Origin: Janthinobacterium sp. UMAB-56
GTDB taxonomy: Bacteria > Pseudomonadota > Gammaproteobacteria > Burkholderiales > Burkholderiaceae_D
Direction of reading: 5' to 3'
NCBI RefSeq assembly: GCF_900095265.1
Contig: NZ_LT607651.1
Location: 446,304 to 510,303 of the forward strand
Length of the DNA stretch: 64,000 nt
This document shows positions 1-64,000 of the stretch, in pieces (the first letter of the stretch is position 1; every line of letters starts with the position of its first letter). The translations under genes were made by a program, and so were the position numbers. The notes below the pieces were generated by a model. It did not search any database. It was given only the letters and a program-made list of their open reading frames with translations, and was not told the DNA's origin.

Positions 1-119
1 CGGGTAAAGCCCGCTTTGCTGTCACGGCCGAGAGCCAGGACCAGGACGCCGCAAATGATCGGCACCCAGATCGACAGACTCAGGTAAGGAGGTAGTGTAG
101 AAATCGTAGACTGCATCAT
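1..119 (-). CDS. nuoM: NADH-quinone oxidoreductase subunit M, N-terminal fragment
   Basis: Only the first 39 codons lie in the window; the gene runs off the left edge. The start is the inner or outer of two adjacent ATG codons (117-119 or 114-116), and a hydrophobic first helix follows. NuoM is one of the three antiporter-like proton-channel subunits in the membrane arm of complex I. The assignment rests mainly on position: it begins 29 bases after the nuoL stop on the same strand, where nuoM lies in proteobacterial nuo operons. The visible peptide is too short to prove the family alone. Confidence 0.85.
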   Translation of the reverse strand, partial: MMQSTISTLPPYLSLSIWVPIICGVLVLALGRDSKAGFT

Positions 120-148
120 GGTTCTCAGTATTCTTTTATCAGGTCAGC

Positions 149-2233
149 TTACTTAGCGGGCCAGAATGGCAGGAAATAGATCAGGAAGCCCAGCACGCCC
201 AGGATCATCACGAATGCATAGTGATAGATGTAGCCGGTCTGCAAGCCTCGCGACAGCGAGGACAGCCAGGCGACGACCTTGGCGCTGCCATTCACGACGA
301 AACCGTCGATCAGCTTCTTGTCACCGAAGTTCCACAGGCCATTACCCAGCAAGCGGGCACCGCCGGCGAACACGACTTCATTGAACTTGTCCAGGTAGTA
401 CTTGTTGTCCAGCAGGGTGTGGATCGCGTGGAACTTGGCGAAGAACCAGGCCGGCACACGCGGGTTGACCATGTAGCAGTAGTAGGCTGCCACTACGCCG
501 GACAATGCCAGCCAGAACGGTGCCGTCGACAGGCCGTGCAGCGCCATCGCCATTGCGCCGTGGAATTCATGCGACAACTCTTCCATTGCTGGATGGTTTT
601 CGCCAACGAAGATCACGCCCTTGAAGAAATCGCCATGCAGCATAGGACCGATGGTCAGGTAGCCGATCAACAACGACGGGATGGCCAGCATCACCAGCGG
701 GAACCACACGACGAATGGCGATTCATGTGGCTTCTGGCCAGGTTCCAGACCGTGGTGCGCGTGGTCGTCTTCCTCTTCTTCATCGTGCGCGTCCGAATCA
801 TGCTTGGCCGCCGGTGCGTGATGGTCGTCGTGGCCATGCGCATGCGCCTGACCGAAACGTTCCTTGCCATGGAAGACGAGGAAATACATGCGGAACGAGT
901 AGAAGGCGGTGACGAACACGCCAGCCAGCACGGCGAACTGGGCAAAGCCAGCGCCCCAGATATGCGTCGCTTCGACGGCTTCGATGATGCTGTCTTTCGA
1001 GTAGAAACCGGAGAACAGTGGCGTGCCGATCAGGGCCAGCGAACCGACCAGTGAGGTGATCCAGGTGATCGGCATGTACTTGCGCAAGCCGCCCATGTTG
1101 CGGATATCCTGGTCATGGTGCATGCCGATGATGACGGAACCGGCGCCCAGGAACAGCAGTGCCTTGAAGAAGGCGTGCGTCATCAGGTGGAACACGGCCA
1201 CGGAGTACGCGGACGAGCCCAGCGCGACGGTCATGTAGCCCAGTTGCGACAGGGTCGAGTAAGCGACGACGCGTTTGATGTCGTTCTGGATCATGCCCAA
1301 AAAGCCCATGAACAGCGCCGTGATGGAACCGATCACCAGGATGAAGGACAGTGCCGTGTCGGACAGTTCGAACAGCGGCGACATGCGCGACACCATGAAG
1401 ATACCGGCCGTCACCATCGTCGCGGCGTGAATCAGTGCCGAGATCGGGGTAGGACCTTCCATCGAGTCAGGCAGCCACACGTGCAGCGGGAACTGCGCCG
1501 ATTTGCCCATCGCGCCGATAAACAGGCAGATGCAGGCAACGGTCAGCAGGGCCCAGTCGGTACCAGGCAGGCTCAACAGCGCCAGTTCGTCTTTCTTGGC
1601 GAACACTTCCTGGTAGTTCATGGTGCCGGCGTAAGCCAGCAGCAGGCCGATGCCCAGGATGAAGCCGAAGTCGCCCACGCGGTTGACCAGGAAGGCCTTC
1701 ATGTTGGCCACGATGGCCGTCGGACGCTGGTACCAGAAACCGATCAGCAGGTAAGAGACCAGGCCCACGGCTTCCCAACCGAAGAACAGTTGCAGGAAGT
1801 TGTTGGCCATGACCAGCATCAGCATCGAGAAGGTGAACAGCGAGATGTAGGCGAAGAAGCGGTTGTAGCCTTCGTCATCCTTCATGTAGCCGATCGTGTA
1901 GATGTGCACCATCAGGGAAACGAAGCTGACCACGCACATCATCATCGCCGACAGCGAATCGATCTGGAAGCCCACTTCCATCTTCAGGGTGCCGATCGTC
2001 ATCCAGTTATAGATCGTGCCATTGAATGTCGCGCCATCCATCACTGCCAGCAGTGTCTGCACGGACAGGATGAATGCAATCAGTACGCCCAGGATCGTCG
2101 CGGTATGCGACGTCTTGCGTCCGACCAAATTACCCAGGAACTGGGTGCCAAGCAAGCCTGCAATCGCGGCACCGGCCAGCGGCGCCAGCGGTACGGCAAG
2201 AAGGAGGTTAGGGTTGAGGAGTTGCCCCGCCAT
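149..2233 (-). CDS. nuoL: NADH-quinone oxidoreductase subunit L
   Basis: This 694-residue polytopic membrane protein is the distal antiporter-like subunit of complex I. It couples quinone reduction to proton pumping and carries the long lateral helix. The sequence shows the conserved core with GWEAVGLVSYLLIGFW near residue 152 and KSAQFPLHVWLPDSMEGPTP near 245, and a C-terminal amphipathic region. Between transmembrane helices, at about residues 461-505, is an unusually His/Asp/Glu-rich hydrophilic loop. The ATG at 2231-2233 starts 46 bases after the nuoK stop. The gene belongs to the nuo operon, with nuoM following. Confidence 0.98.
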   Translation of the reverse strand: MAGQLLNPNLLLAVPLAPLAGAAIAGLLGTQFLGNLVGRKTSHTATILGVLIAFILSVQTLLAVMDGATFNGTIYNWMTIGTLKMEVGFQIDSLSAMMMCVVSFVSLMVHIYTIGYMKDDEGYNRFFAYISLFTFSMLMLVMANNFLQLFFGWEAVGLVSYLLIGFWYQRPTAIVANMKAFLVNRVGDFGFILGIGLLLAYAGTMNYQEVFAKKDELALLSLPGTDWALLTVACICLFIGAMGKSAQFPLHVWLPDSMEGPTPISALIHAATMVTAGIFMVSRMSPLFELSDTALSFILVIGSITALFMGFLGMIQNDIKRVVAYSTLSQLGYMTVALGSSAYSVAVFHLMTHAFFKALLFLGAGSVIIGMHHDQDIRNMGGLRKYMPITWITSLVGSLALIGTPLFSGFYSKDSIIEAVEATHIWGAGFAQFAVLAGVFVTAFYSFRMYFLVFHGKERFGQAHAHGHDDHHAPAAKHDSDAHDEEEEDDHAHHGLEPGQKPHESPFVVWFPLVMLAIPSLLIGYLTIGPMLHGDFFKGVIFVGENHPAMEELSHEFHGAMAMALHGLSTAPFWLALSGVVAAYYCYMVNPRVPAWFFAKFHAIHTLLDNKYYLDKFNEVVFAGGARLLGNGLWNFGDKKLIDGFVVNGSAKVVAWLSSLSRGLQTGYIYHYAFVMILGVLGFLIYFLPFWPAK

Positions 2234-2279
2234 GATGAACCTTAATCGTTATTATTCGAGAGATCGAGTCTGAAAAACA

Positions 2280-2588
2280 TCAGCCTTTGAGGCTGTCCAG
2301 GTCTTCGACGTTGATGGTATCCAGATTACGGAACATCACCACCAGAATAGCCAGACCGATAGCCGACTCAGCGGCGGCAACCGTCAGGATGAAGAAAACG
2401 AAGATCTGACCGGCCGCGTCGCCCATGAAATGGGAGAACGCGATGAAATTCATATTCACCGCCAGCAGCATCAATTCGATTGCCATCAGCAATACGATGA
2501 TGTTCTTGCGGTTCAGGAAAATACCGACGATCGAGATTGCGAACAGGATCGCGCCCAGGACCAGAAAATGTGTGAGCGATAATGTCAT
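2280..2588 (-). CDS. nuoK: NADH-quinone oxidoreductase subunit K
   Basis: A 102-residue protein with three predicted transmembrane helices, the usual NuoK length. NuoK is an MrpC-like membrane-arm subunit of complex I with buried glutamates in helices 2 and 3. Matching acidic positions are visible in [16 protein letters not shown] (Glu near residue 37) and in the [13 protein letters not shown] segment (Glu near residue 73). The ATG overlaps the nuoJ stop by four bases (ATGA), which indicates translational coupling. Confidence 0.97.
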
Positions 2589-3217
2589 GGTGCCTCCTTA
2601 ACTTCCGGCTCAGCCGCAGGACGCTCGACGACCGCGTCCATCTTGATGATCTTCAAGCGGTCGTTGCGCTTGACGCGCACGGCATCGCCCGGAGCAAAAT
2701 GCTTGGTGTCCTTGCGTTTGCGCAGGGTCAGTGCAACCGCAGCAACGATGGCCACCAGCAGCACGACGGCGGCGATCTCGAAGGCGAACACATATTTCGT
2801 GTAGATCAGCAGGCCCAGTTCCTTGGTGCCGCCCAGGTTGACGTTCACCGGAGCGATGCTAGGCGCAAAGTTGCGGAAACCGTGCCACAGGACAGCGGCC
2901 ATTTCCAGCACGATGATCACGCCCACCGTCACCGACAAAGGCAGGTAGCCCCAGAAGCCTTCGCGCATGCGGTCGATATTGATATCGAGCATCATGACCA
3001 CGAAGAGGAACAGCACCATCACGGCGCCGACATACACCAATACCAGCACGATGGCCAGGAATTCAGCTTGCAGCAGCATCCAGATGCCCGCTGCGGAAAA
3101 GAAGGACAGCACCAGGAACAGTACTGCGTGGACCGGATTACGGGCCGTGATGACGCGTGTCGCCGCTATGATCAGAATCAGCGCGAAGGCGTAAAACAAA
3201 ATTGTTTTAAAGTCCAT
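2585..3217 (-). CDS. nuoJ: NADH-quinone oxidoreductase subunit J
   Basis: NuoJ is a membrane-arm subunit of complex I with five transmembrane helices. The protein is 210 residues when started at the ATG at 3215-3217 ([11 protein letters not shown]). A longer frame open to 3280 adds 21 polar residues with no family resemblance, so it was not used. The N-terminal two-thirds is strongly hydrophobic with the typical [20 protein letters not shown] and [18 protein letters not shown] segments. The C-terminal 45 residues are polar and variable. The Shine-Dalgarno site before this start is weak, so expression may depend on coupling to nuoI, which ends 66 bases upstream. Confidence 0.95.
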
Positions 3218-3283
3218 AAAAAACCCAATAGACGTACAGATGAACGAGGGGCGCGCCGCAGCTTGAGGGCTGCGGCGCATCCA

Positions 3284-3772
3284 TCAGCGATAAGGTGCGT
3301 CGGCGGCGCGCGCGGCGGCGATGTCATTTTCATAACGATCACCCACGGCCAGCAACATCTCTTTCGTGTAATACAAATCCCCGCGTTTCTCGCCGTGGTA
3401 TTCCAGGATTTGCGTCTCGACGATCGAATCGACCGGGCAGGACTCTTCGCAGAAACCGCAGAAGATGCACTTGGTCAAGTCGATATCGTAACGCGTGGTG
3501 CGGCGCGAGCCGTCGTCACGCTGTTCCGATTCGATCGTGATGGCCATCGCCGGGCAAACCGCTTCGCACAGTTTGCAGGCGATGCAACGTTCCTCGCCGT
3601 TCGGGTAGCGGCGCAGCGCGTGCAAGCCACGGAAACGCGGCGAGATCGGTGTCTTCTCTTCCGGGAATTGCACCGTGATCTTGCGCGAAAACATGTACTT
3701 GCCTGTCAACGCCATGCCCTTGATCAGCTCGCCTAACAAGAGGCTGCTGAAGAAATCTTTTACCTTATCCAT
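3284..3772 (-). CDS. nuoI: NADH-quinone oxidoreductase subunit I
   Basis: This 162-residue 8Fe ferredoxin-type subunit carries clusters N6a and N6b, which pass electrons from NuoG toward NuoB. Two full CxxCxxCxxxCP motifs are present ([12 protein letters not shown] near residue 64 and [12 protein letters not shown] near 103), so all eight Cys ligands are intact. The start was set at [12 protein letters not shown] (ATG at 3770-3772), the family's usual N-terminus. An upstream in-frame start at 3796 adds eight residues that overlap the spacer to nuoH. The gene follows nuoH by 14 bases. Confidence 0.97.
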
Positions 3773-3786
3773 TCGTATGCACTCTC

Positions 3787-4869
3787 TTACTTCCAAATAT
3801 TCCAGGATGTCTGCATCCAGGCAGCGACGAAGACCAGGTAGACCAGCGTCAACGGGATAAACACTTTCCAGCCGAGGCGCATGATCTGGTCATAACGGTA
3901 GCGTGGGAAAGTACCGCGCACCCAGATGAACACCGACACGATGAAGAAGGTCTTGGCGAACAGCCAGAAGAAGCCGCCGAAACCACCCCAGAACTCAAGG
4001 AAAGCAAATGGTGCGGACCAGCCACCGAGGAACATGATCGAAGCCAGGGCGCCGATCAGTATCATGTTGGCGTATTCGGCCAGCATGAACATGGCGTAGG
4101 CCATGCCCGAGTACTCGACCATGTGGCCGGCGACGATTTCCGACTCGCCTTCGACGACGTCGAACGGGTGACGGTTGGCTTCAGCCAGGCCCGACACCAG
4201 GTAGATGACGAACATCGGCAGCAGCGGCAACCAGTTCCACGACAGGAAGTTCACGCCCTTGTCGGCGAAGAAGCCGATTTGCTGGCCGCTGACGATGTCG
4301 ATGAAGTTCAGGCTGCCAGAGACCATCAGCACGATGACCATCACGAAGCCCATCGGGATTTCATACGAAATCATCTGTGCCGAAGCGCGCATGGCACCCA
4401 TGAACGAGTACTTCGAGTTCGAGGCCCAGCCGGCGATGATGATGCCGTAGACTTCCATCGAGGTAATCGCCAGCAGCATCAGCAAGCCCGCGTTGACGTT
4501 GGCCAGCACGGCTTGCGGGCCGAATGGCACGACCGACCAGGCGGCCAGGGCCGGCATGATGGTCATGATAGGACCGATCACGAACAGGCCTTTGGCAGCC
4601 TTGGACGGGATGATGATCTCTTTGAACAAGAGTTTCAGTGCATCGGCGATCGGTTGCAGCAAGCCCAGCGGGCCCACGCGGTTCGGGCCGACGCGGATCT
4701 GGATCCAGCCGATCAGCTTGCGCTCCCACAAGGTCAGGTAGGCAACCAGGCCCATCAGCGGCAACAGCACGCACAGGATCTTGATCAGGGTCCAGAAGAA
4801 CGGCCAGGAGCCGCCCAGCAAATCCTGGCCGCTGCTGTTGATGACGTTTACAAATTCAGGCAGAGCCAT
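3787..4869 (-). CDS. nuoH: NADH-quinone oxidoreductase subunit H
   Basis: NuoH (360 residues) is the membrane subunit that, with NuoB and NuoD, forms the quinone-binding chamber and the start of the proton path. Characteristic segments include [19 protein letters not shown] near residue 49, [11 protein letters not shown] near 167, and the acidic loop [20 protein letters not shown] near 239. About eight hydrophobic helices are visible. Its ATG shares one base with the nuoG stop (TGATG), the tightest junction in the operon together with nuoC/nuoD. Confidence 0.98.
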
Positions 4870-7202
4870 CAGATTTTCCCCTCTGCTGTTTCAACTGTGA
4901 TGTCACCGAACATGCCGCCCAGGCTAGCCGTCGAGGCATGCGCCGCCGACACTTTCACCACATTGGCTGGCAGGCCGGCATGGAGTGCCGCCACCAGGAT
5001 GGCGCTGCCGGAGCCTTGCGCCACTTTGACCTTGTCGCCTGCCTTGATGCCCAGCTTGTCAGCCAGGGCCAGGGACAGGTGCGCTTGCGGCGCGGCACCA
5101 TCGACCGTGCGTTGCAAAGGCTCGGAGCGGCGTACCAGCGCGTCGGCGAAGTAGATCGGCACGTCGGCGATGCGTTGCAGCGTTGGTGAAGCCGGTGCGT
5201 AGCTTGCCGCTTCCGGCGCGTTTTTCGCGATGTTGTTCAGCTGTGCCGACAGATCGGTCACGCCGGCACCAAACGCTTCGTCGCGGATCGCTTCGGAGGT
5301 GTCGTAGTCGAAACCGGCCAGGCCCAGGATGTTGCCCAGGACGCGCAGCACTTTCCAGGCTGGACGGGTTTCCGCCAGCGGTTTCACGGTGCCGTTGAAG
5401 CTTTGCGCACGGCCTTCGCAGTTGACGAAGGTGCCCGAGGTTTCAGCGAACGGGGCGATCGGCAGCAAGACGTCGGCGTAATCCATGCCGTGCTTGAAGG
5501 CCGACATGGCCACGACCATCTCGGCGCCATCCAGGGCGGCGCGGGCCGCTTGTGGGTTGGCGCTATCCAATTCCGGCTCGGCGTGCAGCAGCACGTAGGC
5601 TTTCTTCGGCACGGCAAAGGCAGCTTGCACCTTGGCGCGCGGCTTGGCGACCAGGTGTGCGCCTACCGTGTTGGCCGCTTCCGTCAGGTAACCGAGCTTG
5701 GCGCCCGTCTGTTCGGCGATCCATTGTGCGGCAGCGTGCAGTTGCGACGCTTGCGGGTGTTGCGTTGCCGCGTTACCCAGCAACACGGCACCGTGGTCGC
5801 CGGCCATCAGGCTGGCGGCAATTGCAACGGCCACGTCCGAAGCGGCAACCGCTTCGAAACCGTTTGGCGCAGCGATTTCTTTCGCTTTAGCAACAGCGAC
5901 GACCACTTCCGACAAGGCCGCCAGCCAGTTACTCGGCGCGACGATCATCTTGTTGGCGATGGTGATCAGCTGATCATCGTCGGAAGCGTGCAGGATCGAC
6001 AGCTTGGCGCCGCCCTTCACGGACGCGCGCAAACGCGTGGCCAGCAATGGATGATCCTTGCGCAGGAACGAACCGATGACGAAGGCGCGCTTGATCTGGC
6101 CAAATTCGTTGATCGGCATGCCCAGCCATGGCTTGACGCCGGCGTCCAGCGCGAAGTCGGTCTGACGCAGACGGAAGTCGACGTTCTCGCTGCCGAGACC
6201 GTGAGCCACTTTTTGCAGCAGCACCAGCTCTTCGACGGTCGAATGCGGCGTTGCCAGCGCGGCGATGGCGTCTGCGCCATGCTCGTGCTTGATATTTTTC
6301 AAACCGTGCGCCACGTATTCCAGCGCGGTCTGCCAATCGACTTCTTTCCACTCGTTGCCTTGTTTCAGCATCGGGGAAGTCAGGCGTTCGGCACTGTCCA
6401 GCGCTTCATACGAGAAACGGTCCTTGTCCGAGATCCAGCACTCGTTGACGGCTTCGTTTTCCAGTGGCAATACGCGCTTGACCTTGCCAGCTTTCACTTG
6501 CACGATCAGGTTCGCGCCCAGGCCATCATGCGGGCTGACCGATTTGCGGCGCGACAGTTCCCAGGTACGGGCACTGTAGCGGAACGGCTTCGAGGTCAGT
6601 GCGCCGACCGGGCACAGGTCGATCATGTTGCCCGACAGTTCGGAGTCGACCGTCTGGCCGACAAACGACACGATTTCCGAGTGTTCGCCACGGCCGATCA
6701 TGCCCAGCTCCATCACGCCGGCCACTTCCTGGCCAAAGCGCACGCAGCGGGTGCACTGGATGCAGCGCGACATTTCCTGCATGGAGACCAGCGGACCGGC
6801 TTCCTTCGGCTGCACGACGCGCTTGTCTTCCTTGTAGCGCGATTCGCTCTTGCCGTAGCCCACGGCCAAGTCTTGCAACTGGCATTCGCCGCCCTGATCG
6901 CAGATAGGGCAATCGAGCGGGTGGTTAATGAGCAAGAATTCCATCACCGACTTTTGCGCCTGCACAGCTTTATCGCTGGCGGAGCGCACGATCATGCCGG
7001 CACTGACCGGGGTCGCACAAGCGGGCAAAGGCTTGGGCGCCTTTTCCACTTCGACCAGGCACATGCGGCAGTTCGCTGCGATCGACAATTTCTTGTGATA
7101 GCAGAAGTGCGGAATGTAGGTTCCCAATTTGTTGGCGGCGTCCATCACCATGCTACCAGCAGGGACTTCGACTTTTTTGCCGTCTATTTCGATTTCAACC
7201 AT
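4869..7202 (-). CDS. nuoG: NADH-quinone oxidoreductase subunit G
   Basis: The largest peripheral-arm subunit (777 residues) carries several FeS clusters between NuoE/F and NuoI. The N-terminus is a 2Fe2S ferredoxin domain ([20 protein letters not shown]). It is followed by the His-Cys 4Fe4S motif ([18 protein letters not shown]) near residue 94 and a [12 protein letters not shown] segment near 148. The remainder is a molybdopterin-oxidoreductase-like fold that in complex I has no molybdenum. The ATG at 7200-7202 is 22 bases after the nuoF stop. Confidence 0.97.
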
Positions 7203-7224
7203 GGTGATCGTTACCTGACGCAGC

Positions 7225-8520
7225 TTAGATATATGCGGGCACTAAGCAATGCTTGTGCTCGATATGATATTCAAATTCTTCACGGAAATTCTTAATGAAG
7301 GCCCGTACCGGCATGGCAGCCGCATCGCCCAGCGCGCAAATGGTGCGGCCCTGGATGTTGTCGGCGATCGAGTTGAGCATGTCCAGGTCGTCTGGACGAC
7401 CCTGCCCCTGCTCGATGCGGTGCACCATGCGGTACATCCAGCCTGTGCCTTCACGGCAAGGCGTACACTGGCCGCACGATTCTTCAAAGTAGAAGTAGGA
7501 CAGGCGTTCCAGCGCCTTTACCATGCAGCGTGTTTCGTCCATCACGATGACGGCGCCCGAACCCAACATCGAACCGGCTTTCGCGATCGAGTCGTAGTCC
7601 AGGTCGGTCTGCATCATGATGTCGCCGCGGATCACCGGCGCGGACGAGCCGCCAGGGATCACGGCCTTGATCTTTTTGCCACCGCGCATGCCGCCTGCCA
7701 GTTCCAGCAGTTTGGCGAACGGGGTGCCGAGCGGCACTTCGTAGTTGCCCGGTTTTTCCACGTCGCCCGAGATCGAGAAGATCTTCGAACCGCCGTTGTT
7801 CGGCTTGCCCATCGCCAGGTATTTCTCTGGACCAATGTTCAGCACGAACGGTACGGCCGCGAAGGTTTCCGTGTTGTTGATCGTCGTCGGCTTGCCGTAC
7901 AGGCCAAACGAGGCGGGGAAAGGCGGCTTGAAGCGCGGCTGGCCTTTCTTGCCTTCCAGGGACTCCAGCAGGGCCGTTTCTTCGCCGCAGATGTAGGCGC
8001 CATAACCATGGTGCGCATGCAACTGGAACGAGAACTCGCTACCCATGATCTTGTCGCCCAGGAAACCGGCGGCACGCGCCTCTTCCAGCGCTTCTTCGAA
8101 ACGGGCGTACTCGGCCCAGATTTCGCCATGGATATAGTTGTAGCCGACGGTGATGCCCATCGCATAAGCGCCAATGGCCATGCCTTCGATCAGGGCATGG
8201 GGATTGTAACGAATGATGTCGCGGTCCTTGAATGTACCCGGTTCGCCTTCATCTGTATTGCAGACGAGGTATTTCTGGCCCGGGAACTGGCGCGGCATGA
8301 AGCTCCACTTCAAGCCGGTAGGAAAACCCGCGCCGCCACGGCCGCGCAAGGACGACGCCTTGAGGTCGGCGATGATCTGTTCCGGCGTGATTTTCTCTTC
8401 CAGGATACGCCGCAGGGCGCTATAGCCGCCGCGGTTCACATAATCTTGCAAATGCCAGTTCTTGCCATCCAGATCCTTCAGGATCAATGGATCGATATGG
8501 CGGTTGTGGAGTGACGTCAT
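7225..8520 (-). CDS. nuoF: NADH-quinone oxidoreductase subunit F (NADH-binding)
   Basis: NuoF (431 residues) binds NADH and FMN and carries 4Fe4S cluster N3, the entry point of electrons into complex I. Visible signatures are the glycine-rich [13 protein letters not shown] near residue 63, the [17 protein letters not shown] segment near 168 and the cluster motif [14 protein letters not shown] near 353. The start is [11 protein letters not shown] (ATG at 8518-8520), which overlaps the nuoE stop by four bases. A longer frame to 8574 lies inside nuoE and was rejected. Confidence 0.97.
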
Positions 8521-8996
8521 TTCTTGAGTTCCTCCAGCATGGCGTCGATTTTCTCGTTCGACATCCAGCTGCACATGGTTTTATTACTGACCAGCAAGAC
8601 AGGCGCATCGCCGCAAGCACCCATGCACTCGCCTTCAACCAGGGTGAACTGGCCGTCTGCGGTGGTTTCGCGGAAATCGATACCCAGTTTCTGCTTCAGG
8701 TACTCTGCAGCGCGCACGCCGCCCGACAGGGCGCATGGCAGGTTGGTGCACACGGTGATCTTGTGCTTGCCCACGGGCTTGACGTTGTACATATTGTAGA
8801 ACGTGGCCACTTCCTGCACGGCAATCGCCGGCATGCCGATGTAATCGGCCAGTTCCTTCATGGTTTCCGGCGCCAGCCAGCCCAGTTCATCCTGGGCATG
8901 GGCCAGCGCGGCCATGACGGCCGACTGACGCTGGTCGGCCGGGTACTTGGCCAGCTCGCGGTCAATTTTCTTATAGCATTGCTCTGATAACAACAT
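8517..8996 (-). CDS. nuoE: NADH-quinone oxidoreductase subunit E
   Basis: This 159-residue thioredoxin-like subunit of the NADH dehydrogenase module holds 2Fe2S cluster N1a. The four ligands expected for the family are present in [11 protein letters not shown] (near residue 82) and [15 protein letters not shown] (near 122). The N-terminal helical bundle ([20 protein letters not shown]) is typical. It starts 12 bases after the nuoD stop and is coupled to nuoF by an ATGA overlap. Confidence 0.97.
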
Positions 8997-9008
8997 ACTT
9001 TTTGCCTC

Positions 9009-10262
9009 TTAGCGGTCAATACTGCCGAACACGATATCTTGCGTCCCGATGATGGTCACGGCGTCGGCAAGCATGTGCCCACGCGCCATCTCGTCGAGCG
9101 ACTGCAAGTGAGCGTAGTCTGGCGCGCGCAGTTTCATGCGGTACGGCTTGTTGGCGCCATCGGACACCAGGTACACGCCGAACTCGCCCTTCGGATGCTC
9201 CACGGCGCTGTAGGCCTCGCCTGGCGGCACGTGGAAACCTTCCGTAAACAGCTTGAAGTGGTGAATCAGGGATTCCATGTTGGTCTTCATGTCGACGCGG
9301 CCCGGAGGCGCCACCTTGCGGTTGCTGGTCATGACAGGACCTTCATTGTTGCGCAGCCACTCCACGCATTGCTTGATGATGCGGTTCGACTGGCGCAACT
9401 CTTCCACGCGGACCAGGTAACGGTCGTAGCAATCGCCGTTGGTGCCGATAGGAATGTCGAAATCCATCAGGTCGTACACTTCGTACGGCTGTTTCTTGCG
9501 CAAGTCCCACTGCACGCCCGAGCCGCGCAGCATGGCACCCGTAAAGCCCATGGCCAGCGCATCTTCAGGAGAGACCACGCCGATGCCGACGGTGCGTTGC
9601 TTCCAGATTCGATTATCGGTCAGCAGCGTTTCGTACTCGTCCACGGAGTTCGGGAAGCGGCGCGCGAAGTCTTCGATGAAGTCCAGCAGGGAACCCTGGC
9701 GGTTTTCATTGAGCTTGCCGATCGCCTTGGCGTTGCGGATGATCGACGCCTTGTGCTGCGGCATCGCGTCCGGCAGGTCGCGGTACACGCCGCCCGGACG
9801 ATAGTAAGCGGCGTGCATGCGCGCGCCCGAGACTGCCTCGTAGGCATCGAACAAGTCTTCGCGGTCGCGGAAGCAATACAGGAAGGGGCCCATGGCGCCA
9901 ACGTCCAGCGCGTGGGTACCCAGCCACATCAGGTGATTCAGGATGCGCGTCATCTCGTCGAACATGACGCGGATGTATTGCGCGCGCAGCGGCACTTCCA
10001 GACCCAGCATCTTTTCGATGGCCATCACGTACGCATGTTCATTGCACATCATCGACACGTAGTCGAGACGGTCCATGTACGGCACGGATTGCAGATAGGT
10101 CTTTTGCTCGGCCAGCTTTTCGGTGGCGCGGTGCAACAGGCCGATGTGCGGGTCGGCGCGCTGAATGACTTCGCCATCCATCTCCAGCACCAGGCGCAGC
10201 ACACCGTGCGCGGCCGGATGCTGTGGCCCAAAGTTCAGGGTGTAGTTCTTAATCTCAGCCAT
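9009..10262 (-). CDS. nuoD: NADH-quinone oxidoreductase subunit D
   Basis: NuoD (417 residues, 49-kDa subunit) forms the quinone headgroup site with NuoB. It descends from NiFe-hydrogenase large subunits but lacks the NiFe-binding Cys pairs. Family landmarks are [21 protein letters not shown] at the N-terminus, the [12 protein letters not shown] segment near residue 40, and DIVFGSIDR at the very C-terminus. The start ATG shares one base with the nuoC stop. As is common outside enterobacteria, nuoC and nuoD are separate genes here. Confidence 0.98.
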
Positions 10263-10855
10263 TATTTCATCCCGTAATGTTCTTCGCGGATCACGCGCGG
10301 CACGTTTTCCCGCGGCTCGATCGTCACGGGCTGGTAAATCACGCGCTTTTGTTCCGGATCGTAACGCATCTCGACATAGCCGGAGACGGGGAAATCCTTG
10401 CGGAACGGATGGCCGATGAAACCGTAGTCGGTCAGCAGGCGACGCAAGTCGTTGTGGCCTTCGAAGAGGATGCCCAGCAGGTCGAACGCTTCGCGCTCGT
10501 ACCAGTTGACGGCACGCCAGATACTCACCACGGAAGGCAGCAGCGGCATGTCGTCGTCCGGCGCGAACACGCGCACGCGCACGCGCCAGTTGTGCTTGAC
10601 CGACAGCAAGTGCGAGACGGCCGCAAAACGCAGGCCATCCCAGCTACCGTCGCCATAGGTCGAGTAGTCGACGCCGCACAGGTCGAGCAGTTGCTCGAAA
10701 TGCAGGGTCGGATCGTCGCGCAAGGTCTGCATCACGGCCAGGTAGTCCTCGGCCTTGACGACCAGGGTGACTTCGCCCAGCGCAACGCTCGTGCTAACGC
10801 GATCGCCCAGGGCAGTGCCGAGGGCGTTTTGCAATACTTCTAAATGTGTTGTCAT
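10262..10855 (-). CDS. nuoC: NADH-quinone oxidoreductase subunit C
   Basis: NuoC (197 residues, 30-kDa subunit) is a structural peripheral-arm protein that packs against NuoD. The conserved signature [33 protein letters not shown] is seen at about residues 122-157. The N-terminal 60 residues are the less conserved RNase-H-like part. The gene follows nuoB by 17 bases and ends by sharing one base with nuoD. Confidence 0.97.
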
Positions 10856-10872
10856 AATCTGAAGCGGCCCGG

Positions 10873-11349
10873 TTAGCGTGCGATCGTGCTGGTACGCTTG
10901 ATCTTGTTCTGCAACTGCATGATGCCGTACAACAAGGCTTCAGCGGTCGGAGGACAGCCAGGCACATACACGTCGACGGGCACGATGCGGTCGCAACCGC
11001 GCACCACGGAATAGGAGTAATGGTAGTACCCGCCGCCATTGGCGCAGGAACCCATCGAGATGACCCAGCGTGGCTCTGCCATCTGGTCGTAGACCTTGCG
11101 CAGGGCCGGCGCCATCTTGTTGCACAGGGTGCCGGCAACGATCATGACGTCGGACTGACGCGGCGACGGACGAAACACGACGCCGAAACGGTCCATATCG
11201 TAGCGGGCTGCGCCCACATGCATCATTTCGACCGCACAGCAGGCCAGACCGAACGTCATCGGGAACATAGACCCGGTGCGCGCCCAGTTGATCAGCTTGT
11301 CGGCCGAGGTGGTGATGAAACCTTCGCTTAATACGCCTTCAATAGCCAT
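10873..11349 (-). CDS. nuoB: NADH-quinone oxidoreductase subunit B
   Basis: NuoB (158 residues) carries the terminal 4Fe4S cluster N2, which reduces quinone. Cluster-ligand motifs are visible as the tandem Cys pair in [11 protein letters not shown] near residue 37, a Cys in [11 protein letters not shown] near 101, and [12 protein letters not shown] near 131. It starts three bases after nuoA stops, so the two are certainly cotranscribed. Confidence 0.98.
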
Positions 11350-11352
11350 GGC

Positions 11353-11712
11353 TTATTCCCAGTCAAGGGCACCTTTCTTCCAAATGTACCAAAATCCGAC
11401 CACGAATTCAGCGATGAACACCATCATCGTGACGAAACCGGCCCAGCCCAGGTCGCGCATTGCAACGCCCCATGGGAAAAAGAATGCCGTTTCCAGATCG
11501 AACAAAATAAACAGGATTGCGACCAGATAGTAGCGCACATCAAACTTCATGCGCGCGTCTTCGAATGCTTCAAAGCCACATTCGTACGGGGAGAGTTTTG
11601 CTGCGTCAGGCTTGTTAGGGCCTAACAGGCGCCCCAGGAGCTGGGGAGCGATACCGACACCAAGGCCGATAATAATGAACAGCAGGACGGGGAAGTAATT
11701 TTCGAGGTTCAC
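11353..11712 (-). CDS. nuoA: NADH-quinone oxidoreductase subunit A
   Basis: NuoA (119 residues) has three transmembrane helices and is the first gene of the nuo operon. The conserved loop [20 protein letters not shown] near residue 44 and [12 protein letters not shown] near 70 are clear. I chose a GTG start (codon 11710-11712), because [12 protein letters not shown] directly after it matches the usual family N-terminus. The frame stays open upstream to 11931, but that extension would run through a terminator hairpin into a tRNA gene, so it is not credible. Confidence 0.93.
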
Positions 11713-11828
11713 GATTGATAAGCTTATATTGAACGATCGGTTAAATGAGGACACTGCGATCATTTGCAGCGTATCTAACGCACGACCCCAATCAAAGCTA
11801 AGACCAGGATCGAACGACACATCCTCGT

Positions 11829-11881
11829 AAAAAAAGCCAGCAACTTTGTACGAGCCATGGCTCGTGCGCCGTTGCTGGCTT
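11829..11881 (-). terminator. Rho-independent terminator after tRNA-Leu
   Basis: An 11-bp perfect inverted repeat (11834-11844 and 11871-11881) encloses a second perfect palindrome (11850-11865). Read on the minus strand it is followed by seven T residues. It lies just downstream of the tRNA-Leu gene and upstream of nuoA, so it should end the tpiA-secG-tRNA transcript. It implies that nuoA has its own promoter in the ~115 bases that follow. Confidence 0.85.
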
Positions 11882-11889
11882 CTGATTTC

Positions 11890-11974
11890 TGGTGCCGACG
11901 ACGAGACTCGAACTCGTACAGCTTTCGCCACTACCCCCTCAAGATAGCGTGTCTACCAATTTCACCACGTCGGC
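11890..11974 (-). tRNA. tRNA-Leu (anticodon GAG)
   Basis: On the minus strand the sequence folds as a class II tRNA. The acceptor arms are GCCGACG (11974-11968) and CGTCGGC (11900-11894). The D arm contains TGGTAGA, the 5-bp anticodon stem has loop TTGAGGG giving anticodon GAG, a long variable arm follows, and the T arm contains GTTCGAGTC. The CCA end is encoded (11890-11892). It reads CUC and CUU leucine codons. A tRNA-Leu(GAG) gene just after secG is a widely conserved arrangement (leuU in E. coli). Confidence 0.96.
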
Positions 11975-11986
11975 GGTAAGGCCCGT

Positions 11987-12015
11987 ATTCTACTCTGCTT
12001 TGCCGCTAAAGTTAA
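11987..12015 (-). promoter_or_regulatory. Putative sigma-70 promoter of tRNA-Leu
   Basis: On the minus strand there is a -35-like TTAACT (12010-12015), a 17-base spacer and a -10 TAGAAT (11987-11992). A GC-rich discriminator follows, as in stringently controlled stable-RNA promoters. The predicted start is a few bases before the mature 5' end of the tRNA. The match was found by eye. Confidence 0.55.
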
Positions 12016-12165
12016 TGCACAAATGCATCAAAACACAGATAAAAACGATAAATTTTTACAGCTTACAGCGCGCCACGATTTTTTCCTGCCGCGCTGCTGA
12101 AACATTGAGCAATAATCTGCCCGTAATGAGAATTACTCTCGATGAGGTATCGAGATACGACAGAA

Positions 12166-12567
12166 TTACTTTGGAATCGCGCCTGCCGGGGTGCTGGCAA
12201 CCGCTGCCGCCGCTGCCGGAGCGCTGGCAGCCGGGGCTGCAGGCACCGTCGTCGGGATCGCGCCCGCGCCGGTGACCGGCACTGGCTTGACGACTTTATC
12301 CATCACGCCGCCACCCACCGTGGTGGCGCGCTGATTGGCCATCAGCGACAGGGCCAGGGTGGCGCCGAAGAAGATGGCGGCGGCAACGCCCGTCGATTTC
12401 GACATGAAGTTCGACGAACCCGTCGCACCGAACAGGCTGCCCGAGGCACCCGAACCAAAGGCGGCGCCCATATCGGCGCCCTTGCCGTGCTGCAGCAACA
12501 CCAGCGCGATAATCGACAATGCCGAAATAACCTGTACTACCACTACCAGATTGAACATCATGTTCAT
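12166..12567 (-). CDS. secG: Preprotein translocase subunit SecG
   Basis: SecG (133 residues) is the small accessory subunit of the SecYEG channel in the inner membrane. Two hydrophobic helices flank the hallmark loop VLLQHGKGADMGAAFGSGASGSLFG near residue 22. The C-terminal 40 residues are Ala/Pro/Val-rich low complexity, as in many betaproteobacterial SecG proteins. Three Met codons lie within the first four; the first (12565-12567) was taken. The gene is 28 bases downstream of tpiA and upstream of tRNA-Leu, a conserved order. Confidence 0.95.
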   Translation of the reverse strand: MNMMFNLVVVVQVISALSIIALVLLQHGKGADMGAAFGSGASGSLFGATGSSNFMSKSTGVAAAIFFGATLALSLMANQRATTVGGGVMDKVVKPVPVTGAGAIPTTVPAAPAASAPAAAAAVASTPAGAIPK

Positions 12568-12595
12568 TGCAATTCCATTCTCAGTTTAAATTAAT

Positions 12596-13345
12596 TCAAT
12601 CAGCGGCATGAATAATTGCCAGGAAATCCGCCGCCTTCAATGCTGCCCCACCGATCAGACCGCCATCGATATCCGGCATCGCCATCAATTCCCTGGCGTT
12701 CTCCGGCTTCATGCTGCCGCCGTACAGTATCTGCACGCCGGCCGCCGCTACCGCATTCTTTTCCGCCAATTGGTTGCGCAATATCTCATGCACGTACTGC
12801 GCCATTTCCGGCGTGGCCGTCATGCCCGTGCCGATGGCCCAGACCGGCTCATAGGCCAGCACCAGTTTCGCCACGTCGTCGGTGGAAATGGCCGCCAGCA
12901 CGGCGCCCAGCTGCTGCGCCACCACCGCGTCGGTCTGGCCCGCCTCGCGCTGCGCCAGCGTCTCGCCGATGCAAACGATGGGCGTGATGCCTGCCGCCAG
13001 CGCGGCAACCGTCTTGGCCGCCACCTGCGCATCGCTCTCGCCATGGCCGGCGCGGCGCTCGGAATGTCCGATCACCACATGGCTGCAGCCAAAATCCTGC
13101 AACATGGCGGTCGAGATGTCGCCCGTGTAGGCGCCGCTGGCATGCGCGGACACATCCTGCGCACCCCAGCCGAGAGGCGAGCCTGCCAATTGCGCCTGGC
13201 ACTGCGCCAGGTATGGCGCAGGCACACAGACGGCGCTGGCGGCGCCAGAGGCAGCCAGGCCAGCAACTATTTCAGACAATAACACCGCGTTCGAGGTGCG
13301 ACTGCCGTTCATTTTCCAATTTCCGACGACGAGTTTGCGACGCAT
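12596..13345 (-). CDS. tpiA: Triose-phosphate isomerase
   Basis: TpiA (249 residues) interconverts dihydroxyacetone phosphate and glyceraldehyde 3-phosphate in glycolysis and gluconeogenesis. All expected motifs are present: GNWKMNG at the N-terminus (catalytic Lys), [10 protein letters not shown] near residue 90 (catalytic His), [11 protein letters not shown] near 165 (catalytic Glu plus flexible loop) and YGGSMKPEN near 210. It is the expected length for a dimeric cytoplasmic enzyme and is transcribed toward secG. Confidence 0.98.
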
Positions 13346-13417
13346 AGTAGCCTAAATTCTAATAACCCGTCATTCTAACTCCGGCACCGATGCCGGTCAA
13401 ACAGGCAGTGCCCCGTT

Positions 13418-14398
13418 TCAGGCAACTTGCAACATGATCTTGCCCACGTGCGTGCTCGCTTCCATCAAGGCATGCGCCTCGCTGGCTTGTTCGAGCGGGA
13501 AAGTTTGATAGATCACGGGCTTGATCTTGCCCGCTTCGATCAGCGGCCAGACGGTCGCGCGCAAATGCTGCGCGATGGCAGCCTTGAAGGCGACGGGACG
13601 GGGACGCAGGGTCGAGCCGCTGACGCTCAAGCGGCGGCGCAGCACTTGCCCCAGGTCCAGGGTAGCCTTGCTGCCGCCCTGCACGGCGATCAGGCCGATG
13701 CGGCCGTCATCGGCCAGGCAATCGATTTCGCGCGGCAGGTAGTCCCCGCCCACCATGTCGAGGATGACATCGACACCCTTCCCCTCGGTCAATTGCTTGA
13801 CGACGGCGACGAAATCTTCCGTGCGGTAATTGATGCCCCGTTCGGCGCCAAGCGCCTCGCAGGCGCGCGCCTTCTCGTCGCTGCCCGCCGTGGCGAACAC
13901 GCGGTGACCGAGCGCGGCCGCCAATTGAATGGCCGCCACGCCGATGCCGGACGTGCCGCCCTGCACCAGCAAGGTTTCGCCGTCGGCCAGCGCGCAGCGG
14001 TCAAAGACATTGCTCCAGACGGTGAAGAAGTTTTCCGGCAGGGACGCGCCTTCCAGCGCCGTCAAGCCGCGCGGCAAGGGCAGGCACTGGCCGGCAGGCG
14101 CGGCACAGTATTCGGCATAGCCGCCGCCCTGCACCAGCGCGCAGACCAGGTCGCCCTTCCTGAATGCGGTATGGGCAAAGTCGCCATCGACGACTTCGCC
14201 CGCCACTTCCAGGCCAGGCAAGTCGGACGCGCCGGCGGGCGGCGCATACTTGCCCAGGCGCTGCAGCACGTCGGGGCGGTTGACGCCGGCCGCGTGCACC
14301 TTGATCAGCAGTTCGCCCGCTTGATACTGCGGCATGGGACGCTCAGCAATCTGCAAAACGTCGGCGGGACCTGGCTGGCTGATGGCAACTGCACGCAT
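13418..14398 (-). CDS. NAD(P)H-quinone oxidoreductase, zinc-free MDR family
   Basis: A 326-residue medium-chain dehydrogenase/reductase of the quinone oxidoreductase (PIG3/zeta-crystallin) group, expected to reduce quinones with NADPH. The N-terminal GroES-like domain has GVNRPDVLQR-GKYAPPAGASDLPGLE near residue 38. The nucleotide-binding Rossmann motif LLVQGGTSGIGVAAIQLA is near 140, with FATAGSDEKAR after it. No structural or catalytic zinc Cys cluster is visible. It lies 72 bases upstream of tpiA in the order seen in Burkholderiales. The physiological substrate cannot be told from sequence. Confidence 0.88.
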   Translation of the reverse strand: MRAVAISQPGPADVLQIAERPMPQYQAGELLIKVHAAGVNRPDVLQRLGKYAPPAGASDLPGLEVAGEVVDGDFAHTAFRKGDLVCALVQGGGYAEYCAAPAGQCLPLPRGLTALEGASLPENFFTVWSNVFDRCALADGETLLVQGGTSGIGVAAIQLAAALGHRVFATAGSDEKARACEALGAERGINYRTEDFVAVVKQLTEGKGVDVILDMVGGDYLPREIDCLADDGRIGLIAVQGGSKATLDLGQVLRRRLSVSGSTLRPRPVAFKAAIAQHLRATVWPLIEAGKIKPVIYQTFPLEQASEAHALMEASTHVGKIMLQVA

Positions 14399-14471
14399 GG
14401 CGGGACTCTTTCAAGGGAAAACGGCGATTGTACGCCAAGCCGCCAGCCCTTGCAGCCTGCTCCCCCACCCG

Positions 14472-15080
14472 TCAAGTGCCGCCCGTCTTCGACTGGCGCG
14501 GCAAGGGCGTGCCGGGCTTCCATTTTGCCGACAGGGCTTGCCCTTCCTCGACTTGCTCAGGCGTCATCTTGCGCACCACGGCGGCGCGCTGGTCGGCCGC
14601 ATTCGCGTTGCCATTCGCCGCTGCCAGATTCCACAGCATGTAGGCGATGACGTTGTCCTGCTGCACCCCGCCCATGTGGTAGCGGTACATCAGGCCCAGC
14701 ACCTGCTGCGCCTCTGCATGGTTCTGCTCGGCCGCCTTGCGGAACCAACTGACGGCCTGCTTGTGATCCTGCAGCACGGCGTTGCCCGTGTAATACATGG
14801 CGCCCACCACATACTGGGCATCGGCCTTGCCCTGCTCGGCCGCCTTGCGGTGCCAGAACATGGCTTGCTTGTAATCCTGCGGCAAGCCGCGCCCCATGTA
14901 ATACATCAAGCCCAGCAAATGCTCGGCATCGGCATTGCCGGTCTTGGCCAGTGGCAATATTTCCTTGTAAGCTAGCGCGTAATTCTTGTTATTGTAGGCG
15001 CTGGCGCCTTCGGCGAATCCAGCCCGCGCGGGTAGCTGTATCGTCAACAGCATGAGTAAGGTAATGATCAGTTTTTTCAT
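14472..15080 (-). CDS. Exported SEL1-like repeat protein
   Basis: A 202-residue protein started at MKKLIITLL (ATG 15078-15080), giving a clear Sec signal peptide that ends near ARA-GFA. The mature part is made of about four SEL1-type alpha/alpha repeats (A-A-LGLMYYMGRGLPQDYKQAMFWHRKAAEQ and variants), which usually mediate protein-protein contacts in the periplasm or envelope. The final 40 residues are Lys/Pro-rich and outside the repeats. It lies with the next two genes between pnp and the quinone oxidoreductase. Its specific function is unknown. Confidence 0.85.
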   Translation of the reverse strand: MKKLIITLLMLLTIQLPARAGFAEGASAYNNKNYALAYKEILPLAKTGNADAEHLLGLMYYMGRGLPQDYKQAMFWHRKAAEQGKADAQYVVGAMYYTGNAVLQDHKQAVSWFRKAAEQNHAEAQQVLGLMYRYHMGGVQQDNVIAYMLWNLAAANGNANAADQRAAVVRKMTPEQVEEGQALSAKWKPGTPLPRQSKTGGT

Positions 15081-15140
15081 CGGATTGGGATGTGGTCTGA
15101 CTGCTTTTATTCTGCCCATAACACCTGGGGCAGGCTGCTT

Positions 15141-15902
15141 TTACTTCCAGCTAACTTTGCCCAGGCCCTCGACGCTGACATCGCGGTTGACCGGCTTGCC
15201 GTACACCACCACCGAACCGAGCCCGCTCAAGTTCAGCTTGGCATTCGTATGGGCGTTCACCGTGGCATTGCCCAGGCCGCTCAATTCCAGATTGACGGCA
15301 TCGGCTTCGAATTGCCGCGCATTCAGGCTGCCCAGGCCGCCCAGGCTGGCTTTCAAGACACGCCCGTGTCCGCCCAGCACGACCGAGCCCGCGCCCTGCA
15401 AGTCCAGCTCCGCCCGCTCATTGTTGCCTATCCAGAGCTGCATGCTGCCCACGCCGCCCAGACTGGCATTGAGCTTGCGGTAGTCGCCCACCAGCTTGAT
15501 GCTGCCCGCGCCCTCCAGCGACAGGGTCAGTTCCTCGTCCTTGAAACCGGTGATGTCGGTGCTGCCAAAGCCTTCCGAAGTCAGTTCGCGCAAGTTCGGC
15601 AAAACCAGGTCGGCGCGGATCGCCGAAGGGCCGATCTTGAAGCCACGCACTTCCGTTTCGATATGCAGGGTGTCGCCGCTTTGCGCCGTGCTGACATCGG
15701 CGATGTAGCGCTTGTCGGCCGTGATGCTCAGCGAAGGCACGTTGCCCTGGCGAATGCGCACTTCCATCACGCCGTCGAGCTTGACGCGCACCACGCGCGC
15801 ATCGACGTTGCGCATTTCCAGCAAGCGGGTCTCGGCGGCCGCGCCGCGCACCAGGCCCAAAGTCGCCAGGAACAGCAGCGCCAGTTGCAGTGTCTTTTTC
15901 AT
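15141..15902 (-). CDS. Exported GIN-domain (DUF2807) protein
   Basis: A 253-residue protein whose start was set at the ATG at 15900-15902 (MKKTLQLALL), nine bases after a GAGG Shine-Dalgarno. An ATG nine bases upstream touches that site directly and is unlikely to be used. A signal peptide (about 22 residues) precedes a beta-rich region with repeated L-G-GS/GLGS/LSGLG-A motifs, typical of the putative auto-transporter adhesin head GIN domain. These proteins are periplasmic or surface exposed and their function is poorly defined. It ends 60 bases before the SEL1 gene on the same strand. Confidence 0.82.
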   Translation of the reverse strand: MKKTLQLALLFLATLGLVRGAAAETRLLEMRNVDARVVRVKLDGVMEVRIRQGNVPSLSITADKRYIADVSTAQSGDTLHIETEVRGFKIGPSAIRADLVLPNLRELTSEGFGSTDITGFKDEELTLSLEGAGSIKLVGDYRKLNASLGGVGSMQLWIGNNERAELDLQGAGSVVLGGHGRVLKASLGGLGSLNARQFEADAVNLELSGLGNATVNAHTNAKLNLSGLGSVVVYGKPVNRDVSVEGLGKVSWK

Positions 15903-16010
15903 GTAGTGCATCCTCGGTATCTTGTTTTTATGTGTCTGGTCGCCCGCCGTGGGCGCTTGCATTGCTCGCGCAACAGCACTGTAGCAGTGCCGAAAATGGC
16001 TGACAATCAA

Positions 16011-16220
16011 TTATGCAAAACGGGATTTTTCCAGGGTGCTCAGGCGCTTGGCCTTGACTACCACCACGTGCATGGCAGCCTTGCCAGCTGGCGCGGCCAT
16101 GGTGGCCGTGGAACTGGCCACTTGCAGGGCCGGGGCGGCCGGGGCGATGGCGTAGCAGCTGGCGCTGAGCAGGATGGCGGCCGCAACGACGATGACTTCC
16201 ATGTTTTTAGCGACGTTCAT
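16011..16220 (-). CDS. Small exported protein of unknown function (69 aa)
   Basis: The ATG at 16218-16220 has a strong Shine-Dalgarno (GAGGAG, seven bases upstream), which argues for real translation. The 69-residue product has a hydrophobic N-terminal segment (residues 8-25, VIVVAAAILLSASCYA) resembling a signal sequence or single membrane helix. An Ala-rich stretch follows, then a C-terminal basic motif HVVVVKAKRLSTLEK. I recall similar small proteins in Oxalobacteraceae but cannot assign a family. The longer in-frame extension to 16400 crosses a probable promoter region and was rejected. Confidence 0.65.
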   Translation of the reverse strand: MNVAKNMEVIVVAAAILLSASCYAIAPAAPALQVASSTATMAAPAGKAAMHVVVVKAKRLSTLEKSRFA

Positions 16221-16384
16221 TGGTATCTCCTCGGGTATCTGGCAGTGGGCTTGCGGTATGGTGTCACTATAGCCATACCGCCCCCGGCAGACACGCCGAT
16301 TGCGACGAACTGCGCTTTTGGCAGGCTGGCCTGACAAAAACGCGGATGAACGTGCAAAATAAGCGTCAATTTCCAGCTGGGCGC

Positions 16385-18337
16385 TTAAAACTCTTCCCAC
16401 TCGTCGGCGCCGGACTTGGCCGCCTTGACGCTCTTGCTCGGCGGCAGCGCGCGGGTTGGCGCGCGCGGCGCAGGAGCAGGAGCGGCCGACCTCGCCTTGA
16501 GGCGCGTCACGGGCGCGGGCGCCGCGCTGGCTGCTGCGTCGCCGAGGCGAAACATGCCGACCGCCTGCGCCAGGTCCACGGCCTGCTCCTGCAGGCTTTC
16601 CGCGGCAGCGGCCGCCTGCTCGACCAGGGCCGCGTTTTGCTGCGTCATGGTATCCATGTGCGTGACGGCCGTATTGATCTCGCCGATGCCGGCGCTCTGC
16701 TCGCGGCTGGCCACCGTGATCTCGCTCATGATGGTCGTCAATTGCTGCACCGAGGCCACCACCTGATCCATGGTCTGGCCCGCTTCATCGACGAGACGGC
16801 CGCCTGCATCCACTTTCTCGACCGAATCGCCGATCAATTCCTTGATTTCCTTGGCTGCACCAGCAGACCTTTGTGCCAGGTTGCGCACTTCGGACGCCAC
16901 CACGGCAAAGCCCCTGCCCTGCTCGCCCGCGCGTGCCGCCTCGACGGCCGCATTCAGGGCCAGGATATTCGTCTGGAAGGCAATGCCGTCGATGACACCG
17001 ATGATGTCGACAATCTTGCGCGAACTTTCCTGAATGCCGGCCATGGTGCCTACCACCTGCTGCACCACGCGGCCACCCTTGGCCGCCACTTCCGAGGCGG
17101 ACATGGCCAGCTCGTTGGCCGCATGCGCGTTTTCCGCATTCTGCTTGACGGTCGAGGTCAGCTCATCCATCGAGCTGGCCGTTTCTTCCAGCGCGCCCGC
17201 CTGCGCTTCGGTGCGCGAGGACAGGTCGGCGTTACCGGCGGCAATATCGGCCGACTCGCTACGCACCAGGGTGCTGATGCTGCGGATCTGCACCAGCACG
17301 GTGGCGATCTTTTCGACGAACAAATTGAACGCCTTGGCGATCTGCGCCAGCTCGTCCGCGCCCTCCGCGTCGAGGCGGCTGGTCAGGTCGCCGTCGCCCG
17401 TGGCGATGGCTTCCATCGCATCGCGCACCAGGCCCAGACGGCGCAAGGCGCGCGCCACCAGCACGCTCAGTGCCGTGGCGGCCAGGGCCAGCACCAGCAA
17501 GGCCGTCAGGGCGGAGGCGCGCAGCATGGAGCCCAGGGCCTGCGTCGCTTCTGCGCGGTCGAGCACGGTCGCCAGCAGCCAGTCGCTGCCGGGCACCTTA
17601 CTGACATGCAAGATGCCTTCGCGCTCGCCGAGGCGGATGGTGGCGCCATCGCCACTCTTTTCGATATCGGCCAGCGCCTGCGCGCTCAGGCCCGGGTCGA
17701 GCTCGGCCAGCGGTTTCAGGGTCAGCTTGCCGTCCGGGTGGGCGATAATCTTGCCGCCGCCATCGACGAGGAAGGCATAGCTGGACGCCGTCGGCTTGAT
17801 CGAGGCGACGTTTTGCACCACCGCATCCATCATCACGTCGGCCGCCATCACGCCCGTCACGCTGCCCTTGCCGCCCAGCGGCTCGGCAAATGTGACCACC
17901 AGCTTGCCCGTGCTGGCGCCGATATATGGCGCCGTGATGATGGGGCCGCCCGTTTCGGACGCCAGCTTGTACCAGGGCCGCGCAGTGGGGTCGTAGTCGG
18001 CGGCGCGCTTGCGCTCTTGCGAAAAGACGGCGTGCTTGTCGGCAAAGCCGATATACGCCATGTCAAAGGTGCCCGCCTGCTCGGCCGCCTTCAGGGCTGG
18101 CAAGGGATCGGCCGCCGTGGCCCCCTGCTTGAGCGACCCTACGACGGCTTGCTTGGAACGCAGCCATTCGGCAATGGCATGCGCGTGACTGTGCGACAAC
18201 TGCAGCATCTGCGTGTCGAGCGCGGCCAGGGTACTTGAGCGCGTCGTGAAGAAATTGGCGATGGCGACGGCCAGCATGGCCAGCACGACGATGGAAACAG
18301 CGATGGCAATCAGCCGTGCCTTAAGGGAGGACAACAT
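16385..18337 (-). CDS. Methyl-accepting chemotaxis protein with dCache sensor and CheR tether
   Basis: A 650-residue chemoreceptor. TM1 (about 10-30) is followed by a periplasmic dCache-type sensor (about 35-275) containing [12 protein letters not shown] and [20 protein letters not shown]2 (about 280-305), a HAMP domain and a long cytoplasmic coiled coil follow. The coiled coil carries the invariant hairpin [34 protein letters not shown] 60-residue Ala/Pro linker ends in the pentapeptide EWEEF, which matches the xWxxF tether recognised by CheR/CheB. Ligand specificity is unknown. The start codon lies in a perfect inverted repeat (see 18335-18381). Confidence 0.93.
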
Positions 18338-18381
18338 GGTGCATCCAATAAAAAAGGGGAAATCGGGAGGGATGCACCATG
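18335..18381 (-). promoter_or_regulatory. 12-bp inverted repeat enclosing the chemoreceptor start codon
   Basis: The arms CATGGTGCATCC (18335-18346) and GGATGCACCATG (18370-18381) are perfectly complementary with a 23-base loop. In the mRNA the 3' arm contains both the GGA ribosome-binding element and the AUG of the downstream chemoreceptor. A stable hairpin would hide the translation start. Alternatively it is a DNA operator. Confidence 0.5.
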
Positions 18382-18530
18382 GTCGATGAATAAGATTTTG
18401 TCGTCAAGCAATACCGACAGTCAATTACCCATAAACAACAATTGATACCATATATTAATCACCTTGCGCTGCAAGCCCGCCACCTTGATGATGCCGGGGT
18501 CGCTGACGGTGCGCGCAGGCTGGGCGTAAA

Positions 18531-18562
18531 AAAACCGCCAGGCTTGCGCACCGGCGGTTTTT
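18531..18562 (-). terminator. Rho-independent terminator after pnp
   Basis: Arms at 18531-18539 (AAAACCGCC) and 18553-18561 (GGCGGTTTT) pair perfectly. On the minus strand the hairpin is followed by a run of T residues. It lies about 33 bases past the pnp stop and should separate the rpsO-pnp transcript from the chemoreceptor. Confidence 0.85.
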
Positions 18563-18594
18563 GAGCATGCGGACCAAGCCGCCGTCAGGCGAAC

Positions 18595-20712
18595 TTAAGC
18601 GGCTGGCGCTTCGTTGCCTTCAGCAGCTTTCATCGACAGCTTCAAGCGGCCGCGATCGTCCGTTTCCAGCACTTTGACGCGAACCAGCTGGCCTTCTTTC
18701 AGGTAATCGGCCACGGCGTTGACGCGCTCATTGGCGATCTGGCTGATGTGCAGCAAGCCGTCCTTGCCTGGCATGACTTGCACGATGGCGCCGAAGTCCA
18801 GCAGTTTCAGCACGGTGCCTTCGTAGGTCTTGCCCACTTCGACGGAGGCGGTCAGCTCTTCGATGCGGCGCTTGGCTTCCTGGCCGGCAGCAGCGTCGAC
18901 GGAAGCGATGGTGACCACGCCTTCGTCGCTGATGTCGATCTGGGTGCCCGTCTCTTCGGTCAGCGCGCGAATCACGGCGCCGCCCTTGCCGATCACGTCA
19001 CGGATTTTTTCCGGGTTGATCTTGATGGTGATCAGACGCGGTGCGAAATCGGACAGTTCGGTTTTGACGTGCGGCATGGCTTTTTGCATTTCGCCCAGGA
19101 TGTGCTCGCGGCCTTCTTTGGCTTGCGCCAGTGCCACTTGCATGATTTCCTTGGTGATGCCCATGATCTTGATGTCCATCTGCAGCGCCGTGATACCGTT
19201 GCGGGTACCGGCTACCTTGAAGTCCATGTCGCCCAGGTGATCTTCGTCGCCCAGGATGTCGGACAGCACGGCAAACTTGCCGCCTTCCTTGATCAGGCCC
19301 ATGGCGATACCGGCCACGTGTTCTTTCATCGGCACGCCGGCGTCCATCAGTGCCAGGCAGCCGCCGCACACCGATGCCATCGACGAGGAACCGTTCGATT
19401 CCGTGATTTCCGATACCAGACGCACCGAGTAGCTGAACTCTTCAGCTGCTGGCAGGGCGGCGATCAGCGCGCGCTTGGCCAGGCGGCCGTGGCCGATTTC
19501 GCGGCGTTTCGGCGTACCGACACGGCCCGTTTCGCCGGTGGCGAACGGAGGCATGTTGTAATGCAACATGAACGAATCGGTGAATTCGCCCATCAGCGCA
19601 TCGATCTTCTGGCTGTCACGGGCGGTGCCCAGGGTGGCGACGACCAGCGCTTGCGTTTCGCCGCGCGTGAACAGGGCCGAACCGTGGGTGCGTGGCAGCA
19701 CGCTGGTGCGGATCGAGATCGGGCGCACGGTGCGCGTGTCGCGGCCGTCGATACGTGGCTCGCCGTCCAGGATTTGCGTACGCACGATTTTCGCTTCGAT
19801 GTCGAACAGGATGTTGTTCACTTCCGCGCTATCGATGGACGCGCCGCCGTTGGCAGCCGCTTCAGCCGACAGGTCGGCGATCACTTCCGACGTCGCTGCT
19901 TTCAGCTTGGCCGTACGCTCTTGCTTATCCTTGGTTTGATACGCGTCATTGATCTTGGCGTTGGCGAAATGCGCGACGCGGGCGATCAGTGCTTCGTTTT
20001 TCGGCGCAGGCGCCCATTCCACTTCCGGCTTGCCGCCGTCACGCACCAGGTCGTGAATCGCGTCGATGACGACTTTCATCTGGTCGTGGCCAAAGACCAC
20101 GGCGCCCAGCATGACTTCTTCGGACAGCTGTTTGGCTTCCGATTCGACCATCAGCACGGCCGTTTCGGTGCCGGCGACTACCAGGTCCATTTCCGACGTT
20201 TTCAGCTGCTGAACGGTTGGATTCAGGATGTACTGGCCATTCGCATAACCGACGCGCGCAGCGCCGATCGGGCCACTGAAAGGCACGCCCGAAACGCACA
20301 GGGCAGCCGAAGCGCCGATCATGGCGGCGATGTCCGGATCGATTTCCGGGTTGACCGACAGCACGTGAATGATGACTTGCACTTCATTCAGGTAGCCTTC
20401 CGGGAACAGCGGACGGATAGGACGGTCGATCAAACGGGATGTCAGTGTTTCTTTTTCGGAAGGACGGCCTTCGCGCTTGAAAAAACCGCCCGGGATTTTA
20501 CCGGCAGCATAGGTTTTCTCAACATAATCAACCGTCAAAGGGAAGAAATCCTGGCCTGGCTTGGCATCTTTGCGTGCCACGACCGTTGCCAGAACGACGG
20601 TATCTTCGATCGACACCAGTACTGCGCCGGATGCCTGACGTGCGATTTCGCCGGTTTCCAGGGTCACTTGGTGTTGACCGTACTGGAAGGTTTTCGTAAC
20701 TTTGTTAAACAT
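18595..20712 (-). CDS. pnp: Polyribonucleotide nucleotidyltransferase
   Basis: PNPase (705 residues) degrades RNA 3' to 5' by phosphorolysis and is part of the degradosome. Two RNase PH-like domains are visible (first with [15 protein letters not shown], second with [17 protein letters not shown] near residue 368). They flank an all-helical domain and are followed by a KH domain ([20 protein letters not shown] near 560) and an S1 domain ([20 protein letters not shown] near 622). Length and domain order match the family. It lies downstream of rpsO, the usual partner, where PNPase autoregulates its own message in enterobacteria. Confidence 0.98.
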
Positions 20713-20874
20713 GGGGTATCCCTTTTCTAATTGCCGACAGATTTTCAGGGGCTGTCGTTCACCTCACCACAGGCGGTGGAAAAACCGTTGCCGCCTTTAC
20801 TACTTTACTTTTAAAACATGATATCGGTAAGAGAATACGTTACTTACAGACATAAATCCGGAATTCAAATGACA

Positions 20875-20908
20875 AAATGCCCGCGTCAGCGAACTGGCGC
20901 AGGCATTT
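20875..20908 (-). terminator. Hairpin with T-tract between rpsO and pnp
   Basis: The arms AAATGCC-GCG (from 20875) and CGC-GGCATTT (to 20908) pair with one unpaired base per side, and on the minus strand the stem is followed by TTTTGTC. It sits 26 bases after the rpsO stop and 160 bases before pnp, like the partially read-through terminator known between rpsO and pnp in E. coli. Confidence 0.75.
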
Positions 20909-20933
20909 CTGTATAAACCTTGTACGGCAAAAA

Positions 20934-21203
20934 TTACTTGCGCAGACCAAGTTTAGCGATCAGGTCGCGATAACGGGTAGCGTCTTTAGCCTTCAGGTAG
21001 GACAACAGGCTCTTACGACGGTTGACCATCATGATCAGGCCGCGGCGGGAGTGGTGATCTTTCGAGTGGGCTTTGAAGTGGCCGTTCAGTTCGTTGATGC
21101 GAGCTGTCAGCAGTGCAACTTGCACTTCAGGGGAGCCGGTGTCGTTTTGACCACGTGCGTTGTCCGCGATGATAGCGGCTTTGTTGATGTTTTCTACTGT
21201 CAT
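20934..21203 (-). CDS. rpsO: 30S ribosomal protein S15
   Basis: S15 (89 residues) binds 16S rRNA helices and is an early assembly protein of the small subunit. The sequence has the family core [24 protein letters not shown] near residue 20, [21 protein letters not shown] near 44 and the C-terminal [12 protein letters not shown]. The start is [11 protein letters not shown] (ATG 21201-21203). A longer open frame to 21248 adds Cys-rich residues not seen in S15. Confidence 0.98.
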
Positions 21204-21310
21204 GATAAACCTTTCACATGCGGTGCACAGAGTCTGAACCCTATCCACCGTGAACTACGATTATTAAAATACTGGCCTATGCTTCCAACCAGACGCGCAA
21301 GTATATCGGA

Positions 21311-21345
21311 AAAAAGCCCGCCTGTATCCTGCCGTGCGGGCTTTT
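21311..21345. terminator. Bidirectional-looking terminator hairpin between divergent genes
   Basis: Arms AAAAGCCCGC (21312-21321) and GCGGGCTTTT (21336-21345) pair perfectly. A T run is present on both strands, with six T on the minus strand. The hairpin lies between rpsO (minus) and the lipoprotein gene (plus), which diverge, so no annotated transcript should end there. It could mark an unannotated short RNA or a relic gene end. Confidence 0.6.
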
Positions 21346-21388
21346 CTCGGTGCATGATAGGATTTTCCTGCATTTCAGGAGCACAAAC

Positions 21389-21886
21389 ATGAAAAAACTG
21401 CTCAAATTAGCAACGCCGCTACTGCTTGCCGTACTGGCCGGCTGCGCCAGCTGGAACGCCCCGCCGCCGCAAGCGGGCGAACCGCGCGCCGCCGTGGAAG
21501 CGCGACTGGGCCGGCCTACGGCAATCTACCAGCTGCCCACGGGCCCGGAACTGGAATACGCCACGGGCCCCTATGGCCAGTACACCTACATGGCCCGCTT
21601 CGGCCCCGACGACAAGTTAATTTCCTATGAACAGGTACTCGATACGCCGGGCTTCGCCCGCATCAAGGTGGGCGTGTCGACCCGGCAGGATGTGCTGCAA
21701 CTGCTGGGCCGACCGACGGAAAAATCCTACCTGCCGCTACCCAAACTCTACGTCTGGTCTTACCGCTACAAGGAGTCCGGCGTGTGGGATTCCATGATGC
21801 ACGTACACTTCGACCATGACGGCATCGTGCGCATGCTGATGAACGGGCCCGATCCGGACAAGGAGGAGCGGCGTTTCTTCTGGTAG
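21389..21886 (+). CDS. Outer-membrane-type lipoprotein, SmpA/BamE-like repeats
   Basis: A 165-residue lipoprotein started at MKKLLKL (ATG 21389-21391), nine bases after AGGAGC. The lipobox is LAGC with Cys19 as the lipidated residue; no Asp follows it, so outer-membrane sorting is expected. The mature part appears to hold two copies of a BamE/SmpA-like unit: GEPRAAVEARLGRPTA near residue 31 and GVSTRQDVLQLLGRPTEK near 95. Each is followed by beta strands. It is too divergent to call BamE itself; its role in envelope assembly is inference. Confidence 0.8.
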   Translation: MKKLLKLATPLLLAVLAGCASWNAPPPQAGEPRAAVEARLGRPTAIYQLPTGPELEYATGPYGQYTYMARFGPDDKLISYEQVLDTPGFARIKVGVSTRQDVLQLLGRPTEKSYLPLPKLYVWSYRYKESGVWDSMMHVHFDHDGIVRMLMNGPDPDKEERRFFW

Positions 21887-21917
21887 CAGGCAGGTCGCCG
21901 CACTCCTGTCTGTTGTG

Positions 21918-21949
21918 ACAATGTGTGACTTTTCACATGTGAACATTGT
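21918..21949. promoter_or_regulatory. Nested inverted repeats upstream of the polyglycine lipoprotein gene
   Basis: Outer arms ACAATGT (21918-21924) and ACATTGT (21943-21949) are perfectly inverted. They enclose the perfect 12-bp palindrome TTCACATGTGAA (21932-21943). The element lies 70-100 bases before the lipoprotein start at 22018 and 31 bases after the previous gene. It looks like a dimeric regulator's operator, but no regulator can be named. Confidence 0.4.
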
Positions 21950-22017
21950 GTAAAGTCTTGCGGAGAAAATGGCCTGCGCCGTGCTGGCCATACATACAAT
22001 CTACTGCAAGGAACCAG

Positions 22018-24072
22018 ATGCCGCATCAGCAGGAAGTCAGCCGTCCATATCATCGCGCCATCCCTCCCCTGTCCCTCACACTTGCCCTCCTGCTGTCCGC
22101 CTGCGGTGGCGGTGGCGGTGGCGGTGGCGGTGGCGGTGGCGGAGGCGGTACGTCGCCACCGGTGACGCCACCTGCCAGCACCAGCAATACACCTCTGCTA
22201 CTCACTGCAAGCAATGCCACGGATTCCTCTATTCTGGCATTCGGCAATGGCGCTGTGGCACTGGGCGCCGCACAAATGGTCATCGACTGGGCGAGTCAGT
22301 TCAATACGAGCACCACGCAATCGAAGCCGTGCAGCGGTGGCGGCACGCAAAGCGCCACGTTTAGCGACGCCGATGCCAATGGCAAGGTTGGCGCGGGCGA
22401 CAAGCTCAGCGTGACATATGTCGCTTGCTACTCGAAGGAACTGGAAGGCGTTGTCGACGGCACCATGGATGTCACGTTTACGGCGCCAGTCAACGAGCAG
22501 CAACTGGCGGGAACGATCAGCTTTGCTCCCGGCTTTGGCGACCACACCAGCACGCCACGCGAAGATCTGGCGGGCAGCCTGCGCTTTGACCATAGCATAG
22601 GGCCACTCTCTCGGATGCTGCGCATTCATTCCGACACGCAACCATTCATCATGGCGTATTCCGACGCCAAGCAGACTAAAAAGGAAACCATTACCGCGCT
22701 GGAGTTACAGCACGAGCTGCGCATCGATACGGCACGCGCCACCACCAGCATGCGCTACCACCTGGCCAGCGACTTGCTTGGCGGCAGCCTTGATGTCAGC
22801 ACGGCGACGCCATGGCGCTCCTGGTTCGACACCTACCCCGATGCCGGGGAACTGCTGCTGACCGGCGCAAACAACAGCAAGGCCAGCTTGCGCGCCAATC
22901 CACGCCCGGCGCCAGACCATCTCAATATCTTGCTCGGCGATACCGTACTGGCTACCGCCCCTGCCCAAGGCACGGGTTTTTTATGGAGCAGTGGCGCCTG
23001 GCGGCCACAAAATGCCAGCCTGGACCGCTACGACATCCAGTCCGACCTACCCAGCGGCTTCAGGCTGCTGATCGCACCGGACACGGCCAAACTCCCGCCC
23101 GCTGGGGCACTTACCTGGGTCTATACGCGCACGTTGGGCACGCCACAGCTGCACAACGCGCTCTTCCGGCAACAGGGCAATGATCCCGAGGATATTCCGG
23201 CAACCATCAGCATCAATGGCGCCATGTTGACAGTCCAGCCAGCCACGCAACTGCGGGCCGGTGCCACCTATAACCTGACATTCGATAACCTGCAAATCGA
23301 TCCCATACGCGATATGGCCGGCAATGCCCTGCGCTCGCCGGCCGGCATCGTAAATGTAGCGCAAAGTATCAGCGCCGCCATCAGCACCAATGGAACGCCG
23401 GCCCTGTTGCTGGGTACGGGTGCAACGCTGACGCTCGATGCTGGCGGCTCGTCGGCCCATGGCGCGCCGGCCAGCGGCACGCGCTGGCGGCAGCTTTCCG
23501 GTCCGGCGCTGGTCATGGATAATCCAAATGCGCAACGCGTCACGCTGTCGAGCCCGACGCCAGCCAAGGGCGTGGCGGTGATGGAACTGGAGGCAAGCAA
23601 TGCCATCGGAGAATCCGACAAGCAGCGTATCAGCATCGATGTACTGACCGATACCACGCAGGCACTGGTCTTCAGCTACCGGGTCGGCACTGGAGACCAG
23701 GTCATCGACAGCAATGCCGCCGCAACCGAAACCAGCTATGTGCGCTATTTGTTGGACAAGAACGTGCTCGACATCATGTCCACCCGGGGCCATCTTCGCT
23801 TCCTGACAGGCTTGCCTGGCAACCAGTCCTGGCAGGCTGGCACCACTTTCGCCTATGGCCCGGGCAACGCTGACAGCGTCGAAGGCGGTCTGCTCGGCCG
23901 CTACAATTTACCGCAATGCACGTATGCGGCAGGCAGCTTCACCGTGCTCGAATTTGCGCGCGACGCCGCTGGACAGCCGTCGCGGGTCGCGCTCGACATC
24001 GACGACATGTGCGCCGGCACGCGCACGCAGATGTCGATCCGTTACGGCAGCGAACTGCCATTGCGCAAATAG
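22018..24072 (+). CDS. Large surface lipoprotein with polyglycine linker and Ig/PKD-like domains
   Basis: A 684-residue lipoprotein started at the ATG at 22018-22020 after an AAGGA site. The signal peptide ends in LLLSAC with Cys29 lipidated, followed at once by 15 glycines. This is the Gly linker seen in many large betaproteobacterial surface lipoproteins. The mature region is beta-rich and acidic. Around residues 360-460 it resembles Big_5/SbsA-type Ig domains (ATYNLTF, IRDMAGNAL). Residues 475-565 resemble a PKD-like domain (LTLDAGGSSAHG...RWRQLSGP, MELEASNAIGESD). The N-terminal 300 residues match no family I recognise. It may be an adhesin or a carbohydrate-binding protein. Confidence 0.75.
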   Translation: MPHQQEVSRPYHRAIPPLSLTLALLLSACGGGGGGGGGGGGGGGTSPPVTPPASTSNTPLLLTASNATDSSILAFGNGAVALGAAQMVIDWASQFNTSTTQSKPCSGGGTQSATFSDADANGKVGAGDKLSVTYVACYSKELEGVVDGTMDVTFTAPVNEQQLAGTISFAPGFGDHTSTPREDLAGSLRFDHSIGPLSRMLRIHSDTQPFIMAYSDAKQTKKETITALELQHELRIDTARATTSMRYHLASDLLGGSLDVSTATPWRSWFDTYPDAGELLLTGANNSKASLRANPRPAPDHLNILLGDTVLATAPAQGTGFLWSSGAWRPQNASLDRYDIQSDLPSGFRLLIAPDTAKLPPAGALTWVYTRTLGTPQLHNALFRQQGNDPEDIPATISINGAMLTVQPATQLRAGATYNLTFDNLQIDPIRDMAGNALRSPAGIVNVAQSISAAISTNGTPALLLGTGATLTLDAGGSSAHGAPASGTRWRQLSGPALVMDNPNAQRVTLSSPTPAKGVAVMELEASNAIGESDKQRISIDVLTDTTQALVFSYRVGTGDQVIDSNAAATETSYVRYLLDKNVLDIMSTRGHLRFLTGLPGNQSWQAGTTFAYGPGNADSVEGGLLGRYNLPQCTYAAGSFTVLEFARDAAGQPSRVALDIDDMCAGTRTQMSIRYGSELPLRK
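22105..22149 (+). repeat. GGTGGC hexanucleotide tandem repeat coding for polyglycine
   Basis: Six perfect copies of GGTGGC (22105-22140) are followed by the variant GGAGGCGGT, coding 15 glycines directly after the lipid-anchored Cys. Copy number changes would lengthen or shorten the linker by two residues without a frameshift. Confidence 0.9.
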
Positions 24073-24091
24073 GGACCACTGCACAGCTTGA

Positions 24092-25636
24092 CTAGGGCTG
24101 CGGGTCGATGCGCTCATCCTTTGCATGCAACTTGTTCAAGGCCGACAAGTACGCCTTGGCCGAGGCGACGATGATGTCCGGGTCGGCACCGACGCCGTTG
24201 ACGATGCGCCCGTCGCGCGACAGGCGCATGGTCACTTCGCCCTGCGACTGCGTGCCTGTGCTGATGGCATTCACGGAGAACAAGACCAGTTCCGCGCCGC
24301 TGGCGGCAGCGCTTTCGATAGCGTTGACGGTAGCGTCGACGGGGCCGTCGCCCTGCCCTTCGCAGCTGCGCTGCTGGCCGCCGACGAGAAACTCCACGCG
24401 CGCATGGGGTACGGCGCCCGTCGCCGACTGCTGCGTCAACGCAATAAAACGGTAGTGCTCACTTTCCTGCGCCTGCTGCTCCTCGCTGACGAGGGCCATG
24501 ATGTCTTCGTCGAAAATCTCGGATTTCCTGTCCGCCAGCTCCTTGAAACGCAGGAAAGCGGCGTTGATTTCCGCTTCCGATTCCAGTGCGATACCCAGCT
24601 CGTGCAGCCGCTGCTTGAAGGCATTGCGGCCCGACAGTTTTCCCAACACGATCTTGTTGGCCGTCCAGCCCACGTCTTCGGCGCGCATGATTTCATACGT
24701 CTCGCGCGCTTTTAATATGCCGTCCTGGTGGATGCCGGACGCGTGCGCAAAGGCGTTCGCGCCCACCACGGCCTTGTTCGGCTGCACGGCAAAGCCCGTG
24801 ATTTGCGACACCATTTTTGACGCCGCCACGATTTGCGTCGTATCGATGCCGACCGTCAAGTTGTAATAGGCAGCGCGCGTGCGCAGCGCCATCACCACTT
24901 CTTCCAGCGCCGTGTTGCCGGCCCGCTCGCCGAGGCCATTGACCGTGCATTCGATCTGCCGCGCGCCGCCTATCATGACGCCGGCCAGCGAATTGGCCAC
25001 CGCCAGGCCCAGGTCGTTATGACAATGGACAGACCAGATGGCTTTATCCGAATTTGGTATGCGTTCGCGCAAACGTTTGATGGTATTGCCAAAGATTTCA
25101 GGCACGGCGTAGCCCACCGTGTCGGGGAAATTGATGGTGGTGGCACCTTCGGCGATCACCGCCTCGAGCACGCGGCACAAGAAGTCTTCGTCGGAGCGGC
25201 TGCCGTCTTCGGGGCTGAATTCGATGTCGTCCGTAAACTGGCGCGCATAGCGCACGGCATTCTGCGCTTGCAGCAATACTTGCTCGGGCGTCATGCGCAG
25301 TTTCATCTGCATGTGCAGGGGCGACGTGGCAATGAAGGTGTGGATACGCTTGCGCTCGGCGGGCGCCAGGGCTTCGGCGGCGCGGGCGATGTCGCGGTCG
25401 TTGGCGCGCGACAGCGAGCAGATGGTGGACTCGCGCACGGCGCCGGCAATCGCCCGTATCGACTCGAAGTCGCCCTGCGAGGCGGCGGCGAAGCCCGCCT
25501 CGATCACGTCGACCTTCATGCGTTCGAGCTGCTTGGCGATGCGCAGCTTTTCCTCGCGCGTCATGGAAGCGCCCGGCGATTGCTCGCCGTCGCGCAAGGT
25601 GGTATCAAAAATGATGAGTCGGTTGCTGGTGGTCAT
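24092..25636 (-). CDS. leuA: 2-isopropylmalate synthase
   Basis: LeuA (514 residues) condenses acetyl-CoA with 2-oxoisovalerate in the first committed step of leucine synthesis. The N-terminal TIM barrel has [19 protein letters not shown] (metal and catalytic residues) and [18 protein letters not shown] near residue 200. The C-terminal LeuA dimer regulatory domain, which binds leucine for feedback inhibition, covers roughly the last 120 residues. The start is MTTSNRLI (ATG 25634-25636) behind an AGGAG site. An 11-residue upstream extension was rejected. It lies 48 bases after pssA. Confidence 0.97.
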
Positions 25637-25684
25637 GGCTGCTCCTGGCTGGCTGAAGACTGGCGACACTACCGACTCAGGGCA

Positions 25685-26536
25685 TCAAGGCTCGGGGTCG
25701 GTCTGGATGATGCTGACGGGCTTGCCCTTCGCCATGCGCCAGAAAAACACGGCGTAGCCGGACAGGCCATAGGCGACGAAAATCGGGAACAGCACTTTCG
25801 GCGGGTCGATGGAAATGAGCGCGAAGAACAATGCCAGCAGGAATACCACGATGAAAGGCACGGACTTGCGGAAATTCACATCCTTGAAGCTGTAGAACGG
25901 CACGTTGGTGACCATGGTCAGGCCCGAGAACAGGGCAATCGTCCAGGAGACCCAGGCCAGCTGGTTGCCGGCAAATTCCAGGTCGTTCATGAGCAGGATG
26001 AAACCTGCCACCATGGCCGCCGCCGCCGGGCTGGGCAAGCCCTGGAAGAAGCGTTTGTCGACCACGGCGATGTTGGTGTTGAAGCGGGCCAGGCGCAGGG
26101 CGGCGCCGGCGCAGTACACGAAGGCCGCCAGCCAGCCCAGCTTGCCCATGCCGCGCAGCGACCATTCATAGATCACCAGCGCCGGCGCGGCGCCGAACGA
26201 CACCATGTCGGACAGGCTGTCGTACTGAGCGCCGAATTCGCTCTGCGTATTCGTCAGGCGCGCGATGCGACCGTCGAGGCCGTCGAGGATCATGGCAATG
26301 AAGATGGCCCAGGCCGCGTGTTCGAATTTCTGGTTCATGGCCATGACGATGGCGTAGAAGCCGCAAAACAGGGCTGCCGTCGTGAAGGCATTCGGCAACA
26401 GATAGATGCCGCGGCGACGCAAGGTTTTCTTGCCACTGCCATCATTCACCGGCTGGCGCACGAATTTGCTGAAGCGGGACGCTTTGGATGCTGCGGGGGT
26501 GCCGTTCTTGCCTCTACGACGGGGGAAGTTTGCCAT
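25685..26536 (-). CDS. pssA: CDP-diacylglycerol-serine O-phosphatidyltransferase
   Basis: PssA (283 residues) is an integral membrane CDP-alcohol phosphatidyltransferase that makes phosphatidylserine, the precursor of phosphatidylethanolamine. The diagnostic DG-x2-AR-x8-G-x3-D-x3-D motif is seen as DGLDGRIARLTNTQSEFGAQYDSLSD near residue 94, with multiple hydrophobic helices around it. The basic N-terminal 45 residues are cytoplasmic. The start is MANFPRRRGK (ATG 26534-26536). Pairing with leuA and proximity to ilvBNC follow a Burkholderiales gene order. Confidence 0.95.
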   Translation of the reverse strand: MANFPRRRGKNGTPAASKASRFSKFVRQPVNDGSGKKTLRRRGIYLLPNAFTTAALFCGFYAIVMAMNQKFEHAAWAIFIAMILDGLDGRIARLTNTQSEFGAQYDSLSDMVSFGAAPALVIYEWSLRGMGKLGWLAAFVYCAGAALRLARFNTNIAVVDKRFFQGLPSPAAAAMVAGFILLMNDLEFAGNQLAWVSWTIALFSGLTMVTNVPFYSFKDVNFRKSVPFIVVFLLALFFALISIDPPKVLFPIFVAYGLSGYAVFFWRMAKGKPVSIIQTDPEP

Positions 26537-26655
26537 GTTGTTCCATATCTTGTGTACAGCGGGGGATTCGGTGCCGGATGGCGGGCGCATGACTGTCACG
26601 CTGCACCCGCCGATGTTGTCATTATAGAGGAGCCGCCGCCAAAGAAAAGCGCGAC

Positions 26656-26681
26656 GGCGTCAAGCTGACAATATTGACGCC
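26656..26681 (-). terminator. Weak terminator-like stem after the first SIMPL gene
   Basis: Perfect 8-bp arms GGCGTCAA (26656-26663) and TTGACGCC (26674-26681) lie ten bases past the stop of the SIMPL-domain gene. The sequence after the stem on the minus strand is only moderately T-rich, so termination efficiency is doubtful. Confidence 0.4.
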
Positions 26682-26691
26682 GATTCAAGCT

Positions 26692-27447
26692 TTATTTGAA
26701 GCGTATCTTCGCCACCAGGCCCATGTTGAGGGTCGTTTCGCCTGCTTCGAAGCTCGGTTCGGCCACCAGGCTACCGCCATAAGCGGCCGCATCGGCGCTC
26801 ATGTTGCGCGCGCCAGTCACATTGACGCGCTGCGCGTAATTGCCCGAGCCTTCGAAATCGATGGTGTCGATCACGGCGTCATTGACATTGCGCCCCATGG
26901 CGCCGGCGATGGCGGCCACGCGCTGGTTCAGGTTCTGATAGGCGGCAACGATACGCTGGTCGTCGAGCTTGCGGATTGTGGCGGGCGCCAGGCCGAAATT
27001 CAGGCGGTTCAGGGTCAGCACGCCTTGCGCTGCGGAAACTGTTTTTGGCAAGGCGGCCAGGTTGGTCGTCGTCACCTGCAGATATTGACCCACGCGCCAG
27101 CCGGTCGGCACTCTCGGCTTGGCAGCACTGCCTGGCGGCAAGGGTGCCGTTTCCGGATACACGGCATACGTGTAGTAACCCTGCGTCTTGAGCACGGCTT
27201 GCGGATCGGCTTTCTTGACGATGGCCGCGCCCTGGTTCATCTTCTGGTTGACGCGCGAGGCGGCGGCGGCCTTGTCCTTGTCCTGCTCTTCGATGGCCAG
27301 AGTGACGGTCACCTGGTCATTCGCATGCACTACTTCGCCGTTCGCCGGCACTACCACGAGGGTGCCGGAGGTGGGCAAGGTCTGGGCTTGTGCGCTCAGG
27401 GCAACGGTAGCGACGGCGGCTGCCAGCATAGCTTTCATGACGGTCAT
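26692..27447 (-). CDS. Exported SIMPL-domain (DUF541) protein, copy 1
   Basis: A 251-residue periplasmic protein with a 22-residue signal peptide (cleavage near AQA-QTLP). The SIMPL domain is recognised by the beta/alpha pattern TLVVVPANGEVVHANDQVTVTLAIEEQDKDKAAAASRVNQKM at the start of the mature part. A central YYTYAVYP...WRVGQYLQVTT segment and the C-terminal AEPSFEAGETTLNMGLVAKIRFK complete it. SIMPL proteins resemble outer-membrane-linked BP26/OMP28; their biochemical role is unclear. The ATG at 27445-27447 has a GGAG site. It is a close paralogue of the next gene upstream. Confidence 0.85.
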   Translation of the reverse strand: MTVMKAMLAAAVATVALSAQAQTLPTSGTLVVVPANGEVVHANDQVTVTLAIEEQDKDKAAAASRVNQKMNQGAAIVKKADPQAVLKTQGYYTYAVYPETAPLPPGSAAKPRVPTGWRVGQYLQVTTTNLAALPKTVSAAQGVLTLNRLNFGLAPATIRKLDDQRIVAAYQNLNQRVAAIAGAMGRNVNDAVIDTIDFEGSGNYAQRVNVTGARNMSADAAAYGGSLVAEPSFEAGETTLNMGLVAKIRFK

Positions 27448-27473
27448 GGTGTTCTCCTGGAAAATAGTGGGGC

Positions 27474-27510
27474 AAAAACGATCATGGGGCCTACAGCCCC
27501 ATGATCGTTT
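27474..27510 (-). terminator. Strong terminator between the two SIMPL genes
   Basis: A perfect 14-bp stem (27476-27489 with 27497-27510) and a 7-base loop are followed on the minus strand by TTTTT. It lies 40 bases after the upstream SIMPL gene and just before the start region of the downstream copy, so the duplicates are probably transcribed separately. Confidence 0.88.
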
Positions 27511-27550
27511 CAAAACATGCTAATGCGGAAATATTTCCACCTTAGTGAGC

Positions 27551-28306
27551 TTACTTGAATTTGACCTTGCCGACGACACGCATGTCGAGCGTGGTTTCGC
27601 CCGGCTCGAAGCTCGGCTCGGCGACGACGCTGTCTTCGGCCATCTTGGCGCTGCGCATCATCATCGGTGCGGCGGCAGGACGGCTTTCGTTGGCGTAGTT
27701 GCCCGAACCTTCGAAGTCCACCGTGTCGAGCACGGCGTCGGAGACGTTGCGGCCCATGGCCTTGGCGATGGCGGCCACGCGCTCGTTCAGGTTCTTATAC
27801 GTGGCGGCGATGCGCTGATCGTCCAGCAGGCGGATGGTTTCCGGCTTCAGGCCGAAATTCAAGCCATTCAGGGTCAGCACGCCTTGCGCCGCCGACACGG
27901 TCTTCGGCAAGGACGCCAGGTTGGCTGTCGTCACTTCCAGGTACTGGCCAACGCGCCAGGCCGTTGGCAGACGCGGCTTGGCCACGGCGCCGGCTGGCAA
28001 TGGACGCTCTTCCGGATACACGGGATAGGTGTAATAACCATACGATTTCAATGCCGCAGAAGGGTCGGCCTGCTTGACGATGGCGATACCCTTGTTCATC
28101 TTCTGGTTGACGCGCGACGCGGCGGCGGCCTTGTCTTTGTCCTGTTCTTCGATGGCCAGGGTAGCGACCACCTGGTCATTGACATGCTTGACTTCGCCAA
28201 ACGCGGGTACGACCACCAGGGTGCCGGAAGTCGGCAAGGTTTGGGCTTGTGCGCTCAAGGCAACGGTGGCTGCGGCGGCAACAAGGACGGATTTCATCAC
28301 GGTCAT
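27551..28306 (-). CDS. Exported SIMPL-domain (DUF541) protein, copy 2
   Basis: A 251-residue paralogue of the adjacent gene, the same length and alignable end to end by eye. The signal peptide is nearly identical (VALSAQAQTLPTSGTLVVVPA), as are the EEQDKDKAAAASRVNQKM core and PKTVSAAQGVLTLN-LNFGL. Differences cluster in the region before AEPSFE (residues 205-230, here with ANESRPAAAPMM). The start ATG (28304-28306) follows an AGGAG site. It is probably periplasmic, with an unknown role. Confidence 0.85.
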   Translation of the reverse strand: MTVMKSVLVAAAATVALSAQAQTLPTSGTLVVVPAFGEVKHVNDQVVATLAIEEQDKDKAAAASRVNQKMNKGIAIVKQADPSAALKSYGYYTYPVYPEERPLPAGAVAKPRLPTAWRVGQYLEVTTANLASLPKTVSAAQGVLTLNGLNFGLKPETIRLLDDQRIAATYKNLNERVAAIAKAMGRNVSDAVLDTVDFEGSGNYANESRPAAAPMMMRSAKMAEDSVVAEPSFEPGETTLDMRVVGKVKFK

Positions 28307-28513
28307 GGGGTACTCCTAGGTGGTTAATATGGGATGACAGTGCGCGAAGGGGGCGCTATTTGCCACCCCTTTCGCTTGAGAAACTTGTCAAACTGTGTAG
28401 ATTCTAACGCCTCGTTCGTTCCTGTGGCGCAAATTAACAAATCGTCACAAAATGTGCTTGCCAGTCACATCTGCTCACATTTCAACACACTGCCATTCAA
28501 AATAACAATGTTT

Positions 28514-29740
28514 TTAGTGCCCCATCACCGCGCCGCCGCTACGCCGGCCCGGTTTGAAACTGTAGCGGTGCGCGCGCCAGGCGATAGCCAGCGCCAGCAG
28601 CAGCAAGGCCAGCATGGCCCACGGGAAGGATGCCGCGCCATAGCCGTCGAGCAACATGCCGCCCGCCAGGCCGCCGCCCGCGATGGCCACGTTCCAGATC
28701 GTCGCCACCATCGCTTGCGCCACATCCATGCCGTCGCCGGCCGCGTCCGCCGATGCCGTCTGCAGCAAGGTGCCGGCGCCGCCGAAGGTGATACCCCAGA
28801 TGGCCATGCTGATATAGATGACGGCAGGCGAGTCCATCGCCAGTCCCAGCACGACGACCACCAGGGCAAAGGCGGCGATGCATCCCAGCACGAGCGGGCG
28901 CAGCCAGCGGTCGATCAGCTGGCTGACCAGCCAGATGCCGGCCAAGGAACCGACGCCATACACGAGCAGCACCAGGTCGACGCGGGGGCGCAAGCCGGAC
29001 GGTGCGAGGAAGGGCGCGATATACGTATATAAAATATTATGCGCCAGCATCCAGGCGACGATGACAAACAGAATCGGCCGCACGCCCGGCGTCATGAACA
29101 CCTGGCGTATCGACAGGCGCTCGCCATTCTTTTGCCCCGGATAATCGGGCACGGCCAGCATCACCCACGCGACCAGCACCACGGCCAGGCCGGACATGAT
29201 GCCGAAGATACTACGCCAGCCCAGCACGCCGCCCATCAGGGTACCCAAGGGCACGCCCAGCGACAGGGCCAGCGGCGTGCCGATCATGGCAATGGCCATC
29301 GCCCGGCCCTGCTGCTCGGCACGCACCATGCGGCGCGCATAGCCAGCCATCAAGCCCCAGGCCAGCCCGGCCGCCATGCCGGTGACGAAGCGCGAGACCA
29401 GGGCAACGATGTAGTTGGGCGCCAGGGCCGTCGCCGTATTGAAGATCAAGAAGCCGATGATGGCCAGCAACAATACATTGCGCCGGCGCCAGGTGCTGGT
29501 CAGCGCCGTCAGGGGAATGGCCGTCAGGATGGAGCCGATGGCGTAGACGGTCACCATCTGGCCCGTCATGACTTCGGAAATGCCGAGGTCCAGGGCAATC
29601 TGCGGCAGCAAGCCGGCCGGCAAGGTTTCGGACAGGAGGGCGAGAAACGCCGTCATGGCCAGGGCCAGCAAGGCCAGGATGGGAATGGAAGAGTCAACAG
29701 CAGGCTGCGAGGGCGCCGTGGCGGTGATACGCTCAGTCAT
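28514..29740 (-). CDS. MFS drug/sugar-type efflux transporter (DHA1 family)
   Basis: A 408-residue protein with 12 predicted transmembrane helices. The MFS motif A region is degenerate (PLTALTSTWRRRNVLLLAIIGF near residue 77) and the motif C-like stretch MIGTPLALSLGVPLGTLMGGVLGWR lies near 157. It belongs to the DHA1 group with AraJ/YdhP-like exporters. The start was set at MTERITAT (ATG 29738-29740) because the only upstream option is a TTG with no clear ribosome site. Substrate cannot be inferred. Confidence 0.82.
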   Translation of the reverse strand: MTERITATAPSQPAVDSSIPILALLALAMTAFLALLSETLPAGLLPQIALDLGISEVMTGQMVTVYAIGSILTAIPLTALTSTWRRRNVLLLAIIGFLIFNTATALAPNYIVALVSRFVTGMAAGLAWGLMAGYARRMVRAEQQGRAMAIAMIGTPLALSLGVPLGTLMGGVLGWRSIFGIMSGLAVVLVAWVMLAVPDYPGQKNGERLSIRQVFMTPGVRPILFVIVAWMLAHNILYTYIAPFLAPSGLRPRVDLVLLVYGVGSLAGIWLVSQLIDRWLRPLVLGCIAAFALVVVVLGLAMDSPAVIYISMAIWGITFGGAGTLLQTASADAAGDGMDVAQAMVATIWNVAIAGGGLAGGMLLDGYGAASFPWAMLALLLLALAIAWRAHRYSFKPGRRSGGAVMGH

Positions 29741-29919
29741 GTGGGGGTCTTTCAGTTTGCGCAAGCGGCTAAGATACTAGCGCCTGGCGTGCTACAAAAG
29801 CGGTGATGCGCGTTGCGGTCGGCAGATACCGAAACAGATGCAGTCCAGAGGAAACTGCAAAGGAAGGGCGGGATTATATAGGAGGCGGGCGAAAAGCGTG
29901 CACACGAAAACAGCCGTGC

Positions 29920-30369
29920 TCAAGATGGCGTCATGCAGGCATCATTGGCCGCCTTGCGTGGCGAAAACCAGGCATTCGATTTCGGGCTGAACAGGAAGGC
30001 GCAGATGACGGCGAACGTGAGTGCGCCAGGCAAGACGTTCATCTTGAGCGGCACCGTGGCCAGGCTCAGCACAATGTCGATCACGCCCCACACCAGATAC
30101 GCAGTGCGCGCGCCGGGCTGCCTGCGCAGCATGGCCACCGCTGCCGCCAGGGTAATGCCCAGCCCGGCGAGCAAAATCGCGTATTGCAGCTCGGCAGGAA
30201 TCGCGCCGTGCGCCATCCCGGCCAGCATGGCGGCATCGTTACGGCCGAGGTAAGCCGACACCAGGGATGACAGCGTGCTGATGATGAGAAACCAGCAACT
30301 GATGGCAAGCGAGATGGGGCGCTTGACCACATGCAGACTCCCGACAAAAACTTTAGAAAAAACAAGCAT
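29920..30369 (-). CDS. Four-helix membrane protein of unknown function
   Basis: A 149-residue protein with four hydrophobic segments (about residues 20-40, 62-84, 88-108 and 115-135) and polar ends. No family is recognised; it resembles the generic small DoxX- or DUF-type membrane proteins. The start (ATG 30367-30369) has only a weak ribosome site. It lies alone between the ilvBNC terminator and the MFS gene, on the same strand. Confidence 0.55.
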   Translation of the reverse strand: MLVFSKVFVGSLHVVKRPISLAISCWFLIISTLSSLVSAYLGRNDAAMLAGMAHGAIPAELQYAILLAGLGITLAAAVAMLRRQPGARTAYLVWGVIDIVLSLATVPLKMNVLPGALTFAVICAFLFSPKSNAWFSPRKAANDACMTPS

Positions 30370-30434
30370 GGTGCTGACGGTATTTTTGAATGGGCCTGAT
30401 TGTAACGGATGTTGCCTGCCACGCGCCTACGCAC

Positions 30435-30458
30435 AAAAAAGCCGGCTTGCGCCGGCTT
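30435..30458 (-). terminator. Rho-independent terminator of the ilvBNC operon
   Basis: Perfect 8-bp arms AAGCCGGC (30439-30446) and GCCGGCTT (30451-30458) with a 4-base loop are followed on the minus strand by six T residues. It begins 22 bases after the ilvC stop. Confidence 0.92.
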
Positions 30459-30479
30459 CCTGTGAAGAACGATAGCTGC

Positions 30480-32064
<1,585 letters not shown>

Positions 32065-32066
32065 GA

Positions 32067-33797
32067 TTAGAGATCCTCCGAACCGAGCATCATTTCGGAC
32101 AGGCCCTTGCCGGCTTTCACCATTGGCCACACGTTTTCAGACTGGTCGGTAATGAAGTTCATGAATACCAGCCTGTCTTTCATGCCAAACGCCTCTTTCA
32201 GGGCGCCGTCGACGTCGCCCGGTTTTTCAATTTTCATGCCCACGTGGCCATATGCTTCGGCCAGCTTCTCGAAGTCGGGCAGCGAATCCATGTACGACTC
32301 GGAGTAACGCGAACCGTAATCGATTTCCTGCCACTGGCGCACCATGCCGAGGAAACGGTTGTTGAGCATGATGATCTTCGGCGTCAAATGATACTGCTTG
32401 CACGTGGCGAGTTCCTGGATGCACATCTGGATCGAGCCTTCGCCGGTGATACAAGCGACGGTGGCGTCCGGATTGGCCATCTGCACGCCCATGGCGTACG
32501 GCAAGCCGACACCCATGGTGCCCAGGCCGCCGGAATTGATCCAGCGGCGCGGCTTGTCGAAGCCATAATATTGCGCCGCCCACATCTGGTGCTGGCCCAC
32601 GTCGGAGGTGATGAAAGCGTCGCCCTTGGTGAGCTGGAACACTTTTTCCACCACCGCTTGCGGCTTGATGACCAGGTCGGAGGTCGGGTATTTCAGGCAT
32701 TCACGGCCACGCCATTCGGCGATCTGCTTCCACCAGTTACTCAAAGCATTGACATTCGGCTTGGCTTCGGCCGCGTCCAGTTGCGCGAGGAACTCGATCA
32801 GCACGTCCTTGACGTTGCCGACGATGGGAATATCGACCTTGACGCGCTTGGAAATCGACGATGGGTCGATGTCCACGTGGATGATCTTGCGCGGATGCGA
32901 GGCGAAATGTTTCGGGTTGCCGATCACGCGGTCATCGAAACGGGCGCCGATGGCGATCAGCACGTCGCAGTTCTGCATCGCCATGTTCGCTTCATAAGTG
33001 CCATGCATGCCCGGCATGCCGACATACTGCTCGCTCGAGGCGCGGTAGCCGCCCAGGCCCATCAAGGTGTTGGTGCACGGGAAACCCAGGCGGTCGACCA
33101 GCTTGTTCAGCTCGGGAGCCGCATTCGCCAGGATCACGCCGCCGCCCGTATAGATCATCGGGCGTTCGGCTTGCAGCAGCAGCTGCACGGCCTTGCGGAT
33201 CTGGCCCGAGTGGCCCTTGTCGACGGGACGGTAGGAGCGCATCTCGACTTCCTTCGGATAGGCGAAATGGCATTTGTGCATGCTGATATCCTTGGGGATA
33301 TCGACCAGCACGGGTCCCGGACGGCCGGTACGGGCGATGAAGAAGGCTTTCTTGATCGTCGCTGCCAGGTCCTTGACGTCCTTGACGAGGAAGTTGTGCT
33401 TGACCACGGGGCGCGTGATGCCGACCGTGTCGCATTCCTGGAACGCATCCTGGCCGATGGCGTGGCTCGGCACCTGGCCAGAGATCACCACCATGGGAAT
33501 CGAGTCCATATACGCGGTCGACAAGCCCGTGACGGCATTCGTGACGCCCGGACCGGACGTGACGATGGCGACACCGACTTTGTTCGAGCTGCGCGAATAG
33601 GCATCGGCGGCGTGGATCGCGGCCTGCTCGTGGCGTACCAGGATATGCTGGAATTTGTTTTGCTGGAAGATGGCGTCGTAGATGTAGAGTACGGCTCCGC
33701 CCGGATATCCAAAGACGTGCTCGACGCCCTCTTCAGCCAGACAGCGCACGACAATTTCTGCGCCGGTAATGGGTCCTGCTGCTGCTTCGGTATTCAT
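32067..33797 (-). CDS. ilvB: Acetolactate synthase large (catalytic) subunit
   Basis: A 576-residue thiamine-diphosphate enzyme that forms acetolactate or acetohydroxybutyrate, the common entry to branched-chain amino acids. The N-terminal FGYPGGAVLYIYDAI contains the conserved Pro-Gly loop, and HEQAAIHAADAYSR carries the catalytic Glu near residue 56. A central FAD-binding region and a C-terminal ThDP motif (TGEGSIQMCIQELAT...IIMLNN near 445) follow. It heads the ilvBNC operon; a 500-base upstream region separates it from the divergent sigma-factor operon. ilvI is an equally valid name. Confidence 0.96.
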   Translation of the reverse strand: MNTEAAAGPITGAEIVVRCLAEEGVEHVFGYPGGAVLYIYDAIFQQNKFQHILVRHEQAAIHAADAYSRSSNKVGVAIVTSGPGVTNAVTGLSTAYMDSIPMVVISGQVPSHAIGQDAFQECDTVGITRPVVKHNFLVKDVKDLAATIKKAFFIARTGRPGPVLVDIPKDISMHKCHFAYPKEVEMRSYRPVDKGHSGQIRKAVQLLLQAERPMIYTGGGVILANAAPELNKLVDRLGFPCTNTLMGLGGYRASSEQYVGMPGMHGTYEANMAMQNCDVLIAIGARFDDRVIGNPKHFASHPRKIIHVDIDPSSISKRVKVDIPIVGNVKDVLIEFLAQLDAAEAKPNVNALSNWWKQIAEWRGRECLKYPTSDLVIKPQAVVEKVFQLTKGDAFITSDVGQHQMWAAQYYGFDKPRRWINSGGLGTMGVGLPYAMGVQMANPDATVACITGEGSIQMCIQELATCKQYHLTPKIIMLNNRFLGMVRQWQEIDYGSRYSESYMDSLPDFEKLAEAYGHVGMKIEKPGDVDGALKEAFGMKDRLVFMNFITDQSENVWPMVKAGKGLSEMMLGSEDL

Positions 33798-34294
33798 GAA
33801 ACATTCCTTTCAAGGTCCATTGGAGATTGATCGGATGTTCTTTCCTGACGAGGTACGCCTAACGCAACAGTGCTCCTGCTTCCCTTTTCATGCGGTCACG
33901 CAATTTCTTTGGGCACCCATAGATACCTTACAAAACAACGCTTAACGCAACTCGTTTGGCCGGAGTTTCTGTGGCGCCTGTACGAACCGCTCGCGCTTGT
34001 GGCACGGGTTAGAACAAACTGCCTACAAATGAAAGCGCGTCTTGCCGCGGATGGCCTTGTGTGCCGGTCGCGACCTGACCATAGGGCTTTGGGGTGTTCA
34101 AAGCGTCCCATACGTTATCGCGTTGCACCATTATGGTCAAGGAAAATGTCGACCGCGCTGCCTTTTTGCTCACCCGCCATGCAAAAATCATGCGGAAACG
34201 CACATTTTTTGCTAGCATGCGCTCAGTTTACGAAAAGCAGTCCCGCCTCCCTTCCGTCCACAGCACACGCAGCCGTTAGCTCGCCCCATACCGC
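33798..34294. other. 497-base divergent intergenic region (ilvB / sigma factor)
   Basis: No convincing gene is present. It must carry the leftward ilvBNC promoter and leader and the rightward sigma-factor promoter, but I could not identify either -35/-10 pair with confidence. A 10-codon frame (33859-33891, minus) has few branched-chain codons and no terminator-like hairpin after it, so there is no good evidence of classical attenuation. Confidence 0.6.
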
Positions 34295-34864
34295 ATGGCA
34301 ACAGACAAAGAATTATCCGACTTTCTAGAAAATGTCGAGCGGCGCGCTTTCAAGCAGGCCGCCTACGCGGTCCGCAAGGAAGAATCGGCACTCGACATCG
34401 TGCAGGACGCCATGATCAAGCTGGCCGAAAAATACGGCGACAAGCCGGCTGCGGAACTGCCGATGTTGTTCCAGCGCATCTTGCAAAACACCATACTCGA
34501 CTATTTCCGCCGCGAAAAAGTACGCAACACCTGGGTCAGCCTCTTCTCCGGCATGAAACCCTCGGGCGACGAGCATGAGGATTTTGATATACTTGACACC
34601 TATGAATCGGAACAGGGTTCCAGCGCCGCCGAATCCTCGGCCGACCAGGTCGAACGCGCGCAAATCCTTGATTTGATTGATGCAGAGGTACAAAAACTGC
34701 CGTCACGTCAACGCGAAGCCTTCCTCATGCGTTACTGGCAGGACATGGATGTGGCTGAAACAGCGGAAGCGATGGGTTGCTCCGAAGGTAGCGTGAAAAC
34801 ACATTGCTCTAGAGCTACCCACACGCTCGCCGAATCGCTGAAAGCCAAGGGAATTAAATTATGA
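34295..34864 (+). CDS. ECF-like RNA polymerase sigma factor
   Basis: A 189-residue sigma-70 family protein with region 2 (about residues 15-85, including LPMLFQRILQNTILDYFRREK) and region 4 (about 125-180, LPSRQREAFLMRYWQDMDVAETAEAMGCSEGSVKTHCSRA). They are joined by a variable acidic linker. There is no region 1 or 3, as in ECF factors. It is the first gene of a four-gene operon and its stop overlaps the next start by four bases. The membrane protein encoded next may be its regulator, which is inference. Confidence 0.88.
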   Translation: MATDKELSDFLENVERRAFKQAAYAVRKEESALDIVQDAMIKLAEKYGDKPAAELPMLFQRILQNTILDYFRREKVRNTWVSLFSGMKPSGDEHEDFDILDTYESEQGSSAAESSADQVERAQILDLIDAEVQKLPSRQREAFLMRYWQDMDVAETAEAMGCSEGSVKTHCSRATHTLAESLKAKGIKL

Positions 34865-35265
34865 ACACCGACGATCTCAATTTCGCTTACAAAGTGCGCC
34901 ATGCACTGAACGAAAAACTCGACGACCTGCCCGCATCGGCCACCGATCGCCTGGCAGCGGCACGCAAGCTGGCCCTGTCGCGCAAGAAGGCGGACGCCCC
35001 TGCCGCCGTCGCCGTGCGCAAGGACGTCTTCGCCGGCATCGCCAGCCACCTGTTGGTCGAGCCGCTGTCGTGGCTGGGCCGCATGAGCGTGATCATCCCA
35101 TTGCTGCTGCTGGTCGGCGGCCTGGTGGGCATCTACCAGTTTGAGCAGGAACAACATATTGCCGAACTGGCAGAAATCGACGCTGCCGTCCTGTCGGACG
35201 AATTGCCGCTCTCCGCGTATATGGACCATGGCTTCAACGCCTACCTGACGAAACGCGAGCAATAA
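34861..35265 (+). CDS. DUF3619-family single-pass membrane protein, possible anti-sigma factor
   Basis: A 134-residue protein with a cytoplasmic N-terminal part of about 70 residues (HALNEKLDDLPASATDRLAAARKLAL), one transmembrane helix (about 74-96) and a short periplasmic tail. The layout and the ATGA overlap with the sigma gene suggest an anti-sigma role by analogy. DUF3619 proteins lack the zinc-anti-sigma HxxxCxxC motif and no such motif is seen here. I recognise the family but its function is unproven. Confidence 0.75.
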   Translation: MNTDDLNFAYKVRHALNEKLDDLPASATDRLAAARKLALSRKKADAPAAVAVRKDVFAGIASHLLVEPLSWLGRMSVIIPLLLLVGGLVGIYQFEQEQHIAELAEIDAAVLSDELPLSAYMDHGFNAYLTKREQ

Positions 35266-35267
35266 GC

Positions 35268-36032
35268 ATGGCACGCCTGAGCGCACGCAAAGGCTGGCTG
35301 GCCGCCGGCATCGGCCTGGGCGCCTGCGCCCTGGCTGGGGCCGCCTGGCTAGGCGAGCAGCAAGCTGCCACGCCCACCGCCCCTCCCGTCGCGGCAGCAC
35401 CCGTTGCAGCGCCCGTGGTGGCGGCGCCCCCGGCCGCCAAGTCCGGTTCGCCCCGCACGGCCGGCAAGGGTGGCACGCCGCCCAAAGCCAGCGACAACCC
35501 GTCATGGAACAAGCTGTCGCGCGTGCAGCAGGAAGCCCTGCAGCCGCTGGCCAGCGAATGGAACAAGCTGGAAGCCTTGCGCAAGCAGAAATGGCTCGAT
35601 ATCGCCAACCGCTTTGCCTCCATGTCAGCCGATGAGCAAACCCGCGTGCATGAACGCATGCGCGAGTGGGTCAAGCTGACGCCGGAACAACGCCGCCTGG
35701 TGCGCGAAAACTATACGCGCACGAAGAAGATTGATCCTGGCCGAAAAACCGCGCAATGGGAGCAGTACCAGCAATTGCCGGAAGATCAAAAGAAAAAGCT
35801 GGCGACCGAACTCGTGCAGAAAAAACCGCTGGGCAAGGTGCCAGCGATCAATTCGACGACGAGCAAACCGGCCGCGGTCCTGGCGCCCGCCACGCCGCCA
35901 GCGCCTGTCCTGCCGCTCGCTCCTGCAGCCGCAGCGGCTGCCGTGCCGGTAGCTGACCCTGCCGCAGCCCCCGCCGCCGTGCCCGTCACGCCACCCGCCA
36001 CGCCTGCCCCACTACCGAACTATGCCAAATAG
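35268..36032 (+). CDS. DUF3106-family exported/membrane-anchored protein
   Basis: A 254-residue protein with an uncleaved or cleavable N-terminal hydrophobic segment (about 10-28) and an Ala/Pro-rich stretch to residue 65. The helical DUF3106 core (about 75-190) carries repeated W/L-x2-L-x-EQ-motifs such as SWNKLSRVQQEALQPLASEW and LTPEQRRLVRENY. A long low-complexity Ala/Pro/Val tail follows. It begins two bases after the previous stop and overlaps the RDD gene by 11 bases. Some DUF3106 relatives resemble periplasmic Spy/CpxP-like proteins, but function here is unknown. Confidence 0.75.
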   Translation: MARLSARKGWLAAGIGLGACALAGAAWLGEQQAATPTAPPVAAAPVAAPVVAAPPAAKSGSPRTAGKGGTPPKASDNPSWNKLSRVQQEALQPLASEWNKLEALRKQKWLDIANRFASMSADEQTRVHERMREWVKLTPEQRRLVRENYTRTKKIDPGRKTAQWEQYQQLPEDQKKKLATELVQKKPLGKVPAINSTTSKPAAVLAPATPPAPVLPLAPAAAAAAVPVADPAAAPAAVPVTPPATPAPLPNYAK

Positions 36033-36555
36033 CACGTCTGCCGCCAGCATCAGCCATCCCACGATCAAGCGCCGCCTGATTTCCATGGTGTACGAATCAC
36101 TGCTGGCCCTGGCCGTGCTGTTTTTACCCTTCCTCCTGTTTGAACTGGCCGTGCAGGGCGCGCATACGCCACTGACGGAACACATGCGCCAATGCCTGGC
36201 CTTCCTCATCATGGGTGCCTATTTCATCCATCAATGGAGCCGCGAAGGGCAAACCCTGGCCATGAGGACGTGGCGTTTGCAACTGGTGCTGCCGGGCCAC
36301 GCCCACGTGCCGCTGCGCGTGGCAGCCTGCCGCTACCTGCTGTCATGGATGTGGCTGCTGCCGGCATTGCTGGTGTCCTATGTATTCGACTTGCAGCACT
36401 GGACAGCCCTGGGCGCCATCGGCATCGGCATCCTGGCCTGGTCGGCCACGGCCCTGTTCACGGGCAATGGACAATTCCTGCACGACAAGCTGGCAGGCAC
36501 GCAGATCGTGCAATTGCCAGCCCCAGCGAAGAAGTCGAAGAAAGTCGCCGCCTGA
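36022..36555 (+). CDS. RDD-family membrane protein
   Basis: A 177-residue inner-membrane protein with an N-terminal IKRRLISMVYESLLALAVLFLPFLLFE helix. The RDD Arg is present, while the first Asp pair is replaced by YES. Further helices lie near residues 56-72, 105-125 and 130-150, ending in the family's FTGNGQFLHDKLAGTQIV segment. RDD proteins are proposed transporters or membrane scaffolds. It is the last gene of the sigma-factor operon. Confidence 0.82.
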   Translation: MPNSTSAASISHPTIKRRLISMVYESLLALAVLFLPFLLFELAVQGAHTPLTEHMRQCLAFLIMGAYFIHQWSREGQTLAMRTWRLQLVLPGHAHVPLRVAACRYLLSWMWLLPALLVSYVFDLQHWTALGAIGIGILAWSATALFTGNGQFLHDKLAGTQIVQLPAPAKKSKKVAA

Positions 36556-36618
36556 CTTTTTACGCGGCTTGACCTGCGTCATTGAAGCGCCACGGGGGCT
36601 CTGCGATCATGGCATGCC

Positions 36619-37047
36619 ATGAAGAATACCGCCCCCCTCCCCCACACACACATCGCCGCCTGCCGCGAGGAAGTCTGCAGCGAAGACGACGTCAGGCATC
36701 TCGTCCACACCTTTTATGCGGCCGCACGCGACGACGCCATGCTGGGTCCCATCTTTGCCGCCGAGGTCAAGGATTGGGATGCCCATCTGGCAACACTGGT
36801 CGATTTCTGGTCGGGCTTGCTGCGCGGCACCATGCGCTACCACGGCAAGCCGCTGGCCCAGCACGCGCAGATGGAACACCTGACGCCCTGCATGTTCCGC
36901 CGCTGGCTGACCCTGTTCTTCGCTACCACCGAAAGCATGGGCAATGCGGCCCTGCAGGAAAAGGCCGATACCATCGCCTTGAATATTGCCGAACGGCTAT
37001 GGAAAAGCTTTGCGGAAAGCCACGCCATCGTCGCGCCGCAGCTTTAG
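36619..37047 (+). CDS. Group III truncated hemoglobin
   Basis: A 142-residue single-domain globin of the TrHb3 group. Conserved features include LVHTFYAAARDDAMLGPIF (B/C helices with Tyr), FWSGLLRGTMRYHGKPLAQH (E helix region) and HLTPCMFRRWLTLFFAT, where His is the likely proximal heme ligand in the F helix. Group III globins bind O2 or NO with high affinity in the cytoplasm and are linked to NO stress or microaerobic life. The stop overlaps the convergent pseudouridine synthase gene by four bases. Confidence 0.85.
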   Translation: MKNTAPLPHTHIAACREEVCSEDDVRHLVHTFYAAARDDAMLGPIFAAEVKDWDAHLATLVDFWSGLLRGTMRYHGKPLAQHAQMEHLTPCMFRRWLTLFFATTESMGNAALQEKADTIALNIAERLWKSFAESHAIVAPQL

Positions 37048-37802
37048 AAGCGCTCGTACCCTTGAAGGTAACGCCATTGCCCCACGGGCATGGCACCCAT
37101 CGGGATGCGGCCGATGCGCAAGCGCTTCATGGCGACGACGTCCAGTCCCACCATCTTGCACATGTGGGCGATCTGGCCCGGCTGCACGTTTTTCAGGGCG
37201 AAGCGCAAGCGCGTCTCGTTCTGCCAGCTGACCTTGATCGGCGGCAAAGGCTTGCCATTGAAGGGCAAACCGTGATTCAGCAGCGCCAGGCCGTTCTCCA
37301 TGATCGCGCCCGACACTTCCACGATGAATTCCTGCTCCACCGTTTTCGCTTCGTCGACCAGCTTGCGGGCGACGCGGAAATCCTGCGTAAACACCAGCAA
37401 GCCGGAAGCCATGGTGTCGAGCGGATTGGTGATGGTCAGGCCGATCAAATGGCGCTTGAGGAAGCGCGTGATGGAACTGGGCGCCACGTTCTCGGGCGTG
37501 AAAATCTCTTCAGGCTGCAGACAGCTCAGGGCCGGCTTGCCTTCGCTGCCCACGCCGCCGTTGATGCCGGCCGGCTTGTGCAGCAAGATCGTCACCGGCG
37601 GCATTTCTTCCAGGGTGGCGTTCGGCAGCAGCACCACTGCTTGATTGTCGGCCACGCGCGCGCCCGATTCCTCCACCAGCACGCCATCGACCGTGACCCA
37701 GCCGCCCTCAATATACAGCTCGGCCTCGCGGCGCGAACAGGGCACGTCTTCGGACAGGCGCTTGGCCAGGCGGACGGTGGGCATTTCGTGTGGTGTGGTC
37801 AT
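37044..37802 (-). CDS. RsuA/RluB/E/F-type rRNA pseudouridine synthase
   Basis: A 252-residue enzyme with an N-terminal S4 RNA-binding domain (VRLAKRLSEDVPCSRREAELYIEGGWVTVDG) and a catalytic domain. The usual GRLD box is diverged to TNPLDTMASGLLVFTQD, with the catalytic Asp kept. The C-terminal KMVGLDVVAMKRLRIGRIPMG segment is typical. It most resembles RluF-like proteins that modify 23S rRNA, though the exact target base is uncertain. The start was set at MTTPHEMP (ATG 37800-37802). It converges on the hemoglobin gene. Confidence 0.87.
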   Translation of the reverse strand: MTTPHEMPTVRLAKRLSEDVPCSRREAELYIEGGWVTVDGVLVEESGARVADNQAVVLLPNATLEEMPPVTILLHKPAGINGGVGSEGKPALSCLQPEEIFTPENVAPSSITRFLKRHLIGLTITNPLDTMASGLLVFTQDFRVARKLVDEAKTVEQEFIVEVSGAIMENGLALLNHGLPFNGKPLPPIKVSWQNETRLRFALKNVQPGQIAHMCKMVGLDVVAMKRLRIGRIPMGAMPVGQWRYLQGYERF

Positions 37803-37882
37803 GGGAGGCGCAAAAAGCAAGAGGAGGAGAAAGCCGGTATTGTAACCGACCCGCTCCTCCCCTCGTGTGCGACAACGTATGC

Positions 37883-38800
37883 TTACGCGCTGGCCTTGGC
37901 CAGCTCTTCGGCAAAGAAACGCTGGCCCATCTCTTCCAGGCCCAGGGTTTGCAACACTTCCTGCAGGCGCTCGGTCGGACGCTGGCGCGGCAAGTTTTTA
38001 TAACTGGCGATGATCAGTTCATTCTTCATCGAATGCTCCCAGCCCACCAGCTCGGTCACGCTGACCTGGTAGCCATGCGCTTCCAGTTGCAGACAGCGCA
38101 GCACGTTGGTGATTTGGCTGCCGAACTCGCGCGTGTGCAGCGGGTGGCGCCACAATTCCGTCAAGACATTCGTGCCCAGGCTCTTGCCCTTGTTCTTCTT
38201 CAAGACGGAAGCGACTTCGGCCTGGCAACACGGCACCAGCACCATGAATTTCGCCTTTTTCTTCAAGGCGAAATGGATGGCGTCATCGGTGGCCGTATTG
38301 CACGCATGCAAGGCGGTGACGATGTCGATCTGCTGCGGCAGCAAGTTTGACTGCGTCGATTCGGCCACCGACAGCGGTAAAAACGACATACCGGGGAACT
38401 TGAACTTCTTGGCCAGTTCTTGCGAGCGCTGCACCAGCTCTTCGCGCGTCTCGATACCGTAGATGTGCGAACCGTCGTTGCCGTTCTTGAAGAACAGGTC
38501 GTACAGGATGAACCCCAGATACGACTTGCCGGCGCCATGGTCGACCAGCGACACGCCGGGGTGGTCAAGCTGCACTTCGCGCAGCAGCGGCTCGATGAAC
38601 TGCGTCAGGTGATATACCTGTTTCAGCTTGCGGCGGCTGTCCTGGTTCATCTTGCCGTCGCGCGTCAGGATGTGCAATTCCTGCAGCAAGGCGACCGACT
38701 GGCCATCCTTGATCTCGGGCATGTTGCTGGCGGCCGTGATGACGTCTTTCGGCGCAGCGACTGCGGTGGCGGCGGCTGCCGCGCCCTTAGCGCGCTTCAT
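37883..38800 (-). CDS. SAM-dependent methyltransferase-like protein next to the isc operon
   Basis: A 305-residue protein with a class I SAM-binding region: LVDHGAGKSYLGFILYDLFF near residue 84 (motif I), then IYGIETREELVQRSQELAKKF and VTALHACNTATDDAIHFAL. It resembles the methyltransferase_32 / RRNAD1-type family, whose substrate is unknown. The start (ATG 38798-38800) overlaps the end of iscX by 14 bases, so it is cotranscribed with the ISC genes. An RNA or protein substrate cannot be chosen from sequence. Confidence 0.72.
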   Translation of the reverse strand: MKRAKGAAAAATAVAAPKDVITAASNMPEIKDGQSVALLQELHILTRDGKMNQDSRRKLKQVYHLTQFIEPLLREVQLDHPGVSLVDHGAGKSYLGFILYDLFFKNGNDGSHIYGIETREELVQRSQELAKKFKFPGMSFLPLSVAESTQSNLLPQQIDIVTALHACNTATDDAIHFALKKKAKFMVLVPCCQAEVASVLKKNKGKSLGTNVLTELWRHPLHTREFGSQITNVLRCLQLEAHGYQVSVTELVGWEHSMKNELIIASYKNLPRQRPTERLQEVLQTLGLEEMGQRFFAEELAKASA

Positions 38801-38981
38801 CGATCCACGCCATCTGTATCGCTTCGAGCACTTTTTCGCCGCCGCGCATGTGGTCATCGTCGAAGCCGTCCAGTGCCACCACCCAGTTATGCAGGTCGGT
38901 GAAACGCACGGTCAGGGGATCGATGTCCGGATGCGTGTCGAACAAAGCTTCGGCAATCGCGTTGATATCGGACCATTTCAT
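38787..38981 (-). CDS. iscX: Iron-sulfur cluster assembly protein IscX
   Basis: IscX (64 residues) is a small acidic protein that binds IscS and iron and modulates cluster assembly rate. The sequence MKWSDINAIAEALFDTHPDIDPLTVRFTDLHNWVVALDGF is characteristic. It starts one base after the fdx stop (ATG 38979-38981), the classical last position of isc operons. A longer open frame to 39137 overlaps fdx and was rejected. Confidence 0.95.
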   Translation of the reverse strand: MKWSDINAIAEALFDTHPDIDPLTVRFTDLHNWVVALDGFDDDHMRGGEKVLEAIQMAWIDEAR

Positions 38982-38982
38982 G

Positions 38983-39324
38983 TTAGTGACTGCCTTCGCT
39001 GACCTGGTTGATCGTGTATTTAGGAATTTCGACGACAAGGTCGGCCTCAGCCACGATGGACTGGCACGACAGGCGCGACACGGCTTCCAGGCCCCAGGCC
39101 TTGTCCAGCATGTCTTCTTCCAGTTCCGTCGCTTCATTCAGCGATTCGATGCCTTCACGCACCAGCACGTGGCAAGTGGTGCAAGCGCACGATTTTTCGC
39201 AGGCGTGCTCGATATCGATGTCGTTTTCCAGCAGGATGTCGCAGATGGACTTGCCGGCAGGGGCTTCGATGACGGCGCCGTCCGGGCAAAGCTTGGCGTG
39301 CGGCAGAATGACGATTTGGGGCAT
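38983..39324 (-). CDS. fdx: ISC-type 2Fe-2S ferredoxin
   Basis: A 113-residue adrenodoxin-like ferredoxin that supplies electrons for cluster assembly on IscU. The ligand pattern Cys42, Cys48, Cys51 and Cys87 is intact (HACEKSCACTTCHVLV and RLSCQSIV) with the same numbering as E. coli Fdx. One extra Cys (46) sits in the loop, as is usual in this family. It lies between hscA and iscX. Confidence 0.96.
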   Translation of the reverse strand: MPQIVILPHAKLCPDGAVIEAPAGKSICDILLENDIDIEHACEKSCACTTCHVLVREGIESLNEATELEEDMLDKAWGLEAVSRLSCQSIVAEADLVVEIPKYTINQVSEGSH

Positions 39325-39395
39325 ATTACCTCTACAATTTCAATGATTCGGAGCGCTGCCGCAGCAATGGCACACGGCGCGCATTTCAGTTATCT

Positions 39396-41276
39396 TTAAA
39401 CGACCTGGTCGAGCGATTTGCCCTTCAGGGCAGTGCGCACGCTGCGGTCCATGCGGCGCGAGGCAAAATCCTCGGTGCCGTCGGCGAGCAGCTCGATCGC
39501 CAGCTTCAATGCCTGGTGGTCGATGGCGCCGCTTTGCGATTGCGCGATGGCCTCGCGCACCTTGTTCATCAAGCCATCTACCAGCACGCGTTCCGCGTCA
39601 TCGAGCAAGCCGCCGTCTTCATCGAGGGCCGACTGCGTGGCCAGCAGGATGCGTTCCGCTTCCACCTGCTCTTCGCGCAGCGCGCGCGCCACCATGTCGA
39701 CGTCGGCCGAGGTGTACGACTCTTGCAGCATGCGCGCGATATCGTCATCGCCCAGGCCGTAGGCCGGTTTGACGCTGATCGACGCTTCCACGCCCGAGCG
39801 CAGCTCGCGCGCCGAGACGGACAGCAAGCCATCCGCATCGACCTGATACGTGATGCGGATGCGCGCGGCGCCCGCCACCATCGGCGGAATGCCGCGCAGT
39901 TCAAAGCGCGCCAGCGAACGGCAGTCGCTCACCAGTTCGCGCTCGCCCTGCAGCACGTGCACGGCCAGCGCCGTCTGGCCATCCTTGAAGGTCGTGAATT
40001 CCTGCGCACGCGCGCACGGTATCGTCGAATTGCGCGGGATGATCTTTTCCACCAGGCCGCCCATGGTCTCGATGCCCAGGGACAGCGGGATCACGTCCAG
40101 CAGCAGCCAGTCGTCGCCGGCGGCGCGGTTGCCGGCCAGCAAGTTTGCCTGGATGGCCGCGCCCAGCGCCACCACCTTGTCGGGATCGATATTGGCGTGC
40201 GGCGTCGTGTGGAAGAATTCGCTGACGGCGCGCTGCACGTGCGGCATGCGCGTGGCGCCGCCCACCATCACTACGCCGTCGACGTCGTCCGCATCCACGT
40301 TCGCGTCGCGCAAGGCTTTCTTGATGGCGTTCATGGTCTTGGCCACCAGGTGCTGCGTCATGGCGGCAAATTCCGCCGCCGTGATGCGCAGGTGGATCTC
40401 TTCGCCGGAGTTCAGGGCCGCATCGATCATCGTTTCCGACTTGGTCGACAGCGTTTCCTTGATCTCGCGCGCTTTCACCATCAGTATGGCCGTGTCTTCG
40501 TCCGACAGGGGCGCCAGCTTGGCGTGTTCGCTGATCCAGCAGAACAGGCGGCGGTCGAAATCGTCGCCGCCCAGGGCCGAGTCGCCGCCCGTGGACAGCA
40601 CTTCAAATACGCCCTTGCTCAGTTTCAGGATCGAAATGTCGAAGGTGCCGCCACCGAGGTCATACACGGCGTACACGCCTTCGGAGGCGTTGTCGAGGCC
40701 ATACGCGATGGCGGCGGCGGTCGGCTCGCTCAAGAGGCGCAGCACATTGATGCCGGCCAGTTGTGCCGCATCCTTCGTGGCCTGGCGCTGTGCGTCGTCA
40801 AAGTAGGCGGGCACGGTGATCACGGCGCCCACCAGGTCGTCGCCCAGCGAATCTTCCGCGCGCTGGCGCAGGGTGGCGAGGATTTGCGCCGACACTTCGA
40901 CGGGGCTTTTCACGCCGGCCACGGTTTTCAGCTGCACCATGCCAGGCGTATCCTGGAAGTCGTAGGGCAGGTTTTCCGCATAGGCGATGTCGGCCAGGCC
41001 GCGCCCCATGAAGCGCTTCACGGAAACGATGGTGTTCTTCGGATCAGTGGTTTGCGCGGACAGGGCCTTGTAGCCGATGTTCGCATGGCCGTTCGGCAGG
41101 TAGCGTACGACGGAGGGCAGCAAGGAGCGCCCGTCCTCGTCGTTGAGCACCTCGGGGATGCTGTTGCGCACGGTGGCGACCAGCGAATTGGTGGTGCCCA
41201 GATCGATGCCGACGGCCAGGCGGTGCTGGTGCGGCGCGGTCGACATGCCTGGTTCGGAAATTTGCAGAAGTGCCAT
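39396..41276 (-). CDS. hscA: Fe-S assembly chaperone HscA (Hsp70 family)
   Basis: HscA (626 residues) is a specialised Hsp70 that, with HscB, releases clusters from IscU to target proteins. The ATPase domain has [15 protein letters not shown] near residue 22 and [15 protein letters not shown] near 200. The substrate-binding domain starts near 400 ([16 protein letters not shown]), and the C-terminus lacks the EEVD-like tail of DnaK. Its placement between hscB and fdx makes the assignment firm. The 125-base gap to hscB contains a short direct repeat. Confidence 0.97.
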
Positions 41277-41309
41277 TGTATTCGTGCCTCGATTAATTTT
41301 TAGCGTAAT

Positions 41310-41341
41310 GCTGCTGGTGCCTGTCGCTGCTGATGCCTGTC
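41310..41341. repeat. Two tandem copies of a 16-base repeat between hscB and hscA
   Basis: The unit GCTGCTGGTGCCTGTC (41310-41325) is repeated at 41326-41341 with one change (G to A at the eighth base). It lies in the only sizeable gap between hscB and hscA and has no obvious coding role. Confidence 0.8.
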
Positions 41342-41400
41342 GCGCATTATAAGACGCGCGCCAGACCGGCGCTTGGCACGCGGGTCAGGCGATAGCCCGG

Positions 41401-41916
41401 TCAGGCTTCCATGGCTTCGTATGCAAAACGCACTTCCTCGCCGAATTTGTCGAGGAACATCAGGGCGCGCACGCTTTGCGCGGCATTGACATAATCGCCC
41501 GCGTCGAGCTGGGCGGCCACCTGGGCCAGCAAGGCCTTGCGTTCGCCGCGCAACTGGCGGTCCAGGGCGTCGAGCGCGTCGGCATCCTTGCCTGCGCGCG
41601 CGTCGCCCAGTTCTTCGCGCCATTCCATCTGCTGCATCAGGAAGCTGACGGGCATGGCCGTGTTCGACTCCGTCTGCAGATCGACGCCATTGAGCTCGCA
41701 CAGGTATTGCGCGCGCTTTTGCGGGCTTTTCAGGGTCTGGTAGGCTTCATTGGCGCGCGTGGCCCATTGCATCGCCACGCGCTTTTCAGCGCTGCTGGCG
41801 TTGATGAAACGGTCCGGATGGACCTTGCCCTGCACGTCGCGGTAGGCCGCGTCGAGCGCGCTCATGTCGAGCCCGAACTGTGCCGGCAACTGGAATAATT
41901 CGAAGTGGTTTTGCAT
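41401..41916 (-). CDS. hscB: Fe-S assembly co-chaperone HscB
   Basis: HscB (171 residues) is a J-domain protein that stimulates HscA and delivers IscU. The J domain (residues 1-75) contains the HPD signature in KVHPDRFINAS near residue 32. The C-terminal three-helix domain (about 85-171) binds IscU. It lies 66 bases after iscA, in the normal ISC order. Confidence 0.95.
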   Translation of the reverse strand: MQNHFELFQLPAQFGLDMSALDAAYRDVQGKVHPDRFINASSAEKRVAMQWATRANEAYQTLKSPQKRAQYLCELNGVDLQTESNTAMPVSFLMQQMEWREELGDARAGKDADALDALDRQLRGERKALLAQVAAQLDAGDYVNAAQSVRALMFLDKFGEEVRFAYEAMEA

Positions 41917-41982
41917 AATGGTCAGTGGTCGCTGTACCGCAATCGATGGGTACAGCGCACCGACCGGGGTCTTGCCAGCTGT

Positions 41983-42303
41983 TTAAATCCTGAAGGACTC
42001 GCCGCAGCCGCAGGCGTCTTTTTCGTTCGGATTGTGGAACTTGAAGCCTTCGTTCAAGCCTTCGCGCGCGAAATCGAGTTCCGTGCCATCGATGTAAGGC
42101 AGGCTTTTCGGGTCGACGAAAACTTTCACGCCGTGCGACTCAAAAACGCTGTCTTCGGCCGCCACTTCATCGACATATTCGAGCTTGTAGGCCAGGCCCG
42201 AGCAACCCGTGGTGCGTACGCCAAAGCGCAAGCCCATGCCCTTGCCGCGCCGTTCGATATAACGGTTGATGTGTTTCGCCGCTTTTTCGGTCAGTGTGAT
42301 CAT
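41983..42303 (-). CDS. iscA: A-type iron-sulfur carrier IscA
   Basis: A 106-residue A-type carrier for cluster transfer to target proteins. The three conserved ligands are present: Cys34 ([13 protein letters not shown]) and Cys98/Cys100 ([10 protein letters not shown]). The start ATG at 42301-42303 has a GGAG-like site. It lies 51 bases downstream of iscU. Confidence 0.96.
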
Positions 42304-42354
42304 GTATTTCTCCGCTCCTGCCCCAGGCCTTGCGGCACGGGGCAGAATGCAAAC

Positions 42355-42744
42355 TTAGGCAGCAGCCGGATGACGGGTTTTATAATCAAGGACGGCAGCC
42401 TTGATCGCGTCTTCCGCCAGGATGGAGCAGTGGATTTTCACTGGCGGCAGGGCCAGTTCTTCGGCGATCTGCGTGTTCTTGATGGCCAGTGCCTGGTCCA
42501 GCGTTTTACCTTTAACCCATTCGGTCACCAGCGAGCTCGAAGCGATGGCCGAACCGCAGCCGTAGGTCTTGAACTTCGCATCTTCGATCAGGCCATCGGC
42601 GCCAACCTTGATCTGCAGTTTCATCACGTCGCCGCAGGCGGGCGCGCCCACCATGCCGGTGCCGATGGTTTCATCACCCTTGTCGAAAGCGCCCACGTTG
42701 CGCGGGTTTTCGTAGTGATCGAGTACTTTGTCCGAGTAAGCCAT
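42355..42744 (-). CDS. iscU: Iron-sulfur cluster scaffold IscU
   Basis: IscU (129 residues) is the scaffold on which new 2Fe2S clusters are built. The ligands Cys37 (GAPACGDVMKLQ with Asp39), Cys63 (YGCGSAIASSS) and Cys106 (HCSILAEDAI) and the HscA recognition motif LPPVK (99-103) are all intact. It is 54 bases after iscS. Confidence 0.98.
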   Translation of the reverse strand: MAYSDKVLDHYENPRNVGAFDKGDETIGTGMVGAPACGDVMKLQIKVGADGLIEDAKFKTYGCGSAIASSSLVTEWVKGKTLDQALAIKNTQIAEELALPPVKIHCSILAEDAIKAAVLDYKTRHPAAA

Positions 42745-42798
42745 TTTGATGCTCCTTTAATATTCTTGCCGGCCCCATTGGCAGAGGCCAGGTGTTGG

Positions 42799-44055
42799 TT
42801 AGTGGGCAGCCCATTGGATGGAATTGATGTCAATACCATCTTTAAACATATCCCACAGCGGCGACAGTTCGCGCAGCTTGTGTACTTTCGATTTCAGCAG
42901 GTTCACGGCGAAGTCGATGTCTTCTTCGGTCGAGAAACGGCCGATGGTGAAGCGGATCGAGCTGTGCGCCAGTTCGTCGCTGCGGCCCAGGGCGCGCAAC
43001 ACATACGATGGCTCCAGGCTGGCCGAGGTGCAGGCCGAACCGGACGACACGGCGATATCCTTGATTGCCATGATCAGCGACTCGCCTTCGACGTAGTTGA
43101 AGCTGACGTTCAGGTTGTGCGGCACGCGGTGGTCCATGTCGCCGTTGATGTAGACTTCTTCGATCTCTTGCAAGCCCTTGGCCAGGCGGTCGCGCAAAGC
43201 CTTGATGCGGCCGATTTCGCTGTCCATTTCTTCCTTGGCAATGCGGAAGCTTTCGCCCATGCCGACGATCTGGTGCGTAGGCAGGGTGCCCGAGCGCAGG
43301 CCGCGCTCATGGCCGCCACCGTGCATCTGCGCTTCCAGGCGCACGCGCGGCTTGCGGCAGACGTACAGGGCGCCCACGCCTTTCGGGCCGTAGGTCTTGT
43401 GCGCCGTGAAGGTCATCAGATCGACCTTGGTCTTTTGCAGGTCGATGACGACCTTGCCCGTCGCTTGCGCAGCGTCGCAATGGAAGATGATGCCTTTCGA
43501 GCGGCAGAAGGCGCCAATCTCGTCGATCGGCTGGATCACGCCGATTTCGTTGTTCACCAGCATCACCGACACGAGGATGGTGTCCGGGCGCACGGCTGCG
43601 GCCAGTTGCTCGACAGTGATCAGGCCGTTGTCCTGCGGTTCCAGATACGTCGCTTCGAAGCCGACGCGTTCCAGTTCGCGCACCGTGTCGAGCACCGATT
43701 TATGCTCGGTCTTGACGGTGATGATGTGCTTGCCCTTGGTCTTGTAGAACTGCGCCGCGCCCTTGATGGCCAGGTTGTTGCTTTCCGTCGCGCCGGAAGT
43801 CCAGATGATTTCGCGCGGATCGGCGTTCACCAGAGCGGCCACGTAGCCGCGTGCCTCTTCCACGGCTTTTTCCGCCGTCCAGCCGTACATGTGGCTGCGC
43901 GATGCCGGATTGCCGAACTGCTCGCGCAGGTAAGGAATCATCTTGTCGGCGACGCGTGGATCGATCGGCGTGGTGGCCGAGTAATCCATGTAGATCGGGA
44001 AATGCGGTGCGGTTTCAAAGTGCACTTGGCCTACGTTTTTTTCTGGGGCGTTCAT
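42799..44055 (-). CDS. iscS: Cysteine desulfurase IscS
   Basis: IscS (417 residues) is a PLP enzyme that removes sulfur from cysteine and supplies it to IscU and to tRNA thiolation. The PLP lysine lies in [18 protein letters not shown] near residue 212, and the mobile-loop cysteine in [18 protein letters not shown] near residue 340. The start is [10 protein letters not shown] (ATG 44053-44055), seven bases after AGGAG. It has about 12 residues more than E. coli IscS at its N-terminus. Confidence 0.97.
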
Positions 44056-44095
44056 CAATAACTCCTGCAATCAGCAACTGGGTATTTTGTAATGT

Positions 44096-44572
44096 TCAAC
44101 CGAGGGCGGCGTGGTTACGGTGCATCACCATCACGCTTTGCTCGGCCATCTTTTGTCTCTGCTGGTCGACCAGGTCCTGCAAGGACACAGAATCCAGATA
44201 ATCGACCATTTTTTCGTTGAGTGTGGACCACAATTCATGCGTCATGCAGCGCGCGCCCGTGGCCGCGTCGGCGCCGTGGCAATGCTCCTTGCCGCCGCAC
44301 TGCGTGGCATCGAGCGGTTCGTCGACGGCGATGATGATGTCGGCCACCGTCACCTTGTCGGCACGGCGCGCCAGACTGTAGCCGCCGCCTGGGCCACGAA
44401 TCGATTCAACGATCTCATGCCGGCGCAACTTGCCGAACAACTGTTCCAGGTAGGACAGGGAAATCGACTGGCGCTGACTGATGCCGGACAAGGTGACCGG
44501 CCCCTTGCCCTGGCGCAGGGCAAGATCGATCATCGCTGTCACGGCAAAACGGCCTTTTGTAGTCAGACGCAT
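44096..44572 (-). CDS. iscR: Iron-sulfur sensing transcriptional regulator IscR
   Basis: IscR (158 residues, Rrf2 family) represses the isc operon when it holds a 2Fe2S cluster. The winged-helix motif SISLSYLEQLFGKLRRHEIVESIRGPGGGYSLAR is at residues 36-69. Ligand cysteines are Cys92, Cys98 and Cys109, with His112 after them. The spacing between the second and third Cys is ten residues (CHGADAATGARC), five more than in E. coli. The start is MRLTTKGRFAV (ATG 44570-44572). A consensus IscR box overlaps its promoter. Confidence 0.97.
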   Translation of the reverse strand: MRLTTKGRFAVTAMIDLALRQGKGPVTLSGISQRQSISLSYLEQLFGKLRRHEIVESIRGPGGGYSLARRADKVTVADIIIAVDEPLDATQCGGKEHCHGADAATGARCMTHELWSTLNEKMVDYLDSVSLQDLVDQQRQKMAEQSVMVMHRNHAALG

Positions 44573-44640
44573 ACATCCTCGGCTCAACTGTTCAATAACT
44601 GGTTTAAAATATTGCGGTTTTTCAACTTCTCAAACCCTGA

Positions 44641-44665
44641 GTAGTTGAATGATTTAGTCAAGTAT
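44641..44665 (-). promoter_or_regulatory. Type 1 IscR binding site upstream of iscR
   Basis: Read on the minus strand, this 25-base segment matches the E. coli type 1 IscR consensus at 23 positions. The left half is ATACTTGACTA and the right half is CATTCAACTAC, with mismatches only at one G and the last base. It overlaps the -10 element of the promoter just upstream, so bound holo-IscR should block transcription of the whole isc operon. Confidence 0.8.
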
Positions 44666-44689
44666 AACAAATTCGGCGGGGTTTGTCAG
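44661..44689 (-). promoter_or_regulatory. Sigma-70 promoter of the isc operon
   Basis: On the minus strand there is a -35 element CTGACA (44684-44689), a 17-base spacer (44667-44683) and a -10 element TATACT (44661-44666). Each element matches the consensus at five of six bases. It points to iscR, with a leader of about 80 bases. Confidence 0.75.
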
Positions 44690-44786
44690 AGCGCCCCGCG
44701 ATGACCACAAGGCTGGCAGGGGCATGGCCGGCCGCGCCAGGCGCGGCGGTATCAGGAATGCAACAGGCGGAAAATCGCAGGCGTTC

Positions 44787-45338
44787 TCAGCCCCGTAAGG
44801 CCGTCCGCACTTTCATCAGTTCAAATCCCAGCAGGTTCAAGCCGTCCCAGCGCGCCGGATCGCCGATGCGCGGATTGTCCGACGCCAGGCCCACGCCCCA
44901 GATGCGGTCGACGGGACTGGCTTCGACGATGACGCGCTCGCCCGTGCCCAGCAAAAACTTGCGCAACGCCGCCTTTTGCGAGAACTTGGCAAAATTGCCG
45001 TCGAAGACGATGCCGGCACGCGCCGCTTCCCAGACCCTGGCGTCGAAGTTCGCCACTTCACGTCCGAGTTTTTTCACTTCCGACGGGCGCTCGGCCGCCA
45101 CGATGCGCGCCTGCACGCCCGTGTCGCCAAACAGGGCTGCCTTTTGCGCCATCATGTAATGTTCGGCGGTCGCGTAGGTCACGCCAGCAAGGCTGAACGG
45201 TGATGGAAACCACTGGCTGAAGCAGCTTTTGTCAGGCACCTGAGGCTGCGCCGGCGTGTGGCCCCAGAAATACAGATAATCGGGCACGCCGCCCGCTGCG
45301 ATCCACGCCTTCAATTCTTCCACGTTACTGATTTGCAT
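44787..45338 (-). CDS. NADAR-family protein (YbiA-like)
   Basis: A 183-residue NADAR-domain protein. The domain begins at YLYFWGHTP, with WFPSPFSLAGVTYATAEHYMMAQKAALFGD near residue 45 and the C-terminal RVIVEASPVDRIWGVGLASDNP near 140. NADAR proteins act on ADP-ribose-linked compounds: YbiA-type enzymes handle riboflavin intermediates, and others remove ADP-ribose from guanine in DNA. The start at ATG 45336-45338 follows GGGGAAT. It is encoded 38 bases after the UDG-like gene, so cotranscription is likely. Confidence 0.82.
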   Translation of the reverse strand: MQISNVEELKAWIAAGGVPDYLYFWGHTPAQPQVPDKSCFSQWFPSPFSLAGVTYATAEHYMMAQKAALFGDTGVQARIVAAERPSEVKKLGREVANFDARVWEAARAGIVFDGNFAKFSQKAALRKFLLGTGERVIVEASPVDRIWGVGLASDNPRIGDPARWDGLNLLGFELMKVRTALRG

Positions 45339-45376
45339 ATTCCCCGCACTTCCGCCAGACAGGCGATGATTCAAGC

Positions 45377-46156
45377 TCAAGCACGCAATAGTTGCATCGG
45401 GCCAAACAAGGCCTGCATGTCACGATTGCCGATAAAGGACAGATTATACGGATGTTCCGCCGTCACCTGCGGCAAGAATGCCGCCACCGGCAGGCGCTTG
45501 ATGAGCTCGGCAATCTTGCCCCACAGCACCAGTTGCGGCAAGGCGCCCCCGCCCTGCTGCGCCAGCGCTTCCAGCACCACCTGCAGGAAAGGCAGCCAGC
45601 CGCGCGCATCCTGCACGGGCGGCACGTGGGAACGGAACACCAGCGCCGCGTTGAGCAGCAAGAAACCCTGCGCCGTCATCTTGCCTTGCAAGTCGGGCAA
45701 GGTCTGGATCACGCCGCTACCCGGCATTTGCGCGGCCGCCGCCACGGGCGCCATGGCCACGCCCGAGGTGTCGCCGCCCTGCAACTGACCATCGGCCACC
45801 AGCAGCATCTTCATGAAGTTGCGCAAGGAGGTGGCGCGGTTGACGGGCTTCGACAGGCCCGTCGCCGACCATAAGCTGCCGACTGCGCCATCCATGAAGC
45901 ATACGCCCGTGGCGCTCTCGGCGCGCGGATACGGTCCCTCGCCCACCAGCAAGTAACGCACCTGCGCCAGCGGCAGGGCAAAGGCGGCAAACAGCCGGCC
46001 CTGCGTCGGCAGGTAATCATCGGCGGCCAGCGCCGGCAGGTAGGCGGGATCGGCCGCCATCACGGCCTGCAAGCCGCGCAGCAATATGGGATGCCAGGAA
46101 GCATGCGCCAGGGACAGGGCATCGGTGATGCTGGCAGGAACGGTTGTTACGGTCAT
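45377..46156 (-). CDS. Uracil-DNA glycosylase-like protein with altered catalytic motif
   Basis: A 259-residue protein aligning by motif with the family 1 uracil-DNA glycosylase fold. YLLVGEGPYP (68-77) replaces the water-activating GQDPYH box, GVCFMD the GLxFSV motif, LLNAALVF (167-174) the LLNxxLTV motif, and HPYNLSF (235-241) the HPSPLS loop. The key Asp of GQDPYH is Gly here, and the following His is Pro. It may therefore be inactive on uracil, have another specificity, or be a binding protein. The start ATG is at 46154-46156. Confidence 0.7.
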   Translation of the reverse strand: MTVTTVPASITDALSLAHASWHPILLRGLQAVMAADPAYLPALAADDYLPTQGRLFAAFALPLAQVRYLLVGEGPYPRAESATGVCFMDGAVGSLWSATGLSKPVNRATSLRNFMKMLLVADGQLQGGDTSGVAMAPVAAAAQMPGSGVIQTLPDLQGKMTAQGFLLLNAALVFRSHVPPVQDARGWLPFLQVVLEALAQQGGGALPQLVLWGKIAELIKRLPVAAFLPQVTAEHPYNLSFIGNRDMQALFGPMQLLRA

Positions 46157-46234
46157 GTGGCCTGAAGTAGTTGGGCAAACGCAAATTGTAGCCTACCTGC
46201 AAGCTCGCATTGGCTGCCCAAAATCAAGCACGCA

Positions 46235-46260
46235 TAAAAAACCGCCTGTTGCCAGACGGG
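46235..46260 (-). terminator. Rho-independent terminator of the maiA operon
   Basis: On the minus strand CCGTCTG and CAGGCGG pair with one G-U wobble around a 4-base loop, followed by six T residues. It lies 27 bases after the maiA stop. Confidence 0.85.
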
Positions 46261-46286
46261 TTATCCTGCCTTCCGCCGCATGCAGG

Positions 46287-46937
46287 CTATTCGGCGTCAG
46301 GCTGTTGCGACGGATGCGCGGCGGCAAACGCCGGCAAGCCGGCGCAATGCGCGTGGATGCGCGTCACGCGCGGATAGGGCGCCAGGTCGATGGCGAAGCG
46401 CTGCGCATTGAATACCTGCGGCACCAGGCAGCAATCGGCCAGCGTCGGGCTGTCGCCATGGCAGTACAGGCGCGTAGCAGCAGGGTCACCCTGCGCCAGC
46501 AGCGCCTCCACGGCCGCCAGTCCCTCGGCCATCCAGTGGCGGTACCACTCCTGCTTGGCCTCGTCCGACAGCCCCAGTGTGTTTTTCAGGTACTTCAAGA
46601 CGCGCAAATTCGTCAGAGGATGCGCGTCGCAGGCGATCGCCAGCGCGCACGCGCGCACGCGGGCACGCCCCAGCGCGTCCGGCGGAAGCAGCGGCACGCC
46701 AGGGCGCGTCTCGTCCAGGTATTCGAGCATCGCCAGCGACTGCGTCAGGATGGCGCCGTCGTCATCGAGCGCCGGCACCAGCGCCGACGGATTTACGGCG
46801 CGATAGGCGGGCAGCAGCTGCTGTCCGCCGTCCTGCAGCAAATGCACGGGGATGCTGTCGTAAGCGATGCCCTTCAAATTGAGGGCAATGCGCACGCGGT
46901 AGGCGGCCGAACTGCGAAAATAGGTGTACAGCTTCAT
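46287..46937 (-). CDS. maiA: Maleylacetoacetate isomerase (zeta-class GST)
   Basis: A 216-residue glutathione S-transferase fold enzyme that isomerises maleylacetoacetate to fumarylacetoacetate in tyrosine/homogentisate breakdown, or maleylpyruvate in the gentisate route. The N-terminal YFRSSAAYRVRIALNLKGI corresponds to the SSCSWR active-site motif, with the Cys replaced by Ala. NPSALVPALDDDG-ILTQSLAMLEYLDE binds glutathione. It starts 14 bases after the FAH gene stops, giving a clear functional pair. Confidence 0.88.
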   Translation of the reverse strand: MKLYTYFRSSAAYRVRIALNLKGIAYDSIPVHLLQDGGQQLLPAYRAVNPSALVPALDDDGAILTQSLAMLEYLDETRPGVPLLPPDALGRARVRACALAIACDAHPLTNLRVLKYLKNTLGLSDEAKQEWYRHWMAEGLAAVEALLAQGDPAATRLYCHGDSPTLADCCLVPQVFNAQRFAIDLAPYPRVTRIHAHCAGLPAFAAAHPSQQPDAE

Positions 46938-46951
46938 GGAGCGGCCTCCCC

Positions 46952-47980
46952 TCAGGCGCGTGTTGCGCCAGCGTACAGGGCCACGGTCTGTTCGATGCTG
47001 CCGAAGATGCTGGCACCCGCCGCGTCGCGCATCTCGATGCGCACCGTGTCGCCGAACTTCAGGTACGCCGTCTTCGGCGCGCCGTGTTCGATGGTTTCGT
47101 ACATGCGCACTTCGGCCAGGCAGCAGTAACCCACGCCGCCGTTCTCGATGCTCGAGCCAAACAGATTGCCCTGCTTGTTCGACACGGTACCGGAGCCGAC
47201 GATGCTGCCGGCGGCCAGTTCGCGCGTCCTGGCAGCATGGGCGACGAGTTGCGCAAAGTTGAAGGTCATGTCTTCGCCCGCATTCGGCTTGCCGAAGGGC
47301 TGGTCGTTCAGGTCCACCAGCAGCGGCAGATGCAGCTTGCTGTCGGCCCAGTGACCTTCAAGTTCATCGGGCGTGACGGCGACGGGCGAAAACGCGCTGG
47401 CCGCCTTCGACTGGAAGAAACCGAAGCCCTTGGCCAGCTCGCCCGGAATCAGGTTGCGCAGCGAGACATCATTGACCAGCATGAGCAGGCGAATCGCTTT
47501 TGCCGCGTCCTCCGCGCTGGCGCCCATGGCCACGTCGCCCGTAATCACCGCCACTTCCGCTTCCAGGTCGATGCCCCACTCTTCCGACAAGGCAAAGATG
47601 GGGTCGCGCGGACCGATAAAGCTGTCGGAACCGCCCTGGTACATCAGCGGGTCCGTGTAGAACGAGGCCGGCACTTCTGCGTTGCGCGCCTTGCGCACCA
47701 GCTCGACGTGGTTGATGTAGGCGGAACCGTCGGCCCACTGGTAGGCGCGCGGCAGCGGCGAGTGGCACAATGCCGCATCAAACGGCTGCGCGTCCGGCGC
47801 CTGGCCCGCATTCAGGTCGGCGTAGGCCTGTTCCAGCTTTGGCGCGACGGCGTCCCAGTTGTCGAGCGCCGCCTGCAGGGTGGGGGCGATGGCGGCCACG
47901 CGCTGGTACTGGCGCAAGTCACGGCTGACGAGGATCAGGGCGCCGTCGCGGCTGCCGTTCTTCAGGGTTGCGAATTTCAT
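46952..47980 (-). CDS. Fumarylacetoacetate hydrolase-family protein
   Basis: A 342-residue FAH-family hydrolase that cleaves fumarylacetoacetate or fumarylpyruvate to fumarate plus acetoacetate or pyruvate. The metal-binding EVAVITGDVAMGASAEDA segment near residue 141, NDVSLRNLIPGELAKGFGFFQSKAASAFSPVAVTP near 170 and GSGTVSNKQG near 265 are characteristic. It lies between a VOC-family gene and maiA, in an operon for aromatic ring-cleavage products. The exact substrate cannot be decided here. Confidence 0.88.
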   Translation of the reverse strand: MKFATLKNGSRDGALILVSRDLRQYQRVAAIAPTLQAALDNWDAVAPKLEQAYADLNAGQAPDAQPFDAALCHSPLPRAYQWADGSAYINHVELVRKARNAEVPASFYTDPLMYQGGSDSFIGPRDPIFALSEEWGIDLEAEVAVITGDVAMGASAEDAAKAIRLLMLVNDVSLRNLIPGELAKGFGFFQSKAASAFSPVAVTPDELEGHWADSKLHLPLLVDLNDQPFGKPNAGEDMTFNFAQLVAHAARTRELAAGSIVGSGTVSNKQGNLFGSSIENGGVGYCCLAEVRMYETIEHGAPKTAYLKFGDTVRIEMRDAAGASIFGSIEQTVALYAGATRA

Positions 47981-48042
47981 GGTCTTCCTTGTGTGGCGTA
48001 ATGTTCAGATGGTGTCAGTCTGTCGTATTCAATCTGCGGCGC

Positions 48043-48576
48043 TCACGCGTCGGCCGGCGCGTGCATCCAGGCAGCGTGCTTCGGTGCGCGGCGCGTCTGC
48101 GACCATTCTTCCAGCATTTCCCATTTGACGGCGTCCAGTTTGGCCATCATTTCGGGCGTGCCCACATTGGCCGCCAGTTCCAGCCGGTGACCGTTCGGAT
48201 CGAAGAAATAAATCGACTGGAAGATGGCGTGGTTGACGGGCCCCAGCACCTCGATGCCGGCGGCCACCAGGCGCTCCTTGGCGGCCAGCAGTTCTTCCAT
48301 GCTGCCCACTTCCAGCGCCAGGTGCTGCACCCAGGCCGGGGTATTGCGGTCGCGGTCCATCGGCGGCTGCGTCGGCAGTTCAAAAAAGGCCAGCACATTG
48401 CCCTGGCCTGCGTCGAGGAAGACGTGCATATACGGGTCCGGCGCCTTGGTCGACGGCACCAGGTCTTCGGCGATGGCGAGGACGAAATTCATGTTCAAAT
48501 GCTGGACGTACCACTCGACGGTTTTCTTCGCGTCGATGCAGCGGTAGGCGACGTGGTGGATTTGCTTGATCTTCAT
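48043..48576 (-). CDS. VOC-superfamily (glyoxalase/dioxygenase-like) protein
   Basis: A 177-residue protein with the beta-alpha-beta-beta-beta pattern of the vicinal oxygen chelate superfamily: IHHVAYRCIDAKKTVEWYVQHLNMNFVLA at the N-terminus and HLALEVGSMEELLAAKERLVAAGIEVLGP near residue 90. FDPNGHRLELA follows, where His and Glu are likely metal ligands. It is probably a ring-cleaving or lyase-type step in the same pathway as FAH and MaiA. The start was set at MKIKQIHHV (ATG 48574-48576). It is the first gene of the operon and divergent from the LysR gene. Confidence 0.75.
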   Translation of the reverse strand: MKIKQIHHVAYRCIDAKKTVEWYVQHLNMNFVLAIAEDLVPSTKAPDPYMHVFLDAGQGNVLAFFELPTQPPMDRDRNTPAWVQHLALEVGSMEELLAAKERLVAAGIEVLGPVNHAIFQSIYFFDPNGHRLELAANVGTPEMMAKLDAVKWEMLEEWSQTRRAPKHAAWMHAPADA

Positions 48577-48703
48577 GGTGCTTGTCTCCAATGGATGGCG
48601 CCCGGGGCGCGATGGCTGGCCTGTTTTTCAGCTTTTCACCATTAGAATCGAGTTACAGCTATCATACAAACAATTTTTAACCATTGATTTATCGGATTAT
48701 CTT

Positions 48704-49669
48704 ATGAGTCCAAGCCTGCGGCAGATGCGCGCCTTCGTGGCACTGGCCAAGACCGGCAGTTTTACCCTGGCCGCCGAATACCTGCACGTGACACAGTCGG
48801 CCTTGAGCGGCTTGATCAAGGAACTGGAAAGCGTGCTGGGCGTGCGCGTGGTCGAGCGCAGCACGCGCAAGACGCAGCTGTCGGAAATCGGCCGCGAACT
48901 GTATCCGCTGTTTGAAAAAATGATCGAGGATCTCGATGGCGCCATGGCCGGCATCGCCCAGCGCAAGGCGCTGAAAACGGGCATGGTGCGCATCGCCGCG
49001 CCGCAGATGATGGCCTGCACCCTGCTGCCGGAAGTGATCGCCGCCTACCGCCAGGCGCATCCTGACGTGCAACTGCGCCTGGTCGACTGCCCCGTGGAGA
49101 ATGTATCGGCACGCGTCTTCAGCGGCGAAGTCGATTTCGGCATCGGTCCCGAACGCGACCCGACGGCGGAAATCGCCGCGCAAGCGCTGTTCGAAATGCC
49201 CTTCGTGCTGGTCTTCCCCGAACAGCATCCGCTACAGCAAAAGGAAAGGGTCACCTGGGCCGACGTGGGCGACTATCCCTTTATCTCGCTGCAGGGGCAG
49301 TTCACGGAACGCCTGCTGCGCGACATGCACGGCGCGTTTCGCGAGCTGTCGCTCAACCCCTATAACGAAGTGACGTTCATGACGACGGCGCTAGCCATGG
49401 TCAGCGCCAACCTGGGCATCACGGTCTGCCTGCCGTATGCGGAACCGATGGTCAAGCTGTACCAGTTACAGATGCGCGCCCTGCATGAGCCGGAACTGAC
49501 GCGGCGCTTCTTCGTCTACACGAAGACGGGGCGTTCACTGTCGCCGGCAGCAGAAAGCTTCATGGCATTCCTGTTCCAGTTCGTCGAAACGCACGAGTGG
49601 AACGTCGGTGGAAACAAGGGCGCACGCGACACCCTGCCGGTGGGCAGCACGGCTGGCAGCGCTCTATAA
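48704..49669 (+). CDS. LysR-family transcriptional regulator
   Basis: A 321-residue LTTR. The N-terminal winged HTH (LRQMRAFVALAKTGSFTLAAEYLHVTQSALSGLIKELESVLGVRVVERSTR) covers residues 5-57. A periplasmic-binding-like effector domain (about 90-300) follows. The start is MSPSLRQ (ATG 48704-48706). An in-frame upstream extension overlaps the divergent VOC promoter region and was rejected. Divergence from the VOC-FAH-MaiA operon across 127 bases suggests it controls that operon, which is inference from LTTR habits. Confidence 0.9.
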   Translation: MSPSLRQMRAFVALAKTGSFTLAAEYLHVTQSALSGLIKELESVLGVRVVERSTRKTQLSEIGRELYPLFEKMIEDLDGAMAGIAQRKALKTGMVRIAAPQMMACTLLPEVIAAYRQAHPDVQLRLVDCPVENVSARVFSGEVDFGIGPERDPTAEIAAQALFEMPFVLVFPEQHPLQQKERVTWADVGDYPFISLQGQFTERLLRDMHGAFRELSLNPYNEVTFMTTALAMVSANLGITVCLPYAEPMVKLYQLQMRALHEPELTRRFFVYTKTGRSLSPAAESFMAFLFQFVETHEWNVGGNKGARDTLPVGSTAGSAL

Positions 49670-49697
49670 TGGCGTATCGCCCCTTGCCGCTAACGCC

Positions 49698-50315
49698 ATG
49701 ACCAAGCCTGACCAGAACGACCTGTCTGCCATCGACGCCGCCACCATCGCCCTCAACCGGCGCATGAACAAATTCGACGGCCATGCACAGGTCTGGCTGT
49801 TCGGCTACGGCTCGCTGATCTACAAGGCGGACTTCCCCTATCTTGAACGGCGCCCCGCCAGCATCGCAGGCTGGACGCGGCGCTTCTGGCAAGGCTCGCA
49901 CGACCACCGGGGCACGCCCATGGCGCCGGGCCGGGTCGCCACCATCGTGCCGCAGGCGGGCGCCGTGTGCGACGGCATGGCCTATCTGATCACGCCCGAA
50001 GTCTTCGCCCACCTCGATCACCGCGAAAAAAATGGCTATTTGCGCCTGGCCACCGACATCACTTTCGAGGACGGTGGCAAAGTCGAAGGCCTGGTGTACA
50101 TCGCCAACGAAGAAAACGCCGCCTTCCTCGGCGCCGCCCCGGAGCTCGACATCGCGCGCCAGATCGCCCGTTCAAACGGCCCCAGCGGCCCGAACAGCGA
50201 GTACCTGCTGCACCTGGCCAGCGCCCTGCGCGAACTGGGCAAGAGCGACCCGCATGTCTTTGCGATCGAGCAACATCTGGCCCAATTGAAAGATACCCCG
50301 CCTGCAGCGCAGTGA
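49698..50315 (+). CDS. ChaC-like gamma-glutamylcyclotransferase
   Basis: A 205-residue protein with the GGCT fold: VWLFGYGSLIYKADFPYLERRPASIAGWTRRFWQGSHDHRGTP at residues 33-75 and HLDHREKNGYLR near 105, in which the Glu is the likely catalytic acid/base. ChaC-type enzymes degrade glutathione to 5-oxoproline and Cys-Gly. The start ATG is at 49698-49700, 28 bases after the LysR stop and probably cotranscribed with it. An upstream 30-residue extension lies inside the LysR gene and was rejected. Confidence 0.85.
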   Translation: MTKPDQNDLSAIDAATIALNRRMNKFDGHAQVWLFGYGSLIYKADFPYLERRPASIAGWTRRFWQGSHDHRGTPMAPGRVATIVPQAGAVCDGMAYLITPEVFAHLDHREKNGYLRLATDITFEDGGKVEGLVYIANEENAAFLGAAPELDIARQIARSNGPSGPNSEYLLHLASALRELGKSDPHVFAIEQHLAQLKDTPPAAQ

Positions 50316-50367
50316 GCTACGGCGAGCGAGCGCCTGCCTCAACCATGCACCCGGCTGCGGGCCGCAG

Positions 50368-50384
50368 GCTTGCAATATGCAAGC
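50368..50384. promoter_or_regulatory. Perfect inverted repeat upstream of the sigma-54 activator gene
   Basis: Arms GCTTGCA (50368-50374) and TGCAAGC (50378-50384) flank ATA. A second short repeat, GGCGA-CTA-TCGCC, follows at 50412-50424. They lie in the 244-base gap before the regulator gene and could be operators, or the first could be a weak terminator for the preceding gene. Confidence 0.4.
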
Positions 50385-50559
50385 GATAAATATCTCTTTA
50401 GTGTGACAATTGGCGACTATCGCCGTTTCAGAAGCGACCATAATCTGAACGCGCGATTCCTGTATGCATAAGTGAAGCAAGGGTACGCGTCAGCAGGCAG
50501 CGGGGCAGAAAACTGACGGCCCTGCACGATCGGAGCGAACTCATCGGAGCGAGACGACC

Positions 50560-52962
50560 ATGTCCGACAGGACTATGCCGCAACAGTATGGCAGGCAGCC
50601 GCATGACGTACTTCCCGGGGCGACCGCCATTGCCCCGGTGCATGCCCTCATACATTGCGGTAGCGTAGCGAGCGGGCTGAACATCATAGGCAGCTCCGCG
50701 GTTTTCCAGCGCCTGCTGCGCATGGTCGAAGCGGTGGCACCGACCCGCTGCACGGTGCTCATCAACGGCCCCACCGGTTCCGGCAAGGAAATTATCGCCC
50801 AGCTCGTGCACCGACGCAGCGGCGACCCCGCTGCGCCGTTTGTCGATCTCAATTGCGGCGCCCTGCCGGAACACTTGATCGATGCGGAACTCTTCGGCCA
50901 TACCAAAGGGGCGTTTACGGGAGCGCTCAACAGCCGCGACGGCTTTTTCGCCCAGGCGGGGCAAGGCACGCTGTTTCTCGATGAAATAGGCGAACTGCCG
51001 TTGACGGTACAGAGCAAGCTGCTGCGCGTGCTCGAATCGCGCCGTTTCCGGCCGCTGGGCGGCGGCGACACCCAGCCGTTCAACGGGCGCATCGTGGCCG
51101 CCACCCACTGCGACCTGGCAGCGATGGTGCAAGCGGGCCGTTTCCGCGCAGACCTGTACTACCGGCTGGCGGTGTTGAAACTCGACGTACCGGGCCTGGA
51201 CCAGCGCCGCAGCGACGTCGCCGCACTCGCCGCACACTTTGCCAGCCTGCAGAAGCGGCCCATCCGTTTCACCGCCACCGCCATGGAGCGGCTGTGCCGG
51301 CATCCCTGGCCAGGGCATATCCGCGAACTGCGCAATCTGATTGAGCGGCTGTCGATACTGGCCGAATCCCCGCTGATCGATGCACACAGCCTGGAAGCCT
51401 TCCTGTCGGCGGGGCAGCCCGAGGTCGCCGACCACACGCTGCTGGCAGAAGCCCTGATGCAGCTGGAAGGCGATGACAAGCTGGCTGCTGCGGAACAATT
51501 GTTGATCGAGTATGCGATGCGCATTGCCGATGGCAACAAGACGATCGCCGCCCGCCACCTGGGCGTCAACCGCAAGGTCATCGAACGCCGGCGGCATGGC
51601 GACGAAGAGCGCAGTAATTTCGCCCGCGTCTGCCTGCTAGAGGGGCGCGCACTGATCGAGGCGGCGCGCTTCAAGGAAGCCATCGAAGTGTTGCGGCGCG
51701 GCCTCACACTGCTGGCGGCCGACGCGCACCCCTGCACCGCGCGCCGGCTGAGCTGCGACCTTCACCGCTGGCTGGCCATCTCGCACCGTGGCATCAGCGG
51801 ATGGCAAAGTGCCGAAGCGCTCGCCTGCTATCAACAGGCATTGCAAGAGGCAGCGGCACTCGGCGACGAGGTAGAAATCACCGCCCTGCGCTTCGGCATC
51901 TGGACCACGCAGCTGATGGCGCTGGACCTGGTGGCGGCCCGGGCAACGGCGCAGGACATGCTGCAGCGGGCGCAGGCGATAGGCGACACGGACTTGCTGT
52001 CCCAGGCCCACCTGGCCCTGGCCAACACGCTGTTCTGGCTCGGCGATTACCGCGAGACCCTGGCCTGCCTGGCGCGCGGACACCTGCTGTGCGGCGCGGC
52101 CTCGGCCGAAACCGGGGGACAGGGCCTGGATATCGCCGCGCTGTCCGCCACCTTCGAAGGCCTGTCCTGCTTCCAGAGCGGCGCCTTCCGGCGCGCGCGC
52201 CTGGTGATGGAGCAACTGGGCTTGCGCGGCGCCGCCGACAACCCGCACCCATTCCATCGCGCCATCGCGCTGCAGGGCGCCGCTTGGCTGGCCTGCATGT
52301 TCGAAGACTGGGCCAGACTGGCAGACCTGGCAGCTGAGCTGCAGACCGTCGCCAGCGAATATGGCTATCAATTCTACCTGGGGGTGGGCCAGATATTCCA
52401 TGCCTGCGCCTTGGCGCCGGGCAACGCCCATGCGCAGACCGAACAGCGCATCGCCGACGGCTATCAGCACTACATGCTGTGCGAAGGTGGCATGCTCTTC
52501 CATTCATTCCAGGCCTGGAAACGTGGCGAAATGCTGCTGTCGGCAGGCCAGCCTTTGCAAGCCCGGCAGTTGCTGCACGGCGCCATCGAACTGGCGCTGG
52601 AACATGGCGAACGGGCCTATCTGGTCGAACTGCTCGACATGCACGCCCGCACATGGATCGCGGTGGACGACCTGGACAACGCGGAACGCGAGCTGGGCAG
52701 TGCGCTGTCGACGGCCAAGGCGCTGGGCGCGGCGGCCGGCAGCCTGCTGGTAGCGACCCGCCTGGCGCTGCTGCTGCAGCAGCGCGGACGCTGGCCCGAA
52801 GCGCTACAGCACCTCACGCGCGCCTTGCGCAGCGTGGAGCCTGACACGGCTTTCCCCCGGTTTGCCCAGGCGCTGCAGTTGCAGGCCAGTCTGGCGCAGG
52901 CCATTTCCATGCCATGCCAACCTGAGGACCCGCAACATGAGCTATCTGCTGAACCACGATGA
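50560..52962 (+). CDS. Sigma-54 activator with AAA+ domain, internal HTH and C-terminal TPR region
   Basis: An 800-residue bacterial enhancer-binding protein. After a short 40-residue N-terminus with no receiver or GAF domain comes the AAA+ module: Walker A NGPTGSGKE (69-77), the sigma-54 contact loop GAFTGA (117-122), Walker B TLFLDEIGE (137-145) and the R-finger region (RADLYYRLAVL, 196). A Fis-type HTH follows (EYAMRIADGNKTIAARHLGVNRKVIERRR, 317-345). The remaining 450 residues are helical TPR/MalT-like repeats. This places the DNA-binding domain in the middle. The gene overlaps the DUF917 gene by 26 bases. The start is ATG 50560-50562 with GGAG upstream. Confidence 0.88.
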   Translation: MSDRTMPQQYGRQPHDVLPGATAIAPVHALIHCGSVASGLNIIGSSAVFQRLLRMVEAVAPTRCTVLINGPTGSGKEIIAQLVHRRSGDPAAPFVDLNCGALPEHLIDAELFGHTKGAFTGALNSRDGFFAQAGQGTLFLDEIGELPLTVQSKLLRVLESRRFRPLGGGDTQPFNGRIVAATHCDLAAMVQAGRFRADLYYRLAVLKLDVPGLDQRRSDVAALAAHFASLQKRPIRFTATAMERLCRHPWPGHIRELRNLIERLSILAESPLIDAHSLEAFLSAGQPEVADHTLLAEALMQLEGDDKLAAAEQLLIEYAMRIADGNKTIAARHLGVNRKVIERRRHGDEERSNFARVCLLEGRALIEAARFKEAIEVLRRGLTLLAADAHPCTARRLSCDLHRWLAISHRGISGWQSAEALACYQQALQEAAALGDEVEITALRFGIWTTQLMALDLVAARATAQDMLQRAQAIGDTDLLSQAHLALANTLFWLGDYRETLACLARGHLLCGAASAETGGQGLDIAALSATFEGLSCFQSGAFRRARLVMEQLGLRGAADNPHPFHRAIALQGAAWLACMFEDWARLADLAAELQTVASEYGYQFYLGVGQIFHACALAPGNAHAQTEQRIADGYQHYMLCEGGMLFHSFQAWKRGEMLLSAGQPLQARQLLHGAIELALEHGERAYLVELLDMHARTWIAVDDLDNAERELGSALSTAKALGAAAGSLLVATRLALLLQQRGRWPEALQHLTRALRSVEPDTAFPRFAQALQLQASLAQAISMPCQPEDPQHELSAEPR

Positions 52963-54157
52963 CCTTGAATCGCTACTGCTGGGAGCTTGCTTCTTCGGCA
53001 GCGGTGGCGGCGGCACGCTCACGTCCGCGCGCAGCCTGCTGGCCCAGTTCCACGCCGGCGATTATTATCCAGATGCCCAGGTACGCGTGGTCAGCGTCGA
53101 CGAAGCCACGCATGGCGATACGGTCATGGTCGCTTACCTCGGTTCGCCCGTGGCGATCAATGGCGCCCACTATCCGCAGGGGCCTGTCGATGCCGTGATC
53201 GCGGTCAGGGAACGCCTGGCGCTGGAAAAACGCACGCTGTCCTACCTGGCACCGCCAGAGAGCGGAGCGCTGGGGTTTCTCGTCGCCTGCCTGGTCGCCG
53301 CCCACCTGGGGCTGGCCGTGATCGACGCCGACGGCGCCGGCCGCGCCGTTCCCTCGCTGCCCCAACTGACGTATGCGGCCGCGCAGATCAGTCCGCGCCC
53401 GGCCTTCCTCGTCAGCCAAGCGGGACTGCGCGTCGAACTCGACGTCCAGCCCAGCCAGGGCCAGAACGGCGCCCATTCCCATCAGCAGGACGTGGCAACG
53501 ATCATCGACCAGATGATGCGCCCCATCGTCTCCCAGGCCGATTTCAAGCAATTCGGCGGACTGGCCATGTGGATCATGGCGCCAGCGCAACTGGAGCGGG
53601 CACTGCCTGTGCGCGGCACCCTGGGACGTGCGCTGCGCCTAGGCCGCGAACTGCAGGCTGGCCGCCTGCGCAGCGCTGACGAACTGGTCAGTTATCTGGC
53701 GCGACAATTCGACATGCGCGCCTTGCCGCTGTTTGCGCAGGGCACATTCGTCGCAGCCGAAGTCGAATCGCGCAATGGCTTCGACCTGGGAAAAATCACT
53801 ATCCGCGCAGGCGACCGGCTATGCACGGTCCTGTACCAGAACGAATCGCTGCTGGCATGGGACAGCAGCCGAAGCAGCCCCATCTGCATGGCGCCCGACG
53901 GCATCAGTTACTTTGTCGAAGGCGATGGCCAGGCCGTGTATTCGAATGGCGACTTGCTGCTGCCTGATGGCACGCTCAACCCCGCTCTCCTGCAACGCAA
54001 GGTGACGCTGCTGGGCCTGGACGCCAATCCGGTCCTGCGTGAACGGGGCGGCCTGATACTGGACAGCTTCATGCAACTGATCAACACCATCGGCTACCTG
54101 GGACCCTATGTGCCGCTCGCCGGCAACGCCAGCGCAGCGACAGGGAGCGCCGTATGA
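52937..54157 (+). CDS. DUF917 (S-methyl-thiohydantoin desulfurase-like) protein
   Basis: A 406-residue member of the DUF917 family, renamed in Pfam after an S-methyl-thiohydantoin desulfurase. The N-terminal LLGACFFGSGGGGTLTSARSLL (about residues 13-34) and LGLAVIDADGAGRAVPSLPQL near 121 are typical. A C-terminal beta-rich half (about 260-395) completes it. Family members often accompany hydantoinase or racemase genes, as here. The start is MSYLLNHDD (ATG 52937-52939, GAGG upstream), inside the end of the activator gene. The substrate is unknown. Confidence 0.78.
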   Translation: MSYLLNHDDLESLLLGACFFGSGGGGTLTSARSLLAQFHAGDYYPDAQVRVVSVDEATHGDTVMVAYLGSPVAINGAHYPQGPVDAVIAVRERLALEKRTLSYLAPPESGALGFLVACLVAAHLGLAVIDADGAGRAVPSLPQLTYAAAQISPRPAFLVSQAGLRVELDVQPSQGQNGAHSHQQDVATIIDQMMRPIVSQADFKQFGGLAMWIMAPAQLERALPVRGTLGRALRLGRELQAGRLRSADELVSYLARQFDMRALPLFAQGTFVAAEVESRNGFDLGKITIRAGDRLCTVLYQNESLLAWDSSRSSPICMAPDGISYFVEGDGQAVYSNGDLLLPDGTLNPALLQRKVTLLGLDANPVLRERGGLILDSFMQLINTIGYLGPYVPLAGNASAATGSAV

Positions 54158-54867
54158 AGTCGCTGCGCATCTGCATCGTGGCGCCAGTGGCTACCGCCGC
54201 CTACAACCAGCGTCTGCTCGACGCCGTCCAGCCCGTGATGCCGCCCGATGTCGAGGTGTCCGTGCGCAATATTTCGACCGGGAACGACTGCATCGAATAC
54301 CGCGTCGACTGGCTGCAAAACGGCTATCCGGTGGTACAACTGGCCAGGGACATCGAACGCGAAGGCTATGACGGCATCTGGCTCAGCGACTTCGACATGT
54401 GCGGCGTGGAGGCGGCGCGCGAAGTGATCGACATCCCCATCCTTGGAGGCTTCCCGCCCGCCGCCTTTACCGCGCTGGCACTCAGCCAGCGACTGTCGAT
54501 CATGACAATACTGCCAAGCACGCTCGCCATGCAGCAGGGCCACATGCAGGCCTATGGATTGCAGGACAGCTTCGCCTCCATCCGCTCCATCGACTGTCCG
54601 GTCGGCGACCTCGGCAACCTGGACAAGGTGATCGAGCAAACCTTCCAGGCTGCCATGCTGGCGATACAGAAAGACGGTGCCCAGTCCATCTTGCTCGGCT
54701 GCACAGGCTTTGTTGGCGTCGCCGCGCGCGTCACCGCGCTGCTGGAAGACGCGCTGCATACCTATGTGCCGGTGATCGATCCGAACCAGGCAGGCTTCAG
54801 CTTCCTTGTTTCCCTCGCCCGCATGCGCCTGCGACCCAGCCGCGCCTGCTACAGCAAGCATAGCTGA
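54154..54867 (+). CDS. Asp/Glu/hydantoin racemase-family protein
   Basis: A 237-residue cofactor-independent racemase fold protein. The two catalytic cysteines are seen as Cys83 (DFDMCGVEAARE) and Cys183 (LLGCTGFVGVA), each in its usual motif. The start overlaps the DUF917 stop by four bases (ATGA). It resembles hydantoin racemases more than glutamate racemase in length and in the SDFDMCG motif. It might racemise a hydantoin or an amino acid used by the neighbouring DUF917 enzyme; a link to the peptide genes downstream is only positional. Confidence 0.8.
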   Translation: MKSLRICIVAPVATAAYNQRLLDAVQPVMPPDVEVSVRNISTGNDCIEYRVDWLQNGYPVVQLARDIEREGYDGIWLSDFDMCGVEAAREVIDIPILGGFPPAAFTALALSQRLSIMTILPSTLAMQQGHMQAYGLQDSFASIRSIDCPVGDLGNLDKVIEQTFQAAMLAIQKDGAQSILLGCTGFVGVAARVTALLEDALHTYVPVIDPNQAGFSFLVSLARMRLRPSRACYSKHS

Positions 54868-54941
54868 TTCACCGCTCGCGCCCGCGACCATGCCAAGCCG
54901 TGGCGCGGGCGCTCCATCCCGCCCTTTCCTGCCTGCCGTTT

Positions 54942-54971
54942 TCGTCCATCCCGGCCAAAGATGGTGGACGA
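54942..54971. promoter_or_regulatory. Distal inverted repeat upstream of the sigma-54 promoter
   Basis: Perfect 7-bp arms TCGTCCA (54942-54948) and TGGACGA (54965-54971) with a 16-base gap. It could be a terminator stem for the racemase operon (no T tract follows) or an additional activator site. The centre is about 113 bases before the predicted transcription start of the protease gene. Confidence 0.35.
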
Positions 54972-54991
54972 TATCAGCCAACATTGTTGCG

Positions 54992-55005
54992 TCACGTAAA
55001 CGTGA
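54992..55005. promoter_or_regulatory. Candidate upstream activating sequence
   Basis: Perfect inverted repeat TCACGT-AA-ACGTGA, centred about 47 bases upstream of the -24 element. A dimeric Fis-type HTH of the neighbouring activator could bind such a site. The spacing is a little short for classic enhancers, which lie 80-200 bases upstream, but is within reported range. Confidence 0.45.
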
Positions 55006-55042
55006 ATCAGCCCCATCCCTTAGAAATCAAACACTTGGCGTT

Positions 55043-55059
55043 CTGGCACAGCCTTTGCT
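55043..55059 (+). promoter_or_regulatory. Sigma-54 (-24/-12) promoter before the PatA/PatG-like protease gene
   Basis: CTGGCACAGCCTTTGCT matches the sigma-54 consensus (YTGGCACGRNNNTTGCW) at every defined position but one. GG is at 55045-55046 and GC at 55057-55058, with exactly ten bases between them. The predicted start is near 55070, leaving a leader of about 95 bases before the GTG start. An enhancer-binding activator gene lies 2 kb upstream. Confidence 0.8.
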
Positions 55060-55164
55060 AAAGATCATGCTATCGGTGCCCGAGCAGCAGGCGCCGCAGC
55101 AGGCAGTCGGTGCACCTCAAACGGTGTGGCGCCCGCCCTCCAGGACCCAGCAAGGAGCCCCGCC

Positions 55165-57081
55165 GTGTCGACGACTTTGGAAATATCCACCACCCACGAC
55201 AGCATGGCCAATCACGGCTTGCTGCCCGGCATGGCTGCCTTGCAAGAAGGCAATACCGGCTGTGCCGATATCTGCATCGCCGTGCTGGACGGTCCCGTCG
55301 ATACCAGCCATCCCTGTTTTGCCGGCGCCAAGCTGGAATTGATTGACACCCTCGCCACTGGTTCGAGCGGCAACGGCAGGGCATCGCTGCACGGCACCCA
55401 TGTCACCAGCATAATCTTTGGCCAGCCGGGCAGCCCCGTCACGGGCCTGGCGCCCCATTGCCGGGGCTTGATCCTGCCCATCTTTGCCGACCGCGCCGAT
55501 GGCACATTGACGCAATGCACGCAACTAGACCTGGCCCGCGCCATCACCCAGGCCGTCGAGCATGGCGCGCACATCATCAATGTCAGCGGCGGTGAACTGT
55601 CCGACAGCGGCGCCGCCGACGGCCTGCTGCAAAAAGCCATACAACTGTGCCATGAACGCAACGTGCTGCTGGTCGCGGCGGCGGGTAATGACGGCTGCGA
55701 TTGCCTGCACATCCCCGCCTCCATCAAATACACCCTGGTGGTCGGTGCCCTGGACCGGCAAGGCGCCCCCATGCCCAATAGCAACTGGGGCGAGGCCTAT
55801 CGCACGCGCGGCATCATGGCGCCCGGCACCGACATCGTCGGCGCCGGGCCAGCAGGGAGCGTGCGCGTCAACAGCGGCACCAGCTTTGCCACCCCGATCG
55901 TCTCGGCCATCGCAGCCTTGCTGCTGTGCCGACAACACCAACATGGGGATCGTCCTGACCCTCGTGGAGTTTGCAGCGCATTGCTGCAAAGCGCAACGCG
56001 TTGCAACACCAATGGCGAGCTGGACTGTCGCCGCCTCCTGACTGGGACATTGAATGTGCCGGGCGCCACTCAACTTATATTATTAAAAGGGAAAATTGAA
56101 ATGTCAGACGATACTGTGATTGAAGTGAGCCCAGCCAATGCCGACACTTCCGCGCTGGCGCACCCACCCAGCATTCCCATGCTGGAAACTCCCTCCCTGT
56201 CCACTCTGGCGGCCACTGCCGGCGTAACGCGGCAAGGCATCGCCGCCTCCGGCATCGATGCCTCCGATTGCGGCTGCGGCGGCGTTACTGCCAAGGGCCC
56301 GACGCTGGTGTATGCACTGGGCAACCTGGGCATCGACTTCGGCAGCGAAGCGCGCCACGATTCATTTGTCCAGGCCATGCCATTGGGCAGGAACAACCCG
56401 GACGATCCGCAGCAATTGATCGAATTTCTGCGCGCAAAGCCATATTTCCGGCAATCACTGACCTGGACCGTCAATCTGGACGCCACACCGATTTACGCGA
56501 TCGTGCCCGTCGGTCCGTATGCCGACCTGACCTATGAACTGCTGTTCGAGGCCCTGGTTGGCACAATCGATGGCAAGGTCGTCATGAATTCGTTTCCCGG
56601 CGTAATCTCGGGCGCCGCCAGGCTGATGTCCGGCCAGATCGTGCCCGTGATTCAGCCAGCCATACGGGGCATGTTCAGCTGGAATGTCCCGGAACTGATC
56701 AGCAGCCTGCTGGCGGTGCAAGACAACCAGGAACTGAACAGCGACAACACGGGAGCGCGCCTGGAAAACTTCCTGAACCGCATCTATTACGACTTCCGCA
56801 ACCTGGGCGTCACAGGCATGGACCGCGCGCTCAACTTCTCGGCCACGAATGCCATGCAGGCTGCTGAAATGCTGATCAAGACCATCGGCATGCAGCTCGA
56901 TACCATCGTCGTGCAACAGAGCCCCGTGTGCCGCCCTGGCTCCGAATGCTACGACATCATCATGACCTTCTTCAACCCGGAAAATCTGCAGATAGCCAAC
57001 ACGGTCGCACGCTTCGCCGTCGACGTCAGCGATGTGATACCGGTCAGCGTCGGGCCCGTGCGCTACTGGTCGCAGCGCTAA
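55165..57081 (+). CDS. PatA/PatG-family subtilisin-like RiPP maturation protease
   Basis: A 638-residue S8 peptidase of the cyanobactin-maturation type. The catalytic triad is complete: Asp42 (AVLDGPVDTSHPCF), His76 (LHGTHVTS), oxyanion Asn175 (AAAGND) and Ser240 (NSGTSFATP). After the protease domain (to about residue 290) comes a Pro/Ala-rich linker with GIAASGIDASDCGCGG. It is followed by the family's C-terminal domain (VYALGNLGIDFGSEARHDSF onward). No signal peptide is seen, as expected for cytoplasmic RiPP proteases. The start is GTG 55165-55167, seven bases after a strong AAGGAG; an upstream in-frame GTG lacks a site. It is followed by two small peptide genes. Confidence 0.88.
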   Translation: MSTTLEISTTHDSMANHGLLPGMAALQEGNTGCADICIAVLDGPVDTSHPCFAGAKLELIDTLATGSSGNGRASLHGTHVTSIIFGQPGSPVTGLAPHCRGLILPIFADRADGTLTQCTQLDLARAITQAVEHGAHIINVSGGELSDSGAADGLLQKAIQLCHERNVLLVAAAGNDGCDCLHIPASIKYTLVVGALDRQGAPMPNSNWGEAYRTRGIMAPGTDIVGAGPAGSVRVNSGTSFATPIVSAIAALLLCRQHQHGDRPDPRGVCSALLQSATRCNTNGELDCRRLLTGTLNVPGATQLILLKGKIEMSDDTVIEVSPANADTSALAHPPSIPMLETPSLSTLAATAGVTRQGIAASGIDASDCGCGGVTAKGPTLVYALGNLGIDFGSEARHDSFVQAMPLGRNNPDDPQQLIEFLRAKPYFRQSLTWTVNLDATPIYAIVPVGPYADLTYELLFEALVGTIDGKVVMNSFPGVISGAARLMSGQIVPVIQPAIRGMFSWNVPELISSLLAVQDNQELNSDNTGARLENFLNRIYYDFRNLGVTGMDRALNFSATNAMQAAEMLIKTIGMQLDTIVVQQSPVCRPGSECYDIIMTFFNPENLQIANTVARFAVDVSDVIPVSVGPVRYWSQR

Positions 57082-57236
57082 CTGCAAGGCCCAATGAATT
57101 GTCGGAGCACGTGGGCGCAGCGATGCGCGCACGCGCTTCAGCAAACGGTCGTTGGCGGGAAACGATCAGCACCGTACCCTCGGTACACACATCCATTGTC
57201 GTTGCCCGCAGCGGCGCCATCACAAGGAGCTTTAAA

Positions 57237-57413
57237 ATGAACAATCTGCCATTGCAAGCCAAAGCCGTTCAACGCAGCCCCGGCATCTCCGCCATCAGCC
57301 AGGGCGTCGCCCCTTCCGGCATTGCCTGCACCCTGTGCCAAATGGGTTGCAGCGCCTTGAGCGGCAGCGCACAGCAAATCTGCCTGGCAGCTTGCGCCGC
57401 CACCGTTTGCTGA
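57237..57413 (+). CDS. Candidate Cys-rich RiPP precursor peptide 1 (58 aa)
   Basis: A 58-residue frame with a strong AAGGAG site (57224-57229) seven bases before the ATG. The N-terminal half is Cys-free (starts MNNLPLQ, contains RSPGISA). The C-terminal half is Cys-rich with Cys31, 34, 38, 49, 53 and 58. A GVAPS sequence (23-27) precedes the Cys-rich part and matches the form G-L/V-x-A/P-S at which PatA cuts cyanobactin precursors. It lies 155 bases after the protease gene. Product identity is inferred; no database match is claimed. Confidence 0.72.
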   Translation: MNNLPLQAKAVQRSPGISAISQGVAPSGIACTLCQMGCSALSGSAQQICLAACAATVC

Positions 57414-57459
57414 TCAAGCCAGCAGGATCGAGCCATTCCGGCTAAACCCGGCATGCCTG

Positions 57460-57484
57460 CGGGCGATGAGTTTCTTGTCGCCCG
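57460..57484 (+). terminator. Hairpin between the two peptide genes
   Basis: Perfect 7-bp arms CGGGCGA (57460-57466) and TCGCCCG (57478-57484) with an 11-base loop and no T tract. It may stabilise the first peptide's message or cause partial termination, so that peptide 1 is made in excess of peptide 2. Confidence 0.45.
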
Positions 57485-57525
57485 TTCAGTCCGCCGGCAT
57501 CAACCCCGATTGAGGAAGGACAGCA

Positions 57526-57777
57526 ATGCGACTCCCACTACAAAGCCCGCCTGTTTCGCGCAGCGCGCGTGGCCCTATCAACGCACTAGCCAGTGGCCCG
57601 CAGGCCAGCGGCATGCAGCCGTCCGCCTGCGGACCAACCAACACCGGCCAGGGGCAGTGCTTCGATACGCACGGACCGATAGGCGGACCGACGGCCCACA
57701 ATTGCAGCGCCTGCTGCGCCCGGCGCGGCGCGATTCACTGGCAAGGCGTGAATGGCACCTTTGCCATCTGCCACTGA
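57526..57777 (+). CDS. Candidate Cys-rich RiPP precursor peptide 2 (83 aa)
   Basis: An 83-residue frame with GAGGAAGGA five bases before the ATG. It shares the LPLQ start and the V-x-RS and I-x-AL elements with peptide 1. It then has GMQPS (29-33) directly before the first Cys. The C-terminal part has six cysteines (35, 45, 60, 63, 64, 82), several Gly-Pro pairs and three His. No known family is recognised. The shared leader with a divergent Cys-rich core is the pattern expected of two substrates of one processing enzyme. Confidence 0.68.
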   Translation: MRLPLQSPPVSRSARGPINALASGPQASGMQPSACGPTNTGQGQCFDTHGPIGGPTAHNCSACCARRGAIHWQGVNGTFAICH

Positions 57778-57791
57778 AAAACTAATCCCGC

Positions 57792-57838
57792 AAGGCAGCC
57801 CTCGCCTCCTGGCCTCTGCCGGAAGCGGGGGCTGTCTT
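57792..57838. terminator. Terminator hairpin between convergent genes
   Basis: Arms 57792-57805 and 57825-57838 pair at 12 of 14 positions around a 19-base loop. The stem lies 14 bases after the second peptide gene and 39 bases before the end of the convergent radical-SAM gene, so it probably serves the peptide transcript. Confidence 0.65.
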
Positions 57839-57876
57839 GATCACCGTCCCTTCCCTCAGTATCCGCGCTGCATGTT

Positions 57877-59067
57877 CTAAAACAAATCGAGCTGCCCCGC
57901 ATTGCCTCCTTTGGCCTTGTTTCCCAACGGCGGCACCACCAGCGGGCGGCGGAACTGCGTGCTATCGAGCTGCTTGAAGCGGCCACCCTTGCCATGCAGC
58001 CCCAGCCGGTGCACAGCCTTTTCAAAGCGTTGCCCGATGAGGTCGGCCCACACGCCTTCGCCCCGCATGCGCGCGCCGAACGCGCTATCGTAATCCTTGC
58101 CGCCGCGCATTTCGCGCACCCGGTTCATCACGCGCTGGGCCCGTTCAGGGAAGTGCGCTTCCAGCCATTGCTGGAACAATGGACTCACTTCCCACGGCAG
58201 GCGCAGTACCACGTAATGGGCGTGGATGGCACCGGCGTCGCGTACGGCTTCCAGCAGTTGCTCGATTTCCGGCTCCGTCACAAAGGGAATGATGGGCGCG
58301 ATGCTCACGCCCACGGGGATACCCGCCTCCGTCAGTGTGCGGATGGTGCGCAAGCGCCGCGCCGGCGCGGCTGCGCGCGGTTCCAGGGTGCGCGCGATGG
58401 CCGGGTCCAGCGTGGTGACAGTGACGGCCACCGCTGCCAGGCGACGGGCCGCCATGGGGGCCAATATGTCGATATCGCGTTCGATCAGCGACGATTTCGT
58501 GATCAGCGCCACGGGGTGGTCGCACTCATGCAGCACCTCCAGCACGCGCCGCGTCAGTTGCCGTTCGCGTTCGCACGGCTGGTACGCATCGGTATTGACG
58601 CCCAGGGCGATCGGTTCGGGCACATACGACGGCTTGGCCAATTCGCGCCGCAACAGTTCGGGGGCATTCACCTTGGCATAGATGCGGCTTTCGAAGTCGA
58701 GGCCAGGCGACAGGCCCAGATAACTGTGCGTGGGGCGGGCAAAGCAATAAATGCAGCCATGTTCGCAGCCCCGGTACGGGTTAAGCGAAACATTGAACGG
58801 CAAATCGGGCGAGGCGTTGCGCGTGAGGATGGTGCGCGCCTGCTCGTCGCTGACCTGCGTCGTCCAGCCCGGAACCTTCGTCTCGCCAGCTGCCTCATCC
58901 AGGCCACCCACACTCCAGCCATCATCGAAACCGGCGCGCGCATGCGCCTCGTAGCGCCCTTGCAGGTTCGAGACGGCGCCGCGCCCCTTGTGGGCTTTCA
59001 GCGATTGCGGCGGCAACATGGCTTGCCCGGCATAGCTGTCATCGTGCCCTGGAATGATTGCTTTCAT
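57877..59067 (-). CDS. PA0069-family radical SAM protein
   Basis: A 396-residue radical SAM enzyme. The 4Fe4S-binding motif CxxxCxYC is present in YRGCEHGCIYCFARPTH near residue 101. The N-terminal KGRGAVSNLQGRYE and the downstream ITKSSLIERDIDIL and GIPVGVSIAPIIPF segments match the Rv2578c/PA0069 family, related to spore photoproduct lyase-like proteins. The start was set at MKAIIPGHDD (ATG 59065-59067) behind GGGG. A consensus LexA box lies 16 bases upstream, so a role in DNA damage response is likely. The reaction is unknown. Confidence 0.85.
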   Translation of the reverse strand: MKAIIPGHDDSYAGQAMLPPQSLKAHKGRGAVSNLQGRYEAHARAGFDDGWSVGGLDEAAGETKVPGWTTQVSDEQARTILTRNASPDLPFNVSLNPYRGCEHGCIYCFARPTHSYLGLSPGLDFESRIYAKVNAPELLRRELAKPSYVPEPIALGVNTDAYQPCERERQLTRRVLEVLHECDHPVALITKSSLIERDIDILAPMAARRLAAVAVTVTTLDPAIARTLEPRAAAPARRLRTIRTLTEAGIPVGVSIAPIIPFVTEPEIEQLLEAVRDAGAIHAHYVVLRLPWEVSPLFQQWLEAHFPERAQRVMNRVREMRGGKDYDSAFGARMRGEGVWADLIGQRFEKAVHRLGLHGKGGRFKQLDSTQFRRPLVVPPLGNKAKGGNAGQLDLF

Positions 59068-59082
59068 GAACGGCCCCATTAA

Positions 59083-59098
59083 CTGTATATACATACAG
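59083..59098. promoter_or_regulatory. LexA (SOS) box upstream of the radical SAM gene
   Basis: CTGTATATACATACAG has the full CTGT-N8-ACAG form with an AT-rich centre. On the minus strand a TTGATC / 17 / TAGTAT promoter-like pair lies just upstream of the box, so LexA would block the transcription start region. Confidence 0.85.
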
Positions 59099-59147
59099 TA
59101 TACTATGCCGCTGTGCAGCCAAGATCAAGGGTTACCATGATGCCGTT

Positions 59148-59843
59148 TCACGCTTTTTCAGCATGCGCCATGACATAACTCAACTGCTGCGCGACAAAAC
59201 CGTCAAATGCCGTGATCAGGGTAACGAAACGCGATGCGTCCTGCTCCAACTGCATCAAGGCATAGCAGGTCGCTTCCAGAGTCGATAACTGGTCTGGCGC
59301 GTGTGCCTTGCGAATCAGGTAGTGGGAAGCGGGCGTAGCGCGCAGTGGCAGGCGCGGCAACTGCTGCAAGGGGGGATTCAGATACAACATCTTGCGGCTC
59401 TTGCGCCAGGTGGCGTCCAGCACCACCAGCCGTAGTCGTGCCGGGTCGAGCAAGATGGCGGGGTCAAGCGCCGGCGGCGGCGCGATGCCCAGCGAACGGT
59501 CGCCGGGCGTATCCGGGTACAGCAACACATTGTGCTTGTGGGCCAGCAATGCGGTGAGGGTATCCGGGGCAAACTGCTCGCCCGTCAGCAGGCGGCTGTT
59601 GGGCAGGCTCAGGTGCAGCAAGCGGGCACTGCCCTTGGCATTCTGGACTTCCAGCGGATGCTGCAGGATCAGCACTTCCAGCGCGTGGGGAACGGGGGTA
59701 ACCCAATGGCAGATGCAGCTGGATACGGCACGCAGGCAGCGTGGGCAGCGCGCGCGTTTGGCGGGTTCCGCCAGGGAGGAGGATGCAGACGTTGGGCTGG
59801 AGATACGACTCGGGCTACTGCTGGAGGTACGGTGGGTGGTCAT
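59148..59843 (-). CDS. DTW-domain tRNA-uridine aminocarboxypropyltransferase
   Basis: A 231-residue DTW/TDD-family enzyme that adds a 3-amino-3-carboxypropyl group from SAM to tRNA uridine (acp3U). The DTW motif is seen as VVLDATWRKSRKMLYLNP near residue 140. A Cys cluster RCPRCLRAVSSCICHW (Cys33, 36, 43, 45) resembles the zinc-binding N-terminus of the E. coli TapT (YfiP) type. The first 30 residues are Ser-rich and probably disordered. It stands alone on the minus strand, with no clear operon partner. Confidence 0.85.
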   Translation of the reverse strand: MTTHRTSSSSPSRISSPTSASSSLAEPAKRARCPRCLRAVSSCICHWVTPVPHALEVLILQHPLEVQNAKGSARLLHLSLPNSRLLTGEQFAPDTLTALLAHKHNVLLYPDTPGDRSLGIAPPPALDPAILLDPARLRLVVLDATWRKSRKMLYLNPPLQQLPRLPLRATPASHYLIRKAHAPDQLSTLEATCYALMQLEQDASRFVTLITAFDGFVAQQLSYVMAHAEKA

Positions 59844-59914
59844 GGCGGAGCGCGTTCACGGCTATCTTCAAGCCGCGATTGTAGCGCCCGTGCCATGCCA
59901 AGGGGAATCTACGC

Positions 59915-61666
59915 TTAAAACTCTTCCCATTCGTCGGCGCCAGATGCCACCGGCGTCGTCGGCGCGCGCGTGCGCACAGCTTCCGCTTGCGCCGCCTTGC
60001 CCGGCGTGGACGCGGTCACGGCTGGCGCCGGCGCGCGTCGCATGGTGGGCCGCATGGCAGGTCGCGTGGCAACTGGCGCAGACGTCTTCACAGACGGGGC
60101 AGCACTGGCGGCAACATATTGCTGCGTTGCATCGAGCTTGAACAAGCCCACCACGTCGGCCAGCTTGGCAGCCTGCTCCTGCATGGATTCGGCCGCTGCG
60201 GCCGCTTCTTCCACCAGGGCTGCATTTTGCTGCGTCACCTGGTCCATCTGGCCGATGGCCTGGTTGACTTGCTCGATGCCGGCGCGCTGTTCGTCGCTGG
60301 CGTCGGTGATCTGGTTCATGATCTGCGTCACATGGCTGATGCTTTGCACGATCTCATCCATGGTGCGGCCCGCCTTGTCCACCAGTTGCGAACCGGCCTC
60401 GACCTTTTGCACAGAATCGTCGATCAAGCCCTTGATTTCCTTGGCCGCCGCGCTCGATCGCTGCGCCAGGTTGCGTACCTCGGAAGCCACCACGGCAAAA
60501 CCACGGCCCTGTTCACCGGCCCTGGCCGCTTCCACGGCCGCGTTCAAGGCCAGGATATTCGTCTGGAAGGCGATGGCGTCGATGACGCTGATGATGTCGA
60601 CGATCTTGCGCGAGGAATCGTTGATCGAGCCCATGGTGCTGACCACTTCCGACACCACCACGCCGCCCTTGCTGGCAATGTGCGAGGCATCGATGGCCAG
60701 TTGGTTGGCGCTGCGGGCATTGTCGGCATTGAGTTTCACGGTGGAGGTCAATTCTTCCATGGAAGACGCCGTTTCTTCCAGCGAGCTGGCCTGCTCTTCC
60801 GTACGCGACGACAAGTCCAGGTTGCCGGCGGCGATTTCGCTCGATGCCGTGCTGATGGAATCGGTGCCGACGCGCACCTGACCGACGATACTGACCAATT
60901 TATCGTTCATGTTTTTCAGCGCATGCATCAATTGCCCCGTTTCATCGCGGCTTTCCACCACGATATGGCTGGTCAGGTCGCCAGCGGAAACGGCTTCCGC
61001 TACCTCCACGGCGCGCGTGATGGGACGCGTGATCGAGCGCGTGATCCAGTAGGCGCAGGCGATGCCCAGCAGGATGGCGGCCACGCCCAGCGAGATCAGC
61101 AGCAAGCGACCGCTTTCGTAGCGTGAACGGATTTGCGCGGCCATGTCATCGAGCAATCGGGTTTCCAGCACTTCCAGCTTTTTCAGCGACGCTAGGTAGA
61201 TGTCGCGCTTGACGGCCATGTCGCCTTCGTACAAACGCTTGCCCAGTTCCAGGTCGCCCGCATTCTTGGCCTTGAACACATTCTTGCGCACATCCGTGTA
61301 CGCCTTGCGCGTACTCAGCACTTCCTGGAAGAGCGCCTGCTCTTCGGCGTTCAGCTCACTCTTGCCGATAGCGTTCTGGATTTCCGTGGCGCGCGACGAC
61401 GAGACCGCCATTTCCTTTTCAAACTGCTTCTGGTGTTCGGGATCGCTGACTTTCCAGGCGGCGGCAGTGCGAGCCGCGTTCACTTCGATGACCTTGGTCC
61501 ACTCGGCGATCAGGCGCTCATTGCGCACTTTGACATTGACTAGCGCATCGGTTTCCTGGCTGGCGCTTTGCATCTGCACGATGCCCACCACGGTGAGGGT
61601 CGTCAACAGGAGCAGGACGGCGGCAAAGCCGCCACCGAGACGTACGCCGATTTTGAGGTTCTTCAT
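59915..61666 (-). CDS. Methyl-accepting chemotaxis protein with four-helix sensor and CheR tether
   Basis: A 583-residue chemoreceptor. TM1 (about 8-30) precedes a four-helix-bundle periplasmic sensor (about 32-190, containing [18 protein letters not shown]). TM2 (about 192-212), HAMP and a signalling domain with [33 protein letters not shown] follow. A 70-residue Pro/Ala-rich linker ends in EWEEF, the same tether pentapeptide as the chemoreceptor at 16385-18337. The start is [10 protein letters not shown] (ATG 61664-61666, AGGA upstream). The ligand is unknown. Confidence 0.93.
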
Positions 61667-61931
61667 TGCGTGATTCCTATCTGAAAAAAAACAATGCACA
61701 GACGCCACGAAACCGAGCAAATGCTACGTATTCATATAGCAGGCATCCGCCGTGCGGCAATCACGAGCAGCGACGCTACGCTAGCCACGTCACCAGAATG
61801 GCAGTACGCCGAAGCGCACCACTTTGGAGCAGATTGTGAGTGAATCAGGATGGTATTGCAAGAAATAAATTGCAGTAAAGCAACAACAAGAAGACGCGAT
61901 GCCGCCACGAACGGGCGGCAGGCAAACGGCG

Positions 61932-62444
61932 TCAGTTTTGCTTCACGTAAATCAATTTTGAAGTGTCGAAACCCAGCCCACGGGCTTTCTCGATCAGGCG
62001 CTGCTGCAAGGCAGGGTCCATGGTTGGTGTGCGCGACAATAACCAGAAGTAGGATTTGTCGGGGCCGCTGATCATGGAATAGCTGTAATTTTGCTGGTCC
62101 AGATCAAAAACGATGTAGGAACCATAGAATGGGCCGAAAAACGACACTTTCAGATAGCCCACGTCTTTCTTGTCGACAAAATACGCCTTGCCTTCGGCAT
62201 CCTTCCACTGCGCGTCGGCGTCCTTGTAGCCACGGTTGAGCACTTTCAAGCCGCCATCCTGGCGCAGGCTGTAGTCAGCCGTCACATGGCTCAGGCCACG
62301 TTCAAAGGAATGATCGAGGCGCGCGATCTCATACCACTTGCCAAGATAGCGGGTCGTGTCGAAGTGATTGACGGGATGAATATTCTCTGGCCGGCCGACA
62401 CAGCCGGCCAGCACGAGCGCACACAGGAACAGCAGTTTTTTCAT
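61932..62444 (-). CDS. blc: Bacterial lipocalin (outer-membrane lipoprotein)
   Basis: A 170-residue lipoprotein with lipobox LAGC (Cys15). The lipocalin signature GKWYEIARLDHSFERGLSHVTADYSLR is at residues 34-60, and YIVFDLDQQNYSYSMISGPDKSYFWLLSRTP near 108. Blc binds fatty acids or lysophospholipids at the outer membrane and is often induced by stress or starvation. It stands alone on the minus strand. Confidence 0.92.
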   Translation of the reverse strand: MKKLLFLCALVLAGCVGRPENIHPVNHFDTTRYLGKWYEIARLDHSFERGLSHVTADYSLRQDGGLKVLNRGYKDADAQWKDAEGKAYFVDKKDVGYLKVSFFGPFYGSYIVFDLDQQNYSYSMISGPDKSYFWLLSRTPTMDPALQQRLIEKARGLGFDTSKLIYVKQN

Positions 62445-62502
62445 GGTCTTCTCCGTAGCTGGAATCAGGGTAGCAATGCATGGTCGACGATGCGACGGAT
62501 CG

Positions 62503-62532
62503 CGCCATTGTTACGCATGCGTAACAATGGCG
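62503..62532. repeat. Perfect 30-bp palindrome over the stop codon of the solute-binding protein gene
   Basis: Each 15-base half is exactly the reverse complement of the other, beginning CGCCATTG and ending CAATGGCG, with no loop. It covers the last codons and stop of the gene at 62511-63266. No T tract follows on the minus strand, so it is not a standard intrinsic terminator. Confidence 0.85.
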
Positions 62533-63266
62533 GCATTGAATTGCGCGATAAAATCATCGCGATAAGGATGGGTGGCCGGCTGGCGCTCCGTAAAGCCCAG
62601 GTAACCCTGCTGGCTGGACAGTTGCACCGTTTCCTCGATCGCCGGCAGCGGCGTCCCCGCCGGCCCCGCGCGCCGGATGCGCTGCAATTCCCACTGCGCC
62701 GACAGACGGTCGCTGACATAGCAGTCGATGCGCCCGCGGATCAGCTTGAGCAAATTGGCGCGCGTACCCTTGGCCGTGTCCAGCACGACCTTCTCGGTAC
62801 GCAAGGTCGCCATCTGCGTCGCATCGCCCAGCAAAAAACCCGCGTTCACGCCGATGCGCAGGCCGGCGTAATCGGCGGGCCACTGCTGCAGCTTGCGCCT
62901 GGCCAGCACGTCCAGGTTGCACAACACCACCAGCTGCTCCGTCAGCAGCGGCATGGAATAGCGCACGTACGGCCGCTCGCTGCGCCACGAATACGGCGGA
63001 TACAGGGCGAAGGCATCGCCCGTCTGCAGCATCAGCACCCCACGCTTCCAGGGCACGGGGCGCAGCTGCACGGCATACTGCGGCATCGATTGCGCCGCTT
63101 CGCGCACGATCTCCGTGTAGATGCCTTTCAGTTGGCCATTTTCGACGTAGGAGTACGGCGGATAATCGGCGTCGCCATAGATCACCAGCGGCGTCGCGGC
63201 CCCTGCCTGTCCGCAAACAGCGAGGAACAGGCATAGCGCGGCAGGCAAAATGGGCATTCTGAACAT
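62511..63266 (-). CDS. Periplasmic solute-binding protein (SBP_bac_3-like)
   Basis: A 251-residue exported protein with a signal peptide (cleavage near AGA-ATPL). The periplasmic-binding fold starts at LVIYGDADYPPYSYVENGQLKGIYTEIVREAAQ and continues through GVLMLQTGDAFALYPPYSWRSERPYV. No ABC permease or ATPase gene is adjacent, so it may be a sensor partner or an orphan binding protein. It belongs to the group with amino-acid-type binding proteins common as orphans in Oxalobacteraceae. The substrate is unknown. Confidence 0.78.
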   Translation of the reverse strand: MFRMPILPAALCLFLAVCGQAGAATPLVIYGDADYPPYSYVENGQLKGIYTEIVREAAQSMPQYAVQLRPVPWKRGVLMLQTGDAFALYPPYSWRSERPYVRYSMPLLTEQLVVLCNLDVLARRKLQQWPADYAGLRIGVNAGFLLGDATQMATLRTEKVVLDTAKGTRANLLKLIRGRIDCYVSDRLSAQWELQRIRRAGPAGTPLPAIEETVQLSSQQGYLGFTERQPATHPYRDDFIAQFNAAIVTHA

Positions 63267-63299
63267 GCCAGAAGATTAGCATGGAAGCGCCACAAGCGA

Positions 63300-64000
63300 T
63301 CAGCCGTTGGCGCTGTTCGTGCCCAGCATCTCGTCGAGCTGGGCCAAGGTGCCCTGGTCCTTGACGACGGCGCGCAGCCACAAGTGCAGCGGCAATTCTC
63401 CCCAACTGGCGGCCTTCTCGGCCAGGTAGGCGACGGGGCTGTGCGGCTCGGTGCGGCGGAAAAAATCGGCCACCTGGCGCAGCTGAGCCAGCGCCTGCTG
63501 GCGCTGCACGATGACATCCCCGCTGGCGCCGGCGCTCTGGCCAGCGGCGGGCGGCGCGCCGGCAAAGTCCGCGCCGGGCGACAGCGGCGCAATAAAATGA
63601 ATGGCGTTTTCCAGCGCTTCGCGCGCGGCGCGAAAACTCGGACCGTCGGCGCCGAAACGCGCATCGACACTGCGCTCGAACGCCAGCAGCGACTGCATGC
63701 AGTACTGCGCATCAGCCAGCAAGCCGACGGAAAAGGCGCGCGTATTGCTTTGCCGCGCCGCCTCCATCTGCACCAGGCTTGTACCTTCGTCGTGGCGCGC
63801 ATCACCCCAGCCCTGTTGCGCCGTACCCTGCGCCTGGTCGGCGGCCGCGCGCTGGCGCGCAGCATCGAAATCCTGCAGCGAAAACAGGCCGTCGGCGCCA
63901 TCGGTCAGCGGGATCTCGCGCAGCAGCTGCGGCGTGCGCGAGAGCAGCCAGAAGACATTGCCGATGCGCTGTTCCTGGTCGCCCTCTTCCGCCGGCGGGT
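63300..64000 (-). CDS. tssA: Type VI secretion TssA (ImpA)-like protein, C-terminal part
   Basis: The frame is open to the right edge with no stop, so the gene is truncated by the window. The 233 visible residues end in the ImpA/TssA C-terminal pattern VADFFRRTEPHSPVAYLAEKAASWGELPLHLWLRAVVKDQGTLAQLDEMLG. TssA proteins cap or organise the T6SS baseplate and sheath assembly. A GTG at 63771-63773 is internal, not the start, because coding continues upstream (for example FWLLSRTPQLLREIPL). Other T6SS genes would be expected to the right of the window. Confidence 0.8.
   Translation of the reverse strand, partial: PPAEEGDQEQRIGNVFWLLSRTPQLLREIPLTDGADGLFSLQDFDAARQRAAADQAQGTAQQGWGDARHDEGTSLVQMEAARQSNTRAFSVGLLADAQYCMQSLLAFERSVDARFGADGPSFRAAREALENAIHFIAPLSPGADFAGAPPAAGQSAGASGDVIVQRQQALAQLRQVADFFRRTEPHSPVAYLAEKAASWGELPLHLWLRAVVKDQGTLAQLDEMLGTNSANG

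Follow-up and report, generated by a model that had tools for sequence, protein, structure and literature searches.

A Predicted Leader Protease Followed by Two Small Genes

The window analyzed here, a stretch of 64,000 nucleotides of the Janthinobacterium genome, carries a gene for a protease of the PatA/PatG maturation family, followed by two small genes designated pep1 and pep2. The features discussed below are as follows:

50285..57878, + strand, whole insertion relative to cluster-free Janthinobacterium (homology breakpoints at cluster-free loci)
55165..57081, + strand, predicted PatA-type leader protease, 638 aa (TIGR03895, 632.4 bits; PDB comparison)
55270..55998, + strand, subtilisin (S8) domain, Peptidase_S8, residues 36-278 (PF00082, E 3.4e-28)
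56251..56265, + strand, linker motif G-I-D-A-S, then DCGCGG; candidate self-processing site (likeness to the substrate cleavage motif)
56308..56556, + strand, PatG_D domain, residues 382-464 (PF18047, E 1.1e-12)
56746..57069, + strand, PatG_C domain, residues 528-635 (PF18065, E 5.3e-31)
57237..57413, + strand, precursor peptide 1 (pep1), 58 aa (homologues P0001-P0003)
57246..57275, + strand, leader motif LPLQAKAVQR of pep1 (leader alignment and strict leader scan)
57303..57317, + strand, predicted cleavage motif GVAPS of pep1 (motif counts; PatA consensus)
57318..57410, + strand, predicted core 1, 31 aa, six Cys (codon-change analysis)
57526..57777, + strand, precursor peptide 2 (pep2), 83 aa (homologues P0004-P0006 and L014)
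57532..57561, + strand, leader motif LPLQSPPVSR of pep2 (leader alignment and strict leader scan)
57610..57624, + strand, predicted cleavage motif GMQPS of pep2 (motif counts)
57625..57774, + strand, predicted core 2, 50 aa, six Cys (AlphaFold2)

The protease gene begins with a GTG codon at 55165, preceded by the ribosome site AAGGAG at 55152-55157, and ends with a stop at 57081. Its product matches the model of the PatA/PatG maturation family (TIGR03895) above the cut-off of 421.05 and over profile positions 1-605 of 606, the scores of Peptidase_S8, PatG_D, and PatG_C all exceed the Pfam cut-offs, and residues 382-636 match PDB 4uvq with 201 bits. The initial annotation had described an intact Ser-His-Asp triad and a cyanobactin-maturation C-terminal region, and had proposed the comparison with PatA/PatG models; the family match and the two C-terminal domains bear this out, and the catalytic residues Asp42, His76, and Ser240 are all in place. 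PatA-type chains in the PDB score 334 and 320 bits against the protease, versus 150 for the PatG macrocyclase, and as judged by sequence it is predicted to belong to the leader-removing PatA subgroup rather than to the PatG-type subtilisins. Canonical PatA is represented by three rows in the S8 tree, which cluster (81/86) separately from the Janthinobacterium protease and its relatives. An AlphaFold2 model of the protease was poor (mean pLDDT 38.4, five sequences) and not usable.

Coding Selection in the Small Genes

Both small genes have a ribosome site (AAGGAG at 57224-57229 for pep1, GAGGAAGG at 57512-57519 for pep2), and both products have a cysteine-free N-terminal part and six cysteines in total, as first annotated. 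The strict leader scan of the window returned only pep1 and pep2 in 52001-60000 and zero matches in the remaining 56 kb. Purifying selection acts on pep2 (pooled pN/pS 0.09), the core of which is strongly conserved (pN 0.009, pS 0.204). The leader of pep1 is constrained; in its core, 10 nonsynonymous codon changes stand against 3 synonymous ones, compared with 78 and 147, respectively, for the protease (one-sided p 0.003), and the core cysteines are all unchanged despite this excess of amino-acid change. Leader and core of pep1, compared alone, do not differ significantly (p 0.17).

Chance frames were considered and ruled out by the leader scan and because close homologues exist, pep2 is under purifying selection, and the pep1 leader is constrained; the coding selection on which the initial annotation had made its reading depend is thus present. 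A promoter and terminator scan gave nothing beyond chance.

An Insertion in Five Janthinobacterium Genomes

At all 18 cluster-free loci tested (25 were fetched), homology to the window stops at about 50285 and restarts at about 57878, and the gap between ChaC and the PA0069 radical SAM gene measures about 0.04-0.24 kb in 16 of them, 0.57 kb in L106, and 1.1 kb in L091. The inserted segment encodes a sigma-54 regulator, an S-Me-THD-like protein, an Asp/Glu racemase, the protease, and the two precursors. Precursors occur in 5 of 40 Janthinobacterium genomes, exactly the five with a full protease; pep1 was found in all five, and G004/L118 is without most of pep2. The regulator, the S-Me-THD-like protein, and the racemase arrived on the same insertion as the protease; annotations and scans placed none of them beside the proteases of other lineages, and they are therefore left out of the module. 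The adjoining radical SAM gene was rejected as a modifying enzyme because it is of the PA0069 type and present in 38 of the 40 genomes, with or without the cluster. No exporter or immunity gene was recognized on the insertion, and inspection by eye revealed no signal peptide.

Distribution of the Leader and the Cleavage Motif

The leaders of pep1 and pep2 share the consensus L-P-x-Q-x-x-(P/A)-V-x-R, resembling the PatE leader peptide, which the available portion of PMC5108345 gives as NILPQQGQPVIR. Across 21 aligned precursors, Q7 and R13 are invariant and P5 and V11 are found in at least 90%. The cyanobactin precursor model TIGR04446 (PirE) is matched by 4 of the 21 (best E 1.9e-4) and TIGR03678 by 3, with weak matches to the PatB model (TIGR04220) in 2; pep1 and pep2 themselves match neither precursor model at E 1, and pep2 matches the PatB model weakly (E 0.13).

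The strict scan found leader peptides at 16 of 18 PatA-type loci, in cyanobacteria, Streptomyces, and proteobacteria, and at none of 49 control loci with other subtilisins, although it should be noted that each control locus spans only about 3.5 kb, against 8-22 kb for the PatA loci. A looser, later look added one leader peptide at L076 and one at L132, which is a 19th locus; no leader-type precursor was found at L077 or, with the looser look included, at the incomplete loci L122, L123, and L124. Small frames beside homologous proteases, which the initial annotation had anticipated, are therefore a recurrent feature with a common leader, mostly annotated as "hypothetical protein". The initial annotation had spoken of a betaproteobacterium and of homologues in other Oxalobacteraceae, but the module of protease and leader peptide is not restricted to that family: it also occurs in Streptomyces, in cyanobacteria, and in further proteobacteria, one of them represented by an Alteromonadaceae genome. 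A phage search gave zero matches at 1e-30.

According to the available portion of PMC10885120, PatA cuts after G(L/V)E(A/P)S, and by their likeness to this consensus GVAPS and GMQPS are predicted cleavage motifs. Of 66 distinct leader-matched precursors, 62 have a relaxed PatA motif after the leader, versus 11.2 expected by shuffling; this relaxed form is our own widening, fitted to the same sequences, many of them related. For 11 of these 62, the first relaxed match lies 2-4 or 47 residues past the leader, unlike the site read by eye, and the strict consensus is present in only 5 of the 66. Sixteen of 22 protease rows contain a single copy of the motif (V/L/I/M)-x-(A/P)-S-(x)-Cys, and the substrate-like motif in the linker suggests that the protease may process itself.

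Ring-Forming and Other Modifying Enzymes

Cyanobactin clusters comprise, in the available portion of PMC4663559, proteases A and G, a precursor E with a conserved leader and flanking recognition sequences, and the small B and C, with cyclodehydratase D and prenyltransferase F as optional genes. Here, there is one such protease only, no PatB/PatC-type gene was recognized beside it, and pep1 and pep2 display the leader and the N-terminal cleavage-type motif of a precursor E, with neither an AYD-type C-terminal signal nor another C-terminal recognition sequence seen. The only YcaO found in the genome, on another contig, is of the ribosomal S12 type and not a RiPP type, leaving D unrepresented; the earlier statement that the window has no heterocyclase thus holds genome-wide. 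A genome search for a second PatA/PatG protease or macrocyclase found none, the second protease match being a weak general subtilisin (E 1.9e-4). The prenyltransferase model TIGR04445 gave no match, but neither did the positive controls of that search.

That the locus is a cyanobactin cluster proper, its protease performing both leader removal and macrocyclization, is highly improbable: the leader, the cleavage motif, and the family of the protease are all cyanobactin ones, but the protease sides with the PatA-type chains (320-334 bits vs. 150), the rest of the genome yielded no PatG homologue, and the C-terminal signal and the heterocyclase were not found either.

The precursors nevertheless have a RiPP-like architecture of leader, cleavage motif, and variable core, and the cysteines could be altered before leader removal by an enzyme whose gene lies at another place in the genome; unclustered RiPP enzymes occur in other classes, lanthipeptide proteases being an example. 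Among neighbors in other lineages, two L121 proteins are oxidoreductase-like (2OG-Fe(II) oxygenase and DAO), and a glycosyltransferase lies 0.7 kb behind the L075 protease. Modification of this kind is unlikely, however, considering that no RiPP-type YcaO was found in the genome, that six of seven plasmid loci with an unbroken protease have no heterocyclase, lanthionine synthetase, or radical SAM enzyme annotated in their incomplete gene tables (a heterocyclase is seen only at L077, and L081 is truncated by the record end), and that 8 of 10 proteins scanned beside L012, L119, L120, and L121 revealed no plausible candidate for a modifying enzyme.

Core Peptides across Lineages

The build of the cores differs, being mostly cysteine-rich in the Gram-negatives and cyanobacteria and often short and amphipathic in Streptomyces. 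The Streptomyces and metagenomic cores measured are 11-36 aa long and hydrophobic. Eight of nine Streptomyces cores, and the metagenomic core P0048, exceed 95% of their own shuffles in hydrophobic moment; the exception is P0041 (reached by 163 of 2000 shuffles), and L132 (242 of 2000), pep1 (210), and pep2 (1373) also fall below that mark. Many of the Streptomyces cores look like membrane-active helices. AlphaFold2 models the pep2 core as a small beta-beta-alpha-beta-beta domain, with block-mean pLDDT of 79-85 for residues 41-83 and below 50 for residues 1-26; a fold search with this model gave no PDB match (best E 8.4).

The compact model and strong conservation of the pep2 core, together with the lack of a recognized exporter or signal peptide, would suit small folded intracellular proteins that bind metal or membranes and are activated or destroyed by the protease. 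We regard this as doubtful: the pep1 core changes faster than the protease, so that competition fits better than housekeeping, and the helix-like Streptomyces cores also speak against it.

Proposed Function and Relation to Cyanobactin Pathways

The explanation we favor, and consider likely, is that the PatA-type protease recognizes the leader, cuts after GVAPS and GMQPS, and thereby probably frees two six-cysteine peptides with neither heterocyclization nor macrocyclization. The leader motif would serve as the docking site, perhaps via PatG_D/PatG_C; cleavage after the Ser of each motif would release peptides of 31 and 50 residues, and the protease may also cut its own linker at GIDAS. Calculated [M+H]+ masses are 2948.29 for pep1 and 5080.22 for pep2 when unmodified, and 2942.25 and 5074.18 after loss of six hydrogens. 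The cysteines would pair after export, and the peptides would act extracellularly, probably against competitors; it counts against this that neither an exporter nor a signal peptide was recognized, since in the cytosol disulfides normally do not form.

The protease resembles PatA (PDB 4h6v, 4h6w) in its subtilisin family, its catalytic triad followed by the cyanobactin C-terminal DUF, and its predicted substrates, which combine a leader of the LPxQxxPVxR type with a cleavage motif of the G-x-x-(A/P)-S type; unlike the PatA system, one protease stands here with two precursors, no PatG macrocyclase or heterocyclase was found, and pep1 and pep2 have no visible C-terminal recognition sequence. The PatE/PirE precursors (TIGR03678, TIGR04446) share the N-terminal leader motif, whereas no AYD-type signal was seen in pep1 or pep2, and their cores of 31 and 50 aa hold six cysteines. 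PatB/AcyB/McaB proteins (TIGR04220) have a leader-like N-terminal stretch (the L077 PatB starts MRLPKLAPPVKR), but the pep2 match is restricted to the first 12 model positions. The available portion of PMC8776678 reports an orphan cyanobactin-type peptidase in another proteobacterium, Roseomonas oryzae, but with a predicted product that is cyanobactin-like and without a named precursor. Literature searches, with most subscription papers outside their scope, found no earlier account of the protease and leader module. Of the new RiPP family without a YcaO enzyme that had been proposed, the protease with leader-bearing, cysteine-rich precursors and no RiPP-type YcaO stands; with its cyanobactin-type leader (the PirE model is matched by 4 of 21 aligned precursors), the system is, on sequence grounds, more aptly seen as a reduced relative of the cyanobactin pathway than as a family unconnected with it.

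More broadly, we give an even chance to the view that PatA-type protease and LPxQxxPVxR leader form a free-standing release system for unmodified peptides of varied build (cysteine-rich miniproteins mostly in Gram-negatives and cyanobacteria, amphipathic helices in Streptomyces), spanning cyanobacteria, Streptomyces, and proteobacteria, with the heterocyclized cyanobactins as one elaborated branch, PatG_D/PatG_C reading the leader, and the protease cutting itself at the linker. What the cyanobactin DUF does, and what PatB does, is termed unknown in the available portions of PMC4259220 and PMC4663559. Neither a heterocyclase nor a macrocyclase was found here, yet protease, DUF, and leader have been kept together, which makes the leader-DUF pairing a hypothesis open to direct testing. 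The module also brings to light precursor genes that for the most part carry the name "hypothetical protein" and whose cores look antimicrobial, and it may offer a compact protease-plus-leader tool for the release of unmodified peptides.

The Protease and Its Two Precursor Genes

The initial annotation had described a protease gene followed by two small genes with ribosome sites, and all three were recovered from the window:

55165–57081, forward strand: PatA-type protease, 638 aa, good ribosome site
57237–57413, forward strand: small gene for the precursor peptide pep1, 58 aa, good ribosome site
57526–57777, forward strand: small gene for the precursor peptide pep2, 83 aa, good ribosome site

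The protease has a subtilisin domain with the intact Ser-His-Asp triad previously claimed for it (Asp42, His76, and Ser240), followed by PatG_D and PatG_C domains. This C-terminal part (DUF) matches the solved PatG DUF (4uvq, 201 bits), in agreement with the earlier assignment as a cyanobactin-maturation domain. Against TIGR03895, the PatA/PatG maturation protease model, the protein scores 632 bits (cut-off 421). The solved structures closest by sequence are of the PatA type (4h6w, 334 bits; 4h6v, 320), with the PatG macrocyclase far below at 150 bits.

The lack of a heterocyclase holds genome-wide: the sole YcaO, encoded on a different contig, is of the ribosomal S12 type (872.7 bits against a cut-off of 700). 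No second PatA/PatG protease was found in the genome; the genome search for a cyanobactin prenyltransferase was also empty, yet the controls gave no match either. The neighboring radical SAM gene is of the PA0069 type and occurs in 38 of 40 genus genomes. Elsewhere, two oxidoreductase-like genes neighbor the protease of L121, a locus from the same phylum, and a glycosyltransferase is found near that of the Gloeocapsa plasmid locus L075.

Both pep1 and pep2 open with L-P-L-Q-x-x-(P/A)-V-x-R; crystallographic work used NILPQQGQPVIR as the leader peptide of the patellamide type (PMC5108345). In an alignment of 21 precursors chosen from the window locus and other loci, the Gln and Arg of the leader are invariant, and the Pro and Val are conserved in at least 90%. 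The cyanobactin precursor models TIGR04446 and TIGR03678 are matched by four (best E 1.9e-4) and three of the 21, respectively, and the PatB model by two; pep1 matches none of these models, and pep2 matches the PatB model weakly (E 0.13).

Distribution of Proteases and Leader Peptides

We scanned 18 PatA-type loci: five from Janthinobacterium, L012 (Alteromonadaceae), L119, L120, and L121 (same family, class, and phylum as the window, respectively), and nine plasmid loci, those fetched among 27 plasmid records with a match. Small frames beside homologous proteases, which the initial annotation had proposed as a check, were found: under a strict scan 16 of the 18 loci encode leader peptides, versus none of 49 control loci that hold a different subtilisin (about 3.5 kb apiece, 171 kb in total). 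The strict scan also gave none in the remaining 56 kb of the window, nor in 105 kb of Janthinobacterium loci without the insertion described below. The pairing of protease and leader peptide is not confined to this locus.

The two loci missed were L076 and L077. A later, looser look revealed, immediately after the L076 protease, a variant precursor with IPNQSIGQIR, GVQPS, and four Cys, and another behind the protease of a 19th locus, L132 (KPIQSPGVER, then a hydrophobic core). The L077 cluster, on a Gloeothece plasmid, encodes a heterocyclase, PatB, and PatC; a small gene near the heterocyclase lacks the leader and ends in GVTPS and a Cys-rich tail. The L077 PatB protein starts with MRLPKLAPPVKR, which resembles the leader motif, and PatB may itself be a substrate.

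L077:14580–14795: PatB gene, Gloeothece plasmid
L077:9336–9581: small gene near the heterocyclase, Gloeothece plasmid

No precursor was found at three incomplete loci, L124 (half a protease) and two with the DUF alone:

L122:8293–9165 and L123:8966–9985: PatG_D/PatG_C-only proteins of two Janthinobacterium genomes, no subtilisin, no leader peptide found nearby

In L083 the protease is fragmentary and the peptide lies on the opposite strand; the L078 protease is likewise interrupted. On plasmids of Gloeocapsa (L075:9332–9922) and Nostoc (L078:9291–9536), the protease is immediately preceded by a CAP-domain gene.

The module is rare outside Janthinobacterium: TIGR03895 exceeds its cut-off in 6 of 294 family and 2 of 369 class genomes, and PatG_C is found in 2 of 398 phylum genomes (own genome counted throughout) and in 2 of 385 genomes of the class of genome G983 (G983 counted).

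Streptomyces and Other Cores

The four fetched Streptomyces loci encode three to five leader peptides each by the strict scan (in L081, two of three on the opposite strand), and a BTAD-type regulator adjoins the protease in all four. Many of the cores are short and hydrophobic, reminiscent of frog-skin membrane peptides; examples, both following GVEAN, are FLPLLGALGSLLF in L082 and GLFDLIAKGIGGLIG in precursor P0031. Others have two Cys. For eight of the nine Streptomyces cores examined, amphipathicity exceeds that of 95% of their own shuffles. The split of core types by lineage is not strict, because the precursor of the proteobacterial L132 (L132:7193–7351) has a 23-residue hydrophobic core with no Cys, nearer the Streptomyces than the Gram-negative type. 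A larger small protein is also encoded at the Streptomyces plasmid loci (L079–L082) and has LNLPV or LTLPV close to its start; at L080, L081, and L082, three of these four loci, it ends in a conserved W-x-C-x-P-G-x-x-C-x-W tail.

Cleavage Motifs and Relationship to Cyanobactin Pathways

PatA enzymes are described as cleaving after G(L/V)E(A/P)S (PMC10885120). Between leader and first Cys, pep1 has GVAPS and pep2 GMQPS. A slightly widened leader pattern fits 66 of the 68 distinct precursors collected; the strict PatA consensus is found in only five of these 66, and a relaxed motif follows the leader in 62, with 11.2 expected by shuffling. This contrast is descriptive, since the precursors are related to one another and the relaxed motif was tuned on them. 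For 11 of the 62, the relaxed motif first occurs away from the site identified by eye.

The protease linker between subtilisin and DUF reads GIDAS-DCGCGG in the window. A single copy of the pattern (V/L/I/M)-x-(A/P)-S, with Cys directly following or one residue on, is present in 16 of the 22 protease rows examined, and between the two domains wherever the alignment shows it. The rows that lack it are L007 and L008, which have no subtilisin, the broken L078 and L083, L080, and the PatG of L077. Its sequence suggests a candidate self-cleavage site or built-in pseudo-substrate.

We propose that protease and precursors would be made together and that the leader would dock on the protease, with the DUF as a possible docking site; cleavage after the Ser of the motif would then free a linear core. 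Compared with the cyanobactin pathway, the module resembles the PatA step alone. It is not classified as a cyanobactin cluster, because the published description includes two proteases, A and G (PMC4663559). In a subtilisin-domain tree of 17 rows, leaving out L078 (too short) and L083, the three canonical PatA rows from cyanobactin pathways form one group (81/86), separate from the protease-only rows; the remaining branches are mostly unresolved, and L132 forms a long branch. Our literature search found no description of the module; an orphan cyanobactin peptidase is noted in Roseomonas oryzae (PMC8776678).

Inheritance within Janthinobacterium

The full protease is present in 5 of 40 genus genomes, and the chromosome of Janthinobacterium sp. 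LM6 encodes one 91% identical to that of the window. Profile A1, with 150 of about 200–250 first-look candidates scored in most genomes, detected precursors in the same five; the other 35, two of which encode a DUF-only protein, gave none. In all 18 cluster-free loci tested (25 fetched), homology to the window breaks off near 50285, within the last part of the ChaC gene, and restarts near 57878, at the end of the PA0069 radical SAM gene. The gap between the two points is about 0.04–0.24 kb in 16 of these loci; it measures 0.57 kb in L106 and 1.1 kb in L091. The insertion therefore includes three further genes, possibly a thiohydantoin-type catabolic unit:

50560–54867: sigma-54 regulator, S-Me-THD-like protein, and Asp/Glu racemase, within the same insertion as the peptide module

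The four other carrier genomes are collinear across the insertion, except that G004 has lost most of pep2 (no counterpart to window 57574–57863) and kept the protease and pep1.

Selection and Structure of pep1 and pep2

Selection was compared among the five Janthinobacterium copies; few changes were counted, and the five pep1 proteins include an identical pair. The coding selection expected of the small frames was borne out in the pep2 core (pS 0.204, pN 0.009) and the pep1 leader (pS 0.103, pN 0.020); in the pep1 core, pN exceeds pS (0.106 and 0.056). Nonsynonymous to synonymous codon columns number 10:3 in the pep1 core, 3:4 in its leader, and 78:147 in the protease (core vs. protease, one-sided p 0.003; core vs. 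leader, p 0.17). All six pep1 Cys are fixed among the copies. In a pep2 relative belonging to a different genus of the family, the cysteines are retained, as are the GQCF and NCxACC stretches. AlphaFold2, with four input sequences, gave the pep2 core a pLDDT of 79–85 per ten-residue block from residue 41 (mean of pep2 65.7; first 26 residues below 50), and the model matched no PDB fold. The fast-evolving core and fixed Cys of pep1 fit competition with other microbes, and the conserved core of pep2 fits a fixed target or fold.
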